64,000 nucleotides of DNA from positions 3,006,905 to 3,070,904 of the forward strand of contig BCIO01000005.1 in the NCBI GenBank assembly GCA_001599975.1, in the 5' to 3' direction. The notes under the pieces are model-generated. The model had not been told where the DNA came from and made no database searches. It saw nothing but the letters and a program-made list of their open reading frames with translations. Origin of the DNA: Cystobasidiopsis lactophilus. Taxonomy: Eukaryota > Basidiomycota > Agaricostilbomycetes > Agaricostilbales > Chionosphaeraceae. Positions 1-64,000 of the stretch are shown here, in pieces. Position numbers and translations under genes: made by a program. Numbering within the stretch: the first letter of the stretch is position 1; each line of letters begins with the position of its first letter.

Positions 1-21
1 TTCCCCTTTTTCCCCCCACAG

Positions 22-537
22 GCCCATCTTCGACGTCTCAAGAGATACACTGCAGCTGTAGAGGCAGTCAAACAACCCGACGTACTGCCTCGAGATCCCC
101 GGGACCTTGTCCGACTACTTGACGCCACCGTCAAGACGCCGACCGAGATGGCAGCTCCCTCTTCCACAACTGCTACGAGCAAAGCCAACAGCCGGGCAGC
201 CAAGTCTCGAAGAAAGAAAAGTCGAAAGGCAAAGGTGAAGCCGGCTGATGAAGGCAAGAGTCAACAAGGCAGTGGACCAGACAGCCGTCCCCTTGATCCC
301 TCGGCCAAAGCTCGACCTGGAAAGGTCGCAAGAGGGCATGTTCCAAAGGATTCCGCTCAGGCAGATAATGTGCCGGCGGAAGGTGGCAATCGTGCGCAAC
401 GGCGGACAGAAGCGCGCAAAAGAGCAGCAGAAGAGGCGGAGAAGGCGGCCACCTCGGATTTGGCTTCGACTGAGGCACCAAAGGGACTCGGAAAGAAGTC
501 CACATCCTCTCGGAGCAAGAAGCCGAAGAGCGGGTAA
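22..537 (+). CDS. 3' exon of an unidentified Lys/Arg-rich protein (partial)
   Basis: The window opens inside a gene. A pyrimidine-rich tract ending in ACAG at 18-21 looks like a 3' splice site. From base 22 one frame stays open for 171 codons to a TAA at 535-537. The first 40 or so residues look like a charged helical segment (LKRYTAAVEAV, then RDPRDLVRLLD). The rest is low-complexity and rich in Lys, Arg, Ser and Ala, with a strongly basic cluster (SRRKKSRKAK) around residues 62-72 and more KR/KK runs to the end. Such tails are common in nucleolar and RNA-binding proteins, but no family is recognised and no function is claimed. The internal ATG at 148 is probably not the start, because the frame is open upstream to the splice site. 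Its stop lies about 310 bases from the convergent LCB2 stop. Confidence 0.45.
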   Translation, partial: AHLRRLKRYTAAVEAVKQPDVLPRDPRDLVRLLDATVKTPTEMAAPSSTTATSKANSRAAKSRRKKSRKAKVKPADEGKSQQGSGPDSRPLDPSAKARPGKVARGHVPKDSAQADNVPAEGGNRAQRRTEARKRAAEEAEKAATSDLASTEAPKGLGKKSTSSRSKKPKSG

Positions 538-846
538 TTGGAGCGTTAGTGTATACTTTCCCCGATGTTCAGCTGCAGCCAGTGACCCTTCGAGACAACA
601 GAACATGGCGAGCGCTGCATCTCCACGACCCACAAAATAGCGGTGCCGACTTCACGGCTCGTTGTGTTGGGCCAAAGGCAGTTTCATGTGATTGTTGGCA
701 TTAAAAACTCAGCGCTGAAGAGACATGGGGAGTGGGCAAAGTGAGGCGGCACTGTTCTGGCTGCCAAGAATGCAAGGCGAAAATTACGTGGACGACGATG
801 CCGTAAGAGAGAGATAAAATTTCTAAGTGGGAAGAGAACTGGCTCT
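538..846. other. Convergent 3' intergenic region
   Basis: This is the 309 bases between the stop of the unidentified gene and the stop of LCB2, which point towards each other. It should hold both 3' UTRs and polyadenylation sites. I see no coding signal or RNA gene. Confidence 0.5.
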
Positions 847-3131
847 TCAGTCTTCGAGAACGCCCTGAACACCGCTTGCAACGACTTCCTCTAGCGAGTA
901 GTGCTTGCGGTTGGCGAGCTTGAGGCCAAGTATAGACCCAATGTCGTCTGCTGCCCGCAGCAGTCGGTCCAAGTCCTGCACTCGAATCGTGAGCCGTCGA
1001 AAAATCTAAACAGACGCAGCCGCTGTACCTCTTTCGTGTGTGCGGCGCTCACGCAGAACCGCGCTCGACCAGAAATGAGTGGGGTGGCAGGGTATGAAAC
1101 GACGACGATGGCGATATTGTAGCGCTCCAACATCATTCGGGAGAAGAGGGATAGTTTGCCTGCAGCGCAAACACTTTCAGGTCGCTATTAGCGAGCGGCT
1201 TGGATAAAGAAGCTTACCCGGATTGAAGATTAAGACGGGAACGATAGGCGAGTCACGATGGCCGTACACGACGAAGCCGAGCTTCCTGAGGCCGCCGGAG
1301 AGGTATCGCGCATTGAAGGCCAAGCGACGAAGGCGCTCCAGGCCCTCTGATCCGTCGCTCAGCCGAGGCGGCAGCGACTGGGCAATCTGTGGCAAAACGT
1401 CCAGCGATTCGGGGCCCATGATGCTCGCCATGCTGGAGATGATCTGCTGGACGACAGGTGGCGACATCGCTTCGGCGTAGACGGTTGCGTGGCAGAGCTT
1501 GCGAAGTGGCGCAATCAGGGCCCGCTTTCCAGCAATGTAGCCACCCGCGCTGCCGAATCTGGATAAAGAAGCTTGTTTACGACCTGTGGCAAAGAGAGCA
1601 AAACAAAACAAAGTCCGACGAACGACTTGGTGAATGTGCCCATGAGGATGTCCACTGATCGCGGGTCCACATTAAAGTAGTCACACACGCCCCTTCCGCG
1701 AGGACCAAGAGCGCCGATGGAGTGGGCTTCGTCGACCCAAAGCGCAAACTTCAGAGCCCAGATTTAGCATTTGCCACCTGCTTTCTGACAGCCACTTGTG
1801 AGAGACAGACCTTGTATTTCTTTTTGAGCGCCATGACCGCTGGCAGATTGACCAGCGTGCCCTCCATGCTGTATAGCCCTTCCACCACCAACAAGATCTT
1901 CTTCCAAGGCCGATGGGTCCGCGGTTGGCCTTGACTAATACACTCGCGCAGGAGGCTCTCGAGGTCCTTCATGTCGTTGTGCTTGAACTGGCGGACCATG
2001 GCGCCACTCATGCGGGCACCGAAGCGGATGGAAGAGTGGTTGAGCTCATCAGAGATGATGAGGCAGCCTTTGGACACCAGGGCCGGCAGGGCGGTCGAAT
2101 TGGTCGCGAAGCCCATGGAGATGACCATGCTGTCCTCAACACCCAGAAAGCGCGCCACCATGCGCTCCACCTGGTGGTGGATGTCCATCGTCCCCGCGAG
2201 GCAGCGAGTGCTGCCGGACGTGAGGCCGTGCGACTGCAGCACCTGCTCGACGGTGTCGGCGCAGCCACCGCGCGACTGAGCAAAGCCCAGGTAGTTGTAG
2301 GACGATATGTTGAAGGCTTGGGTGGTGGTCCCGAGGAGCGAAAAATTGTGGCCGAAGTCTGGCGTTTCGCGGTCCATCAAGGTAATCGTGCGCCCGGCGA
2401 CGCCCGTGACTGGGCGATTGAAAAGGTCGTCTATCCGGGTTTTGAGGCGCCGGGTGTAGAAAGAGTCAAAGTCCGAGTTGAGCGGCGCGTAGCCCTGTTT
2501 TTATTAGGCGGTTTGGGAAAGGAGGTCCGAGCGCATCAGCTTTTGCGACTAGCTGCAGAGGCAAAGCCAAAAGGACGCTATAACGTACATTCTGCTGTGT
2601 GAGGCTCTTGTAGTACTGGCGGTGCGTGCGCTTCCCGACGAAGTCGCGGACGTGCCCGACAATGATGAGGATGAGGTATGAGATGTAGGTGGTGAGATAG
2701 GTCATCAACGACGGCTCCTCTTCGCAGTGCGTCAGGCTGTCGAGGTCGGCGCCGCGCCATTGGGAGGTGTACCGGTGCTCGGCCTCGTCGTCGAACCCAA
2801 ACTCGGAGTGCCGAAGCGAGTGCGGGTCACTCGGATTGGGAATCCAGTGTGGGTCGGCGTCAAAGCAGCGGCCTGGCTCGGTGTGCAGGGCATCGAAGGG
2901 CGGCGGAGAGGCCAGAAAGGCGCGGGAGGAGAACGAGGCCTCGGACGCCGGACTTCGTCCGCCCAGCACCCGGCTTGTTGGGACGGAGTCGCTGGAGGTG
3001 GACCCAGATGCGCTGAGTCGCCGTCTATTGCGAGAGGGAGAGGACGAGGATGCGCTGGACAGGATCGCCGCGAAGTAGGCCTTGGGGTTTGATGCTTTGG
3101 GAAATCTTTTGCTCGACATCGAGTCCGGCAT
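847..3131 (-). CDS. LCB2: Serine palmitoyltransferase subunit 2
   Basis: This is the catalytic subunit of serine palmitoyltransferase. It condenses L-serine with palmitoyl-CoA to 3-ketosphinganine, the first step of sphingolipid synthesis, in the ER membrane as a heterodimer with LCB1. The start is the ATG at 3131. A Ser/Pro-rich N-terminus precedes one membrane segment (residues about 143-160, [15 protein letters not shown]). The alpha-oxoamine synthase fold follows, with [16 protein letters not shown], the substrate-binding [29 protein letters not shown] and the PLP-lysine motif [16 protein letters not shown]. The C-terminus carries [20 protein letters not shown]. At least five introns can be placed: 2585 to about 2490, about 1790-1748, 1623-1559 (donor GTTCGT, splitting the lysine motif), about 1219-1170 and about 1028-970. 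The last exon ends GVLED followed by TGA at 849-847. All family landmarks are present. The only doubt is whether part of the long N-terminal Ser-rich stretch is an unrecognised intron. Confidence 0.95.
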
Positions 3132-3413
3132 GGCGCTGGCGCCAATGGCGGATAGCTGGCAGTCAGAGAGACGCGAGCAAGGCGTCTACTCAGCGACTAA
3201 GTGGACCAACGATCGTTGTTCGAGGGTTTGTTATGTGCGAGGTTTGTTTGTGCGCTGCCCGAGGCGCCTCGTGACCCACCAACTTCTGGCGTCGCCAACA
3301 AAACGGCAGTAGATGAAGGCCTCAAAGAATACAGGGTTTGGAAATTCATATGCTAACAACAAGGTCGAAGAAGGGAAGCAGTCATTGGGAGTCATGCGAG
3401 AAAGTTATCGAGT

Positions 3414-6400
3414 CTAGTGTGGCCGTCGCCATTGCTGTGGCTGTGGCGAGGCTTCTCTGGCAAAGGAGTCGCGATTGCGGTTGGTAGAGGATGAGAGCTG
3501 TCGCAAGGAGCCCCCGAGCTGAGAAGTGGATCGGCCGAGCTCGATTCGCTTGCGGAGGTTGTCGAGCTCCGTCTTGAGCCTGTGCGGTGGCCTGGGGTCA
3601 GCACACACATTGGGTAGCCAACGAGCAAGGAGCTTACATGCTATTCTGGTGCGCAATAGTCTCGTATTCGCGCTGTGATCTGGAGGCGGATAGTTGAGCT
3701 TCAGACTCTGAATTTCGCTGTGGGTCACGGCAGGTGTCCGAGGGTTAGCGCGCGCGGAAGACATCAAACGAGGACAACGCACGAGGCCGGTGACCTCTTG
3801 TCTCAGCCGCAGCACCTGGTTGGTGACGCCGGTTGCGTCGCCTTCAAGCCGCTGCTTGGCCTTTTCCGCCTCTTCTAAGCGCGCCAGTAGGTCTTGCAGC
3901 TGGTATTCCTTGGTCCGGGCCTGCTCTGTTGCCTGAGTGCGCAGATTGCGTTCCTCGCGCAGCTCCTCCGTGAGCTCATCGACCCTGGCGTCGTTGTACC
4001 GCGACGAATGGGGGCGGGGCGACGAGGCGAATGTCCGGCCATCGAAGTCAGCCAAACGGACCTTGAGGTCCTTGATTTGTCTTTGGAGCTCGTCCTGTGT
4101 GGAAGCACTATAAGCAGGGTGGGCGCCGACTAGCAAACCGGACATACATTCTGAATCGCAATCTTTTCAGCGACATCGCGCTCTCGAGCGGCGTTACGCT
4201 GCTGTTCGTTGGCCGCCTTCTCGGCAGAAGCCTGCTTGTTCTGCGCCAGCGACAGCCTGGTCAATGTCGCCTCGAGCTCTTTGCGAACATCGTCGCGTTC
4301 CAGTTCAACGTGCCGAAGGGCCACATCGTTCGTGGGCACTGACAGGCAGCTTGTCAACAGAAGGCTGGGGCAGTGAAAGAAAGCGCCGGAGCTCACTTTG
4401 GCTAGAACCGAATTCATGGAGCCTCTCCTCCAGAGTTCGCTTGGCTTGCTGGAGCGCCACAACCTCGGCTTCCATCTCGTCTGCCTTGAGCCGCAAGTCG
4501 CGATTCTTCTGGACCAAGTCGACATTCTGGGCTTGGAACTCGCCTGTGGCAGCAAACAGCGTAAGTAGAGGGATCATGTTAGGCCGAGATCGAGATCGAA
4601 AGCCTGACCTTGTCGCAAAACAGCTTCGTCAAAGGCACGCTTGGCTCTGGTCCAGTTGTCAGTAAGGCTGGCCTTTTCGTGTCTAATGACAGCAAAAGCG
4701 TCAGTGCCAGGACTTTTCGGGGGCAAACAGAACCGGCGCAACGCACTTCCAGGCGGCCATCTGGTGTGCTTCGTCTTCGTAGCGCATCTGAAGCTCGTCG
4801 TTGGCCTGCATGTGGCACGCTCAGAAAGCACCCCTCTGCAAAACAAACAACCTACAGTCTTGAGCTCAGCGAAATCCGCCCGGGCCTTGGCCAGTTGGTC
4901 GTGCTGAGCCTTGAACTCGGCATTGAGCTGTTCGAGCTGGCCTTGGTAGGTCTGTAGGATTGATTGAACGGGTCGATTAGCACAATTCGAGTCAAGACGA
5001 GTGTCAAGACTGACCTTCTGGAGCTGGTCAACACGGGCATCATTCTCGTTCTCCGAGCGCATGTGCTGATCTCGCTCGGCTTTAAGATCATCTTGAAGGC
5101 GCTGGCAATCGCGTTCGAGACTCTTGACTTGGTAGCGGAGCGTGTCCGAGCCGTAGGCGGCCTCCAGCTCTCGCACGCGGGATTCAGCAGCGCGAGCACG
5201 GGCCTCGGCAGCTTCGCGGTCGGCAATGACCTCGTTCTTGATTCGCTCCAGCTCAGCTTGCGCCATGCGGGCCGAGGTCTCCGAGCGGATGGCGTCCCTT
5301 TCGCGAATCTTGGCGGCCTCCACTTGGTCGCGATACTTGTCGGATTCCGCTTGAACAGCAGCCAAGCGGCTTTCCAGCGTTGATGCGGCAGACGTGTCCA
5401 TTTCGACGGCCTGGATGTGCTCGCGCAGCTCGTCGTTTTCGTTCACTGCGGCTTCATAGTCTCGGCGTAAGGCCAGCAAGGCGTTCTCCATCTGGGCGGT
5501 GGAACACGTTCAGGTCCACAGCCTGTGCCGAGCCTGCGCATAGGGACTCACGCTTCGCTTTTCGTCGGACAACGAGCGGTGGATGTGGCCCGCGCCCTCC
5601 GTTTGTCGCCTCAAATCGTCGTTTTCGTTCTGGAGCTGTCGTTGGACGGCTTGCAGAGCCTTGCGGCTTTCTTCGAGTTTGGCGAAGCGGTCGTCCATTG
5701 AAGACTTGACTTTCAGGCTGCCCAGACCATTACAGATGTCAGCCGACCATATCCACCTGGACTCATAGAAACGCACTGGTACGCGTGGAGGGCATCGGAG
5801 CCTTGAAGGCGCGCAGCCTCAGCCTCTGACCTGGCCGCTGCCTCTTGACGGAGAAGCTCTTGAAGGTTGGCGTTCTCGCGATCAAGCCGGCGCTGGGCTT
5901 CCTGACTCGAAAAGCCAGGAGTGTTCGCTTGACGGATGATGGCGGCCATCTCCTTGACTTGCTGCTCTAGGTGCTTGCGTACCCTCTCACCGGACAGGCG
6001 CTCAATACTGATTTCGCAACGCAAATCAATCACCAAATCCCACGCCTGGCAACAGAGAACCCACTCGAGCATTTGGAGCGCAGCCACACTGGCTCCTTTG
6101 GGACCCATATCCACAGAAAGACCTCTAGACGCCGTGCTGTGCCCTTTAGACCAGCCGTTTGCCTTGGCAGGGGCATTGTTCAGCGATTGCAAACGAGCGT
6201 CCATCTGGTCGGCCATCTCGGCGGCGTTCCGGTCCAACTCGTCGAGCAGGTGCTTCTTGCCGCTTGCTTGCTGGCCAACGTTGGCGAAGGTTTGGTAGGT
6301 GGGCGATGGCGAACCTCGCGCCAAGTTGGCAAGCTCGGCCTCTAGCCCCTTCTTTGTTTTGGTCAGGCCATCGACGGTGCTCTGAGCTGACCGGAGTTGG

Positions 6401-9400
6401 GCTTGCAGCGCGCCGAGGTCCTGCCGCAGTTTCTGGGCGGTCGCGTCAACTGCTTCTCGGGCTTTGCGCTCGCGCTCGGCGCTATCGGTCGCCTTCTTGG
6501 TCTGCGCTTCCAGGGTCGCTATCTTCTTGTCGATGTTGTGCTGAGTGGCGGCATCGCGCTGAGTGCTCCAGGAGGCGTCTTGCAGTTCGGCGGTGAGGCG
6601 AGTCCGGGTCTTTTCGAGCGTGCGGATGAGCTGCTGCGCTTGTTCCAGCTTGGCCTGCGCGTCGGCCAGTTGCCGGTCCTGGACCTTCATCGCTTTTTCC
6701 AGAGTGTGCACATGCTCGATTGTGGTCTTGTTCTCCATCGCCTTGGACTGGGCCAACTGCGCAGTAAGCGCCTCGATTTCGGTTTGCAAGTCGACGCAGA
6801 TGCGCTCTTGCCGAGTGAGGCGCGGCTGGAAGGTTTGAAGCTCGCGCTCGAGCTGACGGCGGCGCTCTTCGACGCGCAGCTTCTCGGTGCCTTCGTGTTG
6901 AGCCAAAGCCTTCAACTTCATGACCTGATCCATCATGATCGCCTTGTCCTCGTCGGCTTGGGCGGCTTCCTCCTCGAGCGCTTCGAATTTGGAGGACAGC
7001 TGGCCCAGCTTGCGGTCGAGCTCGTCGCGCTCAGCCGCAAGGCTGGTCCGGATCTCGTCAGCTTGGAGCTGCTTAGAGCGCAAAGCCTGGAGGTCGGCTT
7101 CGGCGGTGGCAGCACGACGGTCAGAGGTGGCGATCGCCCGTTCAAGATCGCCGATGCGGGTCTTCTGGTCAAGGAGCTTCTGCTGAGCCTGCAAAAGCAC
7201 AGACTTCGCGGCGTCAAAATCGGACTGGAGCGTTTCGATCTTGGCTTGGTGTTGAGCCACGGTGGAGGACGCCGCCAGCTCGGCTTCTTGAAGCTTGCTC
7301 TGGGCGTCTTTCTGCTGGGCCCGGAGCTGCTCAAGTTGACTGGACATTTGCTGCACGGCGGAGGCCCTCTTCTCATCTTCACTGACCTTGGTGGCCACCA
7401 TCGATTGAAGTTCTGCCAGCTCCTTCTCGGCTTTGCTGCGTGCGCTGGAGGCGGAACTTGTCTCTAGCCGCATCGAGTCGCACTCTTTCGTTTTGGTCGT
7501 CAGTTGGGTGCGAAGAGCGGCCAGTTCGCCGGCATGCTTGCTGGCCTGCTCATTCGCAGCAACGAGCTGGCTGTTGAGGGAGGCCAGGTCCGCCTCTTTG
7601 GCCTTAACAATCGATTCGTAGTCCACCGAGGCTTTAGACAGGTGAGCAAACTGCTGTTCGACAGAGCGGGCCTTGGCTTCGGTCGTCTCGTGCAGGCGAC
7701 GCGCAGCGGTGGCATCAGAGACGGCGGTTTGCAGCTTCTTCTCCATGTCGCTCGTGGCCGATAGAAAGCGAGCTTCGGCGCGCTTCAGCTCTTGCTGGGC
7801 AGAAACAACGGCTCTGTCGAGCTGTCCAATGCGTGCCTGCAGTTCGTCTCGCTCGGCAGCAAAGACCTTGCGTTCTTCGGCGGCCTGGCTGGCGGTGGTG
7901 GCAACTTCCGCCTGCTGCTTCTGCCATGCGCCTTGGTCCCGTTCGAGCTGTTCTAGCATCTGAGTCGCATTGGTGAAGTTGTCCGACAGGTTGTCGTAAC
8001 GGGTTTGCAAGGCAGCGTATTCGGCTTGGGCGACTTGCTGCGCGTCCAAGAGCTTGTCGATGTCGCTTTCCGCCGATTCGATGTTCTGTCCGAGAGGAGT
8101 ATGAGATTGATCAGAGGCAGTATCTCGATGAGCGAAAATCAGAACAGACCTCTTGAAGAATGCGCTCTCGTTCGACGGCCCGCAGGAGCTGCTCTGCTTG
8201 CGCCTCGCCATTCAGCCGCTCGTGCTCAACGGCATCCTGCAAAGCCTTCTTCTCTTGGTCGGCCTGGCGTTGCAGCTTGGCCAGGCGTTCCTTCTCCTCC
8301 TTGTCCCGGACTTCGCGCTCCTTCGCCAACAGCAATTCTGCGTCCTTGCGCCGAAGCTCTTCGTCCGCTCGAGTCGCGGCCAACAGGGGCCGCACCCTGG
8401 TGTAGAGTCCCCACATCGGCCACTGCTTGAGGGCGAGATACAGGCGAGCGTTGCGCTGGATGGTGCGAGCCGCCATCGCTCGGTTGAGCACTTTGAGCAG
8501 GCTCCGGCGGGCAGTGAAGCGGCGACAGGCGGCTTGGATCCGGCTGAAAATGCCATAGAGGAGCTCGTCTCGGCGCTCCTCTAAGTCGGCCAGAACGCCA
8601 GCCTTGAAAAAGGCCTTTGTGCGGCCAACCTTGTACTCGGAGGTGTCCAGCTGTAAGGCGCCAAGCATACTCTGGCAAGCCTTGCGTCCGTCCACATAGC
8701 CTTTGGGCACGACGCCGGGGGTCAGGACTTCGTAGCGGTGGCGGAATTCAATGAACGGCAGCCTATTGGGGTATCCAAGACGGGCGATTCGAATGCCTTC
8801 GAGCACACCGTTGCAACGGAGCTGGTCCAAGACAAGAGGGATGTTGACTTGAGCCGGCCTCTTGAAAGTGTTGGGGACAATGCAGCGGACGAAGTGCGGT
8901 GACGTGGACTGGAGCTGGGTCATGAGGGAGTGAAGCTGCTCCTTGTGGCGTTGGCCGACCGTCCGAAAGGCGCCACGCTTGACGACAGCTCGACGAGCAC
9001 CATTGGAGGATTCGGCGTGATCCGCAAACAGACCTGCGACGTAAGCGTCGGAAGAGGCGCCTAGAACGGCGGCCAAGTTGTCGTTGAGAGGGTCCTTGTT
9101 CTTGGCAAGCCAGTCTTCGGCGGAGTAGTCGACGCGCCCAGCGTAGTGCTGCACGGTGAAGCCGAGACGCTCGTTGCGGTTGACGCTGAATTTGGAGGCC
9201 GGAGTGCCAGGGTCGGTGATGGCAATAGAGCGGTTGGTGAAGAAGGACTTGAGCTTCTCGACAAAGCTCTCGTCCGAGGCCTTTGGCATGATGCACTCCT
9301 CGTCGAGGCAAGCCAGGATGCCGATGGGCTGAGCCGATTCGATGAGGTCGATCGTGGGCTGCAGGTCGAGGCCGAAGTTCTCAAACTGCCACCCAATCTC

Positions 9401-11398
9401 TTCCCGCTCGTACTCTTCTTGCTCAAGGACAAACATGTGGTGGTTGAAAAACTGCTGGAGCTTCTCGTTGGTGTAGTTGATGCAGAGCTGCTCGAAGCTA
9501 TTGCGCTGGAAGATCTCAAAACCGGCGATATCCAGCACGCCGATGAAGGTCGACTTGGCGGTCGCCGGCCGCTCCAGAGCACGGTTGATCCGGTCGACGA
9601 TGGCGCCAAAGTTCTTTTCGTACAGCGTCTTGCAGACGGCGCCGATCTCATCCACAACCTGCTGCCGGCTGCGAGATTGGGTGACCCACTCGCGGCCGGC
9701 GCGCGTCTTGGGGGTCAAAAGGGCTGAGGTGAGCTCCTTGAGGGGCAAGCCAAGGAGGTGGGCGACCTTTTCGAGCTCGGTCGGGTTGTCGATGTGCGCG
9801 CGGTCCGTGCCCGCAATCTCGAGGTTGGAGAGGTGGAGGATGGCGGCCACGATCTTGAGGATGTCGCGCTGCTCTTGCGGACTGAAGCCAACGATGGTCA
9901 GGGCCCGCTCGAGCGTCTTCCACTCCTCGACGTCGTCCATCCCGTCGACATGCGTGCTGGACGAAGCCAGGTAGCCGTACTGCTCTGGCGGCCGGTCGAG
10001 CAGCAGGTCACGCTTCAACTGGTCGGACGCGCCGCGGAGCAGCTCGTAGAAGATGTGAAAAGAGCGCTCGTGCTCGCTGCGGCCCGTGACCCGGCTCTTT
10101 TCGAGGAGGTACCAGTCGATGAAAGCGCCGGCGATGGCCCCATTGGCGGTGAATTCGATGCGCACAAACTTGCCAAAGCGGGACGAGTTGTTGTTGCGGA
10201 CGGTCTGGGCGTTGCCGAAGGCTTCGAGGATCGGGTTGGCCTGCAGGATCTGGCGCTCGAGCTGGCCAAGCTTCTTGTCCACCGAAGGCGCGGCTGATTT
10301 CGACCCAGTGGCTTTGGAGAGGGATGGAGCGTCGCCAACAGAGTCAGCCGAGCCCGATGAGGGGAGAATACTGGAGGCGTCCGCCGCGATTGCTGTGAGG
10401 AACTGGATGACCTTCTTGGTGTTCTCCGTCTTGCCGGCACCAGACTCGCCGCTGTGACAATGACAACCGTCAAATCAAAATGGACTCTCAAGGCGATGGG
10501 GGGCAGGAGGCCACTGACGTGACCAAGATGCTCTGACTTTCGCGCTCCGAAATCATTTGGGCCCACGCCTGCTGAGCCACTGCAAAGATGTGCGGCGGGT
10601 TCTCTTCTCGCCTTCGGTTCATGTACTCTGCGATGTTCCCTCAGTTCAATAAGCCGGCACTCGTTATAAGAGACCGAGACAAACGATTGACGGCGCTCTT
10701 GCTGTAGTAGGCGTCGAGGTTCCGGTAAGGGTTGACGGCCACCAAAAACGGACCAGAATAGGTCTAGGGAGCGAAGGTCAGGCTGCCGCTCAGGTTAGGA
10801 AAAAGAGGGTGCCTCGTCGTACATAGATCCGGTCGTGCTTGAAGCGAGTCTCCAGATTGTGCACCACCGAGGCTTCGTTCAGATGTGTCAGTTCCGCCAT
10901 GTCTTCAGCTTGAGCAAACTGTGTCCATCCAGGCCAAGCGGCGGGTCAGCCGCGGTTCGACGGGAGAGGAGGCCGAGAGCAGTCAATGAGGACAGACCTT
11001 GGGCGGGTTCTGCTTGCTGTAGTCGTCCTTAGCTACGACCCGGACCTTGTCGTCGATGCCCATGCACTCGGCCACGTCGCCGTCCTCCTTCATCACCCAG
11101 GAGCTCACGTAGCCCTTTTCGGCGTCCGGCACCCAGACCCAAGCCCGCTCATGGAATCTGCTCGTGCCAGCCGTGTTAGTGCTCGAGACCTGTGTTCAGA
11201 GCTAAGAAATGACGGCGAGACTGACGCTTGCTGGGCAGCGGCATCCGCGGTGGCATCTCCAGAGTGCTTCTTGTTGAGGGGCAGCAACGGGGCGAAGGAC
11301 AGGTCTGGCTGAGAGGCGGCATCGGTGGAGTAGAGCCTGCGGTGGGAGTGCTTCCTCGCCAGATCCTCTAAGTCCGCCGAGAACGCAGGGGGTGACAT
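3414..11398 (-). CDS. MYO1: Class II (conventional) myosin heavy chain
   Basis: This is the actin-based motor of the cytokinetic ring. Two heavy chains dimerise through the tail and bind light chains at the neck. The start is the ATG at 11398 (MSPPAFSADLEDLARK). In order come an SH3-like N-terminal subdomain (WVWVPDAEKGYVSSWV), then DMAELTHLNEASVVHNL, the P-loop GESGAGKTENTKKV split by an intron near 10,455, switch I NNNSSRFGKFV, switch II DIAGFEIFQRNSFEQLCINY, the actin-binding cleft and the SH1/SH2 helix region with FVRCIVPN and LRCNGVLEGIRIARLGYPNRLPF. One or two degenerate IQ motifs (TIQRNARLYLALKQW) lead into the proline-poor lever end. Everything from about 8,400 to 3,414 is heptad-rich coiled coil (QAEYAALQTRYDNL type), in exons of 5.7-8.2, 4.6-5.5, 4.1-4.55 and 3.4-4.1 kb. 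The long tail separates it from myosins I and V. Short introns cluster in the first 1.2 kb and in the tail. The gene symbol follows budding-yeast usage. Confidence 0.95.
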
Positions 11399-12106
11399 GG
11401 TGTCCAAAAAACAACAAGCCGTCAACGCGACTGGCACCCTTCTCGAGAGCACACCAGCGCTGCGGAGCAAGCCTGAGCAAGCCCGCAGATGGGCTCTAGT
11501 GGTCACAGAGGAGCTGCGCAAAGCCCGCCTTCGTCGTTGGTTCAGACGACAGGAGGCCGAACTCCTCTCCCAGGAAAGGAGTTTGCCTGCTCGCTGCTGG
11601 TAGCTTGCTATGACGATGGGGCACTTGTACTCATTTGCAACTACTGCAACACTGTCCCACCATAGCGTGCTCGCGTCTTATACGGATACTTGATGGGTGG
11701 CCCTACGGTCTGCATGACGGCTCTTGATCGAGCTGGGAGTCCAGGCCAGGTCCCATTGCCAATGCAATCAGTGCCCCAATGGCCTGTACTCTGTTCACCA
11801 GAGCTCAAGAGCAACGTCTTAGTCCTAGCAGGGTGCACCATTGCCTGCAAGCAGCAGAGGCAACGCGGAGCAGGACCAAGTGGCCGGTCTTGGCAAGAAG
11901 TTTTCTTCGTCCCGCACCGCCGAATCCGCATCAACGCACCTCTGGTCCCTCTCAGAATCGCAACAGAAGCCAATGCACTAGAAGCAGACAGCTGCCACCT
12001 TCCCCTCGCATCACTCGAACTCACATTGCGGACTGGTCCCTTGTTTTGAACTTTATTCCCGCTGCCTTTCCTCGCCGATTAGGGACTGCCTCTGCCCGTT
12101 TTTGAC
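11399..12106. promoter_or_regulatory. Divergent promoter region, myosin II / PNS1
   Basis: These 708 bases separate the start codons of two divergently transcribed genes, so the segment must contain both promoters and 5' UTRs. No clear TATA box was seen. The sequence next to the PNS1 start is pyrimidine-rich (tgcctttcctcgcc), as is common before fungal start codons. The open frames in this stretch lack any recognisable protein character. Confidence 0.5.
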
Positions 12107-14307
12107 ATGTCCCAGTACCAGCAACAGCAGCAGTACCCTTACCCTCCTCCCAACCAGGCGCAATGGCAACAGCAGCCACAGCAGCCTGCATATGGCATGC
12201 AAGCGCCGCAGTACGGAGGGGGAGGATTCCAGCAGCCTCAGCCCCAGCAATTCCAGAACACGGAGAAGCCAGGTGGCGCGTTTGGACGGCCGCTCGAAGT
12301 GCCCAAGCCCAAGTGGAATGACCTGTTCTTCTTGCTGTGCGTTTCGATCCCTTCCTGCAAGCTTTGCGGATCTGAAAGAATGTACAGGTTCTTCTGGGCC
12401 CAATTTGGCGCTTTCGTGGCCATCGCCGTCATCTCCCTCAGGACCATCTCCCTCACGGGCAGCGACGGCGTGCTGGGCGGCAGTGACAATGGGATCACCC
12501 TGGACAAGTCGACCGCCTACCTGTTCATTTTGATAGCGGCGGCCGGCTTGCTGTTCTCGTGTGTTTTTTTTTTGTTCTCTCCGGTTTCTTTAGCTGAAGA
12601 AGAAAGGGGAGGGCAGAATCCTGTTCCTTGGCCTCACTCGGATGTTCACTCGTGCAATCTTCGAAATCACGCTGGCTTTGTCGGTGCTCATGTCTGTTGG
12701 GTGAGTCTGCCAGTAGACGTGTATGATTCCGCCGCTGATCTGATTCAGATACGCCGTGTACCTTTGGGTCGAGAAATACTACTCCGGCGCCATCATCTTT
12801 GTGCGCTTTCTCCCTTCACGCTCTTCAAGCCAAATGAACAAGCCCGCTAAATGCATCTGACAGACGATCTTTGCGGTTCTCACAGGTGTGTGATGCCCCT
12901 TGCATGATTTCGGGCGCATGTTGAGAATGGCTCGCCTCCTTCCTCCCTTTTTTCCTCTCTTGCTTTCTTTCTCCAGTCATTGCCTACCCCTTCATGCGCC
13001 GCAGGATTCCCTTCAGCAAGGCGGTCTTGCAGTGCGTCATGGATGTCGCCAACCACTTCAAGTCGGTCTATGTGATCGCGATTTTGGGCGGCGTCTTCAA
13101 CGCGGCCTATGCGGTCTTCTGGAGCTTCGTGCTGGCGGCATCCTATCAGAAGTGGCAGCCTAACACAGCTGGCGCCGACGTCTCTGGTGGCAGCGCCGGC
13201 TCGGGCGCCTTGATCTGCGTCTGTATCTTCCTCGTCTTCAACCTCTACTACACCAGCCAGGTCATCACCAACGTGGTCCTCTGCACCATTGCCGGCATTT
13301 TTGGCGCCTGGTACTTCACGGTAGAATCGCTGCCCAGCCATCCTTCATTGGGCGCCTTCAAGAGGGCAATGACCACCAGCTTTGGATCTATCGCCTTTGG
13401 CTCGCTCATTGTCGCTCGTGGGTGATATTTTTTCTTGCTCTCTGTGTGCTGGAAGGCTCAGAGTTCGGTTTCTTGCTTGCCGTCTTTTCAGTCCTCGACA
13501 TGCTCCGTGCAGCCCTCAACTTGCTCAAGAATGAAGCGCGCGCGGATGGCGACACCATGGCTTACATCTTCTCCTGCATCGCAGAGTGCTGTCTGGGCTG
13601 CATCCAATGGGCCGTCGAGTAGGTCTTTGGCCTAGAAGCGAAGCTCCTCTCTTTCTAATGTCTCTCCTTCTCTTTTCTTCTCTGCCTCGTCCGCAGGTAC
13701 TTTAACCGATATGCCTACATAGAGATCGCTTTGGTGCGTTTCCAGCTCTGCGGCGTCCTCAGGCCTTTGCTGAGGGCACCCTCCCATCCAGTTCGGCAAG
13801 AGTTACATCGCAGCGGCCAAAGACACGTGGCGCCTGCTCAAAGACCGTGGCTTGACGGCTCTGGTGAACGACTGCTTGGTGTCCAACATCTGGACCATCG
13901 GCAGCTACGTGGTGGGAGGACTGTGCTCGCTGTTCGCCTATCTTTACGTCCACCTGGCCAAGCCGGGCTTCGCTCAAGACGGATCGTCCATCACGGCTGT
14001 CATCATGCTCTACGCTTTCCTCATTGGCTTCTGTGAGCGTTCATCTCAAGTAAGACAGCGTGACTGGTGTCCCTGAACTCGGATTGCTCTAGTCATTTGC
14101 CACTCTCTTGGCTACGGCGCCCTCTCCGCTGGTGTCTCGACCGTCTTTGTGGGTCTTGCCGAGGAGCCCATGGCTTTGCAGCAAAAGTCGCCAGAGCTGT
14201 TCGAAGTTATCAGGCGTTGGTCTCTCGCTTCGTTCAACGCCACGAATGAAAGCTGATCTCGATCTGTCTCTCCAGGAACCTACCCGCAAGTTGTCCACTC
14301 TGTGTGA
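12107..14307 (+). CDS. PNS1: PNS1 / CTL-family choline-transporter-like membrane protein
   Basis: This is a polytopic membrane protein of the choline transporter-like (SLC44/CTL) family, usually annotated PNS1 in fungi. Transport of choline has not been firmly shown for the fungal members. The start is the ATG at 12107. A cytosolic Gln/Pro/Tyr-rich N-terminus (about 55 residues) leads to the family signature VPKPKWNDLFFL. About ten hydrophobic segments follow over several exons, including FGAFVAIAVISLRT, AYLFILIAAAGLLF, VIAILGGVFNAAYAVFWSF, VITNVVLCTIAGIFGAWYF and IWTIGSYVVGGLCSLFAYLYV. The C-terminal exons carry FGKSYIAAAKDTWRL and SLGYGALSAGVSTVFVGLAEEP. The last intron (donor GTTGGT at about 14,216, acceptor about 14,276) joins IRR to TYPQVVHSV and a TGA at 14305-14307, which matches the family C-terminus. 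At least eight introns of 50-80 bases are present. Confidence 0.9.
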
Positions 14308-14638
14308 GAGCACGCCTCCGCATTGCAACACTCCACAAATGTCACACTGCGTCGCAATCTGTGTGAAGTGGACTTTGGGTGGCAACTCAAGATTTGTGGC
14401 GCAATCTTTCTCTCTCGGGATCGGGCAGCTGTGACCAGTAATACTGCAGTAATAGAGCTGTTGTACACTTGAATACAAATTTGGCATTGGGCACCGGTTG
14501 CAGCAGACACCCAAATCCATGCAGCAGCGCGAGCTCCGACAGCGTTGCGCGCGAACGACGAGCCGTCACCGCTGAGAAGGTCGGCTCCCCGTTGGTCCGG
14601 CTCTTTCTTGCTTCAAGCATTAACCATAAGCAAGACAG

Positions 14639-16452
14639 ATGGCTTCAGCTGGCCCGTCGAACGCCCCCAAGATCCCATCGTTGGAAACCCTCGAGGACGT
14701 TGTCAGCCTGGTCATCAGCACTTATGGCCAAGACGCTCGCCCAATCTTGGCTCCCGCCCTTGCTAAGCTTCAAAGCAAGGGTACGAGCGCTGGCGTCCCT
14801 GCCAGTCAGCTCCTGTCGACCAAACTCCAGGACGGATCCGACCCCCTCGACGTGCTGTCAAAAAGCGCCGGCAACAGCGTGCTGGGCTTAGGCTACATGG
14901 TCATCCTCGTTGCCCGACTGCAGGACAAGACGGCCGACCGGGCGCCACTGTTCGAAAAGCTGGTGTACTTCGCTTCGCACCACAACAACGCCGAATGCTT
15001 CTGCGACCTCAATTCAGGTCTGTGCACTCCAATCACTGAAGAAGGCCTGCCATTGACGTGGATAGGACAACAGTGACCATGGTTGGCGAGTGGCTGTGGT
15101 ATCTGGGCAACACTTTGGGCCAGCTCCACCACAGCGTTCGGGCCTTGAAGCAGATGGTCATTCTCTACGGCAAACGCAACACCGGCGCCGAGCCGCACTA
15201 CCTGACGCCCATGCACTCCCTCTTTGCTCGAGCCGTCTTGTCCACTGGCAGCTATCCAGAAGCCCTCGACGTCCTTGCGGACCCAATCACGGAGGTCGAG
15301 GTGCGCGGATTTCTTACTTTCAACTTGCCACTGCATGCCGAGACTGCAAACCAGGGCTTTGCTGGCCTGACCTACAAACATCACCTCGAGTACCACTACT
15401 ATGGTGGCTGCATCCTTACCGCGGTCGGTTACTACCAGGAAGCCGCCATCCTCTTCGAAACGGTGCGTTGGCGCCTTTCTAGCTCATGGCTCTGCTGAAA
15501 TTCAAACTGTTTACAAAGGCCGTCACTGCCCCTGGTAATGTGGCCTCAGCCATTGCTTTGGACGCCTACAAAAAGTACATCCTGGTATCTCTGGTCGGTC
15601 GCGGCAAGGTGAGTCCTGTCGCAACCAGCACTCGTCCGAACCCTCGCCTCATTTCGACCTGTGCATAGGTGCCTCCTCTTCCCAAGTACACCTCTCCTGT
15701 GGTGACCTCTGCCTTCAAAAACGTCTGGGCCGTATACCTCGACTTTGCTGCCTTGTTCCAGTCCTTCGACCGAACCCGCCTGCGAGAACTCTCCCGCAAG
15801 AACCAGGAGGCCTTCATCAAGGTGCACAGCGTTCCTTGCTTTGGCCTCTTGCGGTACCTGACCCGCATTGCACTACAGGATGGCAACATCGGACTGGTGT
15901 ACGCCTGCCATGACCGCCTGCGCCGCGAAGCTATACTCCGCTTCAGGCGAACTTTCATCACCGCCACGATGGAAGACATTGCCAGGTTCATCGATGAAGC
16001 CGACCCAACCCCAGAGAGCCTGGCGGCAGCCGAGCGCGATGTGATGAACCTCGTGAGTTCATGCGCATGAATCTCCCTGTCCGAGCTGACGGCCAGCCGC
16101 AGATCAAAAACAGAGAGATCCACGCTGAGATTGGACGCTCTGGCGACGGTGGCTCCGCGTCTGTCACGTTCCTGGAGGACCCCGAAACTTACAACAATCC
16201 CGCCACCCTCGAGTACTTGCAAAACAGAATGACGTGGTCCCAGCAAACGGGCAGAGTCATTGATTTCACGGACAACATGATGGCTCAGAACCCGGAATAC
16301 CTCAAAAAGGTGCGCTTTGAGAGATGACAACGCGTGTCAACAACTACTCATTTCGCGAGACGCAGGCCATGCAAGCGAACGCCGGAGGTGCCTCTGGGGC
16401 AGGGATGATGCTGGACGAGAGCTTGCTGGATCTCGTCGACGACAACAGCTGA
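14639..16452 (+). CDS. CSN3: COP9 signalosome subunit 3
   Basis: This is a PCI-domain subunit of the COP9 signalosome, the nuclear complex that removes NEDD8 from cullin-RING ubiquitin ligases. The ATG is at 14639 (MASAGPSNAPKIPSLETLED). The N-terminal helical repeats include YLTPMHSLFARAVLSTGSYPEALDVL and HHLEYHYYGGCILTAVGYYQEAAILFE, which align with the CSN3 pattern of a LTPLH block followed by YYYGG. The PCI part contains VASAIALDAYKKYILVSLVGRGK, then LPKYTSPVV, and ends with the winged-helix portion EDPETYNNPATLEYLQNRM. Introns are seen at about 15018-15068 (joining DLNS to VTMVGEWLWYL), 15320, 15466-15516, 15608-15668, 16050-16101 and 16310-16363. The protein ends LLDLVDDNS with TGA at 16450-16452. 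A general PCI protein of the proteasome lid or eIF3 is the main alternative, but the block order favours CSN3. Confidence 0.85.
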
Positions 16453-16595
16453 ATTGCACAAGTCGCTGCACGAGGGTCACGGGAAGGGAGAGGGGGCACG
16501 AGACCTGGTTCTCCGCATTTTCGCAATGGCCCTTGACCTGCATCAACGAGCGCTTCCAACTGCATCTTAGCATACTCTAGACCCCTCAATAGATC

Positions 16596-17308
16596 ATGGC
16601 CGCCCCCGAGCTCTCGACCTCGCCTTCGCTCTCTGACTCGTCGTCGGGCTCCGTTGAGATCAAGTCGGTCGCGCCTTCTTGAATGACCAGAAAGCGGGGT
16701 GCTAACGAACCTTCCTATAACACAGTGACCTTCTGTTCTGCACCCATGGCAAGGAGTACTGCGACCCCTGCAACGCCGACTTCCGGTCAGTTCTGAGAGT
16801 GCCATCGATCCCGGACCGGTGTGCCTGACGTTGCGCTTGCGCTGCAGAGAGGACAACTGCTTGACTTTGGGTCTGGACCCTCCTAACTTGAACCGAGTGG
16901 TGCGTTCCTGGCGCGGGTAGCATGAGAGGCCGGTGGTGCTGAGCGGCGGCGCCAATTTTGGAACAGGCTCTGGAAGTCGAGTACACCATCAACGCCAAGG
17001 ACAACGAGCCTCAGTGCAAGGCCCATAAGGCCCACAAGTAGGTCATACACTGGTGCCTGGGTCGAACAAAGCTGACTTCAGCAGGTGCACCAAATGCTGG
17101 GGTTTCAAGAAGCAAAGTGAGCTCACTGCGTTCTCGCATCAGGTCTGAGGGCTCATATGACATTCCACACAGTCGTGAAGCTTAACAAGGACGTGGGGCG
17201 GTTTCCTCCTCGTCGGTCATAGCCAAAGCATTGCTGACGGTCATACACTTTTGCCAGGCCGCCAAGGATGCTTCGAAGAATAAGAAGCCCACCTTCCTGG
17301 GCCAGTGA
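16596..17308 (+). CDS. Small Cys-rich protein of unknown function
   Basis: This is a short gene made of five or six tiny exons. The ATG at 16596 starts a Ser-rich leader (MAAPELSTSPSLSDSS). Splicing to about 16,726 gives DLLFCTHGKEYCDPCNADFR, followed by EDNCLTLGLDPPNLNRALE, then ECTI-type and QCKAHKAHKCTKCWGFKKQ segments, and ends with KNKKPTFLGQ and a TGA at 17306-17308. The pattern of Cys and His (C-x2-HG-x3-C-x2-C, then CKAH and CTKCW) suggests one or two zinc sites. Such CxxH...YCxxC proteins of unknown role occur widely in fungi. I cannot name a family or a function. The exact donor of the first intron is uncertain (two GTCG candidates near 16,635). It follows CSN3 by 143 bases on the same strand. 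Confidence 0.5.
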
Positions 17309-18338
17309 TCCACCCACCCAGCATTCAAGTGTGGCCACACAAACGAAACCACAAGAATTGTACTCCATAGCCAACTGGCCTTTCCAAATGACATTGAAAT
17401 CGATTTCCGAATTTGACCATCTTTTCCTTGGATCGTCTGGCGACTGCCCTTTCCGCGACGAATTGTGAGGCTGAAGAGAAATCGATGACGGGTGTGGCAA
17501 GGTTGGGCAGGGCTTGCAGGCTTGTCCATGGGCTCGAGCGGAAATTTTGGGCCGCAGAAAGCAGCATCAAACGAGCAGCGCAGCAGTGACCTCCTGACAC
17601 CGTGAATGCATATGGCATCCAATTTCAGGGAGATGAAATGGCGTCCAAAGAGAGTTGAGCAAAAGGCAAATGGCCGCTTCGGTGGAAGCAAATTTATGCC
17701 GGAGAAAAGAGTGTTGCTCCCGACGACGACAATCCCGCAATAATCAGAATTGGCCACTTGTATATGCCAGAGGAGAAGCAGTGCCGCCTGATCACAATCA
17801 AACAGTTCCAATGCAAGCCAAAGGCGCATAGCATCGTGTGCCAGCCCCAGAATCGATATCTCCTGGAGTGAGACTCTGGCGCATCGAGCAACAGAGCCGG
17901 CAACTTGCTAAAGGGATCTGGAGCTGCTCAGATGCGCTGGCGAGGCCAGAGAAGTTACCCAATTCGTACAACTCGTGGACGGACAGCCACAGATCACCAA
18001 GCACAAGTGAGCAGAGGTTGTTCAAGAGCTAGTGCTCTCGTTGTTTAAAGGGCCAACCAGAATTCCAAAAGCCTACTCCTGGAGAGACGTCAAGGATGAC
18101 GAGATTGGCGGCATGCAGGAAGCAGATTAGGGTCCGGGCGAGCAGCTCGAAGCCGGAGCGGGCAATGGCAATGCGTGGAGGTCAAGACGCGGCCATCTTA
18201 CCTGCTACAAGTTCTTGATGTACACATGTAACACTTCGCGATTAAGGAGCAACCAGTTGCCGTACAACAAAAGACGCCAGGCATGCCCTTTGAGCCCAAC
18301 TCGCCTCTTGGACCAGGTTGACGACCCCCTTGCTAGCT
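17309..18338. other. Intergenic region upstream of PRP22
   Basis: This stretch of about 1 kb contains only short frames with no recognisable protein features on either strand. It should hold the 3' UTR of the Cys-rich gene and the promoter of PRP22. I found no RNA gene or repeat. Confidence 0.4.
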
Positions 18339-21300
18339 ATGGACCCACTCGAAGAGTTTGAGCTGCTGTCGCTCACCTCGGCTGTTCAGCGCGAGCTGCT
18401 CAACTTTGTGGGCATGGACGACAAGGTGCTCGCCGAGTTCCTCATCTCACTGCACGATGAGTCGCAAAACCTGGCCGACTTTCGCTCCAAGCTGGCCGAG
18501 AGCGGGTCCGAGTTCCCAGACTCATTTGTCACCTCCATCGACCGCTTGATCCTCACGCTGCATCCCAAGTACAAGAAGGCGGGCGGCAAAAACGCAAAAG
18601 GAGCGGTTTCGGCCAACGGGGGCGCACCGGCCCAAGAGCTGTCGCTGGAGGCCAAGCTGTTCCCTGGCCTCGCCATGAAGGACACCGAGTGGCGGCCTTC
18701 CTTCGAGGCCGACGCCACGGCTGGCAAGATCGCCGTCGAAAACGTTGTGGGCGACCTAATGGCCGAGCTGGAGGGCGCCGAGTCTCGCATCAAATCCACC
18801 GCCGGCGGCTCATACGATGACGCCAGGAAGCGCAAGCGCAGCCGCAGTCCCTCTTCGTCCAAGCACCGCCGGCGAAGCCCCGACTACGAATCAAGGGGCG
18901 GCGGCAGCAGCCACTACGAGCAGCGGGGCCGGCCCCGGCCACCCCCAGACGCCACGCCCGTCGTTTACAAGATCTATCCGGGCAAGGTGACAGGCATCAA
19001 GGATTTTGGCGCGTTCGTTTCTCTCGAAGGGATCCAGGGCCGAGCGGAGGGTGCGTTGCCGCTTCTCTCATCAGCTTGTTCAAAATCAGGCAAAGTGCTC
19101 ACTATAACTCTTACAGGGATGGTCCATATCAGCTCCATGTCTGCCACAGGCAGAGTCAACCACCCTTCCGATCTGCTCAGTCGTGGCCAAGAGGTCAAGG
19201 TCAAGGTCATGTCCATCGCCGGCTCGCGCATCTCGCTTTCCATGAAGGACGTCGATCAAGCAACCGGGCGAGACCTCACACCTGATCTTCGCATAAAATC
19301 AGAAGCCGAGATGGCCCAAGAGGCTTCTGACCGCTTCGCCACCGGCGCCAATGGCGGCTTCCTCGGATCAAGAGGCGACACCGCAATCGGTGGCTACAAA
19401 AAGCCGCCCAAGACTTTTGCAGACGACTTCAAGAGCTCCGCGCGGCGCCTAACGTCACCCGAGCGGTGGGAGATTAAGCAGCTCATTGCCTCAGGCGCTG
19501 CTTCCGCATCCGACTACCCCAACTTGGACGCCGACGACTTTTCGATCCCAGGTGAAAACGGTGGAGGAGGCGCTGATGAAGAGGTGGATATCGAGGTCAA
19601 GGAAGAGGAGGCGCCCTTCTTATCCGGGCAGGCGAAACGCGCCATGGACATGTCCCCAGTGCGCATCATCAAAGCGCCGGACGGCACCCTCAACCGAGCT
19701 GCAATGGCTGGTGCAACTTTGGCGAAGGACCGCCGAGAAATGCGCCAACAGCAAGCCAACGACGAGGCGGATGCCGCCACTCAAGACCTCACTCAAGCCT
19801 GGCAAGATCCGATGGTCGCCCCGGGCGAGCGCCAGTTCGCAGCCGACGCTCGCAACTATGCCATGAGCCAGAAGAAGGACGAGGCGCCGGCTTGGAAGGG
19901 CAACTCGAATCGGCCCGTCACGTTTGGCAAGATCACCGAACTGAACATCCAAGATCAGCGCAAGAGCTTGCCCATCTACCAGTACCGCGAAGAGCTCGTC
20001 AAGGCCGTCCGCGACAACCAAATCTTGGTCGTGGTCGGAGAGACGGGCTCGGGCAAGACGACCCAGATGACCCAGTACTTGGCGGAAGAGGGGTTTGCAG
20101 ACCGCGGCAAGATTGGCTGCACCCAGCCGCGAAGAGTGGCGGCCATGTCTGTGGCCAAGCGTGTGGCCGAAGAGGTCGGCTGCCGGCTGGGCCAAGAGGT
20201 CGGCTACACCATCCGGTTCGAGGACTGCACCAGCCCAGAGACCAAGATCAAGTACATGACCGACGGCATGCTCCAGCGAGAGGCCTTGATAGATCCCGAC
20301 ATGTCAAACTACTCTGTCATCATGATGGACGAGGCCCACGAGCGCTCCATCCCCACCGACGTCCTCTTTGGATTGATGAAAAGTGAGTGACTTTTACCTT
20401 ACTCCTTTTGATGCGCTGATACTGAACGACCCGAATGCAGAGGCCCTCAAACGGCGACCGGACCTCAAGCTCATCGTCACCTCGGCCACCCTGGATGCCG
20501 AAAAGTTCGCCACCTACTTTTGGGACTGCCCCATTTTCACCATTCCTGGCCGCACTTTCCCGGTCGAGATTCTGTACACCAAAGAGCCGGAGAGCGACTA
20601 CCTCGACGCCGCGCTCATCACCATCATGCAGATCCACTTATCTGAGCCGCCAGGCGACATCTTGCTCTTTTTGACCGGTGCTGAAGAAATTGACACGAGC
20701 TGCGAAATCCTGTACGAGCGTATGAAGGCGCTTGGGCCACAGGTGCCAGAGCTCATCGTTCTGCCGGTCTACTCCTCCCTCCCGTCCGAGATGCAGTCGC
20801 GCATCTTCGACCCGGCCCCTCCAGGCGCCCGCAAGTGTGTCATTGCCACCAACATTGCCGAAACCAGCATCACCATCGACGGCATCTTCTACGTGGTCGA
20901 CCCCGGCTTCGTCAAGCAGAACGCTTACGACCCGCGTCTCGGAATGGACTCCCTGGTGGTCACGCCCATCTCCCAAGCGCAAGCCCGGCAGCGAGCGGGC
21001 AGAGCAGGGCGCACGGGCCCTGGCAAATGTTACCGGCTGTACACCGAAGCTGCCTACCGCAACGAGATGCTACCCAACCCGATCCCGGACATCCAACGCC
21101 AGAATCTGTCGCACACAATCCTTATGCTGAAGGCCATGGGCATCAACGACCTCCTCAACTTCGGCTTCATGGACCCGCCGCCACAGCAGACCATGATCAC
21201 CGCTTTAGAGGGCCTCTACGCGCTCTCTGCTCTGGACGACGAAGGACTGCTGACGCGCTTGGGACGCAAGATGGCCGACTGTACGCTTGTTTGCTTTTAA

Positions 21301-22249
21301 TCTTGAAGTATACAGAGTTGACGTTCCTTTTTTTCAGTCCCCATGGAGCCGCCATTGGCTAAGATGCTCATCGTCTCGGTGGAGCTCGGCTGCTCCGACG
21401 AAATCCTCAGCATTGTCGCCATGCTGACGGCTGGTTCGATCTTCTACCGACCCAAAGACAAGCAAGCGCAGGCAGACGCTAAGAAGGCCAAGTTTCACGC
21501 TCCGGAAGGCGACCACTTGACGCTGCTTAACGTTTACAATGCCTGGAAGAACAGCAAGTTCAGCAACCCAGTGCGTTGCCTATTTGTCTCTTTGCGCTCG
21601 ACAACTGATCACTTATTGCTCTGTCCTTTACAGTGGTGCTCGGAAAACTACATTCAAGCCAGAAGCTTGCGCCGGGCGCAAGACGTGCGCAAGCAGCTGC
21701 TGGGCATCATGGAGCGCTACAAGCACGAGATTGTGTCGTGCGGCCGCAACTATAACCGAGTTCGACGGGCCATCACCTCTGGCTTCTTCCGCCATGCTGC
21801 CAAAAAGGACCCGCAAGAAGGCTACAAGACATTGGTGGAGGGAACGCCAGTCTTCATCCACCCTTCGTCGTCGCTCTTCAATCGACAGCCGTGCGTGCTC
21901 ACTCTTTACTGCCGGCTTACATTAGACTCAACCTTACCTACAGAGAGTGGCTCATCTACCACGAACTGGTCTTGACGACCAAGGAATATTGTCGCGAGGT
22001 GACGGCGATCGAACCCAAGTGGCTAGCCGAGGTCGCTCCCAACTTCTTCAAAGTCACAGACTCGGCAAAGATGTCCAAGCGCAAGAGGGAAGAGAAGATT
22101 GCGCCGCTCTACGACAGGTTCGCCCAAAACCAGGACGACTGGCGAATCTCGAAACAGAAGCGTTCAGTGAGTGGCTTTCTTGTGTGGCTGATGACCTCGT
22201 TTAATAAGATTTGCGTTACAGTCACGTACGTCCCAAACGTTTGGTTAGA
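18339..22249 (+). CDS. PRP22: DEAH-box pre-mRNA splicing helicase Prp22
   Basis: This is the ATP-dependent RNA helicase (human DHX8) that proofreads exon ligation and releases mature mRNA from the spliceosome. The first ATG is at 18339 ([20 protein letters not shown]). Then come an RS/RH-like linker ([18 protein letters not shown]) and an S1 RNA-binding domain ([21 protein letters not shown]). The S1 coding is interrupted by a stop-free 69-base intron at about 19,050-19,118. The helicase core shows [64 protein letters not shown] and [19 protein letters not shown], followed by the winged-helix and OB-fold domains ([18 protein letters not shown]). The usual FLTGQEEID motif reads FLTGAEEID. The final intron (donor GTGAGT at about 22,168) joins QKRS to SRTSQTFG and a TAG at 22247-22249. 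Confidence 0.97.
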
Positions 22250-22383
22250 CAAGCGGGGGACTGTGGGTGTGAGTGGGCGGAGTGGCAAAGAGTCCGAGGG
22301 GCAATCATCCTGCATTGTCATCCCTGTGGGCAGGGCTTGCAGCGACATCAATTTACAATCTTCTTGAGATTCTCTACATCCAA

Positions 22384-24888
22384 TCAAGCCACTTTGCTGG
22401 TGTCCACGTCGACGCCGTAGCCAGCCAGGTCGGCCGCCGTGATCTGCTCGGCGCGGATTGCCACCTATCGAACGAACTACGTGAGCGACATGGCCGCAAC
22501 GTCATGAAAAGCCCTCACCTCGTCCTCGGCGTTGAAAATCCTGGACATCTCTGTAGTCATAGGGCCGAGATCAGCGTTGTGACCGTCGGTCAGTCTGGAG
22601 GAGAAGACGCTACCTTCGAGTGGCAAACCCTTGGACTCCTTGACAATAACGAATTGAACAGCTGCGCCCACAGCCCTGCAATGTGAGGAGGATCTTTAGC
22701 AAAGGGAACGACACTGCCTGCATCAAGAAAACGCGCATGATAATGACGAAGAGGAGCAAGAATCTGATCCAAGGAAAAAGAACGTCAGTTTGCGGCCTTG
22801 GAGCAGTGTAGTTTGCAGCGTACCTCCAGCCTTGAGTGGCCAAGCCGACCGGGAAAGCAAAGGTAATCTGTGGGACGGGCAAGAGCATCAGTGACCCAGT
22901 TTGGCTTTGTCCTGAGGAGTGCCTACCCAGAATGATGTCCCCGTCATAGCAACAAGTGCCATTGCAATTCCCTTAGTTCTCACGTGAGTTCCAAAGATCT
23001 GGAGAGGCAGAGAAGACCGGAAAGTGAGTGTGAAGTTTAGACCCGGCGCCTCGAGCGCGTGGTCTCTCACCTCTCCCATGTACAAGAACACCATCGGCTC
23101 GCTCATCTGATAGGCGATATTCCAGAGCTGTTACAAGAGCAAGGGTCAGGCGGAAGCGGGCCCGGATGGCGCGCCGCTTACGAAAAACATGCTGACGCAG
23201 GCCTTTAAGAGCAAACTAGGTCAGAACCCTTCGAATCGTATAATCAAGAAAAGGGCCTCTTACTGACTGGCCAGCGTGGTCGCCGATCTTGTCTGCACCT
23301 GCGGATCCACCGATGTAGACGGCAAAAAGCGCCGTGATTCTGTGGACATCCTCGTTGGTCAGTCTCGTCTATAGCTTCTCACTCTAGACGCTCACAGGAT
23401 AAATGCAACGTCGGTTGCCAGGACTCCATAGCACAGCAGCGGGCGACGTCCTGGATCCCAGCGAGGTGAGAGACTTCCTATGCGCAAGGAAAGCGAAAGT
23501 GACTGACCCCACTTTTCGCACAACGACAGCCAAAAGAACGCCATTATGGTTGATTGAGCGTAGAAACCAGCGCTAATTCCGATAGAATCGAGGTCGGTGA
23601 AGCCCAACGTTTTGTAGATGGTTGGCCCGTCTGAGCAAGAGGGGGAAACGTCAGCTCAGCCAAACTCTCGATTGATCCAAAAAAACGAAAGGGGACCTGC
23701 AATTTGTAATGACCTGAGGCCCGGCACACTGATTCACGAAGGTCAACCACATGATGATCCCCGTTCGCCGGCCGTAGTGGGTGAACATGTGAATCCAGCC
23801 TGATGGGAGCCTTTTGTCGACGATGACTTGCTTCACAACCTGTCATCTTCAGGTGTCAGTGCGAGTCCTGTTCAGCAGCAGCCGCATACGAACCTGGAAA
23901 TGTTCTTCGCGAGCCAAAACGAAGTCGGGGTCGTCCGGAGTGCCGTGTAGCTTCTTAAAAACCCGCAGAGCCTCGTCTCCTTTGCCATTGTAGGCGAGCC
24001 ATCTGGGAGACTACGTCGACAGCCTCCCTCCTCAGCATGCGAACTGGGTTTCACCAAAGTGGACGCGCACCTCTTCAATGAACGGCCACATGCAGAGGGC
24101 CACCAAGGGGAGAAATAGCTGCAGCAGGAAAATGCCTCTCCAGTTGAAGGTCGAGTTGGTCGAGTGGAAACCCAGCTGGATCAAGGCGCACACCAAGTAG
24201 CCGCCGTTCGAGATTGGGCCAATTGGACCGGCCAGATCTCCACGACGGAGGGCAGGCGACAGCTCCTGAGCAAAGGTGATGGATGTAGCCATGCCGGGCC
24301 AAGCTCCAAAACCAAGGAACTGTGGCAGGCAAGTTAGCCTTGCAGGGGAAAGAAAACCAGCGATGGGATGCATCGAGATCCTAACTCACAAAGCGGCCCA
24401 GGATCAACATGGTGATATTCTGCGCACCCGCCAGCAGAGCTGATCCCAGTATCGTGAAGAAAATGACAAAGAGAAACGCAGGTTTTCTTCCCAAGCGATC
24501 CGAGAATTCTGAGATGGCGACGACACCAAAAGTTCCACCAAGGTTGAAGAAGGAGACAATCGCTCCCTGCAAAGAGGTGGCATTGCTGGCATTGGCTACG
24601 TTGGGAAAGCGCTCGAAGAACTGAGGTTGAGCCTGCGTGTGGCAAACAGAGGGTGTCCGTCAACAGAAGCTCAGAGCGGACACATAACGGCCTTCAGACG
24701 CTCACAAAGGTGGAGCCAATAACACCAGCTGTGATACCAAAAGAGAGGGCAAGGACCCAGCCGATAGAGCAGTTCAGCCAGAGGCGGATTGGCACCTTTT
24801 GCGCAGCGCGTTCGATGATCTCGTGGTGCTCATTGTGAGTAGCAGGAAGAGAGGTCAGCTCCTTGGAAGGCTTTTCTTTGAACGACAT
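22384..24888 (-). CDS. MFS sugar transporter (sugar porter family)
   Basis: This is a 12-helix plasma-membrane proton-coupled transporter. The ATG at 24888 opens with a cytosolic tail (MSFKEKPSKELTSLPATHNE). Family landmarks are the loop 2-3 motif SDRLGRKPAF, FLGFGAWPGMATSITFAQELSP in helix 4-5, EEPSWLAYNGKGDEALRVFKKLHG after helix 6, CEKWGRRPLLCYGV in loop 8-9 and the loop-12 motif KESKGLPLEG, the counterpart of PETKGLPLEE. The substrate cannot be read from sequence. The helix 4-5 block resembles fungal disaccharide or other broad sugar permeases more than hexose transporters. Numerous short introns are present. The last one (about 22,530 to 22,453) leads to a 22-residue C-terminal exon ending DVDTSKVA and a TGA at 22386-22384. 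The stop is only 134 bases from the convergent PRP22 stop. Confidence 0.85.
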
Positions 24889-25569
24889 GGCGAGCGGTCT
24901 GTGGCCAAGAAGCAAGCATCTCCTTTCCTTCCTCCTCTCGACCTCTGTGGAGACGACGCGGGGCCCCAAACATGCATGGTCCTTGTTCCAATTTACCCCA
25001 GGGCGCACTCCGTAACGCGCCGACCACACAAAGGAGGGCACACGAGGCAATCATGATGATGGCACTAAACTTTCCAAGTGGGGTGGCCATGCCGATTTCT
25101 GTGCCTCGTCGTGCCGTGCCGCCAGACTGATCTGATCCCTCCAGGATGATCTCGGGTTGATTTTGGGCAGCTGGCGGGGCGCCTCGCAGCTCGCAGACTG
25201 GCACGCTACATTATTATTACTGCCGAGAGCGAACCGAAACGAGCGAGATGGCCGACGAAAAGGGGGCTAGACAGGGTCAAGCTTAGAGAGCCGTCGAGAT
25301 CACCCGGTCATTAGGCAGCGTGAACCGCCAAGACAGCGCCGAGGCCGACGGCATGGGCTGTAACAACAAACGAGAAACAAGGCGGACGAAAGCCAAGAGG
25401 GCGCGATGATGACGGAGCTCAAGAGTGGCGACGGCGCCGCAGTTGTGGGCAGACAGCTATGAAGACCTCGGCCATAGTGGAACCGGCAAGCATTCCAGAG
25501 GGCGACTGAAGGCGCCGAAAGTTATAAACGGTCCCCCAATCAACGCCACCATCGAAGGCGGCAGACAGT
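24889..25569. other. Intergenic: transporter promoter and CWC21 3' region
   Basis: Here the transporter gene (-) starts and the CWC21 gene (-) ends. Open frames in both orientations (for example on the - strand over 24,830-25,204) show no family features. The promoter of the transporter is expected here. A run of (att)n-like sequence at 25,209-25,218 is the only low-complexity spot. Confidence 0.4.
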
Positions 25570-27009
25570 TCAGTCGCTGCGCGACATATCGCTTCGAGAA
25601 TCAACGCTGCTGCTGCGGCGACGGCGGGCAGGTGGAGGAGAATGGTCAGCTCGTCGCGACCTCGACTGCTCGTCGTCATATCTCCTCGACCGCTCTGGCT
25701 CGGGCGAGTAGGACGGCCGTCGACGGCGAGGTGGCGGAGAGCGCGAGCGTGAGTCTTCATATCGTCGGCGGCGAGGAGGAGGGCTGGGCGACCTTGAGTC
25801 TGCGTGGCGACGTCGGGGTGAGGGCGAGCGCCGGCTGCGAGGAGAGGGCGAACGGCGCCTTGGTGAGGGCGAGCGGCGCCTTGGAGATGGTGAGCGGCGC
25901 CTAGGCGAGAGAGACAATTGGCGCCTTCGTGGTGGAGGAGAAGGCGACCGAGATGCTGGACGAGCCTTCCCCCGGAGAGCTTCGATTTCCGCCTGCATTT
26001 TGGCCCGCTCTGGGAAAGGTGCAGACAGTCAGCGTGGAAAAGGGCAAGCAAGCACAAAATGACGGACCTGCATCAGCTTCGGCTTTCTCCTTGGCTGCCC
26101 GCTCTTCCTGCTCTCTCAGGCGCTCCATGCCTGCCCGTCGAACCACCTCAATCTGCGCCTGCAGTTGCGCCCGCCTTTCCTTTTCCTCCTTTCGCTTTTC
26201 TGCCATCTCCGCTTGAGCTTCTTTGTCGAAAGCGAGACCTGGTACAACGGTCAGTGCCATCATATGCAAGTCGACATGTCGCCACAACACACCTTCTTTG
26301 TACGTGGAGGAATCGATGCCAAAGGCCTTTTGCAAGCGTTCGTTCTCGACTTGTTTAGCGGCTGCCAGTTCATGCGTAGCTTCCCTATTGAGCGAGGCCC
26401 ACGGCTGTTGTGAGATCTTGCCTTCCAGGTAGACAGAAATGAGTGAACGCACGGCCTGATGGCACTCCGCACGTTCGCCGACGCGGCGCTCGACTGGGCG
26501 GTCAGTTTGCTCCGTAAAGCCCCAACGCGAGCTTCAATGTCGTCCTCGGGCACATCTTCGTCCTCCAGCTGCACTTGAAGCTCCAAACACTTGACTTCGA
26601 TTGCGCGCTTGCGTTCATGGTCCAAGATGCCAGCGTCTGGTTGCCGGTGCCTGATCTCTGGTCTGTAGTCCTCCTTGCTGCGCAGGTCCTCCCGGGGCCG
26701 CAGATGGCTCAGCTGCTTTGCCTTCAGCTTTGGCGTCCTCCAACGGCAAAGCCAGCGCCACTCACGTTTCGTTGGACGTAACCGTTCGTTCCCTGCATAT
26801 CCTCATAAGCTCTTGGTCACATAGAAGACGCAGAGACCCGCTCACCGAGCCTCGCGGCGTCTGTAAACTTTTCGCGAGCAAAAAGGTCGATTCAGCTTCG
26901 TTCCTCTGCACCATCTGGACTGGCTCCTACCCGATCCTATGTGGCGCGCACGTCAGCTTTATTATCTAGAATCAATGTAAAGCGTGGCCACTCACCCGTT
27001 GTACGACAT
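25570..27009 (-). CDS. CWC21: Pre-mRNA splicing factor CWC21 / SRRM2-type
   Basis: This is a spliceosomal protein of the Cwc21/SRRM2 family that sits near the 5' splice site in the activated spliceosome. The ATG at 27009 begins MSYNG and is followed at once by a GTGAGT donor. Tiny exons then give LQTPRGS (about 26,850), GTNGYVQRN (about 26,790) and [17 protein letters not shown], matching the hallmark [16 protein letters not shown]. The cwf21 domain follows ([21 protein letters not shown] to LRSKLTAQ), then an [19 protein letters not shown] helix and a long charged coil ([17 protein letters not shown]). The C-terminal 130 or so residues are RS/SP-rich ([12 protein letters not shown] repeats), longer than in budding yeast and like the SR-rich tails of human SRRM2. 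The stop is at 25572-25570. Five or six introns are present. The exact acceptor of intron 1 is uncertain. Confidence 0.87.
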
Positions 27010-28141
27010 GTTGGTGGATTGGGGACCAGAAATGTTTCGGCTACGTCGAGCTCCGGCTCCTGCGTGCCTCTCCAAGACTTGGGGTATCCCGCACACCACC
27101 AACTGCTGGCGCACTCGGTGCATGCACGATATAGGCTACCATTTGCCTAAGCGACAAGCGCTGACTATCCTGCTGCCTGCTGCCGTTCTGCCCGCACGAG
27201 ACTGTTTGATGATGAGCCCAATGTCTTCCTCACCCGCTGCTGCATCCCCTGCTTATCGTGGAGTACTTGAAGCTTTGTATGATCATGCCTATGTGTGCTT
27301 TAGAAGTTTTGTGCTTCCACATGCCCTTTGCGACGGAGATGCGATAGAGGCAGCGCTCAGCCCATCAACTCTTTTGCTCCCCAATCTGGAACCCTCACGC
27401 TGCTTCTTGAAATAAACTTTTGCTGTGTGACGCACATCCTGTGAGCTCTTATCCATGTGTGCTGTTGAATGCGACCAATACACCAAGCTCCAATGAGTGA
27501 ATGTACGGTCAGCTTCGACTCGGCTGGCTTTCGGAGAGCGGTCCTCTTTAGCAGCAGAGCTGAGGAGTCCGAGTTTGCTGTTGCTTTGTCTGCTTAGAAA
27601 TGTGCCACATTCCCTGCTTGGAAGTGCCAAGTTCTCAGCTTCCGGTTCGACTTGTTCGCCCTCGCTGAGACTTATGCGATTAGACATCACTGGCGCTCTA
27701 TGACCTTCGAAGATCTGCTCTGCAATACAACTCCTTATCACCTATTGTTTAACCACCTATTGCCCAATTGGGGCAAGTTGATTTTGCGGACGCCTGCAGT
27801 CAAACCCTCCAAGCTTTCCAGAGCTATTTTGTCAGTGCCAGACCATCAGACGGTCTCTCCTTCTTCATACGCCCTGCCTTGCAAATGGCTCAGCGCATTG
27901 TCACGACCAGCGCTTGTGTGTGTCGGTCAAGCTACACCAGTCGACTGTTCTTTGTGGACTTTGTTCGCCCCTCTGTGATTGATTCAACAGCTTCATTCAC
28001 TCGCTCAAAAGCGTTCGTTGTTCGAAGCGCCATTGCTGTGCCAATCTCTAGTCGGTGGCAAGGCGGACCACACGCCGCTCATTCGGTCTAAACTTGCTCG
28101 GGTGGGGTTAGCGTTTTGAGCCTTTAGAAAGCCATAGTGCG
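27010..28141. other. Gene-poor stretch before the tRNA gene
   Basis: About 1.1 kb with no recognisable coding region. Several frames of 60-150 codons exist on both strands, but their translations show no domain and no steady codon bias. They also overlap one another. The CWC21 promoter lies at the left end. I see no repeat longer than a few bases. Confidence 0.35.
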
Positions 28142-28336
28142 GGCTCAATGGTTAGCTAACCCCCCTTCCTAATTTCCTTCTTTTTGGATCCTAATCGGTT
28201 TTCTACAGGTCTAGGTATGTCGAAACCCCAACCACTCGCGGAACAAAGCTCACCCAACCTTGAAGTCGCATGATTCTTGCTTTGGGTCTTACCAAAAATC
28301 TGCAAGAGGTCACGGGTTCAATTCCCGTTTGAGCCC
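28142..28336 (+). tRNA. tRNA-Pro(UGG), with a canonical intron and two extra interruptions
   Basis: The 3' half is textbook. The anticodon stem CTTGC (28276-28280) pairs with GCAAG (28302-28306), the loop TTTGGGT carries anticodon TGG (28283-28285), and a 14-base intron (28287-28300) contains CCAAA able to pair with the anticodon. The variable loop is AGGTC, the T-stem/loop is ACGGG-TTCAATT-CCCGT (28312-28328), the acceptor 3' strand is TTGAGCC (28329-28335) and the discriminator is C. The matching 5' acceptor strand GGCTCAA plus TG lies far upstream at 28142-28150, and a D-arm piece GTCTAG(GTAT) at 28209-28218. Removing 28151-28208 and 28215-28265 yields a 72-nt tRNA with proline-type D-arm (GTC/GAT). 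An alternative second removal (28219-28271) keeps the GG of the D-loop. Both removed segments begin with GT, and the first ends in CTACAG with a CTAAT branch-like site. A T8 terminator follows. Alternatively this is an insertion-damaged pseudogene. Confidence 0.7.
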
Positions 28337-28344
28337 TTTTTTTT
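28337..28344 (+). terminator. RNA polymerase III T-run terminator
   Basis: Eight consecutive T residues directly follow the tRNA discriminator base. This is the expected Pol III stop signal and supports the view that the locus is, or was, transcribed as a tRNA. Confidence 0.75.
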
Positions 28345-29456
28345 GCGCCGAACTTCCCTTGGTTGGTGGCAAAACCGTGTCTCGCTTGCTGTCTGTCCGA
28401 CATAAACTGTTCTTTGGCATGTCCTTACCGTTGTCTCTTTGGTAGCAGTTGGGACCGAGTGGCGAAGCAGGAGAGGAAGCTTTACGAACACGAGCTCCCA
28501 ACTGCTACATATTCGCCTTTTCGCTCTTTCTCAGGCTCTCCTTTGGATGTCTTCTATTCTACTTGGTAGGAGTGGAGCAACTTAGCTGTGTGTCCCGAAC
28601 TATCGCCCATTTCACCTACTCTCTCCCTCCAAGTCTGTTTCCTCCTCTACTTCGACTTTCTAAAAGCAACTTGGTTCCTTCTTCCCTGCCTCCACAGTCC
28701 GCGAGTGCCTCTCCCACCCGCCCGTCTGGGGAATGCTTTGACACACACAAAGTGGGGTGGCGAACCCTTTGCGCCGAGTTCTGCCTGGACTGACTGGTTT
28801 GCATGGGACTTTGCGCGGACAAAGTCTCCGCACCCCTTTTTTGGCTTTCGAAAAGGTCCTGCCAGTGAGCTGGAAACGTTCCACCAAAAGTGGCCCATGG
28901 AAGTCCCAGCCAAAGTGTGGTTCTCAGAAGGGGTGCCGCTGGCGGGTTTGGAATTTGGCTGTGCTGCACTTGGTGGCGGGGCGTCCTTACAATCTGTCTA
29001 AGGGGCGAGGGACTTGAGTTTTAAGTCAGAGGCGAGAAATGTGAAAGGGGAAGTTTGACACGCACGCTGGACTTTTTCGGCGTGTGTCCTCCAAAAGTGG
29101 TCGGTCCGGAGAGACGTTTCGCGCGGTCTGCTTTGAGAGAGAGGCAAGAGAGTGTGGATTGGCTGTTGATATTCGAAGCCAAGCTTAGCGCTCCTCGGTC
29201 GCTCGCTCTGTTCGGGATCGGGCCCATCAAGGACTGTGGCATCCTTTCAACTTTCAACCCGTCGGAACAGCCAAAAACAGAGGAGCGCACCTTCTGATGG
29301 TGGCTGGTAGCCTTGCTTGTCCCTCCCAAAAAAGGAAAGCAAACAGGTAAAAGGGCGGAAAGCGCCAAAGGGGGCGCCGTGCTTTTCCTTTGGCTTGCCA
29401 AGTTCATCGTTTCGTTCGTTCCGTGTTAGGGGCCGCCCCACGGGAAGTGTGTGTGT
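28345..29456. other. Gene-poor stretch after the tRNA gene
   Basis: This 1.1 kb segment has overlapping frames on both strands with no recognisable protein. The sequence is T-rich at the left and has many short phrases containing aaagtgg or caaag, but no clean repeat. The right end is the 3' region of the BCD1 gene. Confidence 0.35.
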
Positions 29457-30628
29457 TCAAAGTCCCAAAGCGGCCTCCACCTCCTCCTCGCTGTCGTCGT
29501 CCGAGCCGTACTGCCCTAAAAACCCCAAACCGCCCTCTTTCTCCTTGGCGGTGACCTCGGCGGTGGAGGGGGTAGGAAGCCGTCGGACCTCCCACCCTTG
29601 CAGTTCCAGTTCGTCCTTCAGCACCACCCGGACCAAGGGCCATTCGATCAGCGTTGACCCGGCCAGTTGGGCGCCAAAAGGCGAGTGAGGGTCGAGCTGG
29701 ATGAACTTTGGGCGTCGGCGTTCTTCTTTCGTCGGTGCTGGAGGCGGTGCTGCTGTTGATGGAGGTGGTGCTGGTGCTGGAGGTGGTAAGGTGGAAGGGA
29801 GAGGTCGATTGATCAAGGTCGACTTTGAAGGTTTAGTTGGGAGGCTTGGGGCGTTTAAGAAGGCGGGTTTCGGGGGTAAGGAAGGATGAGGTGGGGCTAG
29901 TGGCCTATCCTCTTCTTCCACTTGAGGTTGAGGTTGAGGAGGAGGGGGAGGAGGGATGAAGTCAGGGGCCAGTCTTGGATCTTGGAGGACGGGCAAGAGG
30001 TAGACCAACTGGCCTTGCCTGTGCGCGTCGATGTACGCTTTGGCGTGCAATCTCGAATCTGGGAGGAGAGCGTGGTTGAGCCGGCCATCTTTCATCGGTT
30101 TGGCGAGGACGTCGGCCAAGTTGGAATTGGAGGGGATGTTGGACAGCGTCAAGAGGCCGGAGTCGAATTGAAAGGAGAGGGTCCATTGAATAGTTTGTGA
30201 TCTTGTTGAAACCACTCAGCCCAGATGTTAATTAGAAGGAGTAGGGAGAGGGAGACGAACGACTTGTGCCATTTGGTAGCGTTGCCCTTCCTCCTCTCCA
30301 TCCCTTCGTCCAGCAAGACGACTTGGACCCCGAATTGCTCTTTGGCCATCCTGACCCACACCAACTCTTGCCTCCCTTTGCCCTTCGAGCCCGGGCCAGT
30401 CCTCAAGCTGTCGACTTTGCGGCGGGCTTCTTCCAAGAACTTGAAGTCGTCCATCAGCGCCCCATAGCCGTACTCGTTGGGCGCAACGTAGGCGGCTTTG
30501 TTGCGTTGGCCAGAGCAGGAGGATTCGGCTTTGTGGGTGGAGACGCAGGTGGCAGAGCAGGTCCGAGTAGAGCAGCCCGGGCAGGTGTATTGCGCTGGCT
30601 TGCAAAGGCACACTTGGCATTGAGCCAT
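29457..30628 (-). CDS. BCD1: Box C/D snoRNA assembly protein, HIT zinc finger (BCD1/ZNHIT6)
   Basis: This is a nuclear factor needed for assembly and stability of box C/D snoRNPs. The ATG at 30628 starts directly with the HIT zinc finger (CQVCLCKPAQYTCPGC, then RTCSATCVSTHK and CSGQRNK), which has the eight Cys/His ligands in the family spacing. Then come AYVAPNEYGYGALMDDFKFLEEARRKVD and an RRKGNATKWHKS helix, both typical of BCD1. A 53-base intron (about 30,248 to 30,196, donor GTTCGT, branch CTAAT) joins KS to SQTIQWTLSFQF. The second exon carries the C-terminal domain (LADVLAKPMKDGRL, then a Pro-rich linker) and ends with an acidic tail (GSDDDSEEEVEAALGL) and a TAA or TAG near 29457. The Pro-rich linker of about 90 residues is longer than in yeast. 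Confidence 0.87.
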
Positions 30629-30935
30629 CGTCAGAGGGTGATGAGATGGTCGCCCCCTCTTCTCTTCAAAAGGTCAAGGATGGATTGGTGGGAGAGGTGA
30701 GCAAGAGCAGAGGAGTGAAACCCCAGTGGCAATTACAGCAGCAATCTGCAATCATTGGTGCGGCGTGCTCTCTACGCTGAATGCAAGTACCCCAACAGGG
30801 CTTACTACTGAACAAGCTTGTTCCACTTAAAAACGGCTCTGAACCCCACAAGGCCCAGAGGATCTACATTACCAAAACGCTTTGGGTTAAAAAAATCAAC
30901 AGGAACACGTTCTGGTCCTGCACCACGATGAAGCC
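30629..30935. promoter_or_regulatory. Divergent promoter region, BCD1 / SPX-RING
   Basis: A 307-base segment between two divergent start codons. It must hold both promoters. No TATA box, tRNA or other site is obvious. Confidence 0.45.
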
Positions 30936-33072
30936 ATGAAATACGGTGCGCGACCCTCCTTCATTTAAGCATCAAGAGTCATACTGAATAGGGAACGAGC
31001 AGGCAAGGAGTACGAGGACCTGCTGAGCGGCCACAAGTTTGACCAGTGGCGCGAGTCGAGCGTGCGCTACAAAGCCGTTCGTCCTCTCGCTTCCACATTT
31101 GACACACGACACAAGAATGCTCATTTATGTATGTAAAACGAATTAGTTAAAGAAGATCATCGGCCGCCTGTCCAGCGAGTTGTCCTCTGTGGGCTTGGAC
31201 GCGGCTGTATTGAGGGAGCTGTTGGAGGAGCACAAGAAGGACAACTCGGCCTCTTTGGCAGCGGGCAAGGATGCTTTGGCTGTGGGCTCGACCTCGGACG
31301 CGGAGAGGGTGGGCGGCAACAGGTCGATCCAGTTGAACGGCTCCAAAGTCAAGGCTAGGGCCGAGTACCAATTCCAAGGTGTGACGCTCTCCTTTACTCT
31401 CGCGGTGTGAACGGCTGATTTGAGGTGGGACGATAAAAGGCACGGCGGAATCGCCCCAACCTCGGATCAAGATCACCTTCTCCTCCGCCTCGTCAGAGTC
31501 CGAGTCCGAGACCGACGCCCAGCTCTTGTCCAAGCTCAAAGACACCGTCCTCTCCTCCTCGAACCCTTTGAAGTTACCCCACCACCAACACTCGGAGTCG
31601 TCGACGAACGCCATCTCCTCCGACGGCGACCGCTTTGAAGAGCTCTCCGACTCCGCTTTGGAAGATGCTAACTTAACCTCCCACAAGACCAAGTCGTCCC
31701 CTTTGACGAACAGCCCTTTCATGGCTCGCATGTACGGCCACGGCGTCTCCGACGACCCCGTCACCAACTCGGCCCCCGGCTCGCCCGTCTCGTCCAGCTC
31801 CTCCCCTCGAACCCTGACCACCAAACGCGCCCAAGATGACCACCTGTTGGACGAGTTGGAACTGCCCTTGTCTTCCCTGCCTGTTCCACCACCCCCAGCG
31901 AACGCGGAGGAAGACCCACCCTCAGACGACGGCGGTTTGGCAGACGACGAGAACCCGAACCGGGCGTCGTCGTCCAGCCCCAACTCCTTCAAGCGTGCTG
32001 GAAGCGCCGGTGGGCCCAACCACCGCAAAAAGTCCAAGAGGCACCGGCGGGAGGTGTTCATCCCTTTACAGTCCGACGAGGAGTTCTACGAGCTGCTCGC
32101 CAAAGCCCTGCAGTCCTTGCAGCAGCTGGAGACGCAGCAAAAGCAGCTGTTTGCCGCCCAAGTCTCCGCTTTAGCCACCACCGTCGCCCAAGTGGCGTCG
32201 CCGGCCAAGTCCAAGGCCGACATGTACGCCTGGCGCGAGATCTTTGGGCTTTGGGTCGAGGCCCAGATCTTCGAGTCCACGAGGGAGAAGGACCGGGGGG
32301 AGAGGGACTTTGAGCAGGCCGAGGCGCGCCTGCACTGGTTCGTCGACCAGGTGGGGCGGCGCAAGCTGGCGGCCAAGATGAAGAGCAAGGAGTCCAGGTT
32401 GGCGCTCGAGCAGTTCGTCGACCTCAACGTCACTTTACTCGACTTGAAAAAGTTCATCGTGGCCAACGAAGAGGCGGCGCGCAAGATCTTGAAGAAGCAC
32501 GACAAGCGGACCGCCCTGACCGCGTCCGAGGACTACCCCCAGTTCCTCGCCAGCCTCAGCAACTCCAAAGGCAGCGGAACAAGCTTGCTGCTCCAGCCCA
32601 GCTTGCTCTTGCCCGGCGGCCTGCCGACTTTGCCGCATGTGTTGTTGGCCACGCTGACCGACACCCTCTTGCCCATCGTGCCCCAGCTGGACGACTACAC
32701 CTGCCTCATCTGCGGCGACGTCGAGTACCAGCCGGTCCGCCTCGACTGCGGCCACCACTTTTGCCTGCGCTGCCTGGCCAAGATGCAAGCCAGGCGCCAG
32801 GACGCCTGCCCGCACTGCCGCAGCCCCGTCGTCCTGAAAGCCGATGCCCGTGCGTCTTCTTTTCTCCCAAGAAGAAATCCCGAGAAACTGATGTGTATGG
32901 GACCATAGATAACCTGGACAAGGCGCTCGAAGTCTTCCTGGAGCGCAACTTCCCAAAGGAGGTCAAGGCCAAGGCCAAGGCGAACGACATCGAGTCCAGC
33001 CGGGAGCGCTTCGAGGCCATGCACCAGGTCGTCGCCGGTCGGGAGGCCAGTGGCAAGTGTACAATCGTATGA
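30936..33072 (+). CDS. SPX-domain RING-finger E3 ubiquitin ligase
   Basis: This protein combines an N-terminal SPX domain (inositol pyrophosphate/phosphate sensing) with a C-terminal C3HC4 RING. It therefore resembles fungal SPX-RING ligases and plant NLA, which control phosphate transporters. That role is inferred from the architecture. The ATG is at 30936. A 57-base intron joins MKYG to KEYEDLLSGHKFDQWRESSVRYK, and a second (donor GTTCGT, acceptor about 31,148) joins A to LKKIIGRLSSELSSVGLD. A Ser-rich, acidic linker of over 200 residues follows. The SPX then resumes with EVFIPLQSDEEFYELLAKALQSLQQLE and FVDLNVTLLDLKKFIVANEEAARKILKKHDK. The RING is CLICGDVEYQPVRLDCGHHFC-LRCLAKMQ-CPHCRS. A last intron at about 32,850-32,909 leads to an exon ending ASGKCTIV and TGA at 33070-33072. 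Confidence 0.87.
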
Positions 33073-33349
33073 GCAGATGCGAGGGAGATCTTACAGGGAA
33101 AGGAGGGTTTGGGGCATACAAATAATCTTATACATTTACACAGCACTCACACAAAGCATTGTTTCTTGCCTTTTTGTTCTAATATAAACCAAAGCGGGCA
33201 CTGGTGGTCCTTAAAGAGAGCCTTGCCTTTGGGGCGCCGTTGAAAATCAAAATGCAAGGGTATTGGGAGGAAAATTGTCCGTTTCGTGTTAAAAGAGAGC
33301 GTTAAATGAACGACAGAACTGCGAAGATGGGCGAGAAGGCCCTGCGGTT

Positions 33350-35599
33350 TTAAACCAGCTTGGCCAGCTTAGCAAAGTCGGGGCTGCCCAAGCCCGTCAC
33401 GGGCGACCAGGCGGTGGTGGCGGCGAAGCCGGTGGTGGGCTTGCCGTTGACTTTGCAATAGGTCGGCTTGCACGTCTGCGTATAGCCGCAGCCCTGATGC
33501 AACAGCGTTAGTTGAGAGGTCAGAAAGGGAAGGAGTCGGACGCACGGGGTTCGAGCCTGACACGATGCTGGTGAACGCCGACTTGGCGGTCGTGTAGAGC
33601 CAGGGGTTCAAGTAGCCGAGCGGCGCTTTGCCTTTGGCGATCCGCTTGTCGTTTAAGAGCGCGATCATCGAGGCAAAGACAGGGGCGCTCGAGCTGGTGC
33701 CGTAGCACTCGGTGTTCACGCCGCCCTGGACGATCGAGTAGATGTCGCCAAGGAGGGCGACGTCCGGATAGCCGCGGCCTTTGGCGTTGAAGAGCCCAGA
33801 GTAGGTGGTGCTCGCCTTCGACTTGCTGAGGTAGGTGGCAACCAGCGAATTCTGCCAGCTTGGCTGGGCAAAGTATTCCGAAAAGCCGCCAGACCTGCAG
33901 TTTGGCAAAGATCAGTCTCAATCTTGTCGTCACCCCGAAATAGTAAAGACATACGAGTAGGCAGCAGCGACCTCTTGGGCGAACCCTAGCTTAGACGAGA
34001 CGCTGGTCGAGCCGACGGTGGTCACCTGCATGAATCGTTAGGCGCGATAGCAACAAGTCACTTCAAAGAGGCTTACATAGGGGCAAGACGCAGGGAAAGT
34101 CGCAAGGAAGCGCGTCTTCTTATTGGTATTGGAAGTGCAGTGGCCATCGCCGATGCCGCCCGTGACCCCACCGTCGCCTCTGTTGTCAATTAGATTCAGA
34201 GAGCTGACATGCTAAGTGAGAACGAAAGCCACGCACGAGGAATGAACAATCGAAACACCGCNAGCGCCTAGCTGGGCGTAGAGATTGCAGACCTTGNCCG
34301 CAAAGCTTTTCGGCACCGTTTGCTCGTCGTCGCCATCTATATCACGCAAAGGAACATCAGGAAAAAGGAACTTGACTGTATCTACGGCCGCTTACAAGAG
34401 GTGGTGAGCACNGTGGGAGGGGTCGCGAGCTTGGAGATGGCGGAAAGCAGGGCAACGTACGGCTCGTTGCCGTTGGTCGGTTCGTTTAGATCAGGTGTGA
34501 ACGAGGCTGCAAGACCCTTGGTCGTATAGAAGGTGGACGGGATGGGCCACGTCAGGGCAGTAGAGAGCTCGACGTCGAGGTCAGCTTCGAGGCCGGCCTG
34601 CGCGCTGCTCTGTGGGTTCACGCCCTTGTTCACGCTGACGACGCTGAAAGTTGCCCCCTTGGACTTCGGGTCGACACGCTGCTGGAAGAGCGACAAGTCC
34701 TTGTAGTTGGCGTACTGTTCGACTGCGTTTGACGCGTTAGGCGCTAGTGGATCACCACGCAAGACCCAAACAGCAACGCACGATAGCCAGCGATCCCGAA
34801 AAGCTGCTTTTTGGGCTTTGACACCGATTGTGTAACGTTGTAGTGCGCCCGTATACAGGCGGGCGTGATCGCCTCGGCGTTGCACGAAGACTGCACGGCA
34901 GCGGAGCAGCCACCTTTGGGGCAGGCCTTCGAGGCCGACTTGGCCGACTTAGCGAGGTGCGCAAGATGAACGGCCTTGGCGTGGAAAGCTTCTGCATGCA
35001 TTTGGGAGAAGTATGTCGTGGGCTCGATGAAGTCGACATGAGGATGAACGGCCTATCAAAACCGGTGGTGAGCATTGTCGTCCCTCTGGATGAGAAAAGG
35101 CAAGGCTTACCTCCGGGAGATGCGTTTCTAGCGTACGAACGATGGTGTCGCCCGNGTGAATGTGCTCAAAGAGCGCGAAGCGAGTGTTAAGCAACCGCTC
35201 TGCATCGGCGACGGTGATTTTTACGGTGGCAAACGTTCGGCTATCGTCAAGAGTGTAGGCCGCCCGAGAAGTATTGAGCCAGCTTTCAACAGCGTGCACA
35301 GAAGACGGGTTTGGCGTTGTGTATCGAGCCAAGTCTTCCGAGCTGAGGTGCTGCCCATATTCGGCATGGGCGGNATCCGAAATACGCCCTAGGAGCGCCT
35401 CGAGCTCGCCCTGCTTGGGGCCATTGGTGATACCGATGGAGAAGACGACAGTTTGGTTAAGAATGATCGAGCGAGCGCCCCCCAGCTCTTGGAAACTGCG
35501 GTTCGGAGGGACGCGCTCANAGAGCTTGAAATCCTGCGCGTACAAGGCTGGGACGGTACAAAAGAGCGTGAATAGTAGTGCTGAAAAGAGTGTGGGCAT
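33350..35599 (-). CDS. Secreted sedolisin / tripeptidyl-peptidase (peptidase family S53)
   Basis: This is an acid-acting serine-carboxyl peptidase, probably secreted and self-activated by removal of its propeptide. The ATG at 35599 gives a clear signal peptide (MPTLFSALLFTLFCTVPALYA). The pro-kumamolisin domain follows (HAEYGQHLSSEDLARYTTP, then VESWL and VTVADAERLLNTRFALFEH). The mature part has the Glu/Asp catalytic pair in GLEADLDVE, the oxyanion Asp region SSGDGGVTGGIGDGHC, and the catalytic Ser in YGTSSSAPVFASMIALLND with GYLNPWLY following. The protein ends SPDFAKLAKLV with a TAA at 33352-33350. About seven short introns are present. The sequence carries several undetermined bases (N) between 34,261 and 35,678, so a few residues cannot be read. 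Which S53 subtype (tripeptidyl or endo) cannot be told. Confidence 0.9.
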
Positions 35600-35909
35600 T
35601 TTGGAGAGACAGAAAGGAATGTGGTGGACCGTGGAAGAAGACTTCAATTTCAGGGGTGTGCTCNTCGAGCAACGCGCNAAGCGGCCGCTCGGGCTCGGCA
35701 GCGATGTTGGTCTTCAGACAAAGTTTTGGAGGGCGTCTTTCGATTTGTACAAGCCTTGCTTCAAGCAAGGAAGGTATACAAGATGAATTGGTGCTATTTA
35801 CGGATTAAGACTGGAGAAACTTCGAACGCTAAACAGGAGAGGAAGGTGATGTGCATACTGGCGGCCAATGCCGGGGCCCGGTGGTCATCGAGAGCGCAAA
35901 GGGGAGGCT
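35600..35909. promoter_or_regulatory. Sedolisin promoter and histidine-kinase 3' region
   Basis: A 310-base interval upstream of the sedolisin start and downstream of the apparent histidine-kinase stop. Two undetermined bases lie at about 35,664 and 35,678. I can place no specific site. Confidence 0.35.
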
Positions 35910-35941
35910 CTACCGCGGATTGATCTTGTCCATGCACAAAT

Positions 35942-35981
<40 letters not shown>

Positions 35982-38900
35982 ATCCCATTTCAAGTCTTTT
36001 TGCGGACAATGTACCCCGCATGTAGACCTCCGCATGTTGTAAAATTCCAAATTTTTGAGCATCGCCAAAAGTTCGGGTTTGCGCAGTGGCTTGACGAGGT
36101 ATTCTGTTGGAGATCAGATATCAGTCTCTGGCCTCGTCAAGAATGTTATTCAGACACAAGCCAGCTCACCCGTCATGCCAGCTTCCAAGCACTGTTTGGG
36201 AGCACTGTGAGTTTCAGACGGACGAACACAAAGAAAGGAAGCGGCCTCACCCGCTCCCGGTCGCCAAGCATGGCGTGTGCCGTCAGGGCGATAATGACAG
36301 TGGGCTCTGAAAAGGTGCAAATTCAGAATCACCAGCCGAACGTCGAAGGCAGCAAGAGGCTCACCGAGACCCTCTGCTTTCTCGTACTTCCGGATCAGCT
36401 CGGTGGATTCGATGCCGCCCATAAACGGCATGGACACATCCATCAAGATGCTAGAAGGCGGCACGATCAGAAGACACAAGCCAAGAGCGAGGACGAGAAC
36501 ATACACGTCGTATGACTTTCGCTGGTAAGCTGGAGGTTCGATCGACGATTAGTACCCTCGCACAACATGCGGAACAGCACCAACCTTCGACAGCCAGAGC
36601 ACCATTCTCGACGACATCGACTGAGAAGACAGATGTCAGACGGTAATGAAAGCAGAGCAAACGATCGGTTCACCCTTGTGCCCGCTGGTCTCCAAGAACT
36701 TGAGCGCGACCTTCTGATTGACGACGTCTAAAGCATGCTATTAGACCCAGATCAACCCCTTCAGAGGCAGCCAACACTCACTGTCTTCCGCCAACAAAAT
36801 CCGTAATGAAATTTCGCCGTGCAAGTCCGCCGCATTGCGGTTGCTCGTCTCCAGCGCGGGCATCAAGGCGTTGCTGATATCCTGCGCATTCGACGGCGGC
36901 TCGACAAAGTTGGCAATGCCGTGGTCCAAGCAGTATTTGAGGTCCAGTTCGGGAATGTCGGCTGCAACCAGCACCAGCGGAATGTAGCGAAGGTGCTCGA
37001 TGTTCCGCAGCTGTTCGACCAGAGGTAGTTGGTCGACGATCACAGTGTCGAAGGCGGGCCCAGCGCTTTGGAGCTCGCTGGCCTGGTTGAGAGTGTGAAC
37101 AACGCTCATTTCCAGGCCCGTGTCCAAAATGGCCCGCTGAGCAGCGACCGACGAGGGGGCGGTCTCGATGAAGAGGATTCTGCGCCCAGGGTGTGCAGTT
37201 GTCATTCGGCCGTGGACGGTTTCGACCGACCATTGCGCCCGCTTGACCTTGATGGTGAAGTAGAACTGGCTGCCTTCGCCGTACTCTGAGGTGACCCACA
37301 TGTCGCCGCCCATCAAGTTGACCAGGCGCTTGGAGATGGTCAGGCCGAGGCCTGTGCCACCGTACTTGCGAGTCGTCGAGCCATCGGCCTGGGCAAATGT
37401 GTCCCAGATGACGGACAACTTGTCGGCTTTGATGCCAATGCCAGTGTCCGCAACACAGAACTTCAGCTCGAGGAAATCGTCTTCGTAGCCCTCTAGCTCG
37501 CAGGAGAGAGCTGTCCAAGAGTCCTTGTCAGCGCGGATGCGGCAACGGGAAGCGGAGGAACACTGACCGACGTAGCCAGCCTGCGAGAACTTGACGGCGT
37601 TGCCAACCAAATTGGTGATGATTTGCTTCAAGCGGAAAGGGTCGCCCATCAGATAGTCGTCGATGGCCGGATCGATCTTGTATAGGAGATCCAGCTTGCT
37701 CTGGGCGGCCCGGACAGCGAGAGTCTTGAGCACGCCGAAGACTGTGGTGCGCAGGGAGAACGGGATGTCCTCCATTCGCATCCGTCCGGCTTCAATCTTG
37801 GAGATGTCCAAAATGTCGTCGATGATGAGCAAGAGGGAGTTGGCCAGGTTGGAGACGATCATCAAGTTTTCGCGTTGAGCTCGGGTCAGGTCGGTGTCCA
37901 ATGTAACGCCAGTCATGCCGATGATCCCGTTCATGGGCGTCCGTATTTCGTGACTCATGTTGGCCAGGAACTCGCTCTTGCTCCGGTTGGCCAGCTCGGC
38001 CTGCTCCCTGGCCTGCGAGTTGCGCTGGAGGGAATCGCGCAAGTCCTCGACCATGCGGTTGATTTGGCCCTTCAGGGAGTCCATCTCGCCGCTGGCTTCG
38101 ACCGTGACGAAGGAGCTGAAGTCGCCGGCAGTCGCAGCCGCCGAGATCTGGGCAAAGGCGCGCACCTGGGAAGTCAGGTTGGTGGCCATAGTGTTGACGC
38201 TGGATGTGATGTCTTGCCACACGCCCTCGATGTTCTCCACTCTGGCGATGACGCCCAAGTTGCCCTTGGTGCCCACCTCTCGAGCCACTGGAAGCAGAAA
38301 AACGAATGAGAATCCTTGTAGTAACTGCGAAGGGCGGTCGGCGTACCTCTGGTGACTTCAGCAGCGACTGATGACCGCCTGTGAGCTTGCTGTCCAGAGA
38401 AGGGCGCGCCAAATTTACTCACATATGGAAAGCTGTGTCGGATTCGGATTCTCGGTCAGCGATGGGCACGGGCAGCCTAAATTCAAAGACGCACTCGGTC
38501 AATCATGTCGTTGATGGTGTCGCTAAGCGCTGCGATCTCTCCGGAAGCCTCGATGTCGACTTTTCGGGTCAAGTCGCCTTGGGCGACGCCGGTTGTGACC
38601 TCGGCAATGGAGCGAACTTGGTCAGTGATTCGCATGGACATGGTGTTCACGCTTTGCCCAAACGGTGAGATTTAGCTCGAAAGGCAAAAGGGAGATGCGC
38701 ACGAGTTTGTGAGGTTGCGCCATTCGCCCGAAACGCCTTCCACATCTGCGACTTGGCCCAACACGCCATAGGTGCCCCTGCGCGACGATTGATGAAGGAT
38801 TTTTGAGTGTCTAAGTCAAAGGAATACCTACGTGATGAGAGCCACTCGGGTCACCTCTCCTGAGAATTGACGAAGGAAATCGACCATTCCTGGGAGGAGA

Positions 38901-41824
38901 GACGAAATCCAGATCAGTACAAAGGACAGCCGTGCTACTGAGGCAGATACTCACCATTCACTGTCGTCTTCAGCTGTGCAATCTCGCCCTTGACTTCAAC
39001 TTCGATCTTTTGTGACAAGTCTCCCAAAGCGACTGCGAAGACATTCAGATATTAAAGGTGTCTCGATGCCATCAAGCGTACCGGCTCTGAAGGGGCATAT
39101 TCAGTATCATTCTGGAGATACAGGCTAGCGCTAATAGACTCACGTAACAACTCGAGTGATTGATCGCACTTGGTTCGTCAAATTGTCGGCCATGCGGTTG
39201 ACATTGTCTGCGATATGGACTCAGAGACCGAGACAATGTGCTAATTGGCCAAGCTCACCTGTCAAGACTGCCCAAGTTCCTTGGACCTGGGGCACGTTCG
39301 CTTGGCCTCCAAGTTTGCTACATTAGCACCAAAGTCAGGAGCCCTTCACGAATCAGACACTCAGAGAGGTTGTCTCACCCCTCCGTCCCGACCTCATTGG
39401 CGACCCTGGCATGGACTGTTAGCACTGACCCGACCCAGTGAGTGCGATCAAAGTTACCTCGTGACTTCCGCGGCGAAGACTCGTAGCTGCTCCACCATCT
39501 TGTTGACCGTGTTCTTCAAGACCAAGATCTCGCCCTTGGCGTCGACGCCGATAGTGTGCGTGAGGTCGCCAACGGCCACCGCGCTCTACAAAGCAACCTT
39601 TTTCAGTCGCATCCAAAAGCAGCGCTTTCATTCATCTTACGGTCTGCGCGCTCTATTTCAGCACTACACCACGGGAGGAAATAGAAGGACATACCACTTT
39701 GGCAATCGCCCGCACTTGATCAGTCAAGTTCTTGGCCATGAGGTTGACGTTTGTGGTGAGCCCTGTTCACAAAAGGCCCACATCTGAGCCAGCTGGATTG
39801 TAACGCCTTCAAGAACATTCTCACCTAGCCAGGTGCCTTCAACTCCCTCGACAACAGCCTGCCCACCAAGCTGGCCTTCGATGCCCACCATGAGGGCCAC
39901 TCGCGTGACCTCGCTCGCGAACACGTTGAGCTTGGTCACCATCTCATTGACCGTCGTCTTCAGTTGGCTCATCTCGCCTCGCACTTCTACGTCAATTTGC
40001 TTGGTCAAGTCACCTTTGGCGATAGCTTCCGTGACGGTGGCGATGGATCGGACTTGGGTCGTGAGATTGGACGCCATCTGTTTGAGCAGATTAGCGAGAC
40101 AACTTCATCCTCTAAGACATGGCGCGCACTTGATTGACAGTATCTTAAACCGAGCGAAGGCGCCTTTGAGATCGAAGTACGAGAGCAGGACGAAATGCAC
40201 TCACCCGTCAGTGTTTTCCAAGTGCCGGAGACACCTGGGACATGTGCTTGACCGCCTAGGATGCCTTCAGTACCGACAGCCAATGCCACTCTGTTTGTGG
40301 GCGCAATGTTCAATTTGGTCCGACGGACGTCTCTAAAAAAAATCTGAACAAACGTACCGCGTGACTTCTTCTGCAAAGGTGCGGAGTTGATCAACCATAG
40401 CTGTGGACAAGCGACCTCTGTCACCTTTCAATAGCAAGACGTGGAGAGGACTTCAAGACGTACCATTGACCGTGACAGCCAGCTCCAACACTTCGCCCTT
40501 CGCTTCAACCTCGATTTTCCTGGACAGATCGCCCGCTGCAACACTTTTGACGACCTCTGCAATGTTGCGAACTTGAGTGGTGAGGTTGCCTGCCAGCTTA
40601 TTGACATCTGGACAAACGTGCGAAGCAATGAGCGGGGCTTCCATAATTGAACCCAAGAGCCAGTAGGGCGCTCTGGGCACGACCGAAACGTACCAGCTGT
40701 CAGGTCCTTCCAAGAGCCTTCGACGCCTGTTGGTATAATTGTGAGGTGAGAATGGTCCGAGCCTGCTGCAGCGCTAAGTCAGGAGCGTACCTTCAACAAC
40801 AGCCTGTCCGCCTAATTGGCCCTCTGTTCCGACCTGGACAAGATTATACGCGTGAGATCGGGCCACCCTTGTAACCATGAAATGCTGGTACCTCTCTGGA
40901 CAGCTTGGACAGTTCAAAGACAAAAACCGAGAGCCGCCCGACCATGCCGTTAATCACGTCTTTCAGTTCAATGAGATCTGGAGAGGTGACTGGCACTTCG
41001 ACCCGCTGGGTGAGGTCGCCGGCGGCGACAGCTTTGCAGACCCTTGCAAAATCTTGGACCTGCGAGCGCAGCTGGCCCAACTCGGCCTCGACCGACATGG
41101 GCTGCGTTGAACCATGATGGTAGGCTAGCTGTGTTGGTGGTGACGACGCCGGTCGGGCGGGTGCGTCGTCCGACAGCATCGGCTTCGTCAAATGACTGGG
41201 CGTGGTGGGCGACAGTCCGACGGCCAGAAGGGCGGTATCATCGAGATGAGCAGGTTTAATGAGCTGTCCAGGGACCGAGTGTGGCAGTCCGGCTGCCAGA
41301 GGGGCCGCTTCAGACTTGGCGAGTCGCTGAGCGATGCGGGTGATGGAGAGGTGAATGCCTTCTGTTTCTACGGGTCTATCGGCTGCACTGTAAGGTCTAA
41401 AGGACTCTGGTGGAGGCACTTGAGTGAGGAGAGTGGCAGTTTGGCTAGGGTCGGTCTCCAGGGCCGTCAGCAGTTGGACTAGATCATGCACATGAATCAG
41501 GCGTCTGCCACTCGATTGCGGCAGACAGATGAGAGCTCATCTGTACGTACGGATATAGGTAGGGAAGCTGCTGGTATGGCTGAGCGGCCGAGGGCAGATC
41601 AGTCCTGTCTCTTACTCCACAGAATGAGGCAATGAAACGCACTCGTCCAAGCGTGGCTTGCTGCCGGCAAGCTGTCCTGGTTCGGCCGGTATTGCCCCCA
41701 TTGCAGCTGGACTCGATACGGAGCTGGCCGGGGTGAGGATGCTGCCCAATGAGGACCAGAGGGACCCAGCTGAGGTGGCGAGGGAGGAGGAATTGGACAA
41801 AGACGGGCGCCGGCGTGAATCCAT
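35910..41824 (-). CDS. NIK1: Group III hybrid histidine kinase with HAMP repeats (Nik1/Os-1 type)
   Basis: This is a cytosolic osmosensing hybrid kinase that feeds the HOG pathway and is the usual target of phenylpyrrole and dicarboximide fungicides. The probable start is the ATG at 41824 ([14 protein letters not shown]). A GTAAGA...GGCAG intron (about 41,615-41,502) joins SVE to [12 protein letters not shown]. About seven HAMP units follow, recognisable by repeats of AxGDLTxxxxVxxxGE...LxxTVNxMVxxL and GTEGxLGGQAxVxGVxGTWxxLT. Next are the H-box [12 protein letters not shown] (phospho-His), the N-box [14 protein letters not shown], the G1 box DTGIGI and the G2 box [13 protein letters not shown]. 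The receiver has [15 protein letters not shown] and, after two introns, [30 protein letters not shown]. The final exon appears to read on through the (GAT)11 repeat as poly-Ile before a TAG at 35912-35910, so the C-terminus is uncertain. Many introns separate the HAMP units. Confidence 0.93.
35946..35980. repeat. (GAT)11 microsatellite
   Basis: Eleven perfect GAT triplets plus GA. On the minus strand this reads (ATC)n in the frame of the histidine-kinase last exon, giving 11 Ile codons, or (CAT)n, a His run, in another frame. Confidence 0.97.
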
Positions 41825-43113
41825 TCAGGTGTGGTGCCTGTTCGTTGAGGCCAAGAGCAGAGCTCCTTCCAGATTGAACAGGAGGCGGCGACGAGGGGAA
41901 TGCGTGCTAAAAACCCAAAGGCCTTCAAGCGGTACTACTTGCTGCACTAGGGGCCGCAGGGCTTGAATGACCTTGCGAAGGCGGCCAAGGACGCCCGAGT
42001 CAGTAGATCGAGGTGACAGTCTATGTTGAACAAAGCCGGAGCAGCCAACAAGGTCGCCTACCGAGGGCAAGAGACTCGGCGTGTGCACGACCCTCTAGTC
42101 GCTCGCATGGCACTGGGCAGAGCCCTCTTTCTAACGGTCCGGCTCAACTTTCGCACTTCGCTTTGCACAACTACTACGCATCTCAATAAGGCCGTACAAG
42201 AACTTCTTGTCAATTCCCAGCTTGTCCAGAAGGAAGCGCGCCACCGTCAACACCGCCCTCTTCGCACTTTACGCCTCATTTACGACCTCAGCATGCATTG
42301 AAGTCGAGGGGAGCGCCATGATCTTCACAATCCTGGTGTGGTGTAGCAACGAACGCCCACAACGTCATTGAGCGATACTCTTGCCAAAAAGCTTAAAACA
42401 GTGCCTGATGAAGAGTCCTGCATGTGCTTCAGCTGGTGGAGGACCAAAGCAACTCGCAGGAGGCCGTGCCGATTGACTGGATGTAGATGACATGGGCTGC
42501 CGTGTCTCACCGAGTGAGCAGGTCCAACTGGACCTACCGCGGTCTTTGGAAGGGCATTGTTCGAGGACCGCGCCGAGTCGCCACCAAGGCCAACGCGCGA
42601 TCAGCTGGGTAGTCCATTGACTCTTATAAATCTGCGTGCAACATGTAGAATAAGGCGGCCAAAGGATGGCCCCGCGTGGACCGACTGCAGTTGTCGGATG
42701 TTGGGAAGGCAATGAACAAAGGCCATTGCTGAAGCCGTCGCGCCACCGGACCACCCAGTTCGAAGCACCAAGCATTCAAGTCATCATGAAGAGTGTATGA
42801 CACCAACGAGCAACAGGCACAGATAGAAAGACCGAACGAGCTGAAATGTAAACAGCCAAGGTCGAAGCGTTTCCGGCGCCTCCAGCTTGTGTTCGAGACT
42901 GCTTGCGATCGGCACAGCAACTATAGGTGACAAAGCTGATGAACCAAGAGAGCTTCGCACAAAGGTATTGATAAAGTTTTGGAGCGCCGTTTGGTTGATC
43001 CGGACGAAGCTCGAAGTTGTTTTTTTGACCCCTCACCACCGCAGAGAAGTGGCTAGAAGTGGGCGATGGCGCTCCGATCCTAAGCAAGCTCTGTCCGAAT
43101 CTCAGAAACCGCC
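41825..43113. other. Intergenic region with possible coding remnants
   Basis: These 1.3 kb lie between the divergent histidine kinase and hypothetical genes. Several short plus-strand stretches look faintly protein-like (for example TYRGLWKGIVRGPRRVATK at about 42,530-42,590, a possible mitochondrial-carrier-like phrase), but stops interrupt them and nothing can be firmly identified. Promoters of both neighbours are expected at the ends. Confidence 0.3.
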
Positions 43114-44942
43114 ATGGGATCCCACGGCCGCATTCGCCCTGCCTACTCGCTCGCTGATTTGGCTTCAGCAAATGCCAGCTGGGCTCAAGGGTTGGGCCTT
43201 GGAATCGTGCTGTACCCTGGCCGGCCCAACCAGCTCTTCACCGAGTCCTACCAGGCTTACAAAGATGGCAGCAGCCGCATTGCGAAAGAGCCTCGCCAGC
43301 GCCATTTAAAACAGAGGCGCAGCGTTCACAACATTCAGATGGCCAGCTACCAGTCCTCGTCGTCCAACTCAACGCCAGATTCGCTCTTCGAAGGGGATTA
43401 CACCAGTTCATCATCCCCGGACACTACCCTGACTGAAGTGTCGCCGAAGGCTCGCAAAAGACGAGGAGGGATGGCCGAGGACACGCCGCCGTCAGTCGCT
43501 TCCTGTGCGTCTGCTTCCTTCCAGGTCCAAAATAACGATCAGTGTGCTGACATTTCAAGCGTCCTGCTTGCAGCGCCGGTCAGCGGCGAGTATGCTTCGC
43601 TATCCGAGATGCTTGCCGATGCGAGCTTTCAGCAAGGCCGGGTGACGCCAACGTCCACCATTCAGGCGCCTCCCAGCTTAGCCCCCACCCCAACAAAGCA
43701 CGATGGTCACCAAACCGCGGCCTTGAAGCCGAAAAGCTCGCTGGCCAACTTAAAAAATCGATTGTTTTCATTTTGGTCCGCAACTCCATGTCCACCGGCC
43801 ATCAAAACGGACTCGCAAGTCGTCGTCGACCCAGCTATGAGGTCACCCAGGTCGTGCTCTTCGCACGCATCGTCGGAAGAGGAGGACGAGCCTGGCAGGA
43901 AGGAGTCGGAGCACGGGAGTGTGTTGAACGAGGAAGGCGAAGAGTGGCCGCTGGAAGAAGATCCCGACGATACTATCACTGTGGCACAGTACGTTTTACA
44001 ATCACATATCCACGTCATTTTTCCTCTGACCTAAAGCCAACCGTTAGATCGCGGGCTTTGGAGTGGGTGAAGTCGACCAGCTCCATCCTCTCGCCGCCAG
44101 CCGCGTCGTCGTCAAATGGCCATGCCGACCCAGCGGTCTCGCAATCGTCACCCCCGGCATGTTGCATTACTGTCCAGCCGCCCACCCCAGCTTTAGCCGT
44201 GGAATCGACTTCTGCTTCTCTATGTAGCTCTACCGCCGCCGAGACCGACCATCAACCGCCGTCGCCGACGGAGTCAGCCGCATCGAGCACTTTGCGCCGC
44301 ACTCTGAGGGGCGCCCAGTCCGTTCCGGCCTTTGCGCTGCAGCAGAGCACGTCTTCGCTCTCCTCCTCTTCCGATGGCGAGCGCGTAGGGACGCCGCGCT
44401 TACTCCGCAAGACCTCCAGCCAAGCCTCTTTGCGACACGCAGCCCCGCCGCTGCTCACCATGCTATCCGATTCTAAGCTGCCGCCGCTCGTCGCTTCTCG
44501 AGTCAGCGCCTCCACCTCAGCTTCGAGTGAAGAAGAGCGACACCAGGTCATCAAACTCCCGTCTCCGGAACGGCCACGTACTGCCCAACCTCTTGGACAG
44601 CGGCAGGACGTGCGCTCCATCTTCTCCAGCATGCCGCCTCCCATGCAGCGGCACGCCTCGTCGGTTGCCAGCTTCGCATCCGACCTCATCTCGTCCGCCA
44701 CCGGCACCAAGCGCAAGACGGTGACCGCCAAGCAGTCTCTGCAAGATCTCCTCATCTCCAGCCCCAAGGAGCGCAGCCTGCCCTTCTCAGTGGGCATGGT
44801 CCCGCCGCAAGGGGTGAAGCGGGTCAACTTGGCCGGTCAGCCCAAGGGCGCCTTCTCTGGGAAACCTTCCAGCACGAACATGACGAAAAACGGCAAACGA
44901 CCGCTGCAAGTTCCCGTCATCACCATCGACCTTGTTACTTGA
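43114..44942 (+). CDS. Ser-rich hypothetical protein
   Basis: A two-exon gene. The ATG at 43114 starts MGSHGRIRPAYSLADLASAN. An intron from about 43,989 (donor GTACGT) to 44,047 joins DDTITVAQ to SRALEWVKSTSS, and the frame then stays open to a TGA at 44940-44942, about 590 residues in all. The protein is mostly disordered, rich in Ser, Pro, Thr and acidic patches (SSHASSEEEDEPGRKESE). It has a few more ordered phrases (GIVLYPGRPNQLFTESYQAYKDG near residue 30, LANLKNRLFSFWSATP, SLQDLLISSPKERSLPF, GVKRVNLAGQPKG). Several R-x-x-S and S-P sites suggest phosphorylation. No catalytic domain, membrane segment or signal peptide is seen. I do not recognise the family. The long open frames, consistent intron join and clean stop support a real gene. 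Confidence 0.6.
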
Positions 44943-45422
44943 ACGAAACGCCGTTTTACGCCCCTCATCGGACCTCGGTCTCTGCAGACGCCCACGCCAC
45001 GCGCCCCGAACTTTCTCGCTCTATCCATCGCTCCAACAGGGCTCTCTTTAGTCCCGCCCTTGTACTTGTTCTCGTCCCTTGTTACCCCAAACTCAACTTT
45101 TCGCGTTTCGCTTGTAATGCCAACTTTGCAGCAATTAATGCCTGGACGATCGTGACATTTCGAACTCAAGATGTTTGAGTGCGCTGAGGCCGCAATGCAT
45201 GAGATGTTACAAGTACAATTTGCGTGAGAGACAAGAAAGTCGGGCTCGCCGTCGTCTGAGAAGAAATGGCCTTTCGCCGGTCGGGTTACACGGCTCGCCA
45301 CCCAGGAGGCACTATCTCGGGGTCTGAAGATGAGGGGTGGAAGATCTGGAGAGAACAATGAGCCCTGGACGACCTTGGTGGCAAACGGCAAACGAAGCAG
45401 GCAACGCACCCGGGTGGTCCTT
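44943..45422. other. Convergent 3' intergenic region
   Basis: 480 bases between the stop of the Ser-rich protein and the stop of TFIIA-gamma, which point towards each other. It contains only short frames without protein character. Confidence 0.4.
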
Positions 45423-45952
45423 CTAGGCCTTGGTCGACGCGGAATCGGCACCAGGGCCTTTGCAAGCCACCACCTTGACCTTGTCCACCGGGCCCAGGTT
45501 GTCCCCGTCGAGCTTGAAAACGGCGTTTTGGAGGACGAAGGTCCAGACCTGGGTAGGGTCGCCGTCAGAGGTCAGCTCCTGAGGCCAAGCAGGGGATAGA
45601 GAGTTCACTTCATCACAAAGCCTGTACACCTTCAAATGACCCTTGGTCTGACACTTGCTTTTGAGCTGAGAAGCGAAGGTGGTCGAGGCCGACTTGTCGA
45701 ACTGCAAGCCCATCTCGCGGCATGAGAGCGTTTCCGGGCCCTCGTCAAGAGCAAGCCCTTGCCTGGACAAGGACCTTAACCGCCAATTGGGGCGTGATGT
45801 GCCCGTTTTGAATCAATTCGTCGAGGGTGTCCAGCAGCGCTAGCCCAACGCTGCTCAACGCTGCCTGCTTAGGCCCATCACGACGCCCTCTGGTAGGTGG
45901 ACACTCACCTGGACTTTCGATAGAGCTCATAATAAGGCGGGTTGGCGCTCAT
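45423..45952 (-). CDS. TOA2: Transcription factor IIA small (gamma) subunit
   Basis: TFIIA-gamma pairs with the large subunit and stabilises TBP on TATA DNA. The ATG at 45952 starts MSANPPYYELYRKSS. A GTGAGT intron (45906 to about 45855) leads to VGLALLDTLDELIQNGHITPQLAVKVLVQ, the conserved N-terminal helix bundle. The next junction (to FDKSASTTFASQL) needs a GC-AG intron at 45762-45702, with donor CAG/GCAAGG. Then comes KGHLKVYRLCDE, another intron, and the beta-barrel part WTFVLQNAVFKLDGDNLGPVDKVKVVACKG, ending SASTKA with a stop at 45425-45423. About 115 residues, normal for the family. It is divergent from the UBA-like gene, with 126 bases between the start codons. Confidence 0.93.
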
Positions 45953-46078
45953 GGTCTCAGTCAGGCGTGGACGACGGGGGGCAAGGCCTCTTTGCTCTCT
46001 CTCTCTCTCTCTCCTTCGCTCGTCCATCGTCCTCGCACTTTTGGGTAGCCTTAAACGCAATCTTTGAAGCTTCTCGCC
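45953..46078. promoter_or_regulatory. Compact bidirectional promoter with CT tract
   Basis: Only 126 bases separate the start codons of TOA2 (-) and the UBA-like gene (+), so both must share this promoter. It contains a (CT)n run at about 45,995-46,013. Pyrimidine tracts of this kind are common in fungal core promoters just upstream of transcription starts. No TATA box was seen. Confidence 0.65.
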
Positions 46079-46655
46079 ATGCCAAAGGACAAAGGAAAGG
46101 GCAAGGCCGAACCTTCAGCCTCTGCCGCGCCGCCAGCAGAGGTCCCAAGGCGGGTGCCAGCATCTTCTGGGCCTGAACCTCTCGTCATTCGTGCGTTCCG
46201 TTCTAGTTGGTTTCACCAGGTTCACCTCAAGTGTGACCGCAGACTACTTCTCGGAACCCAATGGAGCGCCTCAGCGGGGCTACCGCCAGGCTCTTTTCGA
46301 AGAAGCCTACAAGGCTCTGGCCGTCGAAGGCGCCGAGACTGAATCGGTGCGCGAGCTCTAGCTTCCTCGTCGTCAACATATCGTCTGACTCAAAGATGCT
46401 TCAGGGTTGGCGGGCGGACAGAAAAGTGGCCGCCGACGAACTGGCAGCCAAAGCGGCGGGCTACTCGGAAAGCTTGGAGTACATTGTGCGTGGTCAATCC
46501 TTCATGCACAGGGCTGAAGGCTAACAGTACGTGTCAATCCAAAGAGGTCGCATTTGAGGGTCACGACCAAAGAGGCGCAAGAGGCGTTGATCAAGCACGA
46601 GGGCAACTTGGATTTGGCTTTGTTAGACCTCACGGCGCCGCCGGAAGCAACATAA
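46079..46655 (+). CDS. Small protein with C-terminal UBA-like segment, unknown
   Basis: The ATG at 46079 starts MPKDKGKGKAEPSASAAPP. Successive exons give a central part YFSEPNGAPQRGYRQALFEEAYKALAVEG, then GWRADRKVAADELAAKAAGYSESLEYI. A C-terminal exon reads VTTKEAQEALIKHEGNLDLALLDLTAPPEAT with TAA at 46653-46655. The last segment has the spacing of a UBA-like three-helix fold (EALIKHEGNLDLALLDL), as in HYPK and NAC-alpha, but the central part does not look like either. The joins around 46,190-46,230 and 46,490-46,540 are uncertain. I cannot name the family. The protein is probably small and cytosolic, about 120-130 residues. It is divergent from TOA2 and convergent with MRP51, whose stop is 43 bases away. 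Confidence 0.5.
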
Positions 46656-46697
46656 CAGGTCATTGCGGTAGCTCCATGCACAGGGGTCCGATCCAAT

Positions 46698-48254
46698 CTA
46701 GTAGCCAAAACTCCCGCCGGGCCTGAGACTTCGCGAAAGTTTGGCGATGTGCGACGATCGCTTCCCCTTGGACGCAGGGACGTGCTTGGCTGCCCCTCCG
46801 GTCTGCCTTGTCGAAGTCCCGGCCTCTTCCTTTGATGGATCAGGGGAGATCCACGTTTTGCTGCCCGGCCTCCTGGTCGAATCCAGGAAGTTTTCTGTCG
46901 ACTCGATGGCTTTGAAGGACAGCCGGAGGTCGGGCACAAGGGCGAGGCCGTCGTTTCGAACGCCGCGTGCCAGCGTGCTCTCGAACGCCCAAGTAGGCTG
47001 TCGGCCCGGGTTGGTCGAGTCGGACGGCGTGGTGGTTACGCTCGTCAGCTGAATGGTGCGAGCTTCAACCCGAGCCTCGCCGAAACCTTCTGATTGGATA
47101 GGCCTCATGTTGAGTCGGGTGGTAGACGACACGGAAGCTGCCAGCCTCTGCCGGAAGGGCGTGATGTTCCCAGCGTAGTCGGTGCGCCACAGCTTGCCGG
47201 TGACGCCCAAGGCGGACACGACTAGCGGGTCCGTCTCCTCCACTTGTGTCTGCCTTTTCTGGGTGTCGGTACTTCCTCCAGACCCGATCTTGGCTGCGGT
47301 TTTGTCGGCTTGGAGGACGCGTACAGGCACTTTCCGGGCCATGTGCAAGTCTTCGAACGGCGTCTCCTCTGAGTATCTGAGGCCTTGGTTGAGGTGAGCA
47401 AACCCTTCCATGCTGGTGTGCTCTTGCGCAGCTGGGGTCCGCTTTGCGAGGATCGCTTCGAAGGCCGCCATAACGGGCTCGGTGGACAGGAAGTCCACGA
47501 CAAGCTGAGGAAACTCGGTGCCCCTCTCCACGGCATGGCGAAAGAGGTCCGGTTCGAACACTGGCTCGGCCTCTAGCTCGGCCTCTCGCTTGAGGCGATC
47601 TGTTGGCGGGAGCTTCTTGGTAATACGCTTTCGCGCTATCACATCGTGCTTGTGAATGAGAAACTGCTTGAAGGCGGGTTGGAGGTCGCGAAGCTGGTCG
47701 AGGAGCTCGGCGAATTCGGTCTGGGAGAGGTCGAAAAAGTCGGGCAGGCTGCTGATGGGATATTTTTCTGCTTTGGGTTCGGCTGCTTTCGCTGGGGCCT
47801 TCTCGAGCAGAAGCGACGACGTAGATGCAGTGGGTGTTTGTCCTGCTGCAGGCTCCGGCTCCGGCTCTGGCTCTGGTCGGCGGGCGACGGCGGGAAGGAG
47901 CTGTTGAAATTCGGCGTCCGAGACCAAATGCGACAGCGGCAGCAGAGGCTCGCCAGTCTCGCCAACCCTTCGCTGCACCGACAAGCCTGACTCGTCCCAT
48001 CGCTTGATGAACAGCGCTTCCTTGCCCGCCGACACAAAATCCGTCTGGCCCTGTCCATCTCTGGAAACCGAAGAGTCCAGCGAGTGGACCTTGTAGTAGG
48101 GCGTGCGCGAAGCTGGCAGCGGCCGCTTCAGCCCAAAATCTCCACGATGAAGGTAGCCGCCATGTGCTGTGATGGCAACCGGCTGCTGGGGGTTGAGCTT
48201 GAGCACCCTGCTCTGCCGCAAAAGCTGCCCAAATTCGACGGTCGACCCAGACAT
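46698..48254 (-). CDS. MRP51: Mitochondrial small-subunit ribosomal protein MRP51-like
   Basis: A single long open exon of 518 codons from the ATG at 48254 (MSGSTVEFGQLLRQSRVLKL) to TAG at 46700-46698. The N-terminal third carries the Mrp51 pattern: a short basic start, then AITAHGGYLHRGDFGLKRPLP, YYKVHSLDSS, GQTDFVSAGKEALFIKRWDESG. This family is the fungal mitoribosomal bS1m protein, needed for translation of some mitochondrial mRNAs. The middle has a charged region with (EP)n and Ala/Lys-rich stretches, then KYPISSLPDFFDLSQTEFAELLDQLRDLQPAFKQFL. The C-terminal half includes GLRYSEETPFEDLHMARKVPVRVL and ALGVTGKLWRTDYAGNITPF, again typical. The frame is open further upstream, but the ATG at 48254 begins the conserved part. 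The lack of introns is notable among intron-rich neighbours. Confidence 0.77.
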   Translation of the reverse strand: MSGSTVEFGQLLRQSRVLKLNPQQPVAITAHGGYLHRGDFGLKRPLPASRTPYYKVHSLDSSVSRDGQGQTDFVSAGKEALFIKRWDESGLSVQRRVGETGEPLLPLSHLVSDAEFQQLLPAVARRPEPEPEPEPAAGQTPTASTSSLLLEKAPAKAAEPKAEKYPISSLPDFFDLSQTEFAELLDQLRDLQPAFKQFLIHKHDVIARKRITKKLPPTDRLKREAELEAEPVFEPDLFRHAVERGTEFPQLVVDFLSTEPVMAAFEAILAKRTPAAQEHTSMEGFAHLNQGLRYSEETPFEDLHMARKVPVRVLQADKTAAKIGSGGSTDTQKRQTQVEETDPLVVSALGVTGKLWRTDYAGNITPFRQRLAASVSSTTRLNMRPIQSEGFGEARVEARTIQLTSVTTTPSDSTNPGRQPTWAFESTLARGVRNDGLALVPDLRLSFKAIESTENFLDSTRRPGSKTWISPDPSKEEAGTSTRQTGGAAKHVPASKGKRSSHIAKLSRSLRPGGSFGY

Positions 48255-48496
48255 GCTTGCTGTCTTATAATGGTGACGCCTGGACTTCTCTGTTAGACTG
48301 TGGTGTGTTCGTAGGGTCATAAAAAGACCCACAATGCCTTGATACCGACTTCGCCCCGACCCGTCTTGTTGGTTCGCCGGGTGCAAGGAGCGTTTCGCCA
48401 GCCCAGGGTCTGCGCTTTGTGTGGCATCCGTCAAATGCATCTCAATTGATAACACGGTTCGTGTGTGCTAAAAACAAGTGCGTGTCTCCAGCGCGG

Positions 48497-49791
48497 TCAA
48501 ATCATATGGGAGGCCGCGCCGGGGTCGAAGTCGGCGATGGCCTTGCGCATTTCGGACCACACCTGCTTCTGAATCGAGGCACTCTCCTCTCCAACAACCA
48601 ATTCACTAGGCTCTTGCTCAACCTGGTTGCAGATGTAGGCTCCTTGCGAGGTCGGTGTGGTGGCGGCGGTCAAGAGACACCAGGCGCCCTTTTCTGTCGT
48701 CCGACTGCACCTTAACTTAGTTTCTCGCGACTGGATAGACTGAAACAGGACAGTACACACCTGAGCAAAAGGCGGAATACGTGAATGCAGTAGGCGAGGA
48801 TGAAACTTCGATCAGCAATCTCGTGCATCAAATTGGACGACGCAAAGCCAGGCCTACCATCAATGGTTAGGATACAAAACGATCCAGTCGAGCTCTAAAA
48901 AACTCACGCGGTCGCATTGACCACAACCTCAGGGCCGGCCCTTACCGCCAATTCCCTCACAATGTAAACGTTCAAGAGCTTCGATATATAATATCGGTCG
49001 GGCCCGTCGAATTGTGCAGGGTCGTTGAGTGCTTCGATGATGTTTGAATTGGTGCGCTGCGGAAATGAGGCCCAATAACTGGAATGGCTCGGCGTCAGTA
49101 AAAAAGCTGACAGTTGAGAGCTGCAACCGAGAGTCACCCACTGTGCGTCACTTGATGTCACAGTTATGTGCGGAAGGAAGTCGCTCGCTGGATTCTCGGG
49201 CGGAGCTTTGGTGCTTGCCTTGACTAGCGGAAGTAGAGAAGCAGCCAGGTAGACCAAAGACAGGTCGTTGATTTGCAAGCTGCAAGTTGAGACGTAGTCA
49301 GCAGGAACAATTCGTTATATAGGGAAGCATAAGCAGGCCTACCTCCTCTCGTGCCCGTCCTCAGTCAACCTGAACTGCTGCGTTGCAATGCCGGCGTTCA
49401 GCAGCAGGATGTCAAGCCGACCCAGCTCTTTCTGAGCGCGAGCGGCGAATGCCTGAACCGATGCGAACGACTCCATATCCAATGCCCATGTCTCGACATG
49501 GAGCGACGGGAGCTGTTGCTTCAAGAGCTCCAGCGTCTTTTGGCCGGCAGACGGAGACCGTGCCGTCACGATCAGCTTGGCTGGCCCCAGACGTCCCAAT
49601 CTTCAGGCACAGGTGAGTCTTCTGGCACAATAACTCCACATGCAAACAGCTCACTGTAGGCTCGCCTCGTAGCCTAGAGAGCCAACAGTCGTCCCAGTCA
49701 CAATGACCACTCTTCCTTTCAGGTCTACAGCCGGAGGTTCCGACAGCGGCTTCCATTGGTCCCGCACGAAGTCCAAAACTGTCCACCGCAT
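48497..49791 (-). CDS. Short-chain dehydrogenase/reductase (retinol-dehydrogenase-like)
   Basis: An NAD(P)H-dependent oxidoreductase of the classical SDR fold. The ATG at 49791 gives MRWTVLDFVRDQWKPL, then VDLKGRVVIVTGTTVGSLGYEASLQ (the nucleotide-binding glycine motif, with one residue more than the usual TGxxxGxG). The next exon has KLIVTARSPSAGQKTLELLKQQ, ALDMESFASVQAFAARAQKELGRLDILLLNAGIATQ (the NAG motif), and the third has ITVTSSDAQWVTL and RYYISKLLNVYIVREL, where the catalytic YxxxK reads Y-Y-I-S-K. VVVNATAPGFASSNL follows after an intron near 48,905-48,855. The last exon ends SHMI with TGA at 48499-48497. The fungal WW-domain-oxidoreductase-like or retinol-dehydrogenase-like subfamily is the closest match. 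The substrate is unknown. Confidence 0.85.
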
Positions 49792-50173
49792 ATTGAATGA
49801 GAGGCGGTGGATGAAGAAAAGATGATGAGATTGGCGCGAGGACTGCGAGGACCGCAAGGTACCGGCGACCAATCCAGTGGTCTCAGACAATAAGTACTTA
49901 GAGACGTATATCGAGTCCAGGTTGCGATAACAAGCAATAGTGGTCGTTTACAGGGCGCCGATGTGACTAACCCAGCTCAAAGGCTGGACGATGCAGAGGG
50001 AGCCTTGTCGCCGCCACCCGGATTCCATGTTGAGTATACATTCGCCTCTTCCGGTAACAACTTGGAACCAGTCGATCAATGCTGGAACCTAGTGCACCTA
50101 GCAATACAGTCAAGGGGGTAGCAGCCGGGTGGCAAATCTTGCGGTGCAAACAGCTACAGATTGCAGCTCCACG
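49792..50173. other. Intergenic: SDR promoter
   Basis: 382 bases upstream of the SDR start and downstream of the thioesterase stop. No gene or RNA is seen. Confidence 0.4.
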
Positions 50174-51542
50174 TTACGCCTTGACTCTCATGATACACTG
50201 CTGGCTCATCTCCGCCACCAGCCTGCGATCCTCTGTGTAGAGCTTGCCCGTGGAGTAGGTCCGACCATCTCCAGCGGCTTCCGTTTGCTGCTCTTGCAGT
50301 AGCCACTGCATGAAGCACATCTTCGACGGGACCTAAAAGGTTGAACGATGGGTTGTCGTACCTTGTTGAAATCCAGTGTGGCTGAGAAGACACGAAAGGC
50401 AAAATCTAAAGAGCTGACTGGTCCAGCGTCCTCGATTGAACGCTGCGTATAAGTCAACGGCGAGAATGCCAGGGCTCCATCAGCGATGAACCTGTACGGA
50501 TACTTTGTCAGAAAACTAGCAATGGATTGATGAGAGAATGCCACCAACGCTACGGCTGCAGCGCTTTCAGCATGAGAGGAGAGCGGGGCTTTGCTTTTGA
50601 ACCACATGGCATTAGTGCGGCGTGCTATCAAAATGCTGCTGAGTAAGAGCCTCAGATTGCCAATCGAAGGCGGACTCACTGATGTGCAGGTCGTCTTGAG
50701 ATGTTGGCCGCCCTTTGTCCATCCCATAAAGCGTTTGATAACCAACACCTTGCGGGCAGCCCTTAGTGTCTAAATAGCGTCTGTATAGCGGATAGGTCGT
50801 GAAATATCTGAACTAGTCAGATGAGCTGCAAGACGCCGGCCCCTTTCGAAGAAAACGCGCCTGTTGACTTGCTCCTGTGTCAAGTCCTTCTTCGCCACAC
50901 GTTCTTGAAGAGCATCTTCTAGCATCAACAGGTCTCCAGGGTTTGGGTAGTCTTCTTTCAGCGTTGGCGAGGAGTATTCCACCAGCGCTTTCTCTTGCAC
51001 TTGAAAGTCCATAAGCGCGATCATGGTCCGTCGGGGTTTCCCTTTGACGGTCTGCCAGCTACAGAGAGATTATCATCAGGACTCAGGCCGCCAAACAGGT
51101 CAGTACGGAAAGGCTCACGCAGAGACGCTCCGTGTACAAAAGGTCTTGGTGGTCCTCAAATCGTCCACCGTGTACTGCACGGGATCCAGTATTGACGTAG
51201 GCCCAAGATAGGTTCCCAAACAGCTGAACAGATGGTGGGACGACGGAACCGTCGAGGCAGCTGACGAAATCGCTTGAGAAAGGGCGCAGCCTCTGCCAGC
51301 CGGTGGTCATGTAGGGCCAGCTCAAGCACAAGGAGAAGGAGGCCGACTTGCCCGTATGCAATCGCTTGAGTGCTTCCGTGTCGCTGTGGATTAAAGACGG
51401 ACTGAAACCGGTTTGCTTCCTCAGTGGGTTTGACGGCAATAAGTTCTGCGAAGGTTGATGGGGTGGGAGCTGCTGGTGTGGCCACTGCAGATCCGACACG
51501 AGCAGAGACCGAAAACCCTCGACACCACGTTCGTGCCGCCAT
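50174..51542 (-). CDS. Acyl-CoA thioesterase (hot-dog fold, TesB-like)
   Basis: A probable hydrolase of acyl-CoA to free fatty acid and CoA. The ATG at 51542 gives MAARTWCRGFSVSARVGSAVA, which looks like a mitochondrial targeting peptide (Arg, Ser and Ala, no acid). The first hot-dog half follows (FAELIAVKPTEEANRFQSVFNPQRHGSTQAIAYGQ), then ILDPVQYTVDDLRTTKTFCTRSVSALQTVKGKPRRTMIALMDFQVQE. The latter matches the TesB block in which the substrate strand is followed by R-x-V-x-AxQ-x-G. The second half has FIADGALAF, SLD, then KMCFMQWLLQEQQTEAAGDGRTYSTGKLYTEDRRLVAEMSQQCIMRVKA, with a TAA at 50176-50174. TesB enzymes normally end in GRLVAxxxQEGLIR, which this mirrors. The splice joins around 50,340-50,420 and 50,640-50,760 are not resolved, and parts may be mis-joined. 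Confidence 0.72.
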
Positions 51543-51749
51543 GCAGCAAAGAGAAAGTTGCAGAGCGCAACGAGATGGCGATGGCAGCACAGAGAGATTT
51601 AGACAGCCGCATGGCAGGCATGATTGAAGCTAAGGGAGCCGTGGTGGTCGCAAACTTGTCCGTTCTCGGTATTGGTGTACATTTCAGACCACGGGCTCTA
51701 AGGCAAAGAGATCTGGGATTGGGAGGAAGGGGCATAACAAACGGCGAGC

Positions 51750-53940
51750 TCAGATAGAATACGCCTGGATCTGTTCCACGAGCTGACGGCCCGCCTCTGC
51801 AAAGTTGACCGACTTGGCTTGGAGGATCTGGTACTTGATCTTGGTCTGGTCGTTGTAAGTGTCCGATTTGGCGCGGCAGTTGAAGTTCCACATCTGAGAA
51901 GTGGCATTCTGCATGATGCGGCGAAAGTTCTCCTCGTCGTCGTTCCGCATGCGCTCAATCTCGCCTGCGTCGTGGCCCAAGATAAGCTGGCCGACGTCGT
52001 TGAAGCCAGACAGCCAGCACTGGCCGGTGTGGTCGCCGACTGACAAGGACAACACATATCTGCAACACCGCACAACTATCGATCAGTTGTCCATCTCATC
52101 AAGGTACTAGAAGGCACGTACCGGTACTCTGGCTCCGGGTACGTCTTGTCACACTTTTCGCACCGCCATTGTTCATTGCCCTCTTGCACCAACTTTTTGT
52201 TACAGCGATCCGCCGGGCACGCTGGGTATGACAGGTTCTCCGACTTGATGAAGATGACGGTGGCACGGGTGTTGAAGTAGGCGGGGACATCAGACTGGCC
52301 CAAGCCTTCGGTCTTGACTTGTTCGATGGTGCGCATCTCGGAAGGCTTGAAGGAGCCAGCCGACAAGGACGAGTTGGCGCCGGTGTTCGAGTAGGCATTG
52401 AAGCTTGCCGAAGTGCCCGCCGTGTCAAACCTACGGGCAATACTGTTATTCGTCCGTCGCCAAAGATAATCAGAGCAGGGCTCACCAGCCTCGCAGAGTG
52501 TGCGCCTCCTCGATGTCAGGCTCAGTCAGCATCGACGAACTGGACACCATGCTCAAGCTCCTTCCGCCAAAGTCGCCCACTTTAACGCCCTTGAAAGCGA
52601 TAACCGGGTTCTCGCCCAAGGCCGGCGACTCGCCAAACGACTCGGCCTGCTTGCCCCACAGCGTCATTCGGATGGACGCTTGCGAGCTATCCACGAGAGT
52701 GAGCTCGCGCTTCTTGATCTCGCGCTGGGTGGCCTTGGACACGATCGTGCCAATCTCGCCAACCTCCTTGACCACGGCCAACACGTCGACGATGCCGTCC
52801 TTTTCAATCTCTGCGATGTTGGCCAGCTCGGTGAAAGCAAACTTGGGAGCGGGGACACTGTCCGTGTCGGTGCACTGCAAAAACACCGCCGAATTTGTGA
52901 GCAAACCGCGAACGGTGGCGATCGGAACGAAGGGCAAGGGCTCACAAGCTCGATCTCGGTGTCATTGCCGAAAGTGATCTCGTAGTCGTTTTTGACATTG
53001 TTGAACTGCTTTTTGGCGATAGAGATGCGGGCCTTGGACACAAAGTAGACCTTGTTCTCCTCGAGCGTCTCGTAGAACTTGTCGACCTCTTTGTTGAAGC
53101 CGGTCGCTCGGATCTCGCCGGTGTGGTCCATGAAGGTGGCACTGAACAGCTTGCCGTCGCCGCGGGCGTTGGACCAGGTTCGGATGTCAGACTTGTTGGT
53201 GAGTCGCGCCTTGATGGTCCACCTAATTTAAGGCGCCGCTTGCTCGTCAGCAAGCCGCCTCTCTTAGTGAGGGCGAGGGTCACATCAACGCACTTGTTTT
53301 GGTAAGGGCTCAAGCTTTCGATGGGGTAGAGGGGGTATGCGGCGTTGTTGGCGCCCGACCTGGACGTGGAAGCGGCGGCCTTGGGTTTGGCAGCAGGCGC
53401 GGCCCTTGGGGGCGGCGCGGGCGCTTCGGCCATCTCCACATCAGCTCCGGGTGCGGGTAGAGTGTCCACCGAGACCGGCTCGCCCAGTTTGCCGGTGGGC
53501 ACCGGTCCGTCAAGGACGGTCAGGCCAAGCACGACCACAATCCTGTGGTGGCCATAGTCAGCCTCCCGCGCTGGTGTGAAGTCAGAGTGTAGGTGTCAAG
53601 AACGCACTTTTTGTTCTGGACGTTGTTGCAGGCGTAGTGATCCAAGCGGAAAAGCATGTTCTTGTCCAGCGTGCCATCCTCCGCCAAATGGTTCAGCGTC
53701 GTGGACAGCATGCCCTGCGTGTAGGCCTCGCCATCCGAGCAGATGAGCCTGTCCGTCGCCCTGAGTGAGCCTCTGGACACCAGTGACCTTGGGGAGTGGC
53801 CAAAAGGCGCACCTGTATCGGTCAGCGCCGCCACCGCTGGATTGCAGTTTCTTGATGGACAAGAGCTGGAGCGTCGGGTCTCCGCCCAAGTCCTGGCCGT
53901 GGTGGATCTTGAGAATGGCTCCTTTGGTGAGGGATTGCAT
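51750..53940 (-). CDS. RFA1: Replication protein A 70-kDa subunit
   Basis: The large subunit of the single-stranded-DNA-binding complex RPA, used in replication, repair and recombination. The ATG at 53940 starts [20 protein letters not shown], the N-terminal OB fold (DBD-F). The frame is open a little upstream, but only with a non-ATG codon. After a linker ([23 protein letters not shown]) come DBD-A ([28 protein letters not shown]), DBD-B ([19 protein letters not shown]) and DBD-C. DBD-C has a Cys4 zinc ribbon ([12 protein letters not shown]...[17 protein letters not shown], then [21 protein letters not shown]). The protein ends [10 protein letters not shown] with TGA at 51752-51750. About six introns of 50-90 bases are present. 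All four OB folds are recognisable. Confidence 0.97.
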
Positions 53941-54318
53941 GGCGTTCGTCTCGGAGGCTTGGAGGAGCTCAGGCAACGAAAAACAACCCGACCGACGCGC
54001 CTTAGTTATATGTGTCGCGTCGCTACTTCTGGGTCAACTCGCTTTCGGCCAGCCGAGCTCATAGGGTGCTCAGTGACATTGTGAAAAAGTACTGACGACG
54101 CGTTGAAAGTGGCGAGCTCAAAATTTCATGCGAACAAACGTTGCAGCAGGAGTACCACTACAACATCTGCCAACAGAGCCTACCATCTCGAGAGCTGTGG
54201 TGCCCGAGAGGCGTCTTCAAAGGCCCTCGGCTTGCCTTTAACTGATGGGCGCCGCTACCACACATCCCCCCAAGCTGGTGCTAGTCGTTCTTGATCTGCG
54301 ATTGCTCGCAGCGCTCGG
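53941..54318. promoter_or_regulatory. RFA1 upstream region
   Basis: About 380 bases upstream of the RFA1 start. Replication-gene promoters in fungi often contain ACGCGT (MCB) boxes. The sequence ACGACGCGTTG at about 54,094-54,104 is close to that motif but not a perfect match. No gene is seen. Confidence 0.3.
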
Positions 54319-54699
54319 TTGAGTTTGTCGCGAGGGACAGAGGTGGGATGTGGGAGCGAAAGGAACGCCTGGAAGGGAACCAGCACGTCCTCGCAAGCCA
54401 CCCAGGCTGACAAGGCGCAACATTCATGCGGTATATATCAAGCAAGCGGCGAATGGAAGATCGTGGGCGGGATCATTGGCATCTTCAACCACTCGTGTTT
54501 GTCGCCTCTGGAGATCAACGCCGGACCTGATGGCACCGCTGGGGTGCTTTGGGGTGGACGACCGAGCCAAAATCGGAGTTGGCTTGTGGATCGCGAGGTG
54601 AAAGGCAAATTGGAAGCTGAAGTTCTGGTGAACTACGCCCCAGGAGGAAAGCCGGTGTGGTTCGCTTGTAGATGCCCTGCAAGGCACATTGCGGTTTAA
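54319..54699 (+). pseudogene. Possible SET/post-SET domain remnant
   Basis: A frame ending in TAA at 54697-54699 contains KIVGGIIGIFNHSCLSPLEI, then EVKGKLEAEVLVNYAPGGKPVWFACRCPARH. The order NHSC, about 50 residues later xNYxP, then CxC is the end of a SET methyltransferase domain plus post-SET. The N-terminal SET parts were not found upstream in any frame, and no convincing splice sites link to one. It may be a truncated gene copy, or the last exon of a small SET protein whose upstream exons I cannot see. NHSCLSP lacks the usual Pro-Asn directly after the Cys. Confidence 0.3.
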
Positions 54700-55217
54700 A
54701 CAGAAATCCAAACCCGTCGATGCCTGGTGGGCCTTGATGGTCCCCAACTCCACAAACGGCATTTCAGTCACAGGGCACCAGCTGATGCATCGCAATAAAT
54801 CGTGTCCACAATGTGATGATTAGTCTACCTACCGAATGAGTGTGGCCACGGCAGAGCCAAGGAGGCTTAATGCGTCTTTCCTCCCAATCTTCATTGTTGC
54901 CAGTCGCCCGAACCGACGAGAAAGATGGCACAGCAGCGATGGAACAGACGAATCACTGAGAGGCCCCAATTGCAAACAGCGACACCGGAGGGCGGCGGAG
55001 GCTGAGGCCCCAAAGCAAGACCAGAACGAAGCGGGAGGAAGCCTGGCGTGTTGATGTGCCCACAGTCGCACTGAAAGCTCTAAAGAAGTGACCGCAGACG
55101 TAGAACGCCACAACAGCCAACCGGCGTTGGCCAACTCGGGGCAAGCTCCGAACGCGCTGGCAAGCGAGGATCTCTCTTCTACCCCGCCCACCACGACTCT
55201 GTACGAGTCTTGGCGAT
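54700..55217. promoter_or_regulatory. Upstream region of the mannosyltransferase gene
   Basis: This stretch of 518 bases contains a minus-strand frame of about 120 codons without recognisable features. It is regarded as the promoter and 5' UTR of the GT15 gene. Confidence 0.4.
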
Positions 55218-57544
55218 ATGGTCGTTGTCAGTCTTAAAAAGAATGCCTACCTCATCGGGGTGGCCTGCTTTGCCCTGCTGCTGCTGGTATTCAACCGGGA
55301 CCGAGTGCACCAAGTTACCAGCATGAAGTTCACCAAGGGCCTGACCGTGCCGGCGACCAAGGAGCGCGTCCAGGCGTTGACGGCAGTGACAGCAGAGGGA
55401 GAGCGCGCCAAGGCGGCCTTTGTCATTCTCACTCGCAACTCAGACCTGTGAGCGAGCTGGGCCCTCCTCTTCTCGTGGCTTCGGGACTGCGCAGCTGAGC
55501 GTGAGGGAATGGCTCCCAGTGCGTCCATCATGTCCTCCATGATTCAAATAGAGGACCGCTTTAACAAGAGATACAACTGTAAGCCGAGAGCTACGTCGAG
55601 TTCGCCCCGAGTTGTGCTCATTCGGGATGGCCTGCTTTCCTCCTTTCTTCCAGATCCCTATGTCTTCCTGAACGACGAGCCTTTTGATGGAGACTTTATA
55701 GCGTCGACGTCGGCCATGACCTCGTCGAATTGCTCGTATGGGATCGTCCCACGCGAGCACTGGGAGGAGCCGGATTGGATTGACGAGGACAAGGCGTCAA
55801 AAGCGAGGCAGGACATGGGCAGTGCGTATCAGTCTTTCCTCTCTGTCATCGAGTCAGTTTTGTAACACGAAGAGATCGCAGACGCGGGGGTTATTTACGG
55901 CGACAGCAAATCCTACCGGCGCATGTGCCGTTTCTATGTTGGTCTCGCCCTGCGTCTTCCATGTGAAGGGCAACTCATTGAAGTCTGTTTTAACAGAGTG
56001 GCTTTTTCTAGTGCGTCGATGCTTCGTCGCTGCTACAAAGCCTTGATTTTCGTTTCCCAGTCGCCACCCGCTCCTAGAACAATACGATGTCAGCCCTCGC
56101 AATGCCTGCTACTATGCCTAATACTGATGTTGCCATTTTTAAAGTACTACTGGCGAAGTACGGGTTTTGTTGGCCTCGTCAGATATTACTAATTGGGTGG
56201 CCGCAGTTGATCCGAACATCAAGTTCTTCTGTGATGTGCGCTCTCGTCATGTTTCTTCCTTCTCTACCTGACCTAGCGTCTGCCAGGTCAACTATGATCC
56301 CTTCATGTTCATGCAAAACAACAACAAGAAATACGGGTTCACCGTGAGCATCAAAGAAGTAAGGTCGCCCTTGATACTCCTCGATGAGAGCAGGTAATAA
56401 TTGTTTCTGGCTTCCAGTACAAGGAGACGTGCGTAGTATCGAGCTTTCTTTCTTAAAGTCGTTGATTGAATATGTGCCGCCCTAAAGGATTCCAAGTGCG
56501 CCGTAAACCTTGATCTGACATGGCTGGAGCTGACCCGTAGTGAACAGCCCTGTGGCAAACTACCAAGGACTTCATCGAGAAGCACCCACAATACGTTGCA
56601 AAGTACGTTAGCCTTGACCTATAGTCGCTTTCGTTTCGCTGAATTCGGCGCCAGCGACAACTCCATGTACTGGGTCAGCGAAGACAATGGCGACTCATAT
56701 AACCTGTGCCATGTAGGTTCCTGTGCTCTTTCATCTCGCTGTATGTCCCTTTAAACTTGGCCCTTGCGCAGTTCTGGTCCAAGTGAGCATTGTGCCCGGC
56801 CTGACTCACCGCGAAACTCAATCTGGAACCAGTTTCGAGATTGGCTCCCTGAAATTCCTCAGGTCGCCTGCCTACATGGACTATTTCAACTATTTGGATC
56901 ACGCAGGAGGGTGAGCGAACCCAGCTAGGCACCGAGGCTCTTGTCTCAAAGCAAGTCCGCGCCACAGATTCAGTTATGAACGATGGGTATGACAATCTTC
57001 CCTGCTGTATGCGCGGATGAGTCTCAATTTTCTGCTACTACGACATAGGGCGATGCGTGAGTGACCTTCTGACATGCCTCCGCGCTGCCACTGACGTTCA
57101 CTCAGGCCGGTCCACTCCATCGCTGCCGCCCTCTTTCTACGGACAGACGAGAGTACGCCCCCTTCTCTCCCTTATCATGAATTTGGTTCACAGTGCGCGC
57201 CACAGTCCATTTCTTCAGCGACATGGGCTACCGGCATGAGCCTTTCCAGGTTCGGGCCGTGTCCCCTGTGCGAGCAGATGTAGATGCTGACCTGGATAGC
57301 AGCATTGTCCAAAAGACGCCTTGCAACGCCACTGCTGGTGCGATCCGCGAGACTCTTTCGAAGACCACTGGTAAGTCTGTGGCCCTCAGAAGCTGATGCG
57401 ATGCTGATTTTCGACGATATGGTCAGGTACTCTTGTGAGCTTCCTGTGACAAGCGCTCATTCAACACCAAATCCTTATGTTCGGTCTGGCCTCCAAGGTA
57501 CCTCGCGCTGGCACGACATCTTACGCAGCAAAAAGTTGGAGTGA
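55218..57544 (+). CDS. KRE2: Golgi alpha-1,2-mannosyltransferase, KRE2/MNT1 family (GT15)
   Basis: A type II Golgi membrane enzyme that adds alpha-1,2-mannose to O- and N-linked glycans from GDP-mannose. The ATG at 55218 gives a short cytosolic tail and one membrane anchor (AYLIGVACFALLLLVF), followed by a stem. The catalytic domain contains RAKAAFVILTRNSDL, a DRFNKRYN block, PYVFLNDEPFD, CSYGIVPREHWEEPDWID, GVIYGDSKSYRRMCRFY, NYDPFMFMQNNNKKYGFT, TTKDFIEKHPQY, then the conserved YNLCHFWSNFEIGSL, in which the family's proposed catalytic Glu lies. [35 protein letters not shown] and FFSDMGYRHEPFQHCPKDALQRHCWCDP follow. An unusual final exon follows DHWYSCELPV, ending RSKKLE with TGA at 57542-57544. 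More than ten very short introns break the gene. Confidence 0.92.
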
Positions 57545-57958
57545 GGGCACTCCCGAACTTGATATCCGCATTGGCATATCCCCTTGTCTCTCGCTGTGTC
57601 GAGAGCTTGTATCATTGCCCGTATCTGCTTTGTGAGCGCGAGAATAGGTGTACATAGGGTGCAAGCACCACTGGCGTGGGTGAATGGACACTTGGAGTGC
57701 TTCGGACCTTTGGAGAGCTACCCTTCCAGGCGCCGCTAACCCACTTACTGGTTGCCTTTCGGCTGGTGATGCCACTGGCCCTCGCGGGATAAATCGCGAC
57801 GTCGTTACAAGCTCGTCGCCACCGAATTCGTCTGCCTGAGCCTGACAGCGGAGTCTCCCCCTCGCCCTCAGTCCTGGCCACAGCAGCCAAGCGGCACTGC
57901 AAGTTCCATTCTCAGAGATTCCCAAAATGGTGTTGAATCCAGAGCAGTGGTGCCAGCC
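57545..57958. promoter_or_regulatory. Intergenic region upstream of the aprataxin gene
   Basis: 414 bases between two plus-strand genes. Overlapping minus-strand frames here have no recognisable features. It should contain the HNT3 promoter. Confidence 0.4.
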
Positions 57959-58918
57959 ATGAGCTGGGCGCGAGCGTTGGTCCAATACGCCACCAATCCC
58001 AATCCCGCTTCTCTGCCCGACGATGTCTACATAGCGTGAGTTCTGTCTTCGACATGCAATCACCTATGCTTGATTGACTGCCTTCACCTCCAGCCACGAC
58101 GACTACACATTGACCATCAGAGATAAATTTCCCAAGGCTCACTTTCACCTCCTCATATTGCCCCGTCTTTTCAAGATCCCTGCCGCAGAGTCGGCTACTG
58201 GGAAAGAGGTCAAGCTGAGCGAGTCCACGCTTGATTCGCTGGCGGCGTTGGCCCGAAGCAAGCACTGCCTCTATGTGCTCAAGAAACTCAAGGAGGCTGC
58301 ACAGAAGGCAGAGAGGATGATCGAGATCGAGCAGATGGAGTTGAAACAGAGCACTTGGGGCATCAACAAGGGTTTCCACGCTCAAGGTTGGTCCACTCTC
58401 TGTAAGCACCCTGACCTTCTCATCCGGGCAAGTCCACAGAGTCTATGAAACATGTCCACGTCCATGTCATATCCTCTGAATTGGTCAGCGATAGTCTCAA
58501 GAACAAGAGTAAGCGCGCTGTCCGTCGCCGACTGCTGCAAGAAGTGAGCCCCTTGGCAGAGCATTACAACTCCTTCCGCCCAGACTTGGGCTTCTTCCTT
58601 CACCTGGACGACGTGATCGCTCAGAAAGAAGCTGGAACCTTGCAGTCTCGAATCCCCCCACCAGTGACGGCCGAAACCCTCTTGAAGAAAGAGCTCGTCT
58701 CATACTACGACCTGTCGAAGAGTTTCACCACAATCCCCAAGCTGAAGGAGCATCTTTTCTACGAGTTCGAGCAACTAGTCAACAAAGGCGCAAGCGAGGA
58801 GCGGCTCAAACGAAAAAGGAGAGACGAGGAGCACCCAGCGAAGAAGGCTCGAACAGGAGCTGCTCAAGAGGAGCACGAGCGCGAGGGCGAGCGCCAGGCC
58901 GTTTTGTACACTACTTGA
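57959..58918 (+). CDS. HNT3: Aprataxin-like DNA-adenylate hydrolase (HNT3)
   Basis: A HIT-superfamily repair enzyme that removes AMP from abortive DNA-ligation ends. The ATG at 57959 gives MSWARALVQYATNPNPASLPDDVYIA. A GTGAGT intron joins to HDDYTLTIRDKFPKAHFHLLILPR, with the family KFPKAxxHxLxLPR block. Then come a charged helix, GFHAQESMKHVHVHVIS with the HIT triad HxHxHxx (after an intron at about 58,386-58,437), and LGFFLHLDDVI. The C-terminal region aligns with the C2HE zinc finger up to TTIPKLKEHLFYEFEQL. The two cysteines expected just before it are absent (the region reads LVSYYDLSKSF). A basic, Lys/Arg-rich tail (LKRKRRDEEHPAKKARTG) could act as a nuclear signal. The stop is a TGA at 58916-58918. 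It converges with PGI1, whose stop is 70 bases away. Confidence 0.87.
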
Positions 58919-58987
58919 AGGGGAAAAGGAGCTTGAAACTTTGATGTGCATGCCTTCTATGTATGTCAGCTAACGGCCTTTGCCCGT

Positions 58988-61336
<2,349 letters not shown>

Positions 61337-61384
61337 TGTCGTGGATGAGGGAAGACCGGCGATGACACGGGCTTTGCGCTGGGC

Positions 61385-62122
61385 GGCCGACTGCTGCTCC
61401 TAGCTTGCTCCTTGTGATTTCTCCGGCAAAGAAGCCAATCGCTACTCCTACCAAAGCAACGGACAAGCCTGAGGAGCTCGCAGGTTCTGCGAAGACTTGA
61501 CGTCAAGTCCGAGAGGCCCCATTTCGCGGATGGGCCCCGTGGCTTGCAGCCGGCGAGAATGTGTTCTTGTTTGTGCCCAACCTAGTAGGTGAGTTCTGGC
61601 TCTTTGGTGCTCCGCGGATTCCGGCGCCAGCAGCTTCACCGAGCTCCCGTCTGAGCGGAACGCTATCAAGCTACACGCGGGTCATCCTGGCCGCCATCTC
61701 CCTCTCCTACATGTCCTACCACCCTAAATACTGCACTGTGGCCTACATCATCTCATGTTTCTTGGACGCCGTGGATGAGCAGGCCGCGCGGGCATTAGGG
61801 CAGACATCCAAGTTTGGCGCAGTGCTCGACATGGTCACAGATAGGTGCGTCGGCTGCTCTTGGGTCAGGCCTTAATTCTGGAAGACATAGACATAGAGAC
61901 TCATCCAGCGAGGGCTGCCAGATGCACAACCTCGTGCTTGTGATGTTTCCTGAGCTCGACCTGTCCGCCCGCCCTACGCCCTCGTCGTCCAAGCTTTGAT
62001 CACGCTCGACTTCAGCAGTCACTACAGCCACATGTCTAGGTACGCTTTACGTGCCCGTTGTGCGCCTCGGCCTGCACGCTCACTGAAACTTCTGCCTCCC
62101 GCCGATTTAGCTCGCTCATCTC
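61385..62122 (+). pseudogene. Decayed phosphatidylinositol synthase gene (PIS1-like)
   Basis: The translation follows CDP-diacylglycerol-inositol 3-phosphatidyltransferase in order: a PAKKPIATPTKATDKPEEL leader (61,430-61,495), ENVFLFVPNLV, YTRVILAAISLSYMSYHP, LDAVDEQAARALGQTSKFGAVLDMVTDR, CTTSCL, CFLSST, then YALVVQALITLDFSSHYSHMS and SLIS. Four lesions argue that it is dead. First, the intron after NLV leaves the reading frame one base off. Second, the catalytic DxxDG motif reads DAVDE (Gly to Glu). Third, a TGA at 61941-61943 interrupts CTTSCL. Fourth, a frameshift lies between about 61,965 and 61,975. After SLIS at about 62,122 the similarity stops and the C-terminal membrane part is missing. 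No start codon fits the leader frame. As PIS is essential in yeast, an intact copy should exist elsewhere in the genome. Confidence 0.75.
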
Positions 62123-62167
62123 TGACCCTCGCAGTCTTCAAACAACAGATGCGAGAAGTGATGCGGC

Positions 62168-62211
62168 AGGTCGTACCCAAAAGCGAGACAGGTCGTACCC
62201 AAAAGCGAGAC
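62168..62211. repeat. Tandem 22-bp duplication
   Basis: Two perfect copies of a 22-base unit (AGGTCGTACCCAAAAGCGAG + AC) lie end to end, just beyond the last recognisable part of the PIS1 pseudogene. Confidence 0.95.
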
Positions 62212-62405
62212 GAAGGCAGACCTCAGGCTGCCAGCGAGCCATCGCCAAAGTGAGGTGGTGCCTGAAAAAAGATGGCCAGCTGTCTGCCGCACAAGCGAGT
62301 GAGTCTAAGGCTTCTTGGAAGTGTGGGTAATAGACCTTTGGACAGGGGTATCAAACTTGCATTGCTAAGAAAAGAGTAACAGGGAAACGATGCACGCCCC
62401 ATCGC

Positions 62406-62453
62406 CTGCAACCTGGACCACTTTTAGCCCTGCAACCTGGACCACTTTTAGCC
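62406..62453. repeat. Tandem 24-bp duplication
   Basis: Two perfect copies of a 24-base unit beginning CTGCAACCTGGACC and ending TTTTAGCC. They are probably a replication-slippage product. No coding role is apparent. Confidence 0.95.
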
Positions 62454-63487
62454 ATGCTACACGACCTTATTCCCCAAAACACTCCCGATCCTGCCGAGAT
62501 CTCTGTCAACCGGAAGGCGCCATCAAATGCTACGGCGCCACTGGCATCCTCCCGCTCCAGTCCCTCGACCAAGCTGGGGCGCTTAGCAACAGACCGCTAC
62601 TGCGCTTTCCTCGGACGCCATTGGCTAGCGAGCGCGGGCATTCGCTTCCGCCCAACCCTATGCAATCGCAAAGGGTGGACCACGACGGCGGCCACTTGCG
62701 CTGAAACGCTCAAATGCTTTCTGTGAGGCTATCTCCATATTCCCTCACATAACAGAGTGCTCGACTGAGAATGAAAGCCATGTCACAGGGGCTGGGCGCC
62801 TGCTACGAGGGCTTCACTCGTTTGCTCTACCTCACGTCCCTTGGCCGACTTCTCTTCTACTGAGATGCACCAGCTGCGCGCCTCAATTGTGTTTTACGAG
62901 CGCTAACAATTGTACCGACATTGCTGCCTTCACGACCCCTTCGCGGCGTTTAAGTGAGCGAGGTTTAATAATCGACGATCTTTGGAACGTTCAGCATTCA
63001 GCATTTGAGGACCCACTTCGCCCTTCACCTTCAAGTTTTGAGTCCCTTGGAAATCAACCAGCTCTGCGAATGTACTGAGAGACTATAGATCAAGCTACAC
63101 CTTGGAACGGCATCTTCTGGGAGGCAATTTCGCCTCAAGTCAATTTCGCCTCCCGCCCCCATGCACAATAATACAGCCGCTTGTCCAAGAATAGGCAGAT
63201 GGGAGAGACAGATTGCAAAGAAAGAAAGAGAGGGAGAGAAAGGAGGGAGACAGGCAGGCAGGCAAGCCTGGCAAGGCGGGCGAAGACAGAGAGGCGCCAG
63301 ACCTGACGACCAAGCCCAAGACCAAACGAAGCACAAGCTTTGCTTGCGACGCTGAACTTTCGACGAAAACAGATGCTCGACGAGAAGGAAAGAACAACAC
63401 GGATGATGCCGTTTTTCAAATCGGACCGCAAGTGACAGGATCCGAAAATGAAGAAGCTTTCAAATTGACATATCGCTTAAGTCAACC
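62454..63487. other. Gene-poor stretch
   Basis: About 1 kb with only short overlapping frames and no recognisable protein. A purine-rich simple-sequence tract lies at 63,203-63,275. Confidence 0.35.
63203..63275. repeat. Purine-rich low-complexity tract with (GGCA)n
   Basis: A run of GA-rich sequence (agagacag, gaaagaaagagaggg, aggagggagaca) passes into (GGCA)3-4. It forms a polypurine strand of about 70 bases, likely to make antisense frames look artificially long. Confidence 0.8.
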
Positions 63488-63496
63488 TATATAAAG
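63488..63496 (+). promoter_or_regulatory. TATA box candidate (TATATAAAG)
   Basis: A perfect TATATAAAG lies 162 bases upstream of the ATG at 63658 and is followed by a short pyrimidine-rich tract. It is the best core-promoter match noticed in the window and points rightward. Confidence 0.45.
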
Positions 63497-63657
63497 GGCG
63501 GAAATTATCTTGTTCCCGTACCGACCATCCCAACTAGCCATCTCGCTTACCGGTATTTTATCACCCACAGCCCTTCGCTGTGAGTCTATAGACTGTAGCG
63601 ACTGGACAGCGCTGCAGCGCCACTGACGGCACACAGAAATCCTCTAAGCCGCCATCA

Positions 63658-63999
63658 ATGGGAGCTGTCGGACGCAACAAACTCGCTGTGTCTGACCGTC
63701 AGCTTCGGCCGCGACCTGCCAGGCCCCCCTTGCACCCAATGAAGTGCCGCAAGGGTGCTTCTGCACTACCACCTGAGCTGCATGTCGTGCTTGAAGATCT
63801 CTGCGGCACAACCTCCTCGGTGGCAAAAGCTGAGGCGGGGGAGCCTGTAGCCTACAGCAGTCCACCGGCGGCCGCTGTCACCGAGGAGCACGTGAAAGCA
63901 GAAGCATGTCAGAATATCAGGCCATGGAGGCTCTGGGCAGGTGTGACAGGGCGATTCATGAGGGCAGGTGAGAATGAGGGTCGTCATCGAGGGCATTAG
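63658..63999 (+). CDS. Possible 5' end of a hypothetical gene
   Basis: The ATG at 63658 lies downstream of the TATA box candidate. The frame encodes MGAVGRNKLAVSDRQLRPRP, then KCRKGASALPPELHVVLEDLCG, a short acidic/Ala-rich part and IRPWRLWAGVTGRFMRA, and closes at a TAG at 63997-63999. A GGTGAGAAT donor-like site at about 63,966 suggests that the first exon may end there and the gene continue past the window. No domain is recognised. The call rests on position and promoter only. Confidence 0.22.
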   Translation: MGAVGRNKLAVSDRQLRPRPARPPLHPMKCRKGASALPPELHVVLEDLCGTTSSVAKAEAGEPVAYSSPPAAAVTEEHVKAEACQNIRPWRLWAGVTGRFMRAGENEGRHRGH

Positions 64000-64000
64000 A

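Follow-up and report, generated by a model that had tools for sequence, protein, structure and literature searches.

In a stretch of 64,000 nucleotides of fungal DNA (in the following, the window), pieces of one tRNA-Pro(UGG) were identified on the forward strand between positions 28142 and 28344, namely a 5′ acceptor strand, then GTCTAG standing alone, and finally a contiguous 3′ part. As judged from the sequence, there is an about even chance that they represent a nuclear fungal tRNA-Pro(UGG) gene bearing an ordinary endonuclease-type intron at position 37/38 and two spliceosomal-type introns at 9/10 and about 15/16, with a 6-nt microexon between them. The further step, that this is a working gene depending on both splicing machineries, is put forward more tentatively, at somewhat less than even probability.

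Anatomy of the tRNA-Pro locus

The first-pass annotation had described an anticodon arm, a T arm, a 3′ acceptor strand and a T8 terminator at this locus, and all of them can be read directly in the sequence (Table 1). The 3′ acceptor strand lies at 28329-28335, followed by C73 at 28336; it pairs with the 5′ strand over seven of seven positions, as had been proposed, the distance between the starts of the two strands being 187 bases. A branch-like CTAAT had likewise been noted correctly in the first interruption; it is placed 13 nt from the end. Furthermore, when the B-box-like pattern was searched for together with a five-pair T arm, the site at 28315-28325 had the sole such T arm in the window.

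Table 1. Coordinates of the tRNA-Pro(UGG) pieces, their interruptions and associated signals (position 1 is the first base of the window).
Feature	Position	Strand	Basis
tRNA-Pro piece 1: 5′ acceptor strand (nt 1-7) plus T8 and G9, GGCTCAATG	28142..28150	+	7/7 pairs with 28329-28335; fit tested by shuffling
Interruption 1, spliceosomal-type: 58 nt, between nt 9 and 10, GTTAGC...CTAAT...CTACAG	28151..28208	+	fit, shuffles, signal scores
Branch-point-like motif CTAAT, 13 nt before the end of interruption 1	28191..28195	+	signal scoring
tRNA piece 2: GTCTAG, D-arm nt 10-15, 6-nt microexon	28209..28214	+	sequence reading, shuffles
Interruption 2, spliceosomal-type: 51 nt, in the D loop, GTATGT...CTCAC...TTGAAG	28215..28265	+	fit, shuffles, signal scores
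Branch-point-like motif CTCAC, 12 nt before the end of interruption 2	28249..28253	+	signal scoring
tRNA piece 3, TCGCATGATTCTTGCTTTGGG: remainder of D arm, 5′ half of anticodon arm, anticodon TGG, nt 37	28266..28286	+	sequence reading, ARAGORN
Ordinary 14-nt tRNA intron at 37/38	28287..28300	+	ARAGORN; minimum-energy fold
tRNA piece 4: 3′ half of anticodon arm, variable region, T arm, 3′ acceptor strand, C73	28301..28336	+	sequence reading, ARAGORN
Intact B box (Pol III internal promoter), GGTTCAATTCC	28315..28325	+	sequence reading; T-arm pattern search
T8 Pol III terminator	28337..28344	+	sequence reading

In its unspliced form, the locus was not recognized by tRNA finders. ARAGORN with default settings called no tRNA in the whole window, nor did Rfam at the gathering threshold, and an Rfam search of 28000-28500 with E values up to 10 yielded none either. 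When the ARAGORN threshold was lowered to 90%, 22 mostly long-intron calls were obtained in the window, and one of these, a tRNA-Ser, overlaps the locus. Removal of both 28151-28208 and 28215-28265 had been predicted to give a cloverleaf with the anticodon TGG, and with introns allowed ARAGORN indeed called tRNA-Pro(tgg) with a 14-nt intron at position 37-38 in the joined sequence. With introns disallowed, the program reported tRNA-Ser(gct) for this joined version (version 1) as well as for the alternative version 2 considered below.

In the joined form, base pairing is possible at 7/7 acceptor, 5/5 anticodon, 5/5 T and 3/3 D stem positions (one of the latter being G-U), and ARAGORN draws these pairs. 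In the minimum-energy fold of the joined RNA, the acceptor, anticodon and T stems are formed and the D stem is not, which holds equally for a comparison copy whose D loop is ordinary. Within the 14-nt intron, TTTGG and CCAAA are paired in the fold.

Tests against chance and splice signals

The arrangement of the pieces was evaluated by a two-gap fit, in which the 5′ half of a proline tRNA (acceptor complement and D arm) was placed on the DNA preceding the 3′ part, which was kept fixed. The D-arm template is a real proline D arm, since it occurs in the intact tRNA-Pro(tgg) of two viral IMG/VR contigs (L001 and L002; 59 bits with Rfam). A score of 21 out of 25 was achieved at the locus and by none of 600 dinucleotide shuffles of 28016-28265 (mean 14.8, sd 1.6, maximum 19). 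Twelve co-optimal placings were listed; one of them has GT...AG at both gaps, which applies to no co-optimum of the 600 shuffles, and three use another middle piece.

A second shuffle test held GGCTCAATGGT and the 3′ part fixed and shuffled the 113 nt between them (n = 3000). A double GT-AG arrangement of some kind appeared in 981 of these 3000 shuffles, but only four left any D arm (A14, R15, A21 and a 3-bp stem) between GT-AG gaps, and a single one combined a D arm and GT-AG ends with branch motifs in both gaps. The match to the proline D arm, 17 out of 19 positions at the locus, reached at least 15 in 0/3000 shuffles, arms of the expected length being compared. A chance origin of the arrangement of tRNA pieces is thus unlikely.

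When splice signals are left aside, a canonical D loop is produced by 29 different joins at the locus, and relaxed criteria for a canonical D arm raise the number of joins to 122 (60 among those listed). These joins carry no weight, because 139 of 150 shuffles also yield at least one with a canonical D loop, and alternative D arms of this kind, for example those built with the pieces 28191-28199 or 28202-28210, were discounted for that reason. The ease with which shuffled DNA assembles canonical-looking D arms, together with the three placings that use a different middle piece, would suit a complex replacement, in which unrelated DNA took the place of the D-arm region in one step and the presence of GTCTAG between GT and AG borders is coincidental. 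This explanation is nevertheless improbable in view of the fit score, which no shuffle attained, and of the rarity (4/3000) of a D arm lying between GT-AG gaps.

Both gaps have GT...AG ends at the very cut that restores the tRNA, and both carry a CTNAY-type branch motif no more than about 40 nt from the AG (CTAAT and CTCAC). To serve as a local reference, 165 intron candidates were collected in the window by a lax, unsupervised procedure, and 22 with strong coding flanks were picked by hand, with no fixed rule; some of the 143 candidates left out score as high as those kept (e.g., 8086-8149, 32850-32932, and 33476-33545). The introns of the region are short, with donors in the style of GTGCGT or GTGAGT; the 22 picked ones measure 43-104 nt, and their acceptors are CAG (18), AAG (3), and TAG (1). 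Homology backs one of the 22: in the full ORF 60282-61295 (338 aa), the match to the PGI domain ends at residue 253, where intron 60479-60536 starts, and with a query deliberately cut at that intron the alignment runs to the last residue of the query.

Scored for donor, branch and acceptor with the 22-intron set, interruptions 1 and 2 ranked in the top 3.7% and 2.4%, respectively, of 13054 random GT...AG pairs of 45-75 nt, and 3/22 and 5/22 of the picked introns scored below them. Since this set had been chosen by hand, the scoring was repeated with unpicked sets comprising the best 20, 30, 45, and 80 candidates, and each time the interruptions were found in the top 1.6-4.4% of random pairs. 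The unpicked candidates scoring below interruptions 1 and 2 numbered 2 and 1 out of 20, 8 and 9 out of 30, 17 and 18 out of 45, and 39 and 40 out of 80, the larger sets surely containing false introns. The signal strength of both gaps is within the range of the local introns, at the weak end when compared with the best-scored sets. The earlier likening of the D-arm interruptions to GT-AG introns of the neighbourhood is accordingly supported by the shuffles and by the local scoring. Two of the signals are uncommon, however, among the 22 local introns: the donor GTTAGC of interruption 1 occurs in none of them and the acceptor AAG of interruption 2 in three. Furthermore, a 6-nt exon is difficult to splice, which counts against the two-intron reading.

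Several minor observations concern the interruptions themselves. The idea that they are copies of one another was dropped, as 159 of 1000 shuffles scored as high, and no resemblance to other DNA of the window was found for either. The sequence GGTTAGCTAACC at 28150-28161 is a perfect 12-nt palindrome that straddles the start of interruption 1, and it could fold back on the donor site. Upstream of the gene, GGTTAGC and TTTTGAGCC stand close together at 28107-28122 and echo the start of interruption 1 and the 3′ end of the tRNA; the flank's resemblance to the tRNA is not significant (217/1000 shuffles score as high), and the interpretation of TTTGAGCC at 28115-28122 as a tRNA remnant was rejected on the same count.

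D loop, internal promoter and possible processing

The D loop obtained with the GT-AG join of version 1 is AGTCGCA and thus has a single G where G18 and G19 are expected, a pair known to be near-universal among cytosolic tRNAs. This loop, beside interruption 2, contains both mismatches to the 5′ template. The first-pass annotation had offered version 2, in which 28219-28271 is removed, as a way of keeping the GG. Version 2 does preserve it and is called tRNA-Pro by ARAGORN, but its D loop, AGGTA, is only 5 nt long and GT-AG ends are absent in every register; it was therefore not judged better than version 1 and is retained as the weaker reading. Within the ranges searched, three GT-AG gap pairs exist, and the pair 28151-28208/28215-28265 is the only one to fit a proline D arm. 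One of the others holds a GG, but in a loop of 11 nt and straight after A14; a normal GG loop is given by none of the three. Of the overall proposal, the split tRNA-Pro with a 37/38 intron and two GT-AG interruptions in the D arm is supported by the shuffles and the comparison with local introns; a normal D loop is provided by neither version.

The A box is split by both interruptions. A search for a substitute in 28100-28299 gave a best site with 7 of 8 informative positions, a value equalled by 351 of 500 random 200-nt stretches. Because the A box is cut and no good substitute site was found in that range, a TFIIIC-dependent promoter would probably be impaired unless upstream signals help. 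Both defects, that of the D loop and that of the A box, weigh toward a dead or weak copy. Intact stems and intron-like gaps, on the other side, weigh toward introns that get removed.

The main competitor is a dead copy, i.e., a redundant tRNA-Pro gene disrupted by D-arm insertions and left unexpressed or unprocessed, its intron-like ends being partly coincidental or its introns never having been spliced well. Besides the missing conserved G and the split A box, precedent speaks for it, as D- and T-arm insertions in eukaryotic tRNA genes mostly affect one of many synonymous genes and are supposed to mark pseudogenes, according to a review (PMC4090602). The locus shares D-arm insertions, an altered D loop and a split A box with such pseudogenes; it differs from them in that the stems and the remainder of the gene are intact and the gaps possess intron signals. 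Each of the 20 stem pairs remains possible, and, measured against the usual features of tRNA genes, there is no visible damage to the anticodon loop or T loop, to the B box or T run, or to the 37/38 intron. Neutral decay should, moreover, produce more substitutions across 72 nt than two 50-nt insertions, and the double GT-AG ends with branch motifs and a proline D arm are rare by chance. We consider a dead copy a serious possibility of clearly less than even probability, and the reading with two spliceosomal introns is favoured over it.

Under the favoured reading, the following course of events may be envisaged. Both D-arm introns would have been gained as spliceosomal introns, and the gene would be transcribed by Pol III, with the B box and the T run as its signals. 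By analogy with fungal U6 and U3, the spliceosome would remove the two D-arm introns first, thereby restoring the cloverleaf, which the tRNA splicing endonuclease would subsequently cleave at 37/38 before the ends are joined. This order is proposed because recognition by the endonuclease presumably needs a folded tRNA body. The tentatively proposed working gene would accordingly require spliceosomal action on a Pol III transcript around a 6-nt microexon, followed by the endonuclease, and would deliver a cytosolic tRNA with an unusual D loop.

Known introns in structured RNA genes and genomic setting

Spliceosomal introns occur in fungal U3 and U6 genes, with two introns per gene in the U3 of Rhodotorula graminis (PMC5832005), and U6 is a Pol III transcript (PMC10484740). 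The locus studied here resembles these genes in the presence of GT-AG ends and a branch motif within a small structured RNA gene. It differs from them in that the host is a tRNA gene, in which two introns flank a 6-nt exon and split the internal promoter; compared with the U3 intron consensus, the donor of the first gap and the acceptor of the second deviate. Papers cited by PMC2586383 deal with an mRNA-type intron in the U2 snRNA of Rhodotorula hasegawae and with spliceosomal introns in ascomycete rDNA, which are likewise mRNA-type introns in structured RNA genes, though in hosts other than tRNA.

Among tRNA introns, the segment 28287-28300 belongs to the canonical eukaryotic 37/38 type; the other two interruptions, at 9/10 and about 15/16, do not share this position. 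PMC4033280 describes the yeast endonuclease as cutting strictly at 37/38, and according to PMC8450103 eukaryotic tRNA genes are limited to one intron. For eukaryote genomes with multiple-intron tRNA genes, PMC4033280 names only Cyanidioschyzon at that point, and nucleomorphs are added by PMC4090602. The first-pass annotation had referred to archaea and Cyanidioschyzon for extra D-arm introns, in agreement with the latter source. The tRNA genes of archaea, nucleomorphs and Cyanidioschyzon merolae are similar to the locus in having three interruptions in one gene, the D arm included (PMC4090602, PMC4033280).

These precedents could suggest that the extra interruptions are of the archaeal or red-algal style, with bulge-helix-bulge motifs at which the tRNA splicing endonuclease cleaves. 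Such introns rest on this motif, and those of the Guillardia nucleomorph measure 3-24 nt (PMC4090602); here, the interruptions are 51-58 nt long with GT-AG ends, and the bulge-helix-bulge test, a simple and weak one, found no register in which both the central and the outer 4-bp helix are complete. The best registers had 3/4 central and 2/4 outer pairs or 2/4 central and 4/4 outer pairs, and this result is weak evidence because the canonical intron scores low as well. With their GT-AG ends and branch motifs, the interruptions rather suit the spliceosome, and removal of the D-arm interruptions by the endonuclease is, in our estimation, very improbable.

Among the matches listed for the open-access literature (titles and beginnings of abstracts), no spliceosomal intron in a tRNA was found. 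The two-intron reading would therefore place introns of a familiar class in a class of gene from which those matches do not report them. Splicing of tRNA and splicing of mRNA are described as separate pathways, and a tRNA gene with spliceosomal introns, if true, would join them. Genes of this type would escape tRNA finders, as happened here at default settings. It would also mean that a gene with a promoter internal to its transcript can be hit by intron gain and perhaps tolerate it. Should the copy be dead, it would still newly document the gain of introns by a gene whose structure is strongly constrained.

Relatives, as possible contaminants, were looked for with exact patterns of the 3′ half in viral and genome contig collections, and also with the neighbouring proteins and with D-arm patterns; none was found. 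No ORF of at least 150 aa overlaps the stretch between 27741 and 29457. Eight single N bases are present in the window between 34262 and 35678, a sign that the assembly consensus is imperfect there, and might be taken to indicate an assembly or sequencing artefact at the locus as well. However, none of the eight lies near it, and two intron-like insertions would make an unusual artefact; this is the least probable of the explanations considered.

The GC content of the window is 56.7%. A fungal source is indicated by its short introns and by Pfam matches in a mitochondrial ribosomal protein of the Mrp51 type, in an SPX-RING protein and in a histidine kinase whose HAMP match is weak; the donor style, GTGCGT or GTGAGT, suggests a basidiomycete, possibly close to the red yeasts. 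The SPX domain and RING finger belong to the protein encoded at 31424-32905. At 18294-21297, a helicase gene with at least two exons shows matches to S1, DEAD-type, Helicase_C and HA2_N domains; by these domains we take it to be of the Prp22/DHX8 kind. A perfect (TGA)12 repeat is located at 35945-35980.
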